A stretch of 64,000 bases of DNA from the NCBI RefSeq assembly GCF_018687715.1, contig NC_056758.1, positions 28,522,967 through 28,586,966 on the forward strand. The letters run 5' to 3'. The notes under the pieces were generated by a model that worked only from the letters and a program-made list of their open reading frames with translations, was not told the DNA's origin and searched no databases. Numbering within the stretch: the first letter of the stretch is position 1; every line of letters starts with the position of its first letter. The position numbers and the translations under genes were made by a program. This DNA comes from Carya illinoinensis (lineage: Eukaryota; Streptophyta; Magnoliopsida; Fagales; Juglandaceae). This document shows, in pieces, positions 1 to 64,000 of this stretch.

Positions 1-92
1 ATTTTGTATTTTTTTAAAAAATATTTAAAAATGTGAAAAAAAAATTGAACTAGGCAGCACAGTAAGATCTGGGCGGCAAAGTAGCCCCACCC
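1..92. mobile_element. Mutator-type MITE, terminal part (cut by window edge)
   Basis: The segment ends in GGGCGGCAAAGTAGCCCCACCC, closely like the right end of the complete small element at 2877-3119, which also has a GGGCGGCAAA(A/G)TAGC end after an A/T-rich body. The other end lies outside the window, so no target duplication can be checked. Family membership is inferred from this end similarity only. Confidence 0.45.
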
Positions 93-172
93 TTTAACTT
101 TTAAGAGCCAAGTAAACTTATGAGATTTATTGGGTTACTTATCTTATCATTGATCTCATTGGTTGATCATTT

Positions 173-174
173 AC

Positions 175-232
<58 letters not shown>
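173..232. repeat. Compound (TA)n(GA)n microsatellite
   Basis: An uninterrupted TA run passes directly into a GA run of about 17 units. It is a simple repeat with no coding role and would be length-polymorphic. Confidence 0.95.
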
Positions 233-236
<4 letters not shown>

Positions 237-263
237 AATAGGACTATACAAATACTAAGCAGT

Positions 264-839
264 GTAATCGGTCCAGTCTGATTAGTTTTAGAGAAGAATT
301 TTGGACCGAATAAGTTTTTTCCATCCTTCAAAACTTCGGATCAGACCAGTAAGGGCTTTGGATCAGAATGGACTGCTTCGGTTCGATCCGGCCAGTCTTA
401 TCAAGGAATTTCGGCCCAGGTTATTCTTTTCAGGATTTTAACAAAAATTCCATATAAAATAAATAATTAATTAAGTGAATGATTTAATTTAAGTTTCTAA
501 GTAAGTATATAATTAACTACTTAAGTGTACGTTTTAATTAAGTAAAACTAATTAATAATGTTAATATATAGTATGTGTATTATCAATAATTAATAATTAA
601 TATCCTATCTAGCTTAAAATTCTTTACATTTGATATTTATATAGCCCAAGTATAAATAATTATTTTAAAAAAATTACATAATTATTTAGAATTAAACGTT
701 AGAAGAAAATCATATAATTATTGTTTTCCATTTATATAACTACTTTAAATTTTTTAAAATATATACAAAAAGTCATTTAAAAATTTATAAAGTAAATTCG
801 GTCTATTCGGTCTAGTTTAGGTAAAAACTCTCCACCCTG
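264..839. mobile_element. GGACCG-rich non-autonomous element, degraded copy
   Basis: Left side has GTGTAATCGGTCC followed by repeated GGACCGA/GGATCAGA-type motifs; the right side has the inverted counterpart (CGGTCTATTCGGTCTAG, then CTCCACCCTGA). The middle is A/T-rich and resembles the middle of the copies at 3190-3784 and 43599-44423. No clear target duplication was found, so the ends are approximate. Confidence 0.4.
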
Positions 840-1369
840 AGACAAGACAGAAGATCAAAATTTTGTACTTTCTTGTATTGAGACTGACAGTTCTCTTAAA
901 TATTTGTCATTTGGTTCAAGTTGTTTTGGTCTGGACTGAAATTCTTACGTACAGTACCCTTAATTACATACAGTATCTCTGGTATGCAATCAATTTATCT
1001 AATCTCATGAATTTAAGCCAAACTCATCATGATCATCCAACTAAGCGTGCGTACTAGTATTCCAATTAAGCTTTGATCTTTGAGTTGGTGATCGTGCAAA
1101 TTGCAAACTGTTCGTTAATTAGCTGCATGCAGCTGGTAGATGGAAAATATATATCTGATGCTTGAAACTTACAGGCCAGGATGAGCATTAATACATACAT
1201 ACATACATATATATATATATAATTTCGAGATTATAATTACCAGAAAAAACAAAAAACAAAAAAGACAAAGATGAGAAGCATCATTTCAATTTTTCGGATT
1301 GGTATGAAAAAGTTTGTAGAAAAAAGTTGAAGTTGATTGGATTGTTGTATATGGAGATCTCGATGGATA
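840..1369. other. A/T-rich intergenic DNA
   Basis: No gene recognised. Contains a CATA/TA simple repeat around 1192-1222. Short ORFs here have no recognisable domain. Confidence 0.6.
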
Positions 1370-2310
1370 TTGTGAGAGAGGTACTCCCCTCCCCTTCCAA
1401 GCCACACGGGCCCAACCCGGAGGGATAGATGGGCCACGCAGGATGCCCAAGCAGAACTGAATCGGAATGAGGAAATAGGATGGGCTGCACCGAAGGATGA
1501 GATTGGCCAAGAAGCCCAGAAAAAAAGCAACAAAGTAGCACGTGTAGGATGCGAACCCCTAAGTCAGAAGGCCTGACACCTCTACTAGCTGACAATCCAT
1601 ATACACAGGGTCAGGGACAACCTTGGTCCTTAGACACTGACAGCTGGATAGACCTGGAAGGTGGGAGCACCAGGCAAAGACCACACCGCATTTAATGAAG
1701 GTCGGAGACAAACACACCACGAAGTGTACCTTGGACTGTCAACAATTGCCATGATCAGGCATAGATGACCTATTGTGTGGCAGAACGTTGGAAGAAGGCA
1801 CAACCTAAGGACGGAACGAATCAACCCATCGCAGAGTTGCTCGAGCTACGAAACACAACATCAATCACCGGGTGTCAAAAAGGGAGCCAAAGTCCCATTA
1901 GGAACATGCTGATGTACAGGTCCGCTCGTTTAGCAAATCTCTCTGGCTCAACAACGTCATGCCTAGCACCAGGCAAATCCATCTCAATAGAGTAAGGAGC
2001 CTTGTACAAGTTTCTCACCAAGTCCAAATCTGCCTGAGTGGTAGTGGCAAACCAATAGTGTCCCTCGAATCTTTCCAGTCGAGAGGGACTAATGTCACTT
2101 GGCCTATATAGTGACCTGTGGGAATGCAAAAAACGGGAGCCATGAGAACCATTTCCCATTGCACCTGTGCAACATGAATTTGTGAGGTAACTGCTAGCTC
2201 CAATATTCCTCTCAAGAGCATGGATCGAACCCTATATGATCAATGTCTATGAGTCCCAAGACCCATAGGATGGCCACATGGTTATCATAAATGTAACGAA
2301 TAAACCATCC
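1370..2310 (-). mobile_element. Retrotransposon-derived scrap with gag-like ORF
   Basis: A less A/T-rich block stands out from its surroundings. On the minus strand, 1875-2159 encodes an open segment with the run RLERFEGHYWFATTTQADLD, followed by an aspartate/arginine-rich stretch. I have the impression of similar N-terminal segments in plant retroelement proteins but cannot name the family. The neighbouring 1380-1870 is rich in GGTGGGAGCACC/CCACACCGCATTTAATG-type sequence reminiscent of the Gypsy solo LTR at 58932-59579. No LTR pair or target duplication was found. A decayed non-autonomous element is the best reading; a fragment of an unknown gene is possible. Confidence 0.4.
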
Positions 2311-2867
2311 TGAGATAAAACAAGCAGGACCGCTGAACAATTGGGCACGACATTTAAACATTGTCGAAGTTAATAATAGAATGGACAACATGGGGAATTA
2401 ATGACTCTCAACGAGATACTTGCCCTACACGAGTGAGATTATATGTTAAATTGCTAATTAATATAACATAAAATCTTAAGCTTAAACATGAACATTAATA
2501 TTAAGTTATTAATATAAACCTTTTGATATGTCTATACATACATACATATATATATATATATATCAAGGATAAATAAATTTTATGGCGTAAGAAATTATAA
2601 TATATATTCTTTTTTATAAATAAATTTCTACACATTTGATCATGTAAACTTGTATAAAAAGTATATAGTGTAACTTATATAGAGTATAGTAGTATAGTTA
2701 AATTCAATACTATACTAGTATGTATTAATTGCTATAATTATTATAAACTAATGTACATATACTAAAGTATAAATAGACTAATCGTTTTAGTATATGTAAC
2801 CATTATATTATCATTAACATATATAATAATATGATTCTTATAAATAATATAAGTATACTATAATAGT
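2311..2867. other. A/T-rich intergenic DNA
   Basis: No ORF or repeat element was recognised beyond a TA/CATA simple repeat near 2535-2565. Confidence 0.6.
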
Positions 2868-2876
2868 TTTACTAAA

Positions 2877-3119
2877 GGGTGGGCATACTCTGCCGCCCCA
2901 CCCTTACCGCTGGGCTTACCGCCCAATGCAAATTTTTTTTTTCAATTTTCTTTTCATAATTTTTCAATCATTTTCTTAATTATTAAATAAAAAAAATATA
3001 CCAATACATTTAAAATCACTTTCATAATCACAAAGTAAAATAAAAAATAAAAAATAAATATTTTTTCTCTGAGCGGTACACTTGAGTGGTACCGCCCGGG
3101 CGGCAAAATAGCTTTTTCC
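2877..3119. mobile_element. Mutator-type MITE, 243 bp, 9-bp target duplication
   Basis: The element starts GGGTGGGCATACTCTGCCGCCC and ends GCGGCAAAATAGCTTTTTCC, so both ends carry the inverted TGCCGCCC motif. It is flanked by a perfect 9-bp direct repeat TTTACTAAA (2868-2876 and 3120-3128). Nine-base duplications are typical of Mutator-like elements. The interior is A/T-rich and non-coding, so it would depend on a transposase encoded elsewhere. Confidence 0.8.
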
Positions 3120-3189
3120 TTTACTAAAATTATTATTTTTTGTTGCATGTCATTTTTATCTAGACAATTTTTTTTTTTAATTTAAACCG

Positions 3190-3784
3190 ACCAAATTAGA
3201 TTTTTATAAATTTCTTAAATATTATATATAATATATTATTTTATATAGTAATTGTATAAGTTAATTATGTAATTTTCATCTAATCTATTGTTATTGACCA
3301 TATAAAATATGAAAATAATATATACTATCGATTAACTAATATATCATACTCTACTATTTACACTTAATTAAAGTAATTAGATAATTTTTTATAACATGCT
3401 TAAGTTGCAAGTAATGAATAATCTATAGACAATTAAGTTATTTAATATTCATATATCATATATAAAATATTATAATTGTAATATAGGCCATTATGAATAC
3501 TAAAGTACTAATTTAGTAACTATTAACATCATATATAATTATGATTAATTATCTTTTTAATGAGTTAGTTACATAATTCACATTAAAAAGTTTACTTAAT
3601 TTTAATTTTAATAATTTAATTAATTTTTTGTACTAATTTTCTGCCAAAAAAAGAAAAGAAAAAAAAAATATTCCTAACTCATATGGACCAAATCGGACCA
3701 ATAGCTAATGTTCCGATCATTAGGGATAATCGGTCCATTCTGATCTGGAAAAACTAACCCCCTCCCGAACCAATTACACCCCTA
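3190..3784. mobile_element. GGACCG-rich non-autonomous element, right part
   Basis: The A/T-rich core (ATTATTTTATATAGTAATTG, TATTGACCATATAAAAT) matches the core of the element at 43599-44423. The right end, GGTCCATTCTGATC to AATTACACCCCTA, is the inverted counterpart of that element's left end (TAGAGGTGTAAAT). The left end is missing or unrecognisable. Confidence 0.55.
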
Positions 3785-3986
3785 GCTGGCAATAAATCTA
3801 CCGATCGAGGAATATATAGTGGTCAAAAACAGTCATATTTACCCATGAGGTAGCACCAACTCGAAATCCTATTTCCTTTGAGTGTTCATACTTTTTTACC
3901 ATGAAACATTATTCCAAAATCTGCCACAACAAAAGGCCGTTTTTATTGTAGTCTAACGAACCCAATAATATTAAACTATAAATTAA

Positions 3987-4159
3987 GAATAATGCAATGT
4001 ACAGTCGTAGAGTGCGCAAGCATCATGCAATTGATTTAAAAAAGAGTGGAGTCCACTGTTAAAAAATTAGTTTCTTTCATGTAGGTCCCGTATTTACTAA
4101 TTTTTTTCGAAGAGATTACGTGACATTTGCACACTCCACGACTGCAAATATTATTACCC
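3987..4159. mobile_element. Mutator-type MITE, 173 bp (CAGTCGT family, copy 1)
   Basis: Imperfect terminal inverted repeats: TGTACAGTCGTAGAGTG on the left and CACTCCACGACTGCAAA on the right. A perfect 9-bp duplication ATAAATTAA lies at 3978-3986 and 4160-4168. Similar copies occur at 40928-41086 and 45484-45657, each with an approximately 9-bp duplication. Non-coding. Confidence 0.8.
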
Positions 4160-5105
4160 ATAAATTAATGAGTTAAACTAGGCCTGCAACATAACCCACC
4201 CAAGCCACTTTTGGGCCTGACCTGACCCGGTCCACAAATTATGCATGATGAAAGTGAACTGACCATTCGGGTCGGGTTAAAAATTTTGGGGTTTTTTTTT
4301 TAAACGTCTGCATAAAAAGACTGGTTGAAATTGTCTCTTGGTTTCCATTCAACTTAGATTGTAGATTCGATCAATGAATCAAATCCCTCTAATCACTGAA
4401 TTAGTGTATCAATGTTAGGATTGTACCATCTCCAAGCTTCTTTTCCCAAACACAAAATCCCTCCAATCGTATAAATGAATCAAATCAAGTAAAGAAGTTG
4501 GTCAAGCAAATAAAATACACACAACCTAAGACGAAAAGAACCATTTGAATTATTTTATCTCCTAACAAATCACATTTCAATAACCATAAGTAACTACAGC
4601 AGAGTACTATGAATCTCATACCTTCGACTACACAAAAGCCCTGAAAAAGAAAAGAAATGAAGATGAGAATAACCAGCAAATGCAGACAGAGAATCAAATC
4701 CCAACACTTCTTGTTCTCTCTCTACTTCTACCACTCTGACCTGTATGTATTACCTTTCTTTCTCCCACTCTCCTTCAACCTTATCTTCGTCAGCAACGAA
4801 AATCCCATGTAGCAAAACCATTTCAAAAAAGAAATCTCGAGAATTTGAACACACCCAGATTACTTTTCTCCAATGATCTCCCTAAGAACTCAAAGAAACC
4901 CAATGTTTTTCTCTCTTTTGCTTTTTTGTTTTTTTTTTTACCTGCTTTTTTATAATATTCAAAGAAGCCCAAAGCTTATACGAGCAAACAAAGAGATTGC
5001 TTTTTGCTTCCTCCACAAAATTCGCCTCTTGACGGTATATGAGTGGAGTGAATAGAATAGTTGAGGCTTTAAAGGGAGAGAGACAGAGTCATTGAGAGAG
5101 AAACT

Positions 5106-7439
5106 TGTGATACCCCGTATTTTTATCGAATGATTATTTAAATTACTATAATTAGTGGTACTTTTATTTTAAATTAAACGTGTTTCTTGTTTATTGTTTT
5201 ATGATTTTTTTAAGTTGTGAGATTAAAATAATGTGTTTTCTTGATATTAATAATTATTTCACATTTAAAGTAATCTCTAGCTTGAATTGTTTTATTTGTT
5301 GGGCTTTAACTATTTTATTTTATTAATATTGAGTTGTAGTGTTTTTATTTGACTTTTATTTATTTTATTGTGCTCTTTATTTTAAATTAGTTTATTGTTG
5401 GATCTTATTATTTTATTTTACTAAGTCACTGCATTTAAATTATTTTATTTAAACTTGCTGTTTTAAAATTCATTTTCATTTGATCTATTTTTGGACCCAA
5501 GTTGTGAGGACTGTACCTCATTTTTTTCCCTCATCTTTTCTTTTTCCCTTTTTCTTTTTTCCCCTTTTTCTTTTTCTTTTTCTTCTCTTTTCTTTTTCTC
5601 ATTCTTTTCCTCTGCTTTTCTCCCGCACGACAACCCCTTCCTTCTCCCCTGTTAGTTCCATCTTCCTCTCGGCGCCATCACCACCCCTCCCACCTAGTTC
5701 CCCACCGGATGTCAACCTTTCCCCTCTATTTTCAGCCCATCTCACACCACCCATCTCCCTCACACACGACTTCAAGTTGGAACTCCATTTTTGCTCTCGA
5801 GTCGCCGTTTCTCCATCGTTCACCACCAGCTCTTCACCACACCACGGGTGACCTCCCAGCATCCTCCACCATGAAGCCCAACCCACAACCAACACTCCTT
5901 CCTCTTAAAGTAGCATAAATGTAGCTCCTCTTCACGCACGGGTTCCTTCCCGTAGCGTCGCTGTGACTCACCACACCACCTCACTGTCATCACCATCATT
6001 TTCTCCTCACACTGGTTCATCTTCCTAGCCTCCCTAGGTCCAACTGTGCCTCCACCGTCCCTCACTTTCCCTCACTCTCCCATAGCCTCTTTTCCTCAAA
6101 GTTGGCCAATCTCCTCTGTGTGCAGCCACCCACAATCACCAACCACCACCATCAACTCTATTGACCTCCACGAAATCCTCAATGGCCAACCCAAGCCTCC
6201 GTAGCTCCCCTTCGAAATTACCACTTTGAGACCCACGACCATAGTGCATTTTGCATTGTGACGTTGCATTTCCATCACCTTTTGTAGCTCATTGATCATC
6301 AAGAAATTATTTTTAGCACTGTAAGTATTTTCCAAACGACCTTTAAGATTTAAATATATGTTTGCATTAACAATAATTGTGATTTGGTTGGTTGTGCCGG
6401 ACTGAGTCCTAGGACTCAGGGGTCGGTTGGATTAGAGGACAGAGTTGTGTTTGTTGTTGATTGATGTTGGAAGGTATTTTTGGTATCTTGTCGTATGCAT
6501 TGCATAGTGCATACATGTTCATGTTTAAAAAGGGAAAAACAGATTTTTGTGTAATTGCATGCATGTTCATGTGCATATTTGGAAACTGAGTTTTTATACA
6601 AGAAATGATTTTGGAGGTGCTTGAAATGAACTGATTGAATTGTTTGATAGAGAGTCACTGTAGGGATGGTGGTAAGCAAGGATGGTGGTAGAGTCCCACC
6701 TGCGACTCCCGCCTACGGTGCACGCTTAGGGATGGTGGAAAGCAGAGATGGTGGTAGAGTCTCACCTGTGATTCTCACCTACGGTGCACACATAAGGATG
6801 GTGGTAAGCATGGATAGTGGTCGAGTCTCGCCTGTAATTCTCTCCTACAGTGCTCTGATGGTTTGGTATATGGGTCATTTTCTGGAAAAATGGTGGATGT
6901 TTTATTGGATTGGAAATGTTTTGTGCCAAAATGGGATTTTGGTGTGTGTGGAAAATGTGGATTTTTGGACCTCATGCATATGGCATCATGTTCATGCATA
7001 TTGTTGTTGCTTGATATATTTTTATCTTGTAAGCTGTTTTGATTATTACTTACCTGCGGTACCACCTTTAGTATTATAAATTTTGATGCAGATAATGAGG
7101 AGGCTGAGTAAGAGGAGGCGGCTTTGCCGGACAATTGATTGGAGTTTTGCTTGTATTATTTGAAAATGATTTCATTGCCTTTAAATTATGTATTTTGATT
7201 TCATGATGTTACTAAAAATTTGTAATATTTTGATATGCTTGTGTTTAAGCGAGGTTGTCTTTTAAACAAAATTCTGGTACTTATTTGAAAGACTTTTATT
7301 ACTCGCTGTGTTACTTTTGATGTACACATGTTGCATGTACACACACTTGGCGCTTGGCAATGGGATGCGTGACCTGTGTTGTCATCATCCCCACACTTCG
7401 ATTTCCACGTGTCCATACGTGGGAGTTAGGGGCATCACA
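5106..7439. mobile_element. Solo LTR of a long-LTR retrotransposon (copy 1)
   Basis: The unit begins TGTGATACCCCG and ends GGGGCATCACA, so it has canonical TG...CA termini with a short inverted repeat. The flanking 5-mers are AAACT (5101-5105) and GAACT (7440-7444), one mismatch apart. A related 2166-bp copy is at 53609-55774; shared blocks include a pyrimidine-rich tract, GTAAGTATTTTCCAAA, and ACTTACCTGCGGTACCA near the 3' end. No internal retrotransposon domain adjoins it, so it is best read as a solo LTR left by recombination. Gypsy origin is inferred from its size only. The open frames inside are compositional (Ser/Pro/Phe-rich). Confidence 0.7.
6662..6853. repeat. Three tandem 66-bp repeats inside the solo LTR
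   Basis: Units begin at 6662, 6728 and 6794 with RGGATGGTGGWAAGCA and contain GGTAGAGTCYCACCTG and CTACGGTGCAC. The period is a multiple of three, so an open frame runs through by chance. It is LTR-internal minisatellite structure; the unit is repeated directly without unique spacers. Confidence 0.85.
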
Positions 7440-7765
7440 GAACTTCTAAGGAGAGAGAAACCCAATGATCGAAGTTTTAAGGGAGTGGAATGTGGTATAA
7501 TTCACATCAACAACATTTGGTCTCATTGACGATGAAGCTCGCCATGTGGGTTGTAGACGACGAAGCTGCCGCAGGGAAAGAAAATAGAGATCATGCGGGT
7601 AGTGAGATGGGTTGTCGTCGTCATCCTGTAGTAGATATCCATGTCCGCTAGATCATATGCCTGAAACTGGGGCCTACATGTTAGTTAATCAAGTAATCTT
7701 CACCGTTGTTTACATCGAACACCATGTTCTGCTGATGAAGAAGGGCAAAGCAAACCACCATCAGA

Positions 7766-7811
7766 GAGAGAGAGAGAGAGAGAGAGTGGCAAGGGTTTTT
7801 TTTTTTTTTTA
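7766..7811. repeat. (GA)n microsatellite followed by a T run
   Basis: About ten GA units, then a 15-16 base T homopolymer, within the right part of the hAT-like element. Confidence 0.9.
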
Positions 7812-8230
7812 ATGAAAAAGGGAGTTAGACAATCGGGGATGGATGCAGGTTATGGTTTTACCCACTAAATAGCTCTTCATCCAACCCACATCTAACTTTA
7901 ACCTGATTTTATCGAGTAGGTCAAATTGGACCTATCGGGCAGGTCAGGTTTTGTATTTTCTGCGTAGGCCAAAGTTAAACCCCTCAATCCAACTAATTGA
8001 CCCATTCATATGATCAGGTTCAGTCGTGCCAATATTGAAGTCCAGTTTTATAAGCCATAACCGTACATGATATCAATCGACCTAACTGACCCATTTACTT
8101 TACAAATTATTATACCCATTAATACCAATCAGCAGCCTATTAATTCGATCATAAATGTAATTAGTTCCCAAGACATTGCATGTGTCCAAATTTTCACCTC
8201 AAAATTAAGAAGATGGCCTTTCTATTGCTC

Positions 8231-8428
8231 TATCAAGAATGAAAACCCTAGAAGGTTCTTAAATTCAAGAATACCAAAACTATCCAAAATGTCAAAGTGT
8301 GTAAAATAAAACAATTACAAGTATTTATACTAAGAGCTAAAATGAATCAGCCTAAAGAATACAAAAAAATGTAAAATACAAAACAAAATACAAGTATACG
8401 TGTAAAAGGACTATTTTACAACTTAATA
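8231..8428 (-). repeat. Copia element 1, 3' LTR
   Basis: A 198-bp LTR ending at plus-strand TTAATA, next to a purine-rich tract on the minus strand (CCATTTACTCTCCATC then GAAGTGGGG). It pairs with 12436-12633. Confidence 0.9.
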
Positions 8429-8499
8429 CCCCACTTCAAGATGGAGAGTAAATGGAAAAAACTTCCACCTTGGTAATCAAAAACTGAAACTATTGAGAA

Positions 8500-11400
8500 C
8501 CATGAGGCTTGGCAAGAACATCTACAATTTGATGCTGGGAAGCAAGGTGAAATGTTTTGATGATTACAACTTGTATTTTATCTCGGATGAAATGGTAGTC
8601 TAGCTCAATGTGCTTAGTTCATTCATGAAATACTGGATTGATAGCGATGTGTAGAGCAGCTTGATTGTCACAAAAAATTTAAGCACTATGAGTATGAGGA
8701 ACATGAAAATCAAATAGAATGGCTAGAAGCCAAACTATTTCACAAGTAATGGATGTCATGGCCCTATGTTTAGCCTCAGCTGAAGAACAAGAAACAGTCT
8801 GTTGTTTCTTAGTTTTCCAAGAGATCAAAGAGTCACTAAGAAAAACAAGAAACCAGTGGTAGATCTTCTGCTGTCAGGACAAGAGGCCTAGTCTGAATCT
8901 ACAAAAGCCTTGATTGTTAGTGAATTGTGAGCTGGAAAAATAGACCAAGATTAGGAGCATTTTTAACATATTGCAAAATCCTGTGAGTTGCATTCAAATG
9001 AGGTAGTCTAGGTTGATCCATATATTGACTAAGTCTCTGAACTGAGTAAGACAAGTTTGGTCTTGTAATAGTAAGGTAGAGAAGTTTAACAATCAATCTT
9101 CGAAACATTGTAGGATGAGGTAGCAAGTCACCATCATCTTTACTAAGCTTCAAGTTTTGCTCCATAGGAAAAAATACTAGTTTACATGCTACAAAATCAG
9201 CATCTTATAATATTTCAAAAGCATATTGTCGTTGACAAAGTAAAATACCACTGGGTGATCTGGCCACCCCTAAGCCAAGAAAATACTTGAGGGAACCAAG
9301 ATCCTTGAGCTTGAATTTGGCATCAAGTAAGGATTTCAAAGAATTCACAGATTCCAAATCACTACTAGCTATCAAAATGTCATCGACATAAACCAATAGA
9401 GCAATAAAAGAGTGACCAATGGACTTGGTAAACAAGGAATAATCAGATCTGGTCTGCACAAACCCCAAATCAAGAAGAGTGGTAGAAAACCTAAAAAATC
9501 AGCACCGAGAGGTTTGTTTGAGGCCATAAAGGGACTTATTCAACTTGCAAACTTAGGACCCCCCTTTAATATGAAAACCAAGAGGTAACTTCATGTATAC
9601 CTCCTCCAAAAGATCACCATGCAAAAAAGCATTGTTGACATTAAGTTGAATAAGATGCCAATTTTTAACAGCGGCAATGGCTAATAGAGTTTAGACAGTA
9701 GTCATTTTGGCACAAGTGAAAAGGTTTCAGAATAGTTTAAACCTTTTTTTTAAGTGTAACCTTTAGCAACCAGTCTTGCTTTGTACCTTACCACAGAACC
9801 ATCAATATGATACTTGGTCTTATAAAATGTTGAAGATTGAGAAGGATTTGGATTCAATAGTAGGGGAAGGCAGAGAAGAATAACTAGGTGCTGTTGAAGG
9901 CACATTAAACATATCAAATGTTGAAGATTGAGAAGGAATTGGAAGAGGAATTGATGAAGAATAATAAGAAGACAAATCATAATAAGAAGAATGGAAAGGG
10001 AAAACATGTTCATGAAAGATGACATGTCTTGAAACTAAAGATTGATTTTTCTTGAGATCATATAATTTGTAACCCTTGATACCAAAAGGGTAACCAAGGA
10101 AATCACAAATCCAAGATCTAGGATCAAATTTTGTTATGGCCATTTGTAAAGTAGTAGCAAAGCATAAGTAACCAAAAATTCTCAAATGTTCATATGAAGG
10201 AGAAGTATGACTTAGGATTTCAATAGAAGATTTATTTTTGGTGATAGGAGAATGTAATTTGTTACTTAAGTAAGTAGCTGTTAAAACAGCATCATCCCAA
10301 AATTTGAGAGGCAAATGAGATTGGAACAATAAGGCCCAAGCAACATTGAGAATATGCTAATGTTTCCTCTCCACAACAGAGTTTTGTTGTGGAGTTTCAA
10401 CATAGCTATGTTGATGAATGACTCCTTTAGAGATAAGATATGATGATAAAAAAAAATTAAGTACCATGATTAATACGATTTTTTTTTTTTTTTTATCTTT
10501 GTACTAAACTGAGTTTTGATCATCTTGAAGAACTTCTAAATTAGAAGTGAAACTTAAAACTTATTCTTGAAAAGATAAACCCAAGTAACCCGAGTACAAT
10601 CATCAACAATTGTTAAAAAAAAAATTGTATCCTTCAACAGTAGGAACTGAAAATGGACCACAAACATCACAATGAATATGGTCAAAAGGTAATTTAGGAA
10701 GACTATTATTATTCAAGAAAGACAACTTTCTTTGTTTGCTAGTGGACAAACAATGCATGGGTCATCAAACAAAACCAAATTAGGCACAAATTTATTCAAG
10801 AAAGACATTCTTGAAATAGATGGATGTCCTAATTGATTATTCCAAAGATGAAACAATAAGCATTTAGAGGAAGTAAAACAAGCAATTGGTAATAAATATT
10901 ATTGTCATTACAATGTCTCTGGTGAAAAAATAATGGCAATTGAGGGGAAAGAAAAGTCCTTAGTTGTTGTAAGATATAGAGTCCTCCTATTGTCTACCCA
11001 CTCCAATCAGCCTCGAGGTGGTCAGGTGCTGAATTAAACAAAGGTCAGAGGAAAAAAGGCAACAAGTGAGAGATTTGGTGAGTTTACTAATTAAAATCAA
11101 TTGAAAAGTAAAAGTAGGTACACAAAGAACATCTTTAAGAATACAATGTTCAAAAAGGTTAATAGTGCTAATATGTGTAACAGAAACACATTGGTCATTC
11201 AGTAATCTAACAGAACTATTTAAAATAGGGGTGACAGATGTAATGGAATCAATAAAGGAGGCACATGGTCTATAGCCCCTGTATCAACTATCCAACTAGA
11301 ACTATAAGGACTAAATGAAGAATGTCTATTAGAATTAAAAACAAAATGTTTAGATGAAACAATATCAGATGAAGAATGAGAGGAAGAGGCTATAGCATTG

Positions 11401-12419
11401 ACCACATGGTTGGAATCATCAAACTTATACTGAGGATTAAGAGTGAGCATAGACAACAATTGCTAATATTGGACCTCAATCAAGGAGAATGGAGATGCTG
11501 CTGAAGAGTTATCATTTAGGATAACTTGGTTGGCCATGGACTGCTACCGTCGCTTTTACTTGTACCCCGGAGGAAAACCATGGAGTTTGTAGCATTTCTC
11601 AACAACATGAACAGTTATTCCAAAATACTTACAAACTGGTCGATCTTTCTTAGAATAAGATTTTATAGATCTCAAAGTATCAAAGTTAGCAACAAAAGCA
11701 TGAGCATTAGCAAGACAGTCATAGAGATTTCTCTCTATTGCTTTCTTGAAGAACAAGAGAAAAAACCTTGTTAAGCGGCAGTAAGGGCTCCATCAACAAA
11801 ATCTGAGCTCTAACTGAATAAAACGATTCATTAAGTCCCATAAGGAATTATAAAATATGTTGCTGTTGAACATAAGAATTCAACATATTCACAGCACCAC
11901 AAGAACACATAGGAATTGGCTTGTAATTAACCATTTCATCCCAAAGAGCCTTTAGTCGAGTGAAATAAGCACTAACAGAAAGGTGTCCGTGAGATAAGGA
12001 TCAAATTGATTTTTGGATTTGAAAACTCCTAGGGCCATTCTTTTGAGAGAAACATTCATTTAAATCGGTCCAAATCTCAAAAGTAGTAGTAACATACAAT
12101 ATACTAGAATTTCCAGAGAAACAAAGTTAAGTATCCAAGAAATCACCATGTTATTACATCATAACCATGAAGAGAAAAGTGAATCGATGGAGTCTAGTTT
12201 GAGAATCGTACTATCTACAAACCCTAACTTTTTTTTCGTAGAGAGAGCCATAGCCATCGAACGAGACCAAGTGTGATAGTTGTCTCCAATTAAGAGTTGC
12301 ATGGCCAGAACAACACCGAGGTTATCTTGGGATGAAGGAAGAAGGGGCTCACAGCATCTTGAGAGGAAGAAGAGGGATTTTGAACAGTCAGCACCATGAG
12401 ATGAGAAGGGGAATTTCAA
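8500..12419 (-). pseudogene. Copia gag-pol polyprotein remnant (element 1)
   Basis: Decayed retrotransposon polyprotein read on the minus strand. Gag N-terminus lies at 12419-12159 (motif GDNYHTWSRSMAMAL). A damaged CCHC knuckle lies at 11756-11556, ending CYKLHGFPPGYK, where the second Cys and the conserved Gly before His are changed. Protease lies near 11459-11220 with WIVDTGAIDHV. Integrase C-terminal sequence covers 10329-9820. Reverse transcriptase at 9468-9205 has the catalytic YVDD box, and further RT/RNase H sequence follows at 9165-8500. Frames are broken repeatedly by stops and shifts. Its products would package and copy element RNA; none can be made from this copy. Confidence 0.88.
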
Positions 12420-12435
12420 GAGACGTCTGATACCA

Positions 12436-12633
12436 TATCAAGAAGGAAAACCCTAAAAGGTTCTTGAATTCAAGAATACTAAAACTGTCCAAAATGTCAA
12501 AGTGTGTAAAATAAAACAATTACAAGTATTTATATTGAGAGCTAAAATAAATCAGCCTAAAGAATACAAATAAATGTAAAATACAAAATAAAATACAAGT
12601 AAACATGTAAAAGGACTATTTTACAATTTAATA
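12436..12633 (-). repeat. Copia element 1, 5' LTR
   Basis: 198-bp partner of 8231-8428, same TA...TA ends, adjoining the primer-binding site at 12424-12435. Confidence 0.9.
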
Positions 12634-13008
12634 TGCTCTAAAAATAATGGATCATAGAATCACCAAAAATTTAAGCCATAAAACTATATATTAAAAGGAG
12701 AAAAAGAATCGTAACAATTCTCATGAAGCACATATGCAAGCACTTAATTGATTTACAAAAGGAAAAAAAAAAAACAACTATGAGATCTTTATGCAGTGTG
12801 TGCGCGCATGTTGCAGCTTCTAGATATACATGAGTTTTGCCAAAATGCACAATATTGCTTTAGCTAACATGCATGATATTGATTCAACATATCTTCCAGC
12901 TTTTTTCCTTTATGAGATGTTAGGTCTAGGTAGAGGGTTTTCTCTACCTACTGTAGTCCTATTTACTTTGTGCAATCATTGGTAATTTTTCCTAGTATTG
13001 ACGGTAGC

Positions 13009-14400
13009 ATGGCTGATGATCTAGATTGGTTATATAAACGGTTATCTTTAACTGAACAAGAGGTGGAAGAGGAAGAAGTGGTGGTGGAATCTAGCGAGTT
13101 GGAAGATCTTTCTTTGTGTAAAGGAAAGGGTCTGATTCTGACTCTTTTTTCTGAAAAACATTACAATCACGAAGCATTTAAGTTGACAATGATGAGAGCA
13201 TGGCGTCCTGTTCAAGGAGTGTGCTTTCATGATCTCAATGCAAATCTGTTTCTTACAGAATTTGAGGATTTGCATGATAAGGAGAGGGTGTTGAGAGAGG
13301 GCCCTTGGTCTTTTGATAAGTAGTTAGTGTTGGTGTAACAAGTTGACGGGAGTAAGCAGGTGCATCAGACAAAGATTCAGGAAGCTAATTTCTGGGTGCA
13401 GATTCATGATCTCCCGTTGAGGGCTCGTAATGATGGGGAGCCATATTGGTAAGAAAATAGGGAGGGTTGAAAAGGTGGATTTGGATAAGGGGGAGGTGGC
13501 TTGGAGGTAGTTTCTACGAGTTCGGATCACACTTGATGTATAGAAACCTTTGCTCATGGGTACTAAGTTTTCAATGAGGAATGGTGAATCTTGCTGGGTC
13601 CGCTTCTCTTATGAGAGACTACCCAATCTCTGCTACTTGTGTTGTTGCTTGGGAGATAGGGATAAGGACTGTGGTTTGAGGCAACATGCAACACAAGACA
13701 AAAATGTGGACTCCTTTCCTTATGAAGCATGGCTCAAGGCATCCAGCTATGGTAATCTTTTTCGAGATGGTCCTTCATGGGAACGAAGAGATAGTCAACG
13801 AACTGGACGATGGGATATTCCATCAAAGGGCTGTTAAGGGGGCTAGCGTTGGCCAAAAATATTGGTGTAACGTCTCCTGGTGTTTCGGCACAAAAAAAAA
13901 AAGAGATTGAGATCAATGAGTCTGATGGTTTCGCAACTTCGACAGAGCATGTTTTGGATGAACATATTGAAGGGTACAAGAAATTAGGGAACAGTGCAGG
14001 AGGGAGTGAGATTTCAGGAACCGTTATAAGGGAGGTTCAAATAACTAGGGAAGATGACAATCCAACGGGAATTCAACATTCGAATATTGGGCCTTCTAAG
14101 GCTACAAATGAGTATGGGCCTTTTATGGGAGATGGGCCAACTTAGGTCGTAAATAAAGTCGGTATAGGCCATGTGACAAATGAACGACCAGATGGGCATA
14201 CTAGCAGAAAATGGAAATGACTATCGTTTCTTTCTACCCCTGCCCATTCCAAGCTCGATGCTTCTCAATGGTCTTCTCTTTCTATAAAGGGAAAGGTCTT
14301 AAACAAAGAGGATGAAGGTGAAGACAGGCCTGTTAAGCTTGCAGTTTCAGAGGATGGATATGTAACCGAGGCAACTCAGAGTGTGGACAATAGATCAGCA
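13009..14400 (+). pseudogene. LINE ORF1 remnant (DUF4283 / zinc knuckle)
   Basis: Starts at ATG 13009 (MADDLDWLYKRLSLTEQE). The DUF4283-type segment follows, including AWRPVQGVCFHDL and REGPWSFDK, interrupted by a stop at 13321. Downstream frames continue the family pattern: QIHDLPLRARND near 13400, then YERLPNLCYLC to about 13680, a zinc knuckle in which the usual His after Gly is Asp. ORF1 proteins of plant L1 elements are RNA-binding coat-like proteins. Multiple stops separate the pieces. The C-terminal part (13810-14145) is low-complexity and poorly conserved in the family. Confidence 0.8.
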
Positions 14401-14432
14401 GTGGCTATTGAAAAGCACTGCCGCACCCAATG

Positions 14433-17400
14433 AAGATTATAAGCTGGAATATCCATGGGCTTGGGAACCAAGGGTCATTCGAACCCTTTGCGATCTCGTG
14501 AAGAGGGAAGCTCCCGAAGTTCTATTTTTACTAGAAACACGTCTGAAGGTTCATGAATTTGAGGTAATGTTTAAATTAAGGTTTGCAAATTGTTTGGTGG
14601 TGGATTGTTGTGGTAGGAAGGGGGTCTTGCTTTGTTGTGGGGACAGGATATAAACCTTTCGTTTATTAATTATTCTCAATGTCACATTGATACTTTGATT
14701 GAAGATGCTTGTGGGATAGGGTCTTGGTTTTTAACTGGAATATATAGGTTTCCTAAAGTTAATCAACGAGTCAAAACTTGGGATTTGTTGCGAAAAATTG
14801 ATAGGGAAGCTTGGTTGGTGCTTGATGACTTTAATGAACTCCTGCATCATCATGAGAAATGGGTGGGGAGATCACAGTTAAATAGGCAAATTGCTACTTT
14901 TCGGAATGTGTGGAATGATTGTGCATTAAGGGATATGGGGTTAGGGGACCAAATTTACATAGAGTAATAGGAGGGGAGGGTCTTACTGTGTTAGTGAGAG
15001 ACTGGATAGGGCACTGGCGAATGTTCCATAGTGGGGTAAGTTTCCCAATGCTTCTGTGACACATGGTTTGGAGGCTTACTCAGATCACATTCCTATTTTG
15101 GTGAATACTGAAGGGGAAGGGGGCTTTATACATTGTAGAAGATAGTTCAGGTTTCAAGAGATGTGGATAGGGGAGCATGCTTGTGATGATATTATCAAGA
15201 CAACATGGAGGAGATAGAATGAAAGGAGTAGCATGTTTGATGTCATGAACAAGATAAAGGAGTGTGGGAGTCAATTAGATAGCTGGAATAAAAATTGTTT
15301 TGGTAATGTTTAAAAGCAACTAAGATTGGCAAGACATGTTTAAAAATTTTCACATGAAGGCATCTCAGAGGAGAAGAAAAAATAGATTGAAAAAAGTTCA
15401 GGATTGGGAAGGGGTTTTGCAATTTGGGGAGAAGAGGGATAGGGTTCTCTTACAATATTTTGAGACACTTTTTACAAGCTCAAACCCAAGTGGAGCTACT
15501 GATTTTCTTGAGTCTCTTGCTACTAGAGTAACACCAGCCATGAATGAGGGGTTGAGCCAGAGGTATACTAAAGCTAAAGTTTTGCTTGCTTTGTCTGAAA
15601 TGAACCTATCCAAAGCTTCTAGTCTAGATGGGATGTCCCTAGCGATTTTTCAAAAATATTGGCATGTGGTGGGCAATTCTATCATTGAAACTGTTTTATA
15701 GGCACTGAATTCAGGTGACTTTTCTCAATCCCTTAATCATACATACATCACACTCATTCCAAATAAGAAAATCTTGTTGTGGTTTCTGATTATAGACCCA
15801 TTAGTTTATGTAATATGACTTATAAATTGATATCTAAAATTATGGCTGAAATCTGTTTTACCTAGTATTATTGGGGAAAGTCAAAATGTTTTTGTGCCAG
15901 GTCGTTTAATTACAAATAATGTGCTTATTGTGTATGAGTTGGTACTTTTTTTAAAGCACAAAAAGAAGGGGAAACAAGGGTTTATGTCCTTGAAATGGAT
16001 ATGAGTAAGGCCTATGATAGAGTTGAGTAGAGTTTTATAAAAAAAGGTGATAGAGGTGATGGGGTTTTAGGCATGTTTTGTTTCTTTGGTGATGCTATGT
16101 GTTCAAACAATCTCTTTTTCTGTTTTGGTTAATTGGGAGTCGAAATGGCCAATTATTCCTAGTAAGTGGTTGAGACAAGGAGACCCTTTGTCCCCTTATC
16201 TCTTTCTCCTTTGTACTGAAGGGTTCACTTCTTTGTTGAATGCAGTAGGTATAAGGAAGGAAATTTCTGTAATTAAAATTTGCAGGGGTGCTCCCAACAT
16301 TAATCATTTGCTTTTCGCAGATGATAGTGTTATCTTCTATAAGGTTGAAGTAGAGGATAATAAGAGAGTTCAAGCTGTCCTAGCAATTTATGAGAATGTG
16401 TCAGGGCATAAAACTAATAAGGAAAAAACCTCCATGGTTTTTAGTAGTAATGTGGGTAGTGTGTAAGGGAAGAGATTCGGTTGCTATGGGGTAATGGTGA
16501 AATACAGCAGTATGAAAAATATCTTGGGTTGCCTCCAATAGCTAGTCAATCAAAAACAAGGACCTTTCAATCTATTAAGCAGCGGGTATGGCAAAAATTA
16601 CAAAGTTGGAAGGAAAAGCTGTTGTCTCAAAAGGGTAAGGAGATTTTATTAAAAGCTATTGCATTATCTACCCCTTATTCCATGAGTTGTTTCCTCCTAC
16701 CTACTAGTTTCTGCTCAAAGTTGGAAGGATTAATGTCTAAATTTTGGTGAAGACAAAAGAAAGAGGAAAGAATGATTCATTGGATCAGTTGGAACAAAAT
16801 GTCTAAAGGGAAGTTTAGAGGAGGTATGGGGTTTAAGAAGCTCAGAATTTTTAACCTTGCTCTTCTTGCAAAACAAGGTTGAAGGCTAGTGCAAGATGGG
16901 AATTTTGTGTTATATAAAATTCTCAAGGCTAGATATTTTTCTAAGACAAATTTTTTGGGGTCTAGCTTGGGAAATTGCCCATCTTATACATGACGAGGTG
17001 TTTAGGAGACTAAGAAATGTTTGAGGGAGGGATGTAGATGGCGGATTGGAGATGGCAAGACTACACAGTTATGGACAGATAAATGGCTTCCAGGGCATAA
17101 GAATTTGGCTCAAGAGCTTGGGTTACAGGTGCAAGATAGAGAGGTTGTTGTGGCTTCTGTTATTGATGAGGAAAGAAGGGGGTGAGACCTTCCAAAACTT
17201 AGAACTCTCTTCAATCCAATGGTTGTGGTAGATATTAGCAAAGTTTTGATTTTCCCTAAAGGCATAGCTGATAAATTGATATGGAGTCAGGAAAGGAGTA
17301 GACAGTTCTCAGTGAAGAGTTGTTACAAGTTTATTATGGCACAGATTGGTTCTAATACAACAGAGTCATCTTCGATGGCAAGACAATAGAGGTTATGGAA

Positions 17401-18258
17401 AGCTTTGTGGAGGATGAAAGTCCCAAACAAGATCAAAGTTTTTACTTGGCGTGCATGTAAAGATAGTCTACCATCTAAGGATAAGCTAATAAGGAAAAAG
17501 GTGATTACAGAAGCTACTTGTAGCTTCTGTTTACATCCAGTAGAGGACCTAGTACATGTAGTTTTTAGTTGTCCTCAGCTTCGGGAATTATGGTTGTAGG
17601 TCTTTCCTCCTTTGACACATCTTATGACTCTTAATGTTGCTAATCTGGTGTTACAGGTTGTGGAGGGGAAAGATTTTAATAGTTTGGCATAATTTTTCTG
17701 TCTAGCTTGGGGGTTTTGGTACAGAAGAAATAAGTTTGAGTTTCAAAAAATAGATTGAGCCCACGCCGTGTCGCTAATCATTCTTTGGGTCTTTTGCATA
17801 TTTTCAAAGCTATTGCTGTCAACTCTAGGATTCAGTTAAATGATCAGTTCAGTTGGAAGCCTCCTCCTTCAGGAGTGCTTAAGCTAAATACTGATGGTGC
17901 TATGCTTTCCAATCTACAAAAGACTAGTATAGGTGTTATTCTAAGAGACTCATCAAGGAAGGTGGTAATGGCAGCTTCTAAACATGAATCAGAGGTTGAA
18001 GAACCAGAAGCCATTGAGTTGTTGGCAGTTTTCAAAGGCGTGCAACTGAGCTCCACCATGGGTATTGCACAAATAGAAATAGAATCTGATTGTTTATTGC
18101 TGATTCAATCGTTGCAAAAAAATGATATGTTGGATTCCATGCTTGGCAACCTGTTTTTTGAAGTTAAAAGACTATGCAATTGTTTTGAGAGTGTTTCTTT
18201 TAAACATATGTATAGAGAGGGTAATAGGGTAGCTTATGAGCTTGCTCGAAATACTTGA
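14433..18258 (+). pseudogene. LINE ORF2 remnant: endonuclease, reverse transcriptase, RNase H
   Basis: The endonuclease start, MKIISWNIHGLGNQG, is at about 14433. Endonuclease sequence continues near 14700-14967 (SWFLTGIYRFP, WLVLDDFNELL). Reverse transcriptase covers about 15560-16750: RQGDPLSPYLF near 16170, catalytic FADD at about 16315, YEKYLGLP near 16512. A zinc-binding region (17405-17599) has WRMKVPNKIKVFTWR and spaced Cys/His. RNase H is at 17755-18258, with LKLNTDGA and IEIESDCLLL. The protein would nick the target and copy element RNA. Stops and frame changes, for example at 14965, 15699 and 16464, abolish function. Confidence 0.9.
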
Positions 18259-18601
18259 AGAGTTGATCATCTTGAAATGTGGTGGGATTGTATTACAGAC
18301 TTTCTTTCTCAAATATTATGGTTTGATAAATGTCTGTAATAGTTTTTATCTCAATGAAGATGTTTGTTTCTATTAAAAAAAAAAAACATGCATGATATTG
18401 GATTATCTCTTGAAAGCGATATAATTAAGCTGGATACTTATCTTGCAATCACTAAAAAAATTTAAGAAAAAAAAAAGGCAGTGATTTGCCAGCATTTGAT
18501 AAGCACTAGCAACAATCAAAATAAATGTTGTTAAGCAATTAATGGCATTTATTTACCGGCACAACCAAACGCAGGTAGTGGGTGGTCACTATTTAAAATA
18601 A

Positions 18602-18781
18602 GAGGATTGCTATAACTATAAAGAGATTTCACAAAAATAATCTTAAAAACTGACGTGGTTTCATGTTATCCGTTATATCTACTTTATAATAAAAGTAACT
18701 TTATAATCGATGAACCACATGAAGTCATATCAATTTGTATGATTACTTTTGTGTTATACATTTATGGTTAAAGTATTTCTC
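18602..18781. mobile_element. Mutator-type MITE, 180 bp, 9-bp target duplication
   Basis: Terminal inverted repeats GAGGATTGCTATAACTATAAA and its counterpart (minus-strand GAGAAATACTTTAACCATAAA). A perfect 9-bp duplication TTAAAATAA lies at 18593-18601 and 18782-18790. Non-coding, hairpin-capable. Confidence 0.8.
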
Positions 18782-18790
18782 TTAAAATAA

Positions 18791-19770
18791 TGAGATGACA
18801 CGTTGCTGATCTACTTTGAATTATTCCACAAGCACTGTGGTTTTGTCGGCATAAATAACAAAATATTTCAGTGCAATGACCTAGTTAAACGTCAATACAC
18901 AAAAATTGGAAAAACAATATATATATATATATATATATAAAGTATAGCATCGCATGCATGCACACAATCAGAATATAGTGTTTTTTTCTAGAAGTATATA
19001 TATAATAATGCATGCTGCGCGCATATATGCACTAGTACGGACCAACTTGTGCTCTATTCATGAGGCGAATATATTAATAGTTCCGAATCTGGGCATGTGA
19101 AAAATAGGTAATATATAATGTGTGCATGGTACTGGTTCTGTAAGGCTAGGCCGGTATCTTCTACCTTATCTAGCAGCTTGGTCTCTCGGCCTTTTGGTAC
19201 GGCCAATATATATATATATATATATATACATGGATTTTCATTATTAATCTCTCAGCGTGAAGGAGCAGATCGATCCTATAACTTTATTACGTATTATATT
19301 TCTTTCTATATATATAAATATATATATATATTTCTATCATGATCTCGTTTTATTCTCTTTGTACGGTTTTAATTTTCTTTTCTTTCCGACTGATCGAACT
19401 AGATGCCAATCTTGTTGATCAGTGGAAAAATCCAATATGGGATATAAATCCAACTTCATTCATTCTTCAATCCCAGATATTATATGCTCCAAAACACAGA
19501 AAGATCTTATATATGTGAAAACATTGCTGATCAAAAGGCCAGGATCGAGTTAAATATATATATATATATATATATAAAATTGCCAAAATGACCGACCTAT
19601 CTTAATTTCAAAAACTTCGATCGTTTTTATATAATATAACCCGTGTACATGTCACTGCAGGCTGATCACGATTAAACGTTTTCTGCATGGAAAATCATTT
19701 CTATGCTCCAGAAAAACCAATACAATATATTCCAAGTATTGTCTGATATATTTATATATGCATGCAATAT
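18791..19770. other. A/T-rich intergenic DNA with simple repeats
   Basis: No gene recognised. TA microsatellites lie at about 18918-18939, 19206-19229, 19311-19330 and 19556-19576. Confidence 0.6.
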
Positions 19771-19773
19771 ATA

Positions 19774-19911
19774 TACTATAAGAAAACTGGTGGCGAATAA
19801 TTTTTTATAAAAATGATTATTTTCTATAAAAATGAGTTTATTTTAGTCGTAAATAATCATTCCTGTCGCATATAATCCTTTACAAATAGTATAGTCATTT
19901 TTCTTGTAGTG
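19774..19911. mobile_element. Small CACTA-type terminal-repeat element
   Basis: The right end TTTTTCTTGTAGTG is the inverse of a CACTACAAGAAAAA terminus. The left end TACTATAAGAAAACTGG matches it with a few changes. The centre (GGCGAATAATT ... TTTACAAATAGTATAG) is A/T-rich and could form a hairpin. A 3-bp duplication is not clear (ATA versus TAC). Likely a deleted CACTA derivative. Confidence 0.5.
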
Positions 19912-20314
19912 TACATACAATCATGCATGTTTGTTCCCCACAGCAATATACTTGGAATCTAAAAATATCTATTTCCTAGTACGTATCACCTTTATAATAT
20001 ATGTAAGTAGATTAATTCTTGCCATTTTAATGTGACAACGGTAACCTGATCGATCAGGACAAAAATGATAGATGGTTAGAGTTCTACTTAGACACATGAT
20101 GAACACGCTGGTAATTACTTGCTAGGCAACTTGTAATTTCCACACTCCAATACGCGGGTCAGATCATGAGAGTACTTAATTAAGAAATCTAAAAGCATAA
20201 TTTCCAAAGGCTTATCTTTAGGAATATTGTTATATATATGCTCTTTCGGTCGATCGTTGTTATTCTATCCGGAAAACAATGAATCTCAACCCACTCATGA
20301 CTTAATATTGCCAT

Positions 20315-20320
20315 TATAAA
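20315..20320 (+). promoter_or_regulatory. TATA box of glutaredoxin gene 1 (putative)
   Basis: TATAAA in the context CATTATAAAT, 148 bp before the ATG at 20463. Glutaredoxin gene 2 has the same CATTATAAAT context about 139 bp before its ATG, which supports a conserved core promoter. Confidence 0.5.
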
Positions 20321-20462
20321 TGACCCAACGATGGAGCTGAAGTTCCTCAGAGCAAAGCCTTGAGTACTTGACTCACTTGATCATCACAAGCTACCTTCAA
20401 TACAAAACTCAAATATATTTCCGACATTTCCCTCATCAATTTTCATATCAAGTTAATTAGTA

Positions 20463-20768
20463 ATGGATGTAGTGACGAGGCTGGTGGCCGAGAAGCCTGT
20501 TGTCATCTTCAGCAAAAGCTCCTGTTCTTGCATGAGCCACTCGATCAAATCTCTTATAGCTGGCTTTGGGGCTAATCCTGCAGTTTATGATGTGGGTGGG
20601 ATCCCAAATGGACAGCAGATTGAAAGGGCACTGTCAGAAAGGGGGTGTCAGCTACCTGCAGTGTTCATAGGGCAAACTTTCATTGGTGGTACAAGAGAGG
20701 TCATGAGTCTCAACCTCAGGAGCGAGCTTGTCCCCTTGCTTAGAAGGGCTGGAGCTATATTTCTCTAA
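20463..20768 (+). CDS. CC-type (ROXY-like) glutaredoxin, 101 aa, altered active site
   Basis: Single-exon gene for a small plant-specific CC-type glutaredoxin. Proteins of this class act in cytosol and nucleus, use glutathione, and bind TGA bZIP factors to modulate transcription. The thioredoxin fold is complete: PVVIFSKS strand, active-site loop, NPAVYDV, LPAVFIGQTFIGG (the cis-Pro/GG glutathione-binding part) and LVPLL (an L..LL motif). The usual length is about 100-105 aa. Two features are odd. The active-site loop reads SSCSCMS, with one extra Ser between the two Cys compared with SSCCMS in the sister gene at 42474. The C-terminus ends AIFL instead of the ALWL type known to contact TGA factors. 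The start is the first ATG after a 5' leader and gives the family N-terminus MDVV. The reading frame is intact. Confidence 0.93.
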   Translation: MDVVTRLVAEKPVVIFSKSSCSCMSHSIKSLIAGFGANPAVYDVGGIPNGQQIERALSERGCQLPAVFIGQTFIGGTREVMSLNLRSELVPLLRRAGAIFL

Positions 20769-22474
20769 AGGCCAGCAAGGAAATGAAGCGTAATTAATAT
20801 ATATATATATATATAGATCGATCTGAATAAGGGATTTCCACTTTTTGCAAGAGGAAACGTGAAGTACTACTACTACTCATGATGAGAGGTTACCGATTTT
20901 TATTTTTGTGTCGGTCTTTCAAGTGCTAGCTTTTGGTCATATTAGTTATTAAGTGTTAAACTCCTTTTTGTTCAAGTTCGTTCTGAGAAATGTTTGACAT
21001 AGAATATTATAGCTAGCATAAAAATGCATGTGAATCTTTCACCGGCCAAAACATTTGCAGCTTCTTCTGATAATCTGGATTAATTAATAGTACTGGCCGG
21101 TAGTACGTACTGCATGTTCTGTGCAAACCATTTTGAAGTTTGCGCAACTAGAAATGCAAAGAAACAAGCGACCATACACGATTAACACATGAATGATTTA
21201 CCTTTGAAAGATAACCTTAATTAGATAGATGGCCTTAACTGAAAAATGTCGAGCAAGCGGAGACCAAATCAAGCTAGCTAGCTAATTTGGTCTTTTCTTG
21301 ATTGTATTTCCGCTGAATCACCAATAATTGGATTCGTGCATGATCACTAGTTTGGTGTTTCCTTGGCTGAGCGGCCTGAGCCTGCAGCTAGTTTACTAAA
21401 ACCACTGCGAATACAAGAGTTAGCGCAGCATGATCTGGGCCCAAACCAGCTATATATATGTTGCCAGGTTCAACTAAAGTTGTCATGTGATCATTGCCTT
21501 TGTCCTTTATTTGATTGAAGTCGGCCAAATGGGAACCTTACTCCTTAATCCCACACGTACCAGCCCTACGTTCATTTCATATGGGAAAACCAGAACTTTT
21601 GATCATCAACTATATATATGTGTGTGTGTGTGTTTCGAAAAATCAAGCCTATTTTGGAACTTAGTAATCATATACACCCGCGCCGGCCTAATTGATTCAC
21701 CGTGTATTATTGAACGAATGTCATGATATATATGTCTCTTTTGGGACATTTCATAAGAAATTCAACGATCTCCAAGATCATATATACAATGCAGCTCAAA
21801 AAACTTATTGTTCGGTTACGTTGTGCACTAACAAAAGCAAACCAAAATATAAATCTTTATTTTATTATTTTGTTCAAAAAGATAAGAATTCTATTTTTGG
21901 GAATAAACATCATGCAAAACTTAGAATTAAAAAATTGCTCTGAAAGAGCATGCTTTTGGGAGGAAAAATGAGAGTATAAAATACAGACTAGCTATTAATT
22001 ATAAGAATGAGTAAAACTATATAATAGATCTCATCCCAAAATTCTTATCTCATCTCATCCGGGCATCTGCTCCTTCTCAATTATAATTCAAATACAAAAT
22101 TTTTAAAATAATCATTACAAATTTCTCAAACTTTTAAATAAAAAATAAAAAACAGTTTAACTTTTTCAAATCCTATTACAAGAGGGTGTGTTGTCGGAAA
22201 AGATGTGGATTTTGTGAGAAAAAGTCTTTACTGACCAAATGGTTGTGTGGGTGGCTCGGGACTTAAAACTGAGGACTTTAGGTATATTTTCTCATGAAAG
22301 GTCTAATTCAGTTTTTTTTTTTTTTTTGGGGGGGGGGGGGGGGGGGAGGGAAGCAATTTTTTCCAAGAAATAAACTAGGACTATACTAACGGAAGAAAGC
22401 CTTGCCAAAAATACTCCATGAGATATCAATTCATGGTAAGAAATACAACATGTTTCCACGAATTGCATTGGTGG
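20769..22474. other. Intergenic DNA downstream of glutaredoxin gene 1
   Basis: No further gene recognised. A (TG)n repeat lies at 21618-21633. The stretch at about 22020-22170 (CTTATCTCATCTCATC and A/T-rich sequence) looks like a remnant of a MITE family also seen at 32690-32880. Confidence 0.55.
22312..22346. repeat. T16-G19 homopolymer junction
   Basis: Sixteen T are followed directly by nineteen G. The G run could form a quadruplex and is hard to sequence, so its exact length may be an assembly approximation. Confidence 0.85.
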
Positions 22475-22493
22475 GTACACTACAACAGATTGC

Positions 22494-23100
22494 ACTTTTC
22501 CCGGCGATTTGAAAAGTGGAAAAATCCCCGCCAAATACATATACCGGCGATTACAAAATCGCTGCATATTCGCCGGTACTATTCAGCCATTTCCGATATA
22601 CTGCGGCGGAAACTAAAAAATTGCCGCTAAAACTAACGGATTTCCCAGCAAGTTTTGACTCGCCGGCAAAGAAATTTAAAAACAGAAAGTCATTTGCCAG
22701 CGATTACAAAATCGCTGCCAAATCCTTTGCCAGCGATTTTTGAATTGCTGGCAAAGGAATTTAAAAACAGAAAGTCATTTGCCAGCGATTAGAAAATCGC
22801 TGCCAAATCCTTTCCCAGCGATTTTTGAATCGCTGGCAAATGACTTTCGGTTATTAAATTCTTTTCCCAGCGATTAGAAAATCGCTGGGAAAGGATTTGC
22901 CAGCGATTTTTTATTCGCTGGCAAATGTCTTTCGGTTATTAAATTCATTTGCCAGCGATTCAAAAATCACTGCCAAAGGATTTCCCAGCGATTTTTGAAT
23001 CGCCGCCATTAAATATCCTTTGCAGTTTTATCAGCCTATTCTCCGCGAAAAAATGGCCTTTTCCGGCGACATTTAATCGCCGCAAATAGTATTTTAAAAA
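22494..23100. repeat. CACTA left subterminal array of GCGATT/AATCGC palindromes
   Basis: About a dozen GCCAGCGATT or GCGGCGATT-type units in both orientations, paired as inverted repeats around short A/T spacers, often with GGCAAATCCTTT or CTTTCGGTTATTAAATTC between them. The matching right array is at 27290-27446. Confidence 0.85.
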
Positions 23101-23590
23101 ATAAAAAAAATATATAATACAGTTGAACCTATATGGCTGTTATAGCCTAAAACACACAACATCCTTATCATATAATTAAATCAACTTATTATATCTTGTA
23201 AATTCATCAAAATCTATATGCATGAATATAGATCATTCTCCTAGATCTAGACAACTCCACAGTAGTAGGCACATATTAGTGGATTTATAACCCTACACAA
23301 GATGGGCCAATCTGAACATGTAGTTAAACAGATCACCATAAGCAAGTAAACATTTTCTAGTAAGTACTACAAAAACCATATACATTTAGAACAAAAGCGA
23401 ATTTATATTTTTTACAAGCAAAACAAAAGCAAAGATACTAGGGCAAAAAGTAATTACAAAATGAGTAAGTAGGCAAAAATGATTATTCAAAGCTGAAATG
23501 ATCAAACAGAAGCAGAAAGCTGGGAAAGTTGTACCAGTCATGATAGATGCCAATCAATCCTCGCTCATATATGACACCCAATGTATTTTT

Positions 23591-24919
23591 CTAAGATATA
23601 GTGGGCACAACATTCATGACCCACAATTTGGGAGATTCAAGTGCAGCAGCAAAACTTCCTAAACCAGCATTCATGTCCATGATGTTGCGATACCTTCCAG
23701 AGTCAATGAGTTTATTAATCTTCTTATAAGCTTTCACATGTTTCTTCCATTTACTGTTGTCCTCCTGGTATGTCTCAACAGAAACTCCAGGAACAGATCC
23801 ACTAGAAATTCTAGGAGGAACAGAATAAAGCCTTTCTGGAAAGGCCTTCAATTCCCCACCAGCAACTTCATCTGGACTACTGACCACAGGGTATGGAGTT
23901 ATGCATGCCTCCATTTTCTCATACCTGTATGAAATACATAGCATCTTCTTAGGTGGAATCAAAATATAAAACATAATAACATTAAATAACTCAAAAGAAA
24001 ATATAGCAGTGTACATTGCTAGGTTAACAATACAGATGTTATTTGTTTGGATGATGGTAAAACCTGAGTTACCATCAATTTTTTTTAAGGCAATGCTCTA
24101 AAAGCATGCATACTAGACATTATCTAATTTGACATCTTTTGTCCTTATAATTTCTAGTTTGTTTCAATTTAGTACCTAAAATTTAAAAATTAAAATCAAA
24201 TCCTCGACATTTCAAACTCATTACAATGATATACTTCACTCTTTTAAACTTGCTGATATGGCTTTTTTTTTGCCAAACATAGTACATCGGAAGACTAGAT
24301 GGAATGTAAAATTTCAAAAAATGTCCATCTTCTAAAAGGACAACAAAAGAAGAAGAAACAGACAACTAAAGAGGAAAAACCAGATGAGGGCAGAATTTAA
24401 AACTTCTTATAAGTTACTGCTATGGCCATTTATTGATTTTTTTTCCCTGCAACAATAGTCTACCATACAACTTCAACAATAATCATGAAACGCAGTAAGT
24501 TTTATTGATCAGAGGATGACACTGCAACAATTTTAAAGGATTTACTTTTTTAATTTTGTAAATTTGACTGGATTGAAACTAGCTATAAATTATAGAGACC
24601 AAAAAGGTCTTGTACCCTAAATCCAAGGTCATTAATTTGGGTGGTGGTGAAACCTGGGTTACTCCCAAAACATATATAATGGATTAATATAAACTTGGAT
24701 GAACTCCAACATTTTGTTTTCTAAACACATGCATACCAGACATTATCTGCTTCAACAGACTTGTAAAGAGGAGTCTGCAAATCATCTTTTCTGCCACGAC
24801 ATGAATCAGCATTTAACCTCTTCCTCCAAATGGCAATTTCACCATTCTCATACTTCTTTTCCCAGCAAAGTAGTTTGGCAGTCTAAGAACTCGATCAACT
24901 TCCATCAGATAGATTCCAT
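23591..24919 (-). pseudogene. Captured PMT-type pectin methyltransferase gene fragment
   Basis: Minus strand, inside the CACTA element. Exon B (24919-24737) begins after TTCTCTTCACAG with DGIYLMEVDRVLR, then jumps directly to sequence equivalent to WEKKYENGEIAIW in a shifted frame, so a stretch of the normal gene is missing. A GT-AG intron (24736-23925) is retained. Exon C (23924-23591) encodes [27 protein letters not shown], and the AdoMet-binding segment [14 protein letters not shown], ending at a TAG where the family normally has Glu. Homology runs on past the stop to about 23517 ([16 protein letters not shown]). Intact members are Golgi type II membrane methyltransferases thought to act on pectin. 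This copy cannot make a functional enzyme. Confidence 0.88.
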
Positions 24920-26821
24920 CTGTGAAGAGAAATATATCAGATCCAGTGTCACATGATACTACAGTGCTGCCATCACAGTTTCAGTACAATATAAAGGTGC
25001 CATATAGGACAGGATGCAGGGGAAAGGTATGTATATATATAGCAGTACAGCGGTTCCTTAGTCTTGTTGACAAGACCATGCACCTCTTTCACTTTAAATA
25101 TTCATGCAGAAAAAGAGACAAATACATAGATAATTAATTACAAATAACTAAATAGAAAGCTGTTATTGGTGCAGCTAGCAATGGAGAGACATCTCATTCT
25201 CAACCTTGGATCTTTTTTCATGCATCTGGTTTAAAAAAGGTCATAATGAGTACTTAATTGAAATGATATTCATAAAGGAAAAATGGATTGGATGTGTAAC
25301 ATGGGGATGTGGTTGCCCAGAAACTAAGACTTTTTGCTTTACTTATATCTTGTGTTTAGTATTTTTTAAAGTTATTTATTGACTGATTAAGAACGATCCA
25401 TTAGTCATTCTTTGCCTGCTAATTAAAAAACAATATAGATGCTGATTGCCTTATTCATCACTTGGTGTGTAAGGAACCTAATTTCTTTGATATAAGCACA
25501 ATGAAAGGATAAGTGGTCGATGGATATTCTTAATTAAAAACAAGGAATAATACAAACCAGTTTTTATTTATTTTTTTCTGTGATGAGATCAGACAAGACA
25601 GATAATACAAACCATTACTAAAACATTAATTCAGTACTTGAGGCACATAAATTAAAGAAGATGCACAGGTAATTCATTGGCCACCTTATACCAATCACTA
25701 TCAATATTAGGAAGATCAGCTTTAATAAAACACCAGCTGTGAGATGGAGAAAGGAACCATCTTTAATTACTTGGCACAACTTATATTGCATTGATCTTTT
25801 TCTTTTGCTCCATAATCAACACAAACTTTTTAACAGGTTGATGATGAGTACCATCACCTCTCTTTTCTTCACCAGCCTACAGTAGTTATATATAATATGA
25901 TCTCTTTGGTAAATTTAAAATATGATCAGTACTATTCTAAGACCCCATTTCCAATAAGAATCAAGCTGAAAGAAACAGTTGTGAACATTTTATTTTGGGG
26001 GAAGGATAGGTAGGTTTTAGTTGAGATGGTTTTAATATAATGAAATGGGTAGATTCATGTATATTTCAAGCTTAAGGTCATTCATGAGAGTATTTTTATT
26101 CATATTCTCCTCCGTGGACTTCCTATATAAGAATATTTTTATTTTTTAATAATGATTTATTAAGGTTTTCACTGAGACTATGCAAGACTTATAAACAAAA
26201 ATATAGTTAAGATATATTTAATATTGATCCTAACTAAAATAACTAGAAATCAACTTTTATGATCTTGTAAAATTAGAAAAATATGAAGAAGTTAGTAGTC
26301 TAATAAATCTGAAACAGTTTTTAAAATCTATCAATTTGTCACTTATATGAGCTATCCCTACCTGAAGTTGGCCTATTTTTTCCTTTTAGGCGTTTAATAT
26401 ACGAAATTCATTCTGGCATAATATGTAAGAGTTGGTTTTTCCCCTTTACCAAATTAATATTTGTTCTTGTAGTTTGGTACATTTTCCTATAGGATTTTAA
26501 CTGTGAACTCAAATCTCAGGACAAATTTTGAACGGTTGTTTTGCAACAGTTCAAAAAACAGTTCGACCTTAAGCTTGCTCTTGATCTAAATCTATATATA
26601 AACACTAAAAACAGTAGTATTACACAAAGAAAACCAAGCCTTGTTTCCAAAATCGGCACTTAAACCGCAAAAGGCAAACACACAACATTTTGAACCAAAC
26701 AGAGGAACTAATACATCAATTTCGCATAAACAAAAATATTGACCAAAAAAAAAAATACAACTTTTGCAATGCAACCTACGCATGAAGGGGGAAAAACAAA
26801 TAAATTGGCAACAAGAGATAC

Positions 26822-27250
26822 CTGATCGGCTTGGAAATATTCCAAGGAGCAGATGACGATTATACTAGACTGCGGGCAAAAGTTCAACTTGGGAAATAAA
26901 ATGGAGGCACAGAACCTCAGTTGGAACGGAAGGAAACGTAGGGACAACATCGTTACTAGCCGAAACAAAGGGAAATTGATTTTTTCATTTTGGAGGTAGT
27001 CGAAAATGGAGAAGCAACAACGGAAGGGAGAAGAGTGTGGGAAAATAGGACAATGAAAACGAGGTATGGCTGAAGACAGAGGAGGTGACGCTGTGCGGAA
27101 ATGCTGGGAAGGGGCCAAATGCAGGTGCTCGCAATCGAGGGTCCGTCGAAGTGGGTGTTGGGGGGAAATGTGTTTGGTGGGGAGAAAAATGGTGGGTCGG
27201 GGGCGGCGGGGGAAAAATTAAAAGTACTGAGAGTTGGCACCCCGTCTAAA
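26822..27250 (-). other. Exon-like segment inside the CACTA element (possible captured 5' leader)
   Basis: On the minus strand this block is pyrimidine-rich and less A/T-rich than its surroundings. It ends at a plausible splice donor (CCGATCAG followed by GTATCTC). Short open frames exist but none resembles a known domain. Because it lies upstream of the PMT exons in the same orientation, it may be the 5' untranslated exon of the same captured gene; this is inference. Confidence 0.4.
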
Positions 27251-27289
27251 TCAACGTAGTTTTGAGCGTTAAGAAAACATGTATATGTA

Positions 27290-27446
27290 TTGCAGCGATT
27301 GACTATCACTGTAAAAGTTCAAATTAATGACCCCTCAATTGATTCGCTGGATTTTACTTTAAAAACTACGGCGATTTTTAAATCGCTGCAAAAGTGTGGA
27401 TTTCCCAACAATTTTATTGACAGCGATTAAAAAATCGCTGGAATAG
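27290..27446. repeat. CACTA right subterminal array
   Basis: GCAGCGATTGACTATCACTG, GGCGATTTTTAAATCGCTGC and CAGCGATTAAAAAATCGCTG are palindromic units of the same type as at 22494-23100, close to the right terminus. Confidence 0.85.
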
Positions 27447-27467
27447 GTTATATTTCTTGTAGTGGTA

Positions 27468-28869
27468 ATACCAAAAGTGATGGAAAGACTCTCTGGAAAT
27501 AAACGTCAGGCAATAGCTTCTCCCATGAACATAACCAGTGGGTAGAAGGCATTTTCCACAAATCTAAACTATGAGCAACACATATATATATATATATATA
27601 TAAGGCATTTTTTATGAAGCACACACGTTTGTTGCTAGATATATTATCACAACAACAGACCATTAGTAAAGGGCTTTTTCCACCAAAATTAACTTGTGGA
27701 TAGAAAATGCCTAATCAAGATCTTTTCCCACAAGTTGCCTTCATCCATAATAGTCATACATAATAAGTGAAATTTAATATCCAAATAATAAGCAAAAGAA
27801 TGTCTATATGAATGCAACTTTTTCACATGTTGCTCTATTCTTGTCATGTCCAATATACTAGGTGCATTGGTGAGTCTTGAAAACCATAGGAAAAATAACA
27901 CAAACAACAATTCATTCACAACATATCATTAGGTTCATTCCAGTGGGTTAACCAGTCAATACAAGATTTGCAAATACCTCAATGCAATCAAAGTGGGAAG
28001 TACAGAAGACACTGGTAACATGCATACTAATGTACAGTAATATTGTAAATCATAACATATACAAGTGTCTAACTACATGGTTTAGATATTTTGCAGGCTC
28101 TAGACACAACTCCCTCAACATTCCATGCTTAGCTAATGTTGAAGCTCCAATTCATGTCCACAAAATCTGGATGCAAAGCCTCTTCCAGCTCCACATATCT
28201 AAGAGACACTTAAGTACCTTGAAAAACGATGTTATAAACTGTATTAGCCAATACACATCTAATCTTACCTACTTATAAGACCAACTCTACAGCAAGGGAG
28301 ATAAAGTTTGATTCACACAAAGAATATGCAACATTATCATACAAAAATAGGGCCCTAATAACAATTAACATTGCTTTTGCACAAAAAAAAAGTTTATTTG
28401 GTGCAAACCACCACTTTATCACACCCTAAGACACATGCAAGTAAGGAAGCACACACAACCATAGAGTAAGGTGCATCTATGCCATGTGGTTCCCAAATAT
28501 GTTGAACAACCTACTAACAAGATTAACGCCAAATCATGATGTCAATGCCATGTACTCTATTATCATTTGGCACATAAAACATACAAGCCTCCACAAATCT
28601 TTTCACATATAAAAAGCAATTGGTTTTATATGGCTAAAACCCTTATACATACTTTCTGCCTTTATGCATTTTTACTGCCACAATTTGTGGTTTTCACCAG
28701 TAGTTTTTGAAAAGAAACATACTCAAACCAAAACTTCTTTAATCAACCTATTTTTAGGCTTAACCAAACCATCTCGTTAATATTATGATTTCCATATGCA
28801 ACACATTTTCTAGGATAACTCACAGTACATTTATTAAGTATCATCAAATATTTGAAATACTTGAAAACT
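27468..28869. other. A/T-rich intergenic DNA
   Basis: No gene or classified element recognised. A TA microsatellite lies at about 27584-27602. Confidence 0.55.
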
Positions 28870-28925
28870 TACTTGATGGGAACCAAGGTGGAGCTATCCT
28901 TAAAGATCCTTTGTAAGTTCCAGAT

Positions 28926-29090
28926 AGGCCAATTACAAGATCAAGAGCTAAGAGGATCAAGGAAGCAATGCAAGAATTGGTGCAATCCACTTGGGATATA
29001 GCTCGGAAGAGCCTCACACTCAAGATGGATTTGAAGGAAGAAGAACCAGTTTTGATCTACTTGATACAAGTTATGGAAGACATGACTTAG
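28926..29090 (+). pseudogene. Gypsy polyprotein C-terminal remnant
   Basis: A 54-codon frame starting RPITRSRAKRIKEAM and ending at TAG 29088. The (G/R)PxTRSRAK(R/K) motif is the usual C-terminal tail of plant Ty3/Gypsy polyproteins, just before the 3' LTR. All upstream protease, reverse transcriptase and integrase sequence is missing, so this is a 5'-truncated remnant. Confidence 0.75.
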
Positions 29091-29100
29091 AGATAGGGTC

Positions 29101-29740
29101 TGTTGTTGTTAAAACTTTCAATTTGTTTAAAGGCTTTTTATTATTAGTTTATAAGAAGTAGGCTTGAGGACACTTGGCCCACATATGTCTTATTTCTAAT
29201 AGACTATGGTGTTTTTGGGAAGGTCTTGTATTTTGGCCAAGAGTTTATTTGGAAAGTTATTGTTTTATGTCTCACTAGAGTTTCAAAAGTTACTATAGCG
29301 TTGCGTGCGACACTATTCACGCTACAGTACCCGAGCCACTTTCACTTAGCGTTTTTGGGAATTGTTTATTTAAACCACTTGTAGTCTCATTTGAGAGCAC
29401 AGACTGTAAGGAATTTTCATTGTGAGTTGAGTTATCTCCTCTTATTCTTCTTGAACTTTTGAACTTATCAAAGGTAAATCAAAACTTTTGTGGCGTTCCT
29501 CCTTTGTAATCTAGGTTCTTGAGACGGGTTCTTCAACGGGTCTAGATTTTAATATAATCTAGGTTTTTGAAACAAGTTCTCATCGGGTCTAGATTCTCCA
29601 TCCATAAACCTGAGTTTGGATTTCTTAGGTTTATTTTTTCAATATTGTTGTTGGGTCTCAAAGCAAATCGATTGGGGTTCACATCATTACTCCTTCTAGC
29701 TTTTGACTTGGTATGAAATTGTGGGCTAGTTGTTCATTAT
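29101..29740 (+). mobile_element. Probable Gypsy 3' LTR remnant
   Basis: Directly after the Gypsy C-terminal tail and a purine-rich AGAGATAGGGTC comes sequence starting TGTTGTTGTTAAAAC. It contains two related GGGTCTAGATT blocks at about 29538 and 29588. The right boundary is uncertain and no partner LTR is in the window. Confidence 0.5.
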
Positions 29741-30204
29741 CTCCACCAACTACTTTGCATATTGCCTCCCCCATGAATTTGTTCTGGAACTTGATGAGCT
29801 ATGGTTTGAAAATGTTGGTCGCAATCATGCTAAAGTGGACCCTACAAAGAAACAGGGATGGTATTTTAAATTTGCAATCTGTAATTAGTTTATTGTAAGT
29901 CTACAAATTATATACCCAATGCAATAGGAGAGGATTATCACCCCTTCATAAGTTTCTCAAGCTTCAGTAAAATCACTTTACTGCATTATACAATCTTGAT
30001 TAATGCCAATGCAATTCATTCAAGTGGTGAACTTTCCCAAAAAAACTAATAGATACTTATAAAACCTTTCTGCAAGCGGGATCCCAAAAACCAGTGGCAA
30101 AATACCACCACACACACTTCCCACACTGCCACCTAGATCCACCATATTAATAAAAATTCTGGTCTTAAAAAAAGTAGGGCTTTTCTCTTAACATAGATGC
30201 CTAA
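29741..30204. other. A/T-rich intergenic DNA
   Basis: Nothing recognised apart from a short open frame (29713-29898) without a known domain. Confidence 0.5.
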
Positions 30205-30269
30205 GCATCTCCTTGGGTCTCTCTTTGAAACTCACTATTTGACTCCAATTCAGACACCTGGAACTTCAT

Positions 30270-31970
30270 TCATTTCTCATACTCAGAAAAATTTCTCCGC
30301 ATAGCAGCCATTTGACCCATTATTTGGTCAAGTTTAGACTTGTACATTTCTGCACAAGTCTTGTTCCATTCATTCTCCTTGACCAAACACACAAATGCTT
30401 TGTTCTTCTGCATTGAAGGAAAGCGATTGGGAATGACTGAATGCGCCAACCCTTTTGCATAACCAAATTTGTACCCTAAAATGTCCTTGAAAATACTCGT
30501 AGCCACTTCTTCAATTTCCTCATCTGGGTCTTTCTCATTCAACTTCTCCACCACCAGATTCTGAAATCATAGGAAAGAAAATCAGGCTACTTATTTGACT
30601 CAATATATATCGATTAAAAATTAATGAGAAACATTCTCACATAATTGTGTTCAACTATGGCATTGATAAATTTCTCTTTCTGCCTTGACCAATGTTTTTC
30701 TTTATAGAAGGCGACCAGATTCGGTGTCACATCGTCCTGGCATTCAAAATCAGCCATCTATACATCAAACTTAACACATTTAAGAAACATAAATATTTTT
30801 TAAGCTCTCATAATTCTTGCCCTCTCTTCCAAAAGTCTAACAAAGGATTTCTTGCTGCATGTATGTTTCACCTTTAGTTTTTTTCTATTACTAGTGTTTA
30901 TTTGAGATTGCTCTTGAATTTAAAAGAGGAAAACATCAACTCTCATAGATGTGAGAAGCTATCAACAAATTAAAAACTTTCACAAATAATTTACTAAAGC
31001 TGATCTAAAACCTAACCACAAATGATAAGAACTAATTGCATCAATTTTGCGAGAAAACAATTAATTTTTAATTACCTTGAATGCACCGCTAGCCCACCTT
31101 TGACATAGCCACTCCCAAACTAGTTTGTCCTCCATGGACGTCCCACCAATAGGGCCTCCTCATGTGATCCATATTTTAAGTAGACTATGTGTAATTCATA
31201 GTATGCATTGTACTTATCGGCCAGATTTGTTATCACCATTTCACGATGATTGTCTTTCATCCAATCTAGCACAAATTCAGCCTGCAAATTAAGAAAAAGT
31301 TCATGTTACATACTTTCATTAATGGAACATATAGATAAATTCAAATATAATTGGGTATAAGGCATATATAATAAGAGACTACTCTAACACAATCAATCAG
31401 CTCTTGCTTCTCCTCCCCAGTTACACAACTCTAGCTTGCATGCCTTATTTCAATATATACTTTAACAACCCACGTCACTCAACTAGTAAAGATGGTAGTA
31501 TTCTCGCACGATGGACCTCTATGCCCATCCTTGATAAGTAAAGGAATGTTACCCAGTTTCCGAAGGCGTTCAAATTGAGTACTCCTCACAAGCCCTCGGC
31601 TCCATTTCTTTAATGTTTGAACTATATCTCCAAAAACAAGTCAGTAATAGCTCTAATCAATGTGCATATATCAACACATTGTTATAATCTGAACATCATT
31701 GTAGAAATGTTTGTACTTTATTTTACCAACCTGCCATACCTATAGTAGTATTCCCCTCTTCAACATGTTCTACATCCATGGGCCCATGTACACCGGTATC
31801 TCCTATTGCTTCAGATGAATCATTTGATAGTGGGTCGTCCTTGTCTTACAAATTCCTTCTCAGAGGCAATCCTTGTGCATCTAGAGTGCTACATGCACAT
31901 GATGGTGCTCTTTTGTGTCCACCTTGTCCCCTCCTTCCCCCCTTTACAGTTTGCCACATCATTGTCTTAA
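30270..31970 (-). pseudogene. En/Spm-associated plant transposase-like ORF (Transposase_24 type) remnant
   Basis: Minus strand, several exons. Exon 1 (about 31970-31735) begins MMWQTVKGGRRGQGG and has an in-frame stop after LPLRRN. A second segment (about 31640-31460) reads KWSRGLVRSTQFERLRKLG. A third (about 31283-31080) reads AEFVLDWMKDNHREM, then WEWLCQRWASGAFK before a GT donor. The last (30554-30270) reads EKLNEKDPDEEIEEVATSIF and ends NFSEYEK. This layout matches the plant Ptta/En/Spm (PF03004-like) proteins carried by CACTA elements. Stops in exon 1 and segment 2 make it a pseudogene. It lies outside the CACTA element at 22478-27464, so it belongs to a separate decayed element. Confidence 0.7.
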
Positions 31971-33252
31971 TCTAGAATTCAAACTAATGATTGTCATGCA
32001 ACACAAAAAAAGTATTGTAACATGCTATTTACATTATATAATCTAGCAATTTGGAGTACTATTTGGTATATCTGAAAATAGCTTCTGTCTTTTTTTATAA
32101 GTAACAAAATAGCTTCTATATTTATCTACAACTAAGATAGAGTAGCATCATTAATAAAATAGTGCAAACTTAATGTTATTCACTTAACTGCCTCATGGCT
32201 GTAAAGTCTCATTGACTCACCTCTTAGGATATTGTTAAATCATATTTCACTTCTAACAAACTAACCAATCAAAATATGCCCTTGAAAAGTTATTAACAAA
32301 TTACATAAACAAGCTTTTCCAAATTAGAATAATACCTTGGTTATCTCGGAAAAGGACTTTAAACAACTCAAAGTGGTGAAACCAGTGACAAAATCTGGTT
32401 TTCTCACTCATCAATTACTTGTCACATGTATCATATAAACAAGTTATTACTATAGTCATTTACCTCTACTTAAGTCTTTACATAATCAGGAGATACCATA
32501 TTTTTGGCCTAACCCTAATTGGCTAAATAATTTATATTCCCTTGGTTAAGCAACATTACCAAGAACATTAATAACCATTTGCTACTTAATGTAAGAGGTA
32601 TAAAATAACTCTCAATCTTAAATAAAATCTAGGAAATGCACATTTTTAATGTCACCAAGTACCATATAGAAAGCTGGTTTAGAATATATGTCAACAAAAA
32701 TAATATTATAAACTATATTCTAATAATATTTTAACTTTATAATATTTTTTATAAAACTTTTTCTTTTTTTTTTCCAAAACTCAAGAAATACTCAACTCAA
32801 ATTATCTGACTACTATTCACAAACTATCTTACTAGTATTCACAAAATTCTTATCTCATCTCACTCTCTAAACAGGTCCATAAAGTTTTGGGGTGCATGTG
32901 CAAACTGCCCCACTCAATCCTTTCAAAAGGATGTAGGGCTCATCATAAAAAGTAAGTTTTTCATGTAGGTCTCTTTAGTTGAACTCCACTTTTTTTCAAA
33001 AGTGATTATGTGAGGCCTGTGCGTAGTACGCTCAAACTATATAAATCATTTACTAACTATAAAGAACATTGATGGGGCCTTTTATTCAATTCAAATGATG
33101 GTCATGAGTAATATTGTCAGTCAAGACAAGAATAACTAGTCTATTTTAAGGTCTTTACATTACACATCATTCATATGACATAATTTGATTTTGAAGATAA
33201 ATTTTAAAATCTGAATCTTACCAATCAATTTATATCATGTAGATGGTGTACA
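31971..33252. other. A/T-rich intergenic DNA with MITE remnants
   Basis: No gene recognised. 32690-32880 contains the motifs ACTATTCACAAACTATCTTAC and CTTATCTCATCTCACTC of an A/T-rich MITE family I associate with Fagales genomes. 32885-33050 resembles a diverged copy of the CAGTCGT MITE family, without a confirmed duplication. Confidence 0.45.
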
Positions 33253-33533
33253 TGTAACAATCCAGAGATATGGAGCTCTGGGCAACAAGCACAAAAAACA
33301 AAGAAGCAAATATCGACGGAGAAGAAGGATCAATTGGATTCCCAAAATTGTGTACTATTCATTAAAGAAATGTTGAAATATATACAGCAAAACATATAAC
33401 TGCCTAACAACTTGCTCTAATAACCTTATGACATGTGTAAAATATAAATACAAATGAAATACAATTAAATATATGCAGCAGCAGATTTACGTAGTGTATA
33501 AACTACATGTTGTTTGTCCAATGTGTTCTAACA
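33253..33533 (-). repeat. Copia element 2, 3' LTR
   Basis: 281-bp LTR with TG...CA ends, next to the polypurine tract. Confidence 0.9.
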
Positions 33534-33705
33534 CCATCCCCCCCCCCTTCCCCCGCGCTCAAGATGGAGAGTAGAGATTGACTACTCCCATCTTGGAGAG
33601 ATGTGAGTACAGCAAATAAGAAGGTAAATCTTTAGTAAAAATGTCAGCCAACTGATTATTAGAAGACACATGAGCAATAGAGATAATCCCAGCTTGAATT
33701 TGATC

Positions 33706-36700
33706 TCAAATAAGCTGACAATCAAGCATGATATGCTTGGTCCTTTCATGGAATACCGGGTTAGCAGCAATGTAAAGGGCGGCTTGATTATCACAGTGTA
33801 GAAGAGCAGCTTGAGTATGTGAAATACCAAGATCTTGAAGTAAATACCGTAGCCAAAGTAATTCAGAACAAGTAGTGGCCATAGACTTGTATTCTGCTTC
33901 AGCAAAAGATCTGGAAACCACATTTTGTTTCTTGAATTTCCAAGAAACCAATGAATTTTCAAAAAAGATGCAGTGACCTATGGTTGACCTACGAGAATCT
34001 GGGCAAGAAGCCCAATCTGAGTCACAATATGCACGTAGTTGAAAAGTGAATGATGAAGAAAGTAAAATCCATCGTCCAAGAGCTACTTTAATGTATCTTA
34101 TAACCTTGTTAGCTGCAACCAAATAACTAGAGGAGGGTTTATCCATGAATTGACTCAACAATTGCACAGCAAAAGATAGGTCTGGCTGAAATATAGTCAA
34201 GTATAAGAGCCGACCAATCAATCTTCTATAAGTGCATGGTTCTTTGAGTGGAACTCCCTCTGTTTTGCTGAGTATAAAATTTCCATCAAGAGGAAGTTTA
34301 AGTGGGGTGTAGCAAAGCATTCCTGAATCTGCCAAAATATCTAAGGCATACTTCCTTTAAGAAATATAAATGCCTTTGGATGATCTAGCAATCTCTAAGC
34401 CAAGAAAGTATCAAAGCAGCCAAGGTCCTTAATTTTGAACTTATGATTAAGGAAAGTTCTAATGGAATTAATAGAAGCTTGAGAATCACTAGCAAGTAAA
34501 ATATCATCCACATAAACTAATAAGGCAATGAAAGAAGAACCATCTTGCTTTGTGAATAAGCTATAATCAGCTTTTGATTGGATAAAACCATATTCAAGAA
34601 GAGATGAGGTAAGCTTGCAATTCCATTGTCTTGATGCTTGTTTAACGTTATAAAAGCTCTTAAGCAATTTACAAACTTGGTGTGGCTGCCCCTTAGTATA
34701 CCCGGGTGGTTTCTTCATGTAAATCTCTTCTTGCAAATCACTATTAAGAAAGGCATTGTTAACATCAAAATGATGTAAATGCCATCCTTTGATGGCAGCA
34801 AGGGCAAGGAGACCTCTCACAGTAACAAACTTAGCAATAGGGGAGAAGGTCTCATGGAAGTCTATGCCCTCTTGTTGTGTGTATCCTTTGGCTACTAATC
34901 TAGCCTTAAGTCTCTCAACGGTTCCATCAAACTTAAATTTAATTTTGTAAACCTACTTACAATCAATGGTTTCTTTTCCATAAGGTAATTCAGTGAGTGT
35001 CCAGGTCTGGTTATTTTCCAGTGCTTCAATCTCAGCTTCCATAGCCTTACACCAACCAAGATCCTTCAAAGCTTGTCTATAAGAGGTGGGCTTGGTTTGG
35101 ACATAAATAGAAATAGTAAAAGCGAGAAAGGTAGGACTAAATTTATGATAAGATAAGCAATTATTTAAGGAAAAAGACTTACCACTAAGAGCAGGTGCAT
35201 TCCTGAAAATTGATTGTGCAGGGGGATCAAGCATGGTTTGAGAACAATGATAGTCCTTAAGGTACTGTGGTGCTGTTCAAATTCTGGTAGACCTCCTAAG
35301 AACAGGTAGGGAATGATTTAGAAGGGTGGGTGAAGTGGAGGAAGTAGTAGAAAGTGGTGGGGATGGAATTAGAGTAGGGGATGATGTAGGATGTAGAGAA
35401 GAAGGTGGCAAAGAAGTGGTGTTGGGAGGAGGTTCAGAAATGGGGGTATAAGAGTGAGGGTGAAAAATAGGTAAAGGTGATTGTGAAGGAGAAGTGGATG
35501 AGAGTTGTGATGTTTGGTGAAAAGGAAAAATGGACTCATAAAAAATAACGTCTCTTGAAATGAAAATGGTGTGGGTGGATAAATCCAATAATTTGTATCC
35601 TTTGGTGCCAAAAGGGTAGCCTAGAAAGACACACCTACGGCCTCTAGGATCAAATTTTTTTCTAGCATGTAAAAGGGTGGCTGCAAAACATAAAGAGCCA
35701 AAAACCTTCTTGTGGGCATATTGTGGATTTTTATTAAAAAGGATCTCAAATGGAGTCTTATTTTGTAAAATGGGGCTGGGAAGCCTATTTATGATGTAGG
35801 TGGCTATTAAAATACAATCACTCCAGTATGTAAGAGGCAAATTGGATTGGAACCGTAGTGCTCTAGCCACATTTAGCAAGTGTTGGTGCTTCCTCTCAAC
35901 AATGTCATTTTGTTGAGGGGTTTGCACACAACTTTTATGATGAATTATGCCTTTTTCATTGAAAAAATTGGTCATACAAAACTCAGCACCATTGTCACTT
36001 CTTAATATTTTAATTTTGAGTCCAAATTGTGTTTCCACCAAATTATAGAAGGAAGTAATGCTGGTTTTGGTTTCAGCTTTGGAATTAAGTAAGTAAACCC
36101 AAGTGGATTGAGAGAAATCATCCACTATGGTTAAGAAATAACGTGAGCCATCATAGGCAATAGTGGAATGAGATCCCCATAAGTCACAGTAGATTAATTC
36201 AAAAATCCTAGATGAAGTATGCTCACTGTGTGGAAAAAATAATCTGTGGAACTTGACAGGAGGACAAACAGCACAAGGAGTTTCATTAATATCAGTAAAA
36301 TGCTTGCTTACAACTGGATCAGAAATCTTTCTTAACCTATAACTGATAAATGGCCTAGGCAAAAATGCCATAGGTCAGATTGATTGACATTATTAATGAG
36401 AGAAGTGTGTGCAGTAAAAGATGTGTGAGCTAAAAGAGATTGAGTAAGGGCAGAAGGAGAAATGTCTGAACAGATGAAATGGTATAAACCATGCTTGAGC
36501 TCACCCTTCCCAATCGTTTTCCAAGAAGGCAGGTCCTGTATGAAGCAATATTGAAAGAAAAATAGCAAGCAACAAGTTAGGCTATGAGTCAACTTAGTTG
36601 CAGAGATTAAATTGAAAGTGAAATATGGGACGCAGAGAACATCCTTTAAAATGATGGTATTGGCTAATTAAACATTACCAATATGTGTTACAGGGGCTAA

Positions 36701-37990
36701 ACTTCCATTTGGAAGCTTAACGAAGTAGGCAACAATGGAAGAAATGGTTGTAAAAAATGAAAGGCTGCAGACCATATGGTCTGTAGCACCTGTGTCCAAA
36801 ATCGAACTTGATGAACAATGAGATGAGGTGCTCTCTGTGTGTGTAGAAAAACAAGAATATATACAAGATATTTTTGAAGTAGGAACAGAAGAGGAATGAG
36901 GGTGAGATGGTGATCCCAAGTGAAAAAACAAAGGCTGCTATTGAAGAATCCTTGGGCTGTAGCAAGGACAGCAGCTGCTGGTATTGATGCTTGGTCAAAC
37001 CAATCCTGTCATCACTAGAATTGTCCACATCAGGAACAGCAGAATATGAAGTCTGATTGGCAAGTGTAACAAAAGGGGGCTGTTGCTTGGCGTGCAACTT
37101 ATGGCCAGGGGATAACCATTTAATTTGTAGCATTTTTCAACATAGTGGCCAGTGAGGTTACAGTGGGAGCAAACTAGAGCAACAACATTACCAAGCTTAA
37201 AACAGGTCTCCATCGAGTGGCCAGAAATCTTGCAGTGATTGCAAAATGGTCTATCCTTCTTGGGGTTAGGATTCAGTTTGGGTGGGTATTTGGATGAAGG
37301 GAAGGGTTTCTTAACAACAAGGGCCATGGTCTCAGTAGAGGGAATAGTAGAGGTCAGTTGAGAATGCCGTTCTTGTTGCTATATTAGGGAAAACACCTTG
37401 GTAACGGGTGGAAGGGGATCCATCAACATAATTTGGTCTCTAATGGGGGAATATGATTCATTAAGTCCCATTAGAAACTAAAGAACACAGTCCCTCTGAT
37501 AACGATCCATAAGGGTTTTTAAAGTACCACAAGTGTATGTAGGAAAAGGATCATAAATGGAAAGCTCATCCCATAGTGATTTCAACTTACCATAATAGAT
37601 GCTTACAGAATCACGTTCTTGAAGAAGATTGGCTAAATCCTTCTTCAACTAAAAAATCCGTGGACCATTTTGCTGGGAAAAACGATCGTACAGGTCTTGC
37701 CAAATCTCCTTAGCATCATCGACAAAGACTACAGATGATTTAAGTGAAGGACTAATGGAGTTCTGGATCTAGGAAACAACTATATCGTTGCACCTCTCCC
37801 ATAAATCAAGTAATGGATCTGTAAGAGAGGTACCCGAAATGAAGCCAAGTTTATTCTTGGCTCGAAGAGCGCGTCGCATGGCTCTAGACCATGTGGCATA
37901 ATTATCAGTGGTTAGAAGTTCAGGAACGAGGGTGATGCCCGGATTATCACCATGATCAAGAAAAAAAGGGTTTGAGGGATTGGTGAGATT
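33706..37990 (-). pseudogene. Copia gag-pol polyprotein remnant (element 2)
   Basis: Minus strand. Gag occupies about 37990-37100 and has two knuckle motifs near 37250-37110: CNHCKISGHSMETC and CSHCNLTGHYVEKC. The protease motif SILDTGATDHM is near 36800. The GAG-pre-integrase and integrase run from 36592 to 35277, including [13 protein letters not shown] and [16 protein letters not shown]. Reverse transcriptase is 35234-34395 with catalytic [10 protein letters not shown]. RNase H is 34335-33706, containing LHCDNQAALYIAANP. Integrase is the longest intact piece (364 codons). Stops and frame changes between gag, protease, integrase and reverse transcriptase prevent a continuous product. Confidence 0.9.
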
Positions 37991-38149
37991 GAGGTATAAG
38001 GGATGGGTATGCTAGTTTAGTTGGGAATTAGGATTTGGAAAAATGGGCGAATTAGGGCTGGGAGAATTGGGGCTGGGAGAATGAGGGCATGGTGAGTGTG
38101 GAGGGGTTTCATCTTCCATCAGGGTGCTTATCAATAGTTCTCGATACCA

Positions 38150-38428
38150 TGTAACAATCCAGAGATATAGAGCTCTAGGCAACATGCACAAAAAACAAAG
38201 AAGCAAATATCAACAGAGAAGAATGATCAATTGGATTCTCAAAATTATGTACTGTTCATTAAAAAAATGTTAAAATATATATAGCAAAAAATATAACTGC
38301 CTAACAACTTGCTCTAATAATCTTATGATATGTGTAAAATGTAAATACACATAAAATACAATTAAATATATGCAGCAGAGATTTACGTAGTGCCTAACTA
38401 CGTGTCGTTTGTCCAATGTCTTCTAACA
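38150..38428 (-). repeat. Copia element 2, 5' LTR
   Basis: 279-bp partner of 33253-33533, next to the primer-binding site. Confidence 0.9.
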
Positions 38429-39770
38429 TTACGCATTACGCGTGGTCCTGTGTAAAGCATTTGAACGACATTTCTCATAAAAAAAAATATCAAATTAGGT
38501 TAATATTTAATCTTGACCATGTATTTATATGCATGATCTCAAGTACTACGTACGGTCATTAACGATCATGTCATGATTGAATCAGGCAATAATTAATTAA
38601 TCACGATCTGATGATCACTCTAATCACCTCCAACGTACGTACGCTTCTTGCCAAATAATCAGCCGTCGAGGCACTACAAAAGAATCGGCCTGCAAACGTC
38701 GCATCAATCAGTTGAGCATCAATATATATGATCAAGCTGCTATAATTGCTTTAGTTAATTGAAGATGCGCGTGCACAAGGAATTAAATCACGATGCCAAG
38801 TACTACTGTAGATTAATATGAGTAATTTGCATGCATGCCAATTAATAAAGGCTCACATCTTGCACAAAAACTAGAAGATTCGGGATATTGAACATGATGA
38901 TCGTGACGATTGAAATAATGAAGAACTCATATATTATATATAATTACCGCATGCATGAACATATTATTAATTCGATACATGCACGCAATAACCAATAGCA
39001 TATATACATGATCTGCATGCATGGGGAACTTTCGACACTGAATTAATTCATCATCTGCTGATCTAGCTCTGGCAGATTTTGATCAATCTTGGACGTTAGA
39101 GATCGATCATGTGGATGCAGAGGAATAATTAATTGGATTTGAGCACAAGAAGAATAATATATTTACCAAAGATCATGATCAGTACACGTCACCATCGATC
39201 TGCTAAATATCTGCAGAGACGTTGCATATATATCAGGTTCTATACTTGAAAAAAAAAATAAAAAAAAAAGTAAGATTGTTTTGGAGAATTTTGTTCCTGT
39301 CCTCCACGTAGAAAAAGCATTAAAGTTGAGCCATATTGTCACGTGGTTTGAATTATTTATTATGTTTCACGCTTGAAACGACTATTATATATATATACTA
39401 TACTTGCAAATTGGTGGAGTTTTTCCAATTTATTCGTAGAAAAGCATGCATATAAAAAGGCGAAGCATACAAATTAACAGTGGTCAACGTCCGTCCTTGT
39501 CAGCTAGCTAGCTAGAGAGAGAGAGAGAGAGGTGAATAATTTGTACAAGCAAATTAAAGCAGTGACTTCAGAACCATGATCTAATCCATAAGTGATGCTA
39601 GGAACCGTCCTAGCATTCAGCTTTATACTGATCTTGTTCTACACATATATGCACATCGGTCCACCAACCAAAGTTCACATTACCCCCTGCCCCCACATTC
39701 ACTTTATAGCTAGAGACATACTTTTTTATCCTCTATCTCTTTTTTTGTCCCCAATATCTCTTATATGAAT

Positions 39771-39815
<45 letters not shown>

Positions 39816-40040
39816 TTTAATTAGTAAATAATATATTTATGGTAAAAAAAAAAGTCGAAATCTAGCTAAAAATTGATAATAAAATGCACCCAAAAGCATG
39901 CCATATAATCTCTCGATCGTCATAATTAAGGCTTATTACCTTAAGTTTCTCAAGGGATCTTGACTAATTATATTATAATGCTTGCAAGCGGCCGGCATGC
40001 ATGAATGCATGATCATGATGTAAGACCTTATATTTATACC
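38429..40040. other. A/T-rich intergenic DNA
   Basis: No gene recognised. CACTACAAAAGAATCGGC at 38672 looks like one CACTA terminus, but no partner end was found. A (GA)n tract lies at about 39513-39531 and a TA/TG compound repeat at about 39771-39815. Confidence 0.55.
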
Positions 40041-40048
40041 CTCCAACG

Positions 40049-40050
<2 letters not shown>

Positions 40051-40082
<32 letters not shown>

Positions 40083-40623
40083 GAAATAGACTTCATTTCA
40101 TTTAATGAACCAAAATTACAGTATCAATACAAGGAAAAACCTGGACTACAAGCCAAACTAACGCATCTACTCTGGGCCGGAGCACTCCCACACAAATTTT
40201 TTTGTGATAGACATTGTCTTAACTTCTAAAAACTCTCTCCTAACAAAGAAAAGTACTCTATAAAACAGAACTAAACGCTCCATCTTCCAACTGAAGAGAA
40301 GTACTATCTTCATCCTCCCAAAGAGGAGGATTATTATCTCTCCAACTCATCCCAAAGAAGGAACGGGACTATGCTGCTATAACGGACATCAAATCTAATA
40401 GTCTATTTCATATTATTTTTTTTTTATTTTTAAAACCACATACATAGAAAAAAACTAAAAACGCATCTAAAAACAAAAGAACCACATGGATTGAAGAAAA
40501 CACATTGGGCCAGCCCAAGCAAAAAAGTCCAGCCAATTTGCAAGTATGAATGCCCCTTAGGATTTCACCTCTATCATTTTCGCCGCCCCCTTGCTTTTTA
40601 CTTTTTTCTTTCTTTACCCGCTG
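40051..40623 (-). mobile_element. Poly(A) retroposon, 0.57 kb, with target duplication
   Basis: The plus strand starts with about 29 T, i.e. a poly(A) tail on the minus strand. The insert is flanked by CTCCAACGTCT at 40041-40051 and 40624-40634. The body has no long ORF and no recognisable tRNA-type promoter boxes. The structure fits an RNA copied by L1-type machinery: a 5'-truncated LINE 3' end, or a non-coding transcript. Confidence 0.7.
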
Positions 40624-40927
40624 CTCCAACGTCTATTAATTATAAACATAGTTGATCGACAAATAATACATTAAAATAATGCGACATCATAGCTAGCTAG
40701 GCCCACAAAATTGGTGTGGCTTAAAAAGGGCAACGATCGAGGTAAATGTACTTACATACATCGCCAAATATTAATGCAAGCTGCATGAGAAGGACTAGTT
40801 AACTAGTCAATATATTGTTAGGTTCAATATATTCGATTGTACCATGCATTTATCGGCCAGTTCTACATTATCACTAGCTAATTAATAACAAAAGATTATT
40901 ATAAATTTATAAGTAATAATTACTTAC

Positions 40928-41086
40928 GAGTAATGTTAGAAATAGTCGTGAAGTGTAAGCGTCGTATAATTCTTTTAAAAAATAGTGAAATACAATATTA
41001 AAAAATTAATTTATTTTTAAGTGAGTCCCCTATTTATTCATATTTTTCAAAATAATTACACTCCATAATTGTAAAAATCATTTCTT
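40928..41086. mobile_element. Mutator-type MITE (CAGTCGT family, copy 2)
   Basis: GAGTAATGTTAGAAATAGTCGTGAAGTG on the left is matched by the inverted right end CACTCCATAATTGTAAAAATCATTTCTT. Flanks are ATTACTTAC (40919-40927) and ATTACTTAT (41087-41095), eight of nine identical. Confidence 0.65.
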
Positions 41087-41095
41087 ATTACTTAT

Positions 41096-42334
41096 ATCAC
41101 CAAGTAGAGGCCAGGGCTTTTAGACAGGGGTTACATTCAAGGCAACCTCAGCGCCCTTGTGCATGTTGCTTATTACAGCATGATATTGATCATTCCAATA
41201 ATTAGTGCAATATTAATATTGATGGTGTTGAAATAAATAGGAAAAACATAAAGTACTAATTCACATTCTCTAATTGTCAAGCATCTTGTACTTATATCTC
41301 TAAATTGATACATGATTATATATCTTCAAATTATATCTCTAAATTATATAAATGCATTAATGGGTCATATTTCTAATAATAAGAGTATTATATATATCAT
41401 TAAGATTGTCATGTACTGATCTATTTTTCATTTTAACTGTCAAATTAATTAGATAATAATGTTATTTCTTTGATTTCTAATAGTTAGAAGCTGGGTCAAC
41501 ATCATTTATAATTTGTGGATTCTCAAGGAATCATTGTCTCCATCGTGTACGGTTTCTACGTACGTAGATTTTGTGCTATTTGGGGGCGAATCACTTTTCT
41601 TTTCTAAGCATATTATATTTTCAATTTACTCTTTTTCTTGTCTTTCAATTGCATGGCTTTCGGTTTTCCCGCATCACACTGAATGCGAATCTTGCAAGGG
41701 GAGAAAAAGTGCTTTCCAAATAGATAAACCCGACTTCCTTTATGATCGATCACTTTGGCAGATGCTTCAAAAATATAGATAGGTACGTGAGTTTCTATGA
41801 AGCGAAGGAAAACTGATCATGATTGATGAGAAAATCAAAGGGAAAAGGTGGAAGGAAAAACAATCTAACATACCTGGTACGCATGTTGAATCGATGAAAC
41901 GTCCTCATTTTAGGACCTTTAGATTATATCTTGAACGTACGGATCGACGTACCTTGAACATAAATTTAGCCTTTTCTATAATATATATTAATTGCACTTC
42001 TCTAAATGAGGCAATATATATATATATATATATATACGTACACATGTAAATGCATGCATATGTTTGCACCTTGTTATTCTCTGAAAGTATTAAAACGACA
42101 ATACCACTGCATGCACTTGGCTTATCCGAAAAGGATGGTTGGAGATGTTAACTGGCTGATTGGCAACGTATTATGAGTCCATTTCCATGGAAATAAGGAG
42201 GGTCTCTATCATGTAATCATGTATGAATAAGGTTAATTATCTGGGAATCCAATCACATATCTTCTGGAAAATTTTATTCCTTCTTAGTGCATGTATGGTT
42301 GTTCTATTCTAGAAAACAACACACCTTTTAGCAT
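41096..42334. other. Intergenic DNA upstream of glutaredoxin gene 2
   Basis: No gene recognised; short ORFs without domains. A TA microsatellite lies at about 42013-42036. It includes the promoter of the downstream gene, but no regulatory site beyond the TATA box can be supported. Confidence 0.5.
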
Positions 42335-42342
42335 TATAAATA
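42335..42342 (+). promoter_or_regulatory. TATA box of glutaredoxin gene 2 (putative)
   Basis: TATAAATA in the context CATTATAAATA, 139 bp before the ATG at 42474. Confidence 0.55.
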
Positions 42343-42473
42343 GACCTCCATGGTATTTCAAGCTCTTCACTACAACTAAGCACCACATACAACTCATTTG
42401 CAAAAGAAGATCTCCCGGCCCGACATTACGTACGTACAATTTCAGCAGTCTTCTAATTACTGTTTTGGCATTA

Positions 42474-42794
42474 ATGGATACTGTGGCAAGCTTGGTGGGT
42501 GAAAGACCAGTGGTGATTTTCAGCAAGAGCAGTTGCTGCATGAGCCACACCATCAAGACACTCATAACCGGGTTTGGGGCTAACCCTGCGGTGTACGAGC
42601 TTGATCAGATGTCGAATGGACAGCAAATTGAGGGGGAACTGCTGCAACGAGGTTGTCAGCCAAGCGTTCCTGCTGTTTTCATAGGGCAGCAGCTCATTGG
42701 TGGCGCCAATGAGACCATGAGTCTCCACCTCCGGAATGAGTTAGTCCCATTGCTGATGAATGTTAAAGCTATATGGCTGTGGAAGAAAAAGTAA
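42474..42794 (+). CDS. CC-type (ROXY-like) glutaredoxin, 106 aa
   Basis: Single-exon CC-type glutaredoxin; the class binds glutathione and TGA bZIP factors in cytosol and nucleus. The active site is the canonical SSCCMS. Other landmarks are [30 protein letters not shown] and the L..LL motif LVPLL. The C-terminus reads AIWLWKKK, so the TGA-contact-type AIWL is followed by a short basic extension absent from gene 1. The frame is open from an ATG at 42291, but that stretch contains the TATA box and the proper family N-terminus [10 protein letters not shown] begins at 42474, so the later start is chosen. About 60-65% identical by eye to gene 1 at 20463, with which it probably forms a tandem pair. 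Confidence 0.94.
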
Positions 42795-43590
42795 TTTCTT
42801 TACAGCCTTTATAACAGGCATCTGAAATCTGAGCTTGCAGGCTCCACTACTCAAAGGTTTTTGTTTTCCCTTTTATGACATAAATAAAATGTGAACGGGT
42901 ATGGATTCCATAAATATATAGAGTTACTATAAGTAGTAGTACTACTCTCTTTATATACAAGGGTACTCACTTGTAGAATTTCTACAATAATGACTAATTA
43001 GTATGTTTTGTTGCTATGTGCTAGCTTCTTAATCTTCTTCTCTCCTATATTTACATACTTGCCAACATAAGTTGCATTGCATTCATGTGATAGATGTGTC
43101 TAATGACAAAGCTCCAAATTACATGCATCTTAGAGAACCCCCTAATTCTTTTTTAGCCTCCCCTTCGATCATTTTGGGTCTATAATTCATTCAAAACATC
43201 TTATACATAGCACCTAGTACGCTTTACTAGATAATCAATCCCCATATTTATTGATCGTGAACAGCAGCACAATATAAATTGTGAACCCATAAGGGCGCAT
43301 CTGCATGCAAGAGAGAGTGAGAGAGAAACACCAAATATAAGAAATTAAAGGATATGGACATGGTTAATCATGGGACTGCCAAACACAATTAATGTTCATG
43401 AGTTGAGTTCGATCGATGGGGTAATTTATGATCAGTCAAACTCGAACTCGTCACGATTAATTAACTAAATGAGATCGACTATTACGATCAAAATACAAAA
43501 TCATTATTTTAATTGATTCGTTTGGCCTAAGAAAATCATTCAAAAATAAAGATTTTATTATTTGTGTTATATTCTTAATACTCTCTGTCA
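42795..43590. other. Intergenic DNA downstream of glutaredoxin gene 2
   Basis: Nothing recognised. Contains the 3' untranslated region of the glutaredoxin gene (possible polyadenylation signal AATAAA at about 42883). Confidence 0.5.
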
Positions 43591-43598
43591 CATGTGGG

Positions 43599-44423
43599 TA
43601 GAGGTGTAAATAATTCAATTTGGACAGGCAAAAACGACTAGACCGAACTGAATTATGGGCCGGTCGGTCTCGGTCCCAAAATATCATGCGGACCGATGTC
43701 TTGGGGTCTATTAATTTTGGACTAAACTGAATCGGACCGAACCCCTATGTATATTTTTTTTAAAGTGTTTTTAATAATTTAATATATTATTTTTATATAG
43801 TGATTATATAAATTAACTATGTAATTTTTATCTAATTTATTATCATTGACCATATAAAATAATATGTGCTATTAATTAATAATAAATCATAAATCATGTG
43901 ATAATTTATGTCATTATATATAAATAGTTAATACACCATACATTCATACATAGTCTAGTATTTACACTTAATTAAAATAATTAGATAATTTTTTTTTAAA
44001 TACCGAAGTTGCAAGCAGGCATGAATAATTTATGTACAATGAAATTATTTGATATTAATTAATTACCATATATAAAATGTATGACATTATTAATAATTAT
44101 GCATACTAAAAATTAAAGTCTAAGTTAGTGAATAGTAACTATCAATATTATAAATATAATTATAGTAAAATATTTTTTAATGAGTTAGTTACATAATCCA
44201 CATTAATAATTCATTTAATTTTAATTTAGTAATTTAAATAATTTTTTTATTAATTTATTTGAAAAAAAAAAGATGAAAAAAAATAATAAAATAATTAGGC
44301 CAAATTGAACGGATCGACTGAACTGATAGCTACCGGTCTGTTCCAGTCCCTATAGATGTTCGTTATAATTCGGTTCGGGGAAAATAATGGACCATCACTG
44401 AACTGGACCAATTTACAACCCTA
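43599..44423. mobile_element. GGACCG-rich non-autonomous element, best copy
   Basis: Ends TAGAGGTGTAAAT and ATTTACAACCCTA are inverted. Subterminal regions are rich in GACCGAAC/GGACCG motifs; the core is A/T-rich. Flanks CATGTGGG (43591-43598) and CTTGTAGG (44424-44431) match at six of eight positions, suggesting a decayed 8-bp, hAT-type duplication. No ORF. Confidence 0.6.
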
Positions 44424-44569
44424 CTTGTAGGCCAATCTCTCACTCAATGAGTAAGCCCAACACATGGAATATTTAATTAAATAGATAGAATCTAGAGTCA
44501 GGATTCAAACTCAGAACCTTCTCTCTGATACCGTGTGAAATCACTAATTGTCTAAAAATGTCTTCTTCT

Positions 44570-45245
44570 TCTTCTTTTTTATAACAAGAATTTCATTCCA
44601 TAACAGAAACCTTTACATAGCAACTTGATCAAACCAAAGAGAATGATCAACAAAGTTTGAGACATTTCCCCACCACATTTGAACATTACTAACATTCCTA
44701 GCTTATCTAGTTAAAGTGTGTGCTACTCCATTGCCCATTCGGTTACCATGATCAATGCAAACCTCATGGAAGCAACTCATTAAAGCCTTGGTTTCCTTAA
44801 GTAAATTGCCATTAGATGAAAAGGTTTCATACTCGGTTTGCAAGGCCCATACCAAAAGCAAACAATCAGATTCAATGGCAAGTTTAGGGATCTCGAGAGG
44901 AAAGCACAATTGCAGCCCTCTTAACACAGCAAGTAATTCGATGGTAGCAGGTTCATCTACTTCCCTTTCCAAAAAAGTTACTGCCATCACCACAGCACCT
45001 TTGCTATCTCTTAACACCAATCCAATACTAGCCTTTTTTAATTCTAAAAACACAACCCCATCAACATTAAGCTTCAAGAAACCTTCTTGTGGAGGTTGCC
45101 ATTTACAAGCCTTCCTCACATCAATTGCAATTGAAGAGCTAAGATCAGTAAAAGAGTTATACAAAGACAAAGCACTATTAACAGCTATCCAGGGACTTAA
45201 CAGTTCATCTGCCATTTTCACTTTGTTTCGCCTATGCTACAAACC
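44570..45245 (-). pseudogene. 5'-truncated LINE, RNase H-containing 3' end
   Basis: The minus-strand frame 45221-44703 encodes an RNase H-like domain of plant LINE type: CKWQPPQEGFLKLNVDG near the start, then GLVLRDSKGAVVMAV and LAIESDCLLLVWAL, ending in GNGVAHTLTR. It is related to, but clearly distinct from, the RNase H of the LINE at 17755-18258. An ATAAAAAAGAAGAAG run near 44563-44582 marks the likely 3' tail. Upstream endonuclease and reverse transcriptase are absent. Catalytic Asp and Glu positions seem present, but as a free fragment it is not expected to function. Confidence 0.8.
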
Positions 45246-45483
45246 CCAACTAATCACAAACAATAGAGTAAAATAAGCTTCATTACCTTTATGCAACATA
45301 GCTTTCACATTTGTATTATGTACTTAACAATGTATTACGTTTTGTATTCTAAACTACCCTAATTTTTATAATGTGCTTATAAAACTACAAAGCATTATCA
45401 TATAAGTTCTAAACTATAAAATGTTATAATGCACACCTTCGATTAAAATTTGACCATTAAGAATTTAAGATCAATGTAAAATG

Positions 45484-45657
45484 AGAAATGATATTTGCAG
45501 TTATAGGTCGTGCAAACCCCACACTCATTTAAAAAAATTAAACGTGAGTAAATAAGGGATTTACATGTAAAAATTAATTTTTTAATGGTCGTTTTTACTC
45601 TTTTTTAAAATTAGTGCGTGACGTTTGCACAACTCATGATTGTATTTAGCATACTCA
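45484..45657. mobile_element. Mutator-type MITE (CAGTCGT family, copy 3)
   Basis: Left TTGCAGTTATAGGTCGTGCAA and right TTGCACAACTCATGATTGTA are inverted counterparts. Flanks TGTAAAATG (45475-45483) and CGTAAAATA (45658-45666) match at seven of nine positions. Confidence 0.55.
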
Positions 45658-45666
45658 CGTAAAATA

Positions 45667-46737
45667 GGTCAAATTATTAATATTGGATGACGGGCGCATT
45701 GATATAACTTTTTAATAATTTGAGATTAGCATCATAACTTTTAGCAACCAATTGTTTCACGTTGAAAAATAGGAGTTAGTACTTTAATTGATAGTTTGAG
45801 AGCAAAATGTGTCATTGTCTTAAGAATTGATTGAATTCACCAGAAGAATTATATACTTCAAAAACTTTATTTTCCATTACACAACTTTATTATTACTTGG
45901 TCGTCTCTCTTAGAGCTACTGATTATCTAGGGTTCTCCAAACTCGACACGAACTTAGTCTAGAGCTCCTCATGTAATAAGATTAGAGTTGAATATAATTG
46001 GATTGGGGTTAATTCATCCCTAATTGGAAACAACGTACTATAGTCACGCGAGTCATTTTGCGGATTCGTTGCTGGACCTGCTCAACCCAGTTAATAGAGT
46101 ACCATAAGAAAAAGATCCAATTTATGGTCAAGCATCTTTAATATCTTATTGATCTAGTACTGGTTCGATCCGGCCGGCACGATCTATTTACATGTCAAAT
46201 TTAAAAAGATGGTAAAAATTAGGATGATAACTTGAAAATTTACACGTGATTGTATCTCGATCCCATCTACAAAGAACTAAAAATTAGCTTAGTTGTGCAC
46301 GTACATGATAATATGCATATATACCGTCTATCTTTTTTCATTAATTTAAATTTTTGAAACAAGTGATAATTTCACATATATATCCCCTAAATTTTCCTTT
46401 TAATAAATAATTGAAGTAAACTTCAAAATAATAGGGTGACCCAAATCATTCATCTCAGATTTTATGTTGGCATGAATTTATATATATACATGTATATGTA
46501 TGTATGTATGCATGCAACTGATCACTGCTTGCCGCGCGCGCTTTGACATTTCTAGCGATCGATAGGAGAATTCTTCATTGGAAGAGGCTGATTTGTCATG
46601 TACATGGGAGCACAAACTATTCTGGTCGAAAGAAAACCATAGGACACCATTTTCGTAAATTACAAAAGCTATTAGCTCGAAGCCCCATGCATACGGCCGC
46701 AAAGCCAATATTGCCAATTCGAAGCAGCTTGTTGATA
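45667..46737. other. A/T-rich intergenic DNA
   Basis: No gene or classified repeat recognised. Confidence 0.5.
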
Positions 46738-46746
46738 TAATATATA

Positions 46747-46916
46747 GAGTTTTGCTACATACAAGTAAAATCGCGTACTAATCTGCGTACCAATACTGAT
46801 TCTTTCATACTTAAATTTTAAATTAGCATTGCTTTCAATAAAATCTACTTTTTGTCCAATCATAATAGATTGGTGCACATATTAGTGCACAATTGTGCTT
46901 GCAACTAGATTTTTTC
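46747..46916. mobile_element. Mutator-type MITE, 170 bp, 9-bp target duplication
   Basis: Inverted ends GAGTTTTGCTACATACAAG and (minus strand) GAAAAAATCTAGTTGCAAG, continuing into GTACTAATCTGCGTACCAAT versus GCACTAATATGTGCACCAAT. A perfect duplication TAATATATA lies at 46738-46746 and 46917-46925. Confidence 0.75.
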
Positions 46917-47013
46917 TAATATATAGGCATTACTATCTTACACAATATTTCCTTGATCGCATGACAGCAAAAGCTAGCTCTTAACCATATATGTTTATGT
47001 GTCAAGTATGTAT

Positions 47014-47647
47014 TAGGCTTGCACACCGACCCAACCGAATAAGATTTAGACCCGACCCGACCCAATCCGCAGAAAATGGCACACCAATCCGATCCAATCT
47101 GACCCGTAGATTTTCGGGTCAGGTCGAACCCATTGCTCTTCTCTGCTTTGGATCCTTCAGCTTCATTTGCAGACTAAGGGTTTCAACCAGATTTCTCTCT
47201 GATTCCATTTCTCACTAGCACTCCGATTCCATCAACCAACCAAACACACCCAAATTTCTCTCTTATTCCATTTCTCACAACCACTCCGATTCCATCAACC
47301 AACCAAACACACTCTTGCACCGTCTCCTTGGTGTCCTTTGAGAGAAAACAATGAAAGTCATTTCAGATCGTGCTCAGTTATAGCCATTTCGGGATGAAAG
47401 CAATTGGGAGGTTTGGTTTGTAATCTAAAGAACTTACGAAAACTTTCGGATTGAGAGGGTATGACACCATAGAAGCCATTAAAAATGATGTCGAGATCAC
47501 ATTTCTTCAGCTTCATGCCACCGCGAGATTACAACACCCATGAGCACCATTTTTGTATGCTCTTGAAACTCAAATCAAGTAGATGTTGTTTCCGAATCCA
47601 GAGAAAATCGAGAGGGGAGTATGGGTGAGGCGACGGAATATTGCGTT

Positions 47648-47701
<54 letters not shown>

Positions 47702-47955
47702 CTGAAATCATCCAGATGCTCTAACGGTAGCTCTTGATGTCCAGGGCTGTGGCCGAAGTAGGAGATTATGAGCTGAATTCCAGAGATGCTAGGGTTTGAG
47801 GATGAGGGAGAATTGGGGACGGTTTCGACAGGTAGGCGGTTTCGATGTGTAATAAACCCGTAAAGGGTTTGACCCACTGAACCCGACTTTAGTCGGTTGG
47901 GCCCATATCGGATCTGTCGGATTAATCGGGCCAAGCCCTTTTCTGCACAGGCCTA
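47014..47955. mobile_element. hAT-like non-autonomous element, 942 bp, 8-bp target duplication
   Basis: Starts TAGGCTTGCACACCGACCC and ends TCTGCACAGGCCTA, inverted termini, with a perfect 8-bp duplication GTATGTAT (47006-47013 and 47956-47963). Same family as 4179-7972. Subterminal sequence has repeated GACCCGACCCGACCC and GGGTCAGGTCG motifs. The interior holds a direct repeat of about 64 bp (47205-47330, CACTCCGATTCCATCAACC) and a long GA microsatellite. No transposase. Confidence 0.8.
47648..47701. repeat. (GA)26 microsatellite
   Basis: About 26 uninterrupted GA units inside the hAT-like element. Confidence 0.95.
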
Positions 47956-47963
47956 GTATGTAT

Positions 47964-49671
47964 ATATGCAACCTAAGCACCATAAACTACTATGAGAAAC
48001 ATTTGGGTATATTTTCTGTGTAAATTGATCATCAAGAACTCATATTTCATTCACCAGTTCAAGTTGATAAGAAATGTCGACTTTAATCACTTAACCATTA
48101 CTATAGATGTTTACACCTGGGTTTATATTCCCATGGATGAGTGAGGCCCAACACGTATATTTTTTAACTTAGGTTACATTTGGGTACTGAAATGATCTCA
48201 AATATCTTGTGAATAGTAAGGAAAAAGTAATGAAAAATAACAGTGACTAATAATACAAAATAGTAAAAAGTAAGTAAAAAATAATGATAAAATAATAAAT
48301 AATAGTAGAGTATGCTGAAAATAAGAGTCATAATTAGTTAATGACCACCTGATATTGCCTGCTTCATGTGAAAAAACTGTCATATGTTTGTTTAAGCCCT
48401 GACCTTGGGGCACTGTGTCTGCAATTCAAGGAGGACGGAAATGCACGAGACCAGACAGTGGATGCTGACTTGCTAAAAATTAGGGCTCCTAATTTTGTGG
48501 AAAATTTTGCGCATTTGCACATGACATGTAGAACCAAAGCAACATCGTCGACAGGTCCAAGGCAGTAGTCCCAAAGACATTGGGCTTCACATTATCTGCA
48601 GCTCTTTGCTGACTAAATTCCTCCAGATAATCCAAATAGGCTATAGAAGGCATTAGAAGGGTCCCCGACCGTCTTTCCCATCAGACTCGAGCAAAGTTCT
48701 TATGACAGTTTTTTTAAATTGGAAAGCGCTGACTAATCTCGAGGTGCGACATTCGGTAGAGTTTGCCACCTCCTTAGCTCTTTCTGCACTTCTGATAATT
48801 CAAAAGAAAATCCTCCAATTCGATAACTCCAAAAGTGTGAATGCGGAGTTTTGAATCCAACATATCCAATTTATATGGCTCACCTCAGGACCACTACACC
48901 ACCCCTTGGGTTAAGTTCATATGACAGTAGGAGACCATAGCACATCACCTCCAGCTAATTCTATTCTCACCCTTCCTTTCCCTCTAGTTCAAGTGCTATT
49001 ACTTATTGACTCTTGGTCATGTTTCTGTCATCCTGTCCTGCCTTCATGTTTCAACGGTGCCTGAAAATCAAGGGCCGAGATATTCCCCATTTAAACATCT
49101 TTTGAGGATTGTTTTGAACAAAACAAAGAAAAATGATAGAGAAACAGGCAAATCCGTGTTTGGGGCCCTGTATTTGCCCGTACCTGTAAGTTTGTAACCC
49201 TACTCACGAAACAAATGCTTGCTTTCGAAACAGGAGCCCTTCAAATCAAACATCTTACTGTAGAACGGTTTATAACATCTGAATGCATAGACATGAACTA
49301 TACAAGTGACTGACATATTAATGTTGTTGACACATTTAAAATAATTACAAACTGGAATACCATAATCATAATAAATGGTAAAAAAAGGCCTTAATTAATA
49401 CCATATTTGTCAATATAAAGACAAATATTCAAATACAAAAACTCAGTTGTCAAGAATAACGCAAGAGGCTTTCCTAATCACTCAGAAAAATAAATAAGAA
49501 CTTCATCCCACATCATAGAATAACAAAGGAAACCAAGAAGAAAATTATTGCACCACCAGGTATTAATAAATGATGCCGTGGTGGGGAAAATATCATGACT
49601 TTAAGGAAGCATAGAGAAGCGTTTATATAATCAGTATCCGTGACAAAACATCACACATGTTCCTTACAGCT
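47964..49671. other. Intergenic DNA; no gene recognised
   Basis: 48360-48900 is less A/T-rich with a short open frame (48368-48568), but no domain is recognisable. 48180-48320 is an A/T-rich MITE-like remnant (GTGAATAGTAAGG). The last part probably includes the 3' untranslated region of the minus-strand gene that begins at 49672. Confidence 0.45.
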
Positions 49672-49864
49672 TCAATAATTGACATAGTCTTTCAAGACCT
49701 GGGTTCTCTGCTCTAGCTTTGCATTACTCTGCCAATTCTCAACTGCTTTACGAACTGTAGCATGTGCCTCATGTATTGCTTCAGCAGAGAATTTGTGTTC
49801 TATAATTCCCAGTGGTCCGGGCTGCAACACCTTTATCACAATTTCCATCTCTTGCTCAAGCTGC
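49672..49864 (-). CDS. Exon 2 of the small two-exon gene
   Basis: 193-bp terminal exon after the acceptor GAGCAG. The first of two adjacent CAG acceptors keeps the RQLEQEM frame; the second would not. The stop codon is at 49672-49674. Confidence 0.75.
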
Positions 49865-52800
49865 CTGCTCAATAAAAAATACCTCATAAACTGAGCAAAA
49901 ACTTGAAATTCAAAAGCATGGAATCCTCAAGTACCTAACAAGAAACACATTTGAACATAGAAACAAATCAGAAGCCACTGAAACAGTTGGTAGCAGTAGT
50001 TTCTGTCAAAATGGATTACAATTCGATGATCCTTTTTCAGAGGATTTATCCCCCTTATATAGAACATATTTACATATCTATGTATTGTCTAGTTTGAGCG
50101 GGAAGAGCCCCTAAAATTACGCCTGAGGATTTAGATTACAGCGCCGTATGTAGCCTCCCTCTATTTAGCAGTGTTGACCAGCCTCCCTCTATTGCAGCGC
50201 CGTATGTAGCCTCCCGTATGGACTGTTTGTACGTTGACAGCCCCCCTCAAATTGATGCCCGTAGATCAACAAGCATCAATTTGCTACTTAGAAAGCAATG
50301 TCGATGACGAGTGAGAGCCTTGGTGAAAATATCAGCAATTTGGAGTTCAGTAGAAACATGTGGAAGAGTGATAATACGAGCTTCAAATGCTTCACAGATA
50401 GAGTGACAATCGACTTCAATATGCTTCGTGCACTCATGATAGACAGGATTGGCCGTGATCTGAATAGCACTCGTATTATCGGCATGTAGAGGTGTGGGAT
50501 CGGTCTCAGAAAAATCTAGCTCAGCAAGCATACCTCGAAGCCAAATAATTTCAAAACAAGCTAAAGACATCGCTCGGTATTCAGATTCTGTAGATGACTT
50601 AGAAACTCGGTCTTGCTTCTTACTTTTCCAAGAGACCAATGCATTACCTAAGAATACACACCAACCAGTGATGGAGCGACGTGTATCCGCACAACCAGCC
50701 CAATCAGCATCGCTATAAGCAGCCAGACGAGTCGAGTTGCCGGCTGGGAAGAATAAACCACGAGCAGAAGTGCCATTAACATATCGTATGATCCTACGAA
50801 CAGCAGCCAAATGAAGATGACGAGGAGTCTGAAGAAACTGACTGACTTGCTGTACAGCAAAAGAAATGTCGGGTCTAGTAATAGTGAGATAAACAAGGCT
50901 ACCCACCAACTTTCGATATAAACTGGGATCAGAAAGTAAGTCACCCTCTTCTTTGCGAAGCTTGACATTTAATTCCATAGGAGTATCCACAGAAGTAGCC
51001 TCCTGTAGACCAGCTGTAGCCACCAAGTCACTAGCATACTTATGTTGATTGAGTGAAATACCAGAGGGACTACGATGCACCTCAAGACCAAGAAAATATG
51101 TGAGAGATCCAAGATCCTTCATATGAAAGGACTCTAAGAGATGAGTCTTGAGCTGGCCAAGTAAGACAGAATCGGAACCAGTGATCACAATATCATCAAC
51201 ATAGACTAAAAGAACAACAATACCCATGTCTGATTTCCGAAGAAACAATGAAGTATCATACTTGCTCTGCTTGAATGAAAATTATAATAAAGTTGTGCGG
51301 AATTTATCAAACCAAGCCCTCGGAGCCTGTTTGAGACCATAAAGAGAGCGACAAAGCTTACACACATGTGAAGTTGGAGAGCTGAACAATCCCGGGGGTA
51401 GCTTCATATAAATACACTCTTTAAGATCTCCGTGAAGGAAAGCATTCTTAACATTCATCTGATGTAGTGGCCAATCACTGGAAGCAGCAAGAGCTAGAAT
51501 CATACGAACAGTAGTCATTTTAGCCACAGGAGCAAAGGTCTCTTCATAATTGACACCATATTCTTGATTATTCCCTAGTGCAACAAGCCGAGCTTTGTAA
51601 CGATCTAAACTTCCATCAGATTGGATTTTGACTGAATAAACCCATTTGCAACCCAGAGGAACAATGGTGGGAGGACATGGCTCAATGTCCCAGGTGTGGT
51701 TGGCCTCTAAAGCGTCAATTTCTTCCTGCATAGCTTGTCGCCAACAATCATGCTTGACAGCTTGTGAGTAGCATGTGGGAATATCAAAATTGGATAATGT
51801 AGTAGTAAGAGCAGAGGCAAACCACCCATACCTATCCGGAGGTACTGATACTCGAGAAGAGCGACGTACCAAGTGCTCTGAAGGTGCTGCAACTAATTGA
51901 TCCTGGAACATGGTAGGATCAGATATTGGTTGAGCCACCGGAAGAGACTGTGAGTGGGAGCGTCTTGTATACACAATACCTGGTTTAAAACGGGAGCTGA
52001 CTGGATGAAGATCTGAGAACTGCTGTTCAAAAGATGGGAGGACCACAGTAGAGGAAGAAGGTATAGAAGACACAGGAAAGAAATGTTGATTTTCAAAGAA
52101 AATAACATTCCGAGAAATGCGCATACGATGTAAAGTGGGATCATAGCAAACAAATCCCTTTTGACACACATTATATCCCAAGAATGCACATCTAACAGAT
52201 TGAGCAGATAATTTATGTCGCTCATGAGGAGGTAAATGGACAAAACATACACAACCAAAGATACAAAGATTATCATAACTAGGTTGTTTAGCAAACAAGC
52301 GAAAATATGGAGACTCCATGTGTAAGACTTGGGAAGGTAAACGATTAATCAAGTGAGTAGCAGTTTTCAGAGCCTCGACCCAGAACATGGATGGAACAAA
52401 TGATTCTAACAAGAGTGTACGTACCATATCAAGAAGATGACGATTTTTGCGTTCGGCTACTCCATTTTGTTGGGGAGTAGCAGGACATGAACGTTGATGA
52501 ATAATACCTTTAGAAGCCAAGAATGCTTGAAACTCAGTAGATAAATATTCACCACCAGAATCTGTGCGTAATGTTTTAATAGTCGCAGAGAATTGATTGT
52601 CAATATACGCAAAAAACTCGGTGAAAGTACGAAAAACCTCAGATTTAGAGCGAAGAAAATAAACCCAAGTGAATCTGCTATAATCATCAATGAAAGTCAC
52701 ATAATATTTAAATTTTTCACGTGAACTAACCGGGGAAGGTCCCCAGACATCACTATGGATAAGATCAAAGCAGTGAGAAGCTCTACTAGCGTGTAACGGA

Positions 52801-55800
52801 AATGGAAGAATTTTACTTTTACCAAGTTTACAAGAATCACATTGAAGAGATAAAGAAGAACGTTCTTCGTTATCAAGAAAACCCGAGTGCAATACATGAG
52901 ATAAAATCTGAGCATTGGGATGACCTAAACGACGATGCCACATCATACTCAGAGTTGGAACATTATGACAAGTAAAGGACTTAATAGACGAAACTGAAGA
53001 AAGTAGTGGAACAGGTAAAAAGAGTGGAAATAAACGCCCCACTTTAGGTCCCTTCGCGATCGGCTTCCCCATTACCTGGTCCTGCACAACACATCCATCA
53101 CCAGAAAAGTGAACAGCACAGTTGTTATCAACTAATTGACCAACAGAAATAAGATTTGTGGAAAGTTGAGGAGCAAGAAACACATCAGTAAATTGAGGAG
53201 AGGCATCTCCGATAGCAGCTATTGGCAAGGCACTACCATTGGCAGTCTGAATGGCAGATTGACCAGCATAGGGCCGAACATGACATAGAGCAGTAGGAGT
53301 ATTCGTCATATGATTAGAAGCACCCGAGTCTACATACCAGAGTTTAGTTGTATTTTTACCTTGAAACCCCATTGCAGATAATGCCGAAATCAGCATTTGT
53401 TGCACCATTTCTGGTGTACAGTAATTTGTTGCAGGAGGTGCAAGATCGGAGGAAGCACCTGAGGAAGAGCCATGTGCTACAGAAGTTTGAAATGCTTGAG
53501 CCTGACGATTCTGGGGACGTATACGACAGTCTTTGATAATGTGACCCTTCTTCTTGCAATAAGAACAGTATTTCTTAGGACAATTAGCAGCAATATGCCC
53601 GTATTCCTTGTGATGACCCGCTTTTAAGTGTATTTTCGCTTAAATGGTCGTTTTTATTTTAATTAATATATTAGTTTATTATTTTAATTTATTTGCGTTT
53701 TAAAATTGATTTTTGATTTAATTTAATTTATTTGAGGTTGTGTTTTATTTCTTTAAGTTGTTTTGTGGTTTTAATCTTTTTGGCGGTTTGTTTCGTTTTC
53801 CCGGAGTGAGGATTGGACCTCATCTCTTTTCACATCTTTTTTCCTTTTTTCTCTTTTTCCTTTTTTCTTTTTCCCTTCTTTTCCTTTTTCCTTCTTTTTC
53901 TTTTTTTTTTTCTTTCTTTTTTTCTTTTCTCTTCCTCTCTCCCGCGTTCGGACCCCCCCCGTGCTCTCTCTCTCTCCTCCCTCTCCCCCGCGCCGGCTCT
54001 CTCTCTCTTCCAGCCCATCGTCGTCCGGCCACCAACCGGACCCCCACCGGTCCCAAAAGTTCCCCCTCCCTCCGGCGCACCACCCCTCCGAAAGCCACCC
54101 CCAACCGGCCGGCCATTTGGCCGGAAAAAGCCCAACAAGGCCGCACGGATTTCACTCCGATCCGCCGCCGTCGCTCCACCTCCGACCACCATTTCTTCAC
54201 CACTTCATCACCGACTCCTTGCCGTCCTAACCCACCCATTTCCGGCCTCCAACGACCACCGGAACAGCTCCTACGAGCTTGTTTTCTGATTTGCTATTTT
54301 CGGCCATTTCCGGCGATTCCGCCGCCACCCACGGCCGTCCGTCGCTTCCAATAGCTTCACAACCATCCCTAGACCATTCCCTATCAATCTCGTGTCCTAG
54401 TTTGTCCCCGTTCAAAAGTGGGTTTTTCAGACCCACGGCCACAGTGAATTCACTATGACGTTGCTGTTTTTCCGTCGTTTGCAACGCCGCTTGTTTTCTA
54501 AAATTGCCGTATAGCGCTGTAAGTATTTTCCAAACCCTATTTTCAGATTTTAATATATATTGCTCATTCAATTATTTACTGTTGTTGGTTGTTGATTCCA
54601 GACTGAATCCGAGGAGTTTCGGGGGTCGGATGGATGGAGGACGGAGTTGTCTGTTTAATTGATTTATGTTGGTTGGTTATTTTATTATGCATTGATTTGG
54701 CATTTCATGGTGCATGCATGTGTGTTTTTGTTCACGTGTGAAAAGCCTGTGTATTGGCGTGAGTGGTTTTACGGGTGCGTGTGTATCACGAGCCCAAGCC
54801 GGGATGGGTTATTATCTCGGTGGAGCTCCTCTGGTCACTCGGGAGCGGAATAAACTGAGTGATGTCCCCTGAGTTGTCGAGAAAGATGACGGGAGCGGGG
54901 CTAGGGGATGTTTGGCTACGAACGCGCCGGGCGCGGAACCGGGCATCGCCCTACTCACCGACTCCGTGGCCCTTCGCTGGCGAGGGCTAGAGGATGCTTG
55001 GCTACGCACGCGCGGGGCGCGGAACTGGGCATCGCTCGTTAGGTGTCACATGCGTGGTGGTACTCTACGGTGTGACACTGGAGCCAGGGTGTGCGGATGA
55101 CCCCTAGGGGAGGTCATGGTGCATACGGTTAAAATTGGATAATGGTTTATGAGGCCAAATGGGACTTTTGGCGTGGGCCAGATGGACTTCTGGCGAGATA
55201 TTGGGCCGGATGGACTTCCGGCGAGATATTGGGCCAAATGGACTTTTGGCGGCCAAATGTGACTTTTGGCGTGTTTTTCGGAAAGGATATGTTTTGGGCC
55301 AAACGGGTTTTTGGCGTGTGTGGAAAACTTGGGTTTTATGGGCTTTGTGCATTGGGCATGGTTCATGCATCTTGTATGAGTTTTATGTGTTTCTATCTGG
55401 TAGTGTTTGGGGTTTTACTTACCTGCGGTACCATTCGTGGTTCCGTAGCTTTTGGTGCAGAGTTAGAGGACGAAGAGGAGGAGGCTGAGCCCGAGGATGC
55501 GGCTCCGCTGGGTTGCTGATGCTATCTTTTTATTTGTTTAAAACTGTATTCGTGTTTTGTAATATTTATCTATGTACGTTTTAAACAGCTTGTATTACGT
55601 TAAGAAAAATTCTGGTACTTAGTTATGACTTTCTTTATCCGCTGCGTGTTTCTCTGTACACATCTGTTGCCTTGCACACACTCGGCACCCGTCGATGGGA
55701 CGGTGACCCGGGTTGTCACCATCCGGACGTCTCAATTTTCCCGTGTTCGGGCGTGGGGATTTGGGGGCGTCACATTCCTTGCAGCAGAAACACTGTAAGG

Positions 55801-58800
55801 TGCGAGAATGAACAGGCGGTCCTCGTCGTTGAGCAGCATAAGCCATAGGAGGGAACCCTGAACTTCCATGAGAGTGTTCCAGAGAAGCTTGAGTACTGAG
55901 CTTTTGTTCTTCACGAAGTAACTCACCAAAGCAAACATCAAGAGAAGGAACAGGCGAGCGATTCAGCAGAGAAGATCGAACAGATTCATACTCGGGGCGA
56001 AGTTTCATAAGAAACTGATCACGGCGACGAGTCTCGTGAAGACTTTGAATAGTGGAAAGAGAGGTAACAAGAACATCCGCAGTAATCAAATCAGAATATT
56101 CGTTCCAAAGAGTCAGAAAGGCCGAATAATAGTCTTGAATGGAACGACTGTCATGAGAAAACAAGGCAATCGTATGCTCTAACTGAAAACGACGAGCACC
56201 ATTATCTTGATGATAGACTTTCTTTAAGTAAGTCCACATGAATTGAGCGGTACGATGAGGCCGTAAGTGGGTGATAATATGTGGCTCAACTGAGCCAAGA
56301 AGCCAAGACATAATTCGAGCATCAAGCACATCCCAATCCTTGGATTTATCAAGATTAGATGCACAATCAGTGCCATCAATATGCCCCCAAAGATCTTTTC
56401 CTTTAAGAAAAAGTTCAAACTGAAACGCCCACGTAGAATAATTATTTCCCGAAAACTTAGTACATACAGGTACGGAGTCCATGTTAAAAAAACAAAATCC
56501 GAGAAGAAGATTAAATGGAACCCGAGATAAGACTAATAAATTATATCCCACGGCAAACCCCAAAAAAAATAAAGTTTAACTTTTAAAAGGTACGGTTAAA
56601 AGGCTAAGAAACTAGAAAGTTGAAATAAAGTAATTGTGGCCGACCAAAAATATTGGGTTTGACCGAGAATATTGGGTTTGACCGAGAGTTTATTACCTGA
56701 ACCTAAAGAACCAGGTTTCTTTGCGAAAAAAAATAAACAATCGAAGAGACCGAGATGTGACAATTATTTGCTGCAAGCTGGATAAGACCGAGACACTTGA
56801 CTGAAAAAGTGAGTGAGCACTCCGAGACCCAACACGTGACTGAGAAATAAAGACCAAAGACTGAGACCCAACACGTGAAAGTGAGCTGAGACCGAAAGTG
56901 AGTTAGACCAACCGAAAGTGAGCACGGCAAAATTCAAGCCACGTGAAAGTGAGTTAGCGAAAAGAAAAGACCCAACACTGACTGAGACCGAAAATAAAAG
57001 ACCCAACGCCAACACACAAAACCGAGAGGAGAGGAGGGTGCCGAAAATAATGGTGCCGAGAACTTGCCTGAGAACCTGTTGAGATGAGGGTGCCGAAAGA
57101 TACAGAACAGAACCGGGAACTGGATTTCTGAAGAGGTGCTGAAAAAAAAAATTCTGAAGAGCTTCAGTTTCTGAAGAGCTGGATTTCGAAATTTTCTGAA
57201 GAGCTGGATTTCGGAAGAGGTGCTGAAAAGAAAGTCTGAAGAGCTTCAGCGGTAGCTCGGTGAGAATTTCTGTAAAAAAAAATTTCTGTAGGACCACAAC
57301 AATAGAGATAGACCTAAACAAAAAAAAATTTCAAGGAAGGTCTGATACCATGTCAAAATGGATTACAATTCGATGATCCTTTTTCAGAGGATTTATCCCC
57401 CTTATATAGAACATATTTACATATCTATGTATTGTCTAGTTTGAGCGGGAAGAGCCCCTAAAATTACGCCTGAGGATTTAGATTACAACGCCGTATGTAG
57501 CCTCCCTCTATTTAGCAGTGTTGACCAGCCTCTCTCTATTGCAGCGCCGTATGTAGCCTCCCGTATGGACTGTTTGTACGTTGACAGTTTCAAACAAGAG
57601 CATCTTGCAGAACTAGAATCCTTAATGCTGAACCCAAATTTATAAAGTGATCCTACATTGGGGGCTGGATCTGTTAGACATAATATCAGTCAAGAATTTG
57701 ATTTGATATTATCCTAATCAATTGGTTGTTTTTCATAATTATGATCAAGTGATCTGAATTTTATAGTTATCAAATCAAGAGATTTTATTTTCATAATGAT
57801 TAGAATATTTACTTTATCTCATAAAGAGAAACCCTACACTTTGTATTCAAACACACTTGAGAACTAGAAAGATGTAGCCCTTAAAGTCACTCCCTCTTCT
57901 CCCTTAAAGTCTCTCTTCCCTATAAATAGAGACCTAAGCTTTTTATTCAAACACACTTGAGAATTAGAAAGATGAAGCCCTTAAGTCTCTCTCTTCTTAT
58001 ACTATAAAGTCTCTCTCCCTCCGCTCTTCTCCATCTCCTTTTCTATTAATTTCAATTGTGTTTAGATACAAAGCGTATATCCCTATTTATAGGAAAATTA
58101 TATGAAAAAATTACATGGAAATGAGATAAGGTAAATATTCTGATCACTATTTATTTATTTTATTGGCACCAAGTGTCCGAGAATAAAGTCACGACTTATC
58201 CCAAGGGTGCACAGACCCCTAGGCAAGAAATTTTTTGCAAGTTCACCTTGGGTAATTCAAGGGAAGTTCCCCTAATCCGATGAACCCTACAAATTGTTTG
58301 CACCCAAAAGGATTTGAACCTTAGACCTGGAGGGAGCATACCAACAAGACCAAGGCCTTTACCCACCCATATGGGCTTTCTGATCATTATGAAAATCAAA
58401 TCTCTTGATTGGATAACTATAAAATCAAATTATTTGATTTAATAATTATGAAAATCAAATCACTTGATTAAGATTATATCAAATCAAATTCTTGTGGGGA
58501 GGTTTAGGGGAGGAAGCAAAGTTTCATTTGGTTAACTAGGATAAGATTTGTACTCCTTTGTCATGTGGTGGGTTGGGGTTTAGAAAGCTGAGTATCTTTA
58601 ATGAAAAAGCATTACTTGGGAAGTGGTTATGGATGTATCATCAGGATTACAAATGGGCCGTGATTGATTCAAAATATGGGAGTGCCTGAAGGGATGGAGT
58701 TATAATGAGATAAGAGGTACTCATGTGTGGGGGTGTGGAAACGTACTAGGAGTGATTGGGATGATTTTGTAAAACAGGTTTTTTTTGTGGTTGGTGATGG

Positions 58801-60863
58801 TTCCAGACTTCATTTTTGGCATGATCCATGGTGGTAGGGTTCTTAGTGCTGAATTTCCAGATCTGTTTCATATTTCTCTATATATGGATGCTTTGGTGGC
58901 TAAGATTTTGGACACTTCTAGTGGTTCATCCTGCTGGGGGCATTTTCGCCAGGAAGACCGGCCCAAACCAAGCACTAGGAAGCCCCCCCCCCCCCCCCCG
59001 CACCCCCCGAGGGGGGCCCAGAAGGCCCTAAAAGCCTGACCCAGGCCCGCAAAGTCCCTCATTGGCCCAAAAAAGACCCGCGTAAGTGGGGCATGACTGT
59101 CCGGATTAGAATGAGACGTTACACAAAAAGCGCAGGAGGCCAAACTAGCGGAAAGGAAAGGAAACACGCCAGAGAGAAGAGAGGGGACTCCAAAGCAGCA
59201 CCAGGAGATCACGCCGCATTAAATTGCTTCACCAAACAATCACACCACATTAAAGACAGCATGGCGAAGAGGGCTCCGAGAGAATATCCCTTCCCCCCAG
59301 GTCTTAGGGTATGGCCTTCTAACCCTTAAGGCTGGGTATACAAGGACCCCTGGCCTTCAGGTAAAGGGATCGAATCCTTCCAACTAAGCATTGTTTACTA
59401 GCTATATTTCTTGTCTCACGAAACACTAAAGGATTATTACTGACTTAGGCATCGGAAGTTTCCCGGGCCGTCCTAGGGCCGCCCTTTGCAATCTTTTCTT
59501 TGAAATCATAGGCCCAAGAAACCGAAGATCCGAACGGCTGAGAACCTGGCCCTTATGTGTACAAAACACACCGTCAACACATCCCATTAAAATGTTCAAT
59601 TTTCTAGAGTCGTTAATGACTGGGAAATAGAGGCTGTTTCTAAATTGTTTGGCTTATTGTATGCTACACAGCTTGGGCGGGATGAGAGTGATAGGATGGT
59701 CTAGAAGCACACTGGTAGTCTGGTAACAAGAAGTTTTCAGTTCTTTCTTTGTACAAGTTGCTGTCTAGGCAGAATGGAGTACACTCCTTTCCTTGGAAGA
59801 GTATTTGGAAGAGTAAGGTGCCTTCAAAGGTTGAGTTCTTTGAGTGGTCTGCTTCTTTAGGGAAGATTTTGACTTTGGACAATCACAAGAAGTGTGGCTT
59901 AATTGTTTTGGATTGATGCTTCTTATGTAAGAATGTTGGTGAATCGGTGGATCATTTATTATTACATTGTGAGGTGACTAGGGTGTTTAATAGAAGTGGA
60001 ATGGCTTGGGTGATGCCTAGCAGGGTGGTGGTGGTGGATCTCTTTGCTTGCTAATCTTCATCACTCCGTAATCAGAAAATAAGGTAGTCCTAAATGCGAG
60101 AGGGACAGATTTTCTTGGTCATAACTAAAACACATAACAAAAATACAGTAGCATTCTGAGCATTCACAAAGTTTCAACTCGTCATTAGAACACCAAATTC
60201 TCAAATATTTGCATCCAACAAAATAGGGCACTCTTTCTTTCTCTATATACATTTGCTGAATGCAATTAATCAGGCAGCAGCAAGATACAATGACAACAAA
60301 ATCTTAAGCCCCCAGATAATATGCAAGAGGTTTCAGATATTTAAAGATATTTAAGCGATTGTAATTTGCGTTCGAATGTCTTTCTCTCCCCCTGTTTGGA
60401 CATGGATCAGCAGAAACTAGAACTCTCTATCGATATTACACCAAATAAGTATATGAATTAATCTCTATGTTAAAAAATAAATATGCAGACTCCAATCCGT
60501 CTATGATTAAATTGTTCCTACAGCGATTTGGCCTACCGGTACCAGGAATTAGCGAACAAACAGCTTCAATTACTGATAAAGAAAGGAGCTTTGCTCCCTT
60601 AATATAAAAAATTAAAATTAAAAAAAAAAAAAGAAGAAGAAGTTAACTTATCCAAAAAGCTATAATAGGAAAAAATTAGAAGGGTATTCTCCGGTTCCCA
60701 AAAGATGAGAAAGAAATGGAATAAAAACAATGTCACGCTTTGAAATTTTGATTTTTTCCTTTCCTACATTTTTGTCTCCGCAACCAAACAGAGATCGTCA
60801 GTACCTGAAGAGCCCGGAGAATGGCAAAGACTTCCCGAGACGAGAGAAAGATAACGGTGGCAT
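49672..60863 (-). CDS. Small two-exon gene, 83 aa, probably organelle-targeted; 10.9-kb intron
   Basis: Exon 1 (60863-60805, 59 bp) starts at ATG and ends CTCTTCAG before GTACTG. Exon 2 (49864-49672, 193 bp) starts after TTTTTTATTGAGCAG and ends at a stop. Together they give 252 bp in frame (83 codons plus stop), with an Arg codon completed across the junction. The N-terminus ([13 protein letters not shown]...) has Arg, Lys, Ser and Leu but no acidic residue, like a mitochondrial presequence. Exon 2 encodes a charged, helix-rich segment with [29 protein letters not shown] and a C-terminal LKDYVNY. I believe similar small plant proteins exist but cannot name the family or function. The intron (60804-49865) is filled with nested transposons, described separately. 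The exon pairing is my inference from frame, splice sites and sense. Confidence 0.65.
50004..50239 (-). repeat. Copia element 3, 3' LTR
   Basis: 236 bp. It contains internal short duplications, for example GCGCCGTATGTAGCCTCCC twice. Confidence 0.95.
50247..56482 (-). pseudogene. Copia gag-pol polyprotein, split by a solo LTR and one stop (element 3)
   Basis: Starts at ATG 56482 ([12 protein letters not shown]). Gag runs to about 55782 and is cut inside the first zinc knuckle (CFCCKE) by the solo LTR. Reading resumes in the same frame at about 53603 with the rest of that knuckle and a second one. Then come protease ([11 protein letters not shown], about 53340), GAG-pre-integrase ([15 protein letters not shown]), integrase ([31 protein letters not shown]), reverse transcriptase ([33 protein letters not shown]) and RNase H ([12 protein letters not shown]), ending just before the polypurine tract. 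A single TAA at 51282-51284 interrupts reverse transcriptase, most simply a Gln codon mutated to stop. Apart from these two defects the frame looks intact. Confidence 0.93.
53609..55774. mobile_element. Solo LTR of a long-LTR retrotransposon (copy 2), inside Copia gag
   Basis: Begins TGTGATGACCCG and ends GGGGCGTCACA (TG...CA). A perfect 5-bp duplication TTCCT lies at 53604-53608 and 55775-55779. Removing the insert with one duplication copy rejoins the Copia zinc knuckle in frame, confirming the borders. Related to 5106-7439 by matching ends, a pyrimidine-rich tract and the ACTTACCTGCGGTACCA block. It contains short tandem units near 55150-55270 (TGGACTTYYGGCG with GAGATATTGGGCC). Open frames in the pyrimidine-rich part are compositional. 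Confidence 0.85.
57351..57586 (-). repeat. Copia element 3, 5' LTR
   Basis: 236-bp partner of 50004-50239; adjoins the primer-binding site at 57339-57350. Confidence 0.95.
57691..58494. mobile_element. Long-inverted-repeat MITE, interrupted by a SINE
   Basis: The left arm begins CAAGAATTTGATTTGATAT. The right end is its inverse (ATATCAAATCAAATTCTTG). Similarity continues inwards for about 130-150 bp on each side, through CAAATCAAGAGATTT and TTTACTTTATCTCAT. The centre has two similar blocks (TATTCAAACACACTTGAGAA twice) and no ORF. No target duplication is obvious. A 226-bp SINE sits within the right arm. The two arms could fold into a long hairpin. Confidence 0.7.
58151..58376 (-). mobile_element. 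tRNA-derived SINE
   Basis: On the minus strand the head reads GGGTAAAGGCCTTGGTC (A-box-like), and about 40 bases later AGGTTCAAATCC, a good Pol III B box (GGTTCRANNCC). The 3' end is A-rich (AATAAAATAAATAAATA). Flanking direct repeats TTCTGATCACTAT and TTCTGATCATTAT, one mismatch apart, fit target-primed insertion. SINEs are copied by LINE reverse transcriptase. Confidence 0.8.
58525..60052 (+). pseudogene. LINE ORF2 C-terminal fragment, split by a solo LTR
   Basis: The plus-strand frame gives [20 protein letters not shown] near 58565, the conserved post-RT segment of plant LINE ORF2, then GDGSRL-like sequence. After the solo LTR at 58932-59579 it continues as [14 protein letters not shown] and a zinc-binding region ([20 protein letters not shown], spaced Cys/His up to HCEVTRVFN). 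Several stops occur. Both ends are truncated and no poly(A) tail is seen. It lies antisense within the large intron. Confidence 0.8.
58932..59579 (-). mobile_element. Gypsy-type solo LTR, 648 bp
   Basis: Plus-strand start TGCTGGGGGC, end CACCGTCAACA (TG...CA). A perfect 5-bp duplication CATCC lies at 58927-58931 and 59580-59584. Read on the minus strand it begins TGTTGACGGTGTG, a common start of plant Gypsy LTRs, hence the strand call. An 18-base C run is at 58983-59000. Confidence 0.85.
60053..60804. other. Intron sequence near exon 1 of the small gene
   Basis: A/T-rich, with no element or exon recognised. It includes the splice donor GTACTG (minus strand) at 60804. Confidence 0.5.
60805..60863 (-). 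CDS. Exon 1 of the small two-exon gene
   Basis: 59-bp coding exon, ATG at 60863-60861, donor CAG/GTACTG. It lies in a locally G+C-rich island (60780-61010) typical of a gene start. Confidence 0.6.
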
Positions 60864-61056
60864 GTCCACCGGAAAGGGAACGAGCCTTCTCCTAGAATGT
60901 TTTGATAAATTTCGAAAATCCCACCGAGTAGTCGCGTGAGACGATCGTGCCCTTGCCGCTTCTCGCTGGCTTAACTAGCGAGACCGCCCTCAGAGACGAC
61001 GCCGTTTAATGAGACAATAAAAAACGTAGCGTTTTACTGTTTCATTGGAATTTGTC

Positions 61057-61062
61057 AAAAAA
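61057..61062 (-). terminator. Pol III T-run terminator of tRNA-Arg
   Basis: Six T on the minus strand directly after the discriminator base. Confidence 0.8.
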
Positions 61063-61135
61063 CGACTCCACTGGGGATCGAACCCAGAATCTCTGGTTCC
61101 GTAGACCAGCGCCTTATCCATTGGGCCATGGAGTC
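61063..61135 (-). tRNA. tRNA-Arg (anticodon ACG)
   Basis: 73 nt on the minus strand, no intron. Acceptor stem GACTCCA pairs with TGGAGTC, with discriminator G. The anticodon arm is CTGGT-CTACGGA-ACCAG, giving anticodon ACG (Arg, codons CGN). The T arm contains GGTTCGATCCC, an intact B box. A T6 tract immediately downstream is a Pol III terminator. Transcribed divergently away from the NPH3-family gene's 3' end, and about 200 bp upstream of the small gene's ATG on the same strand. Confidence 0.97.
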
Positions 61136-61737
61136 GCTATGTTACAAAGCCAAAATTTTTTATTTTTAATAACTAATAATTAGTATATTTATTTAAACCC
61201 ATTTTCTCATATTGCGAAAAATTACAGTTTATCAGTTTGTTATTAGTCCGCAGTGAAGGATAATTCTACGCTGATTATATGAATATATTGTTTTCATATG
61301 GCTTGTTTTTGCTACAAATAGAACACTATGTCCTGTGGAAACGTGGGTTTTATGAAATCCATCGAGCCAATATAAGATGAGTGCATCTTTGGTTTGGATA
61401 CAGTGTAAGTAGAATGGAGAGTAATAATATATCATGAGTATCATCTGCTACAACTCTTTTTCCCCTCAAAAATAAAACAACTAAAACATGAAAATTTTGG
61501 TGCTTTTTTTTTTCCAAAATTCTATTTCAATATTTGAAAGATTCTCACACATCCGGGCATACCTCTTGCATACAATGTTGATTTGAGTTCCTGCCTCCAA
61601 AGCCCCATGGAGAAATCACTGAACACAGTAACCCAATATCAACAACACTCAGAAGCTATTGATCTGACATTAGGCACAATCACACTACATATAACTACTA
61701 TACACTCCTGCTTTTATTATTTTACACATTTACAGAG
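61136..61737. other. Intergenic / 3' untranslated DNA of the NPH3-family gene
   Basis: A/T-rich; no additional gene recognised. Confidence 0.5.
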
Positions 61738-63588
61738 TCATGAAACTGAGTGACGCCTTCTCTTCTGAAATGGAAATCGACTCTCTGAGTTAGCCTTACC
61801 TCCTCCTACGGGCTTCATCCCATTAATCCGAAACAGGGAATTCAGCTTGCTTAGTTTTTTGGTGAATGACTTGAATAATTTATTTGCAGGATGGGACTTG
61901 ACAAGCTCTTGTTTCATAGATACGTGATCTTTCTCCAAGTCTGTTAGCCTCATTCTCATTCTTGCAACTTCAAGCTTCAGCTCTCGGTTCTCTCTTCTCA
62001 CTGATGCATAGTTATCCCTCGGAGAGATGGCTCCACTTCCTGCACCACTGCCTGAACGTTGAGGGAATTGACCATTGATTGTACCAAAGAAGAATTGGTT
62101 GTGGCCACCATTCATGGCATTGCGAAGCCTGATTTGTTCAAAGTATAGGACTTGAACTGCCATCTGCACGGGTAGCCTTTCGTTTTGTGCTGCATGACTG
62201 CAAGCTTCTTGGGATAGTTTCTGGCTGTCGATTGTTTTACAAAGTCGGTAGCGTTCAGAGTCCTTGATATTTGGATGAACCTGTAATTAGAAGCACAAGC
62301 TGGAGCTCGATCACAACTTTGAAAAGAAAGATCAAAATGATTATGTAGTGTGCAGTTTAATTAATTATGAGGGATAGAGTGAGTGGCTCACTTTGAGGAA
62401 GATATCCACAGCTCTGTACAATCCATCGCTAACCGTACGAGCATGGTCTGGAAGTAATTCTGCTAGTGCTATGAATTTTGATGTCATCAAGTTGGGGTCT
62501 AGTGCAACTTCTGCAAGATAATTGTCCAATAACTTTGATACCTTCAGAATTGAACTTTGTTTTGGAGATCCAGGGCTATCAAAATCATAGACCATTTCAC
62601 TTTCATCCCTCAAGTGATTATCTTCATCGTCATCTTCATCCAAGTTCAGAAAAATGGAGAATATCCTCAAGATTGATTCTGTATCATAAAGTGTGCTGTG
62701 GTTGTTTCCATGTGAATTCGCAGGAATTAAGATGTCTTCAAGAATTGCCTGGTCCAGTTGCAGACCAATTCGCCTCTCCAGATCTGATCTGCAAGAAGTA
62801 GATGCTGATGCTGCAATTGCTGTTTTCAGCAAACTTGAAAGAAATGCCATTGGAACTGGACTCTTTCTTGATTGGGTTGGTAGTAAGCTAACTATTGTTT
62901 CAACAATGACTCTTTGCTTCTTCTGCAGTTCCAAATCCAAGAGGATTCCTTTGACCAGGTGGGGCTCCTTGGCAACAAGCCCTTGAAGAGAATTATGGGC
63001 ATAGTTTATCAAAATTTTGCAAATCAGATCCTGTTTTAGACCCTTGGATTTTACAGCAGACAGAACCCTTTGGAAGAAATCAAGATTAAGCACTGTGAGT
63101 GATTTTCCCCACCAGTCTGCAGGTGTTTCTGTTTCTATGCTTGGGACCGTTTTCACAGGGAAGTTATGGTCTAGTTTTAATAACCCAGACGTGAGCTGCT
63201 CTTTGCATGCATTATTGGCAATTGCATTGATAAGTCTGCTAACCAGGTTGATCTCTTCGGATATGGGCAGTAGGCTTTCACAACGATGAAGAACAGATAT
63301 TGAGCTTGATATATTCGGGAGCACTATCTCCTTTAGATATGCTTCAGCTAGACTTTCTATATTTTTCTCTGCAAAATCCTCTGTCATTTCCAGGAAATGA
63401 GCTGTACAGCATAGCATAGCTACGTTTGAGAGTGTAATTTCAACATTTACTCCATAACAAAACTTTGCAGCTAGCTCAAATGCCTCTGGTCCACCAGGAA
63501 CAACAGGGAGATTTATGCGTGAAACTTTTGAATCTTTTGCTTCGAGCAACAGTTTCCGAATTCTTCCACTCTTAGAAACTAGAGGGAA
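61738..63588 (-). CDS. NPH3/RPT2-family BTB-POZ protein, last two exons (5' part outside window)
   Basis: Exon (63588-62392) follows the acceptor TTCTTTTGCAG and encodes 399 aa. Intron 62391-62281 is GTGAGC...TTACAG. The last exon (62280-61738) encodes 180 aa and the stop. The start of the visible part, FPLVSKSGRIRKLL, is the second half of the BTB domain. The NPH3 domain follows with ADWWGKSLTVLNLDFFQRVL, and across the splice the signature CKTIDSQKLSQEAC-HAAQNERLPVQ. A C-terminal coiled coil (RENRELKLEVARMRMRLTDLEKDH region) ends the protein. Family members are plasma-membrane-associated adaptors, probably CUL3 E3 substrate receptors, in phototropism and auxin-related growth. Best resemblance seems to be the At5g67385-like subgroup, at low confidence. 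The first exon with the BTB start lies beyond 64000. Confidence 0.93.
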
Positions 63589-64000
63589 CTGCAAAAGAAC
63601 CATGATCATTTTGACTTAAGCTTCTGGTGAAGTTCTCTTTTCCTCTTCGATTCTCACCTCAATCTCCTTAATATTACATTAACAATCACTTTTTATGAAA
63701 ATTCTTCAGACTATCAAGCATTGTTTGTAGTTTCATTACCAGCAGCTAAGTATGTTCTCGAAGAGAAATTTTTATTGTGAAACTTGAGCTAGAAACTATC
63801 CCAGACGGCACTGACAGAGAGATTTATGATTTGATATTATATTTTAGGATTTCATAGAGTGAAGTTTTTTTAAGTTTTAATGACAATGTGCAAACAAGTT
63901 AAATTTACAATCAATTACTGGACACAACCCAAATTTTCAAGGAAAGAAAATTTGCAGCTCAAAAGTTGGAATAAGAAAAATAACAATTAGAAGTCAAGTA
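63589..64000 (-). other. Intron of the NPH3-family gene (partial)
   Basis: A/T-rich sequence upstream of the acceptor at 63589-63591. No upstream BTB exon was recognised before the window ends. Confidence 0.6.

Follow-up and report, generated by a model that had tools for sequence, protein, structure and literature searches.

Host-gene pieces within plant transposons have been described in several systems. Tgm-Express1, a 5.7-kb soybean CACTA transposon in the wp allele of F3H, lies within a gene's intron and contains five host-gene pieces that retain their exons, introns and splice sites (PMC1947982). Pack-CACTA (Pack-TYPE) elements of Arabidopsis, rice and maize are described as having CACTACAA ends, a target duplication, internal host exons and no transposase found, and as multiplying after capture (PMC8903248). 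Gene fragments also occur within Chenopodium CACTA elements, and for the mechanism that paper refers to Rubin and Levy (PMC8978399). A 2026 review states that DNA transposons may take up pieces of unlinked genes by an undiscovered route (PMC13317346). The element reported here, from a 64-kb stretch of Carya illinoinensis DNA (henceforth referred to as the window), resembles Tgm-Express1 in its retained host exons, intron and splice sites, and shares the listed features of Pack-CACTA. It differs from Tgm-Express1 in that one host gene was recognised in it and that its donor and relatives lacking the captured piece were identified, and an interrupted gene was sought among nearby open frames (PMC1947982). 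It is unlike the Chenopodium elements, which have transposase domains and carry AP2 pieces upstream of the coding region (PMC8978399).

Positions 22478-27464 of the window are a complete non-autonomous CACTA element, a new case of the known class of event represented by Pack-CACTA and Tgm-Express. The features are as follows:

22475-22477, unstranded: left GTA of the 3-bp target site duplication; a single GTA is present at all five related empty sites
22478-22485, plus strand: left terminal inverted repeat, CACTACAA
22478-23249, unstranded: left CACTA arm; the PMT-less elements L014, L015 and L016 match it to exactly element base 772 and then diverge
22640-23003, unstranded: subterminal tandem array, period 85, built of palindromic units (TRF, repeats, RNA fold)
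23250-25027, minus strand: captured PMT-type piece (part of intron 2, exon 3, intron 3, exon 4 and part of intron 4), from its match to donor gene L011
23535-23924, minus strand: exon 4 of the donor (earlier called exon C), 390 nt, from tblastn with donor exon E4, translations of three copies and the donor, and PF03141
23925-24736, minus strand: donor intron 3, still bounded by GT and AG; C7, C9, C2a and the donor have the same splice sites
24737-24919, minus strand: exon 3 of the donor (earlier called exon B), with a frameshifting 112-nt deletion at about 24880
25028-27464, unstranded: right CACTA arm, with about 97% identity to elements on C12 and C10 that lack the PMT piece
26820-26824, minus strand: possible splice donor CAG/GT of a leader exon, reading inward from the right end to the PMT exons (putative function)
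27368-27447, unstranded: right subterminal palindromes (families D1 and D5)
27457-27464, minus strand: right terminal inverted repeat, CACTACAA
27465-27467, unstranded: right target site duplication copy, GTA

An earlier sequence-only reading had delimited the element by inverted CACTACAA ends and a GTA duplication, which we found at exactly the positions it gave, and by palindromic subterminal arrays, which are likewise present at both ends. Terminal inverted repeats, a 3-bp target site duplication and subterminal repeat arrays together characterise CACTA (En/Spm) transposons. The left array comprises 4.3 copies with 84% matches (TRF), and the predicted RNA fold of 22630-23015 reaches -203.5 kcal/mol (z -24.7), with none of 100 shuffles as good. 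Matching 3-bp duplications flanked all 13 elements, from 18 examined, in which both ends could be placed (chance 0.02 each; the ends of L035, L036 and L037 lie outside this count). By itself CACTACAA is weak evidence, with 6 matches in the window versus 1.86 expected. The other matches lie at 5334, 19904, 38672 and 42368, and the one at 19904 resembles the end of another CACTA family; the rest of the window showed no similarity to the element at E 1e-3. The right arm contained no Pfam domain at E 0.01 (six frames, stops as X), four non-PMT peptides had no Pfam match at E 10, and a PDB search gave no match at E 1e-3. The lack of a transposase (TNPD/Transposase_21) is expected of a non-autonomous element, since Transposase_21 marks autonomous members only. 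This domain is common in the genome: among 2420 candidates 150 were scored, and 150 were above the cut-off.

The element is present in several places in the genome, and its cargo can be traced to a gene on another contig:

C7:28545444-28550430, the window copy
C9:9337896-9342891, the C9 copy, with duplication AAG
C2:434469-442805, an inverted pair of copies, C2a and C2b
C5:16457500-16467400, the donor, PMT-type gene L011

The donor was found, as had been suggested, among the PMT paralogues of the same genome, and it is whole and still in place. The captured piece, bounded at 23249/23250 and 25027/25028, matches L011 positions 5321-3686 at 98.0% and 3577-3431 at 99.3%, and differs from the donor at 29 of 1776 aligned sites (1.63%). 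The two minus-strand PMT-family exons proposed from the sequence correspond to donor exons 3 and 4, and the intron between them has kept the donor's GT and AG sites, from which the ends of exon 4 were set to a precision of a base or two. Exon 3 measures 183 nt in the element versus 295 nt in the donor, and the deletion with frameshift noted from the sequence was borne out, because the deletion is 112 nt; a 4-nt overlap is found at the deletion. Pfam PF03141 matched the shortened exon 3 together with exon 4 as far as a stop (E 2.8e-47) and the piece beyond the stop (E 2.3e-6); the start of exon 3 scored E 0.013, below the cut-off. The Glu-to-stop change reported for exon 4 is real (TAG at 23591-23593), but only the window copy has it, GAG being present in C9, C2a and the donor, and so it is not part of the capture.

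At least four copies carry the PMT piece, the search for further copies having yielded C9, C2a and C2b, and all four share the 112-nt deletion. Both junctions are present, at different sites, in C7, C9 and C2a; C2b has the right junction only and lacks the region of exon 4 that holds the Glu/stop codon. Host sequence between mobile ends with no transposase found, and its movement as a unit after capture, both marks of Pack-CACTA, are seen here. We considered whether CACTA ends lie by chance on either side of a PMT pseudogene of long standing or a local PMT duplicate, and the broken exons would suit such an origin. However, in the 64-kb window tblastn detected no further exons of the donor gene beyond 3 and 4, both within the element, and the junctions recur in C9 and C2a (the right one also in C2b). 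Moreover, all five related sites identified in this genome have one GTA and no insert, PMT piece or CACTA ends, the opposite of what the sequence-only reading had named as contradicting it, namely PMT exons in place without the ends. With the exons confined to the element and the related sites empty, we reject the pseudogene reading and give it practically no credence.

Overall, host-sequence capture is shown by the donor, by three other copies, by relatives that have these arms but no PMT piece, and by empty counterparts of the window insertion site. With high confidence we read the element as a non-autonomous transposon of the Pack-CACTA kind, in which 1.78 kb copied from the C5 PMT-type gene lies between two CACTA arms that PMT-less elements also have. 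Loss of 112 nt from exon 3 preceded the spread of the chimera to at least four places, which left 3-bp duplications at C7 and C9, and the stop arose later in the window copy. The piece was presumably copied in when a break within an element was misrepaired, gap repair being aborted and the template switching at short words common to both sequences, and a CACTA transposase made elsewhere probably drives movement in trans. Among the observations that count against this explanation, the C2 pair lacks a matching duplication (AGT versus TAC), and divergence among copies is greater in the arms (1.0-1.3% right, 2.6-4.2% left) than in the cargo (0.4-0.9%).

Both junctions are visible in PMT-less relatives bearing the arms. 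The words shared at the junctions are GACAAC on the left and GG on the right, the latter no more than chance. Of the 14 PMT-less left ends that were aligned, four (L017-L019 and L025) have GACAAC; L024 has GACAAT, L014-L016 have TATTCAAC, and the remaining six are different in this region. The left arm is matched best over its whole length by L014 (93.5%) and L015 (93.1%; 95.1% in the unique part), and the right arm by L024 and L025; the left-arm tree has weak support near C7. Since L014 and L015 lack the window element's right arm, and L024 (89% over the first 516 bases, 90.2% in the unique part) and L025 (83%, and 93.9% in the unique part, with no recognisable left end) are poorer on the left, the element could be a hybrid of two elements. 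A hybrid with its left arm nearest L014-L016 and its right arm nearest L024/L025 would also arise by tandem insertion (the Catoni 2019 model), in which two CACTA elements in PMT introns 2 and 4 lose their inner ends and the outer ends mobilise the exons as one element. Tandem insertion has been proposed for Arabidopsis Pack-CACTA (PMC8903248; PMC13317346), and two family members adjoin each other in the C2 pair. In contrast to that proposal, the donor here is whole, and neither its breakpoints nor the 29.9 kb read around it showed a CACTA arm (E 1e-15), although an uninserted allele could account for this; furthermore, L024 carries both arms, so fusion is not required. We treat tandem insertion, which departs from faulty repair in the route of uptake only, as a possible but not a probable origin.

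The cargo gives no working enzyme. Its likely effects are silencing along with the element, splicing into chimeric RNA and perhaps the seeding of small RNAs. The possible leader splice site is present in 9 of 18 sequences scanned and CAG/GT is kept in eight of the nine, L026 having CAT/GT. This site, the kept splice sites of the cargo, the open exon 4 in C9 and C2a, and the spliced chimeric RNAs described for Tgm-Express1 (PMC1947982) would fit a selected role in exon shuffling or donor control, but the frameshift in four of four copies and the private stop in one make such a role very unlikely.

The C2 pair is a long inverted duplication with arms of 3303 bp at 98.9% identity and no N in either stretch. 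It resembles Mu killer of maize, an inverted transposon duplication for which a hairpin RNA has been proposed; Mu killer duplicates transposase sequence, whereas the C2 pair duplicates a CACTA arm and a host-gene exon (PMC3440606). A hairpin RNA that includes exon 3 could arise from the C2 inverted repeat: a transcript begun at either of the outer right ends would contain PMT exon 3 first in sense, then in antisense orientation, yielding double-stranded RNA. That C2:434469-442805 is a natural hairpin locus silencing the CACTA family and, in trans, the C5 donor gene is an unlikely reading; if true, it would be a transposon killer derived from a gene-capturing transposon, and the host gene would be a bystander or a target.

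Pieces of other genes, namely SPT16, dehydratase and H+-pyrophosphatase genes, are found in sister elements. In L026, L029 and L030 an SPT6-like piece was recognised, by eye alone, and it had no Pfam match. With pieces of at least three other genes in the same family, many junctions could be compared, and because a single assembly contains the donor, relatives without the PMT piece, the junctions, four copies and empty sites, the route of uptake is testable. Transcription of the C2 pair, if it occurs, would also offer a test of whether capturing a gene can direct transposon silencing at a host gene.

The sequence-only reading had described a CACTA element with inverted ends, a GTA duplication and palindromic subterminal arrays, and our analysis bears out all three. 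The element occupies window 22478-27464 (4987 bp), starts and finishes with CACTACAA, has GTA on either side, and carries tandem palindromes at 22640-23003 in its left arm and more at its right end. We searched the assembly (674 Mb in 17 contigs, the window being part of contig C7) with a 238-nt query in which both flanks were joined with one GTA kept, and scored all seven candidates. Besides the window, matches at five places (on C4, C16, C5, C11 and C10) spanned the joint at 73-85% identity; all five aligned sites read GGTAATACC, with one GTA and without the element, and those on C4, C10 and C11 contain small unrelated insertions farther along. The flanks (22360-22477 and 27465-27590) are therefore an interspersed repeat, and its diverged relatives elsewhere in the genome, five at least, keep the empty site.

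Element ends were inspected in the window element and at 17 further loci (n = 18), and both ends could be placed in 13, every one of which has identical 3-bp flanks (probability of a chance match, 0.02 per element):

C7 (GTA), C9 (AAG), and the further elements L014-L019, L024, L026, L027, L028 and L034: 3-bp flanks identical

Among the 18, the left end is absent at the expected place in C2a and L025, whose flanks are mismatched, and the right end is absent within the stretch read in L029, L030 and L038. Some ends are mutated: C9 finishes with TTGTAATG and L026 begins with CAGTACAA. Taken as a single unit, the two copies on C2 lack a duplication, being flanked by AGT and TAC (C2b lies outside the count of 18). 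Elsewhere in the window we noted the following features:

19904-19911 (-): CACTACAAGAAAAATGAC, resembling the end of a different CACTA family
20463-20768 (+), 1.7 kb off the element, and 42288-42794 (+): two glutaredoxin-like open frames (named by eye), ~71% identical in DNA over 286 columns
51282-53639 and 33706-36374 (-): long Ty1/copia-type reading frames (named by eye) of ordinary plant retrotransposons

The PMT-family exons claimed on the minus strand of the element match PF03141 (Methyltransf_29; E 2.8e-47, 2.3e-6, and 0.013, the last below cut-off). Alignment to paralogues of the same genome, proposed as the route to the donor, identified window 23250-25027 as part of one C5 gene at locus L011. 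DNA searches and alignment showed that this cargo differs from the donor at 29 of 1776 sites (1.63%), compared with 24.5% for the C6 paralogue. Open reading frames and splice sites, judged by eye, gave six donor exons extending over L011 2347-7185, each with a counterpart in both the C6 and the C11 paralogue. Since donor exons other than 3 and 4 were not found in the window at E 0.01, and exons 3 and 4 both lie within the element, the captured stretch runs from within intron 2 to within intron 4. Captured intron 3 contains a 38-nt direct repeat (24097-24134 and 24720-24757) with inverted sequence between; the donor alignment covers this region in full, which makes the repeat older than the capture. 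In exon 4 of the donor (L011 4648-5037) MNAGLG has become MNAVLG, a derived replacement of Gly by Val in what we take to be the SAM-binding motif; both paralogues, C6 and C11, retain the Gly, as do the captured copies.

A genome search for further copies showed that, together with C7, at least four carry the PMT piece:

C9 9337896-9342891: PMT-carrying copy
C2a 437805-442805: PMT-carrying copy
C2b 434469-437770: PMT-carrying copy, inverted, without most of the left 1.69 kb

The deletion claimed in exon B (donor exon 3) is 112 nt long, lies at a 4-nt overlap and is common to all four. Cargo divergence is 0.39-0.93% between copies and 1.46-1.86% between copy and donor, and there are 24 sites where the donor stands apart from all three full copies, which agree among themselves (with C6 as outgroup, 10 element-side changes, 6 donor-side and 8 unclear). 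As the deletion is shared by all four and the copies are closer to one another than to the donor, capture and deletion preceded multiplication. What goes against a simple picture is that the arms are less alike from copy to copy (divergence of 1.0-1.3% in the right arm and 2.6-4.2% in the left) than the cargo is. The stop claimed in exon C (donor exon 4) stands in part: the TAG is present at 23591-23593, but in C7 only, exon 4 being open in C9 and C2a.

The right arm is best matched by two elements lacking the PMT piece, L024 on C12 (97.2%) and L025 on C10 (96.6%), whose left arms are poorer matches (89% across 516 bases for L024 and 83% for L025, in which a left end could not be recognised). 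For the left arm of the window element the nearest are L014 (93.5%) and L015 (93.1%) over 772 bases, both with a different right arm. Because the best matches of the two arms are different elements, either the true parent would lie outside the list of relatives or two elements would have combined. At the left junction, arm switches to donor at GACAAC, a word that the donor shares with 4 of the 14 aligned left ends of PMT-less elements (L017, L018, L019 and L025); L024 has GACAAT there, L014-L016 have TATTCAAC, and the remaining six are different in this region. At the right junction GG alone is common to the donor and five PMT-less elements (L024, L025, L026, L029 and L030). Around the donor 29.9 kb were read (L032, L011 and L033), and no CACTA arm was found there at a threshold of E 1e-15. 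We favour uptake by abortive gap repair, in which the donor piece would have been copied into a broken element with template switching; an excerpt of PMC8978399 names Rubin and Levy as the source of this mechanism. The model of Catoni and co-workers, in which tandem insertions are the starting point, is described in excerpts of PMC8903248 and PMC13317346; it is expected to give a similar product and is a less favoured but plausible route.

The two C2 copies (C2:434469-442805, L031 and L010) adjoin by their left sides with right ends outward, and their arms match over 3303 bp at 98.9%. In the right arm C2a and C2b differ at 29 of 2442 positions, and each differs from C7 at 24 of 2436; because the distance between the two is as large as that of either to C7, the pair is no simple assembly doubling. 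Its structure makes it a possible hairpin-RNA locus: RNA read from either right end would fold back on itself, the paired region taking in the arm, exon 3 and portions of introns 2 and 3. The nearest precedent, Mu killer of maize, is described in an excerpt of PMC3440606 as an inverted duplication proposed to make hairpin RNA.

The family captures gene pieces often, the sister elements concerned being L014-L016, L024, L025 and L026-L030. L025 carries an SPT16 piece (PF24824, E 2.4e-19; PF08512, 5e-9), and L014 a V-type H+-pyrophosphatase piece (TIGR01104, E 5.8e-12, under the full-length cut-off), with related readings in L015, L016, L024 and L025. Five elements (on C3, C13, C9, C11 and C10) carry a 3-isopropylmalate dehydratase-type piece, for which a peptide joined from several elements matches NF001614 at E 3.4e-25, far under the full-length cut-off as expected of a fragment, and L029 matches PF00330 at 3.2e-7; three further genome places at 90-98% may be the source genes. 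An SPT6 piece among the sister elements was named by eye alone. PMT capture by a CACTA element was unreported in titles and abstract starts among the matches listed from the open-licence literature; within that literature the kind of element is already known, and neither this member nor its donor or serial captures seem to have been described.

No Pfam domain was found in six frames of the right arm, so the window element would be expected to need a transposase supplied in trans, and the source of that enzyme may be some copy among the many of Transposase_21 in the genome (150 over cut-off among 150 scored of 2420 candidates). A right-arm splice site was found in 9 of 18 sequences scanned, reading CAG/GTATCTC in 8 of the 9. 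It is placed such that a leader exon read from the right end would be spliced, in sense, in the direction of PMT exons 3 and 4. Soybean Tgm-Express1, according to an excerpt of PMC1947982, forms chimeric RNAs of host-gene pieces like those predicted here. Of the window copy's 21-mers, 290 of 372 in exon 4 and 86 of 163 in exon 3 are identical to the donor, compared with 34 and 25 to the C6 paralogue (exon limits in this count being off by a base or two). Since so many are identical, any small RNAs that were produced could match the donor gene.
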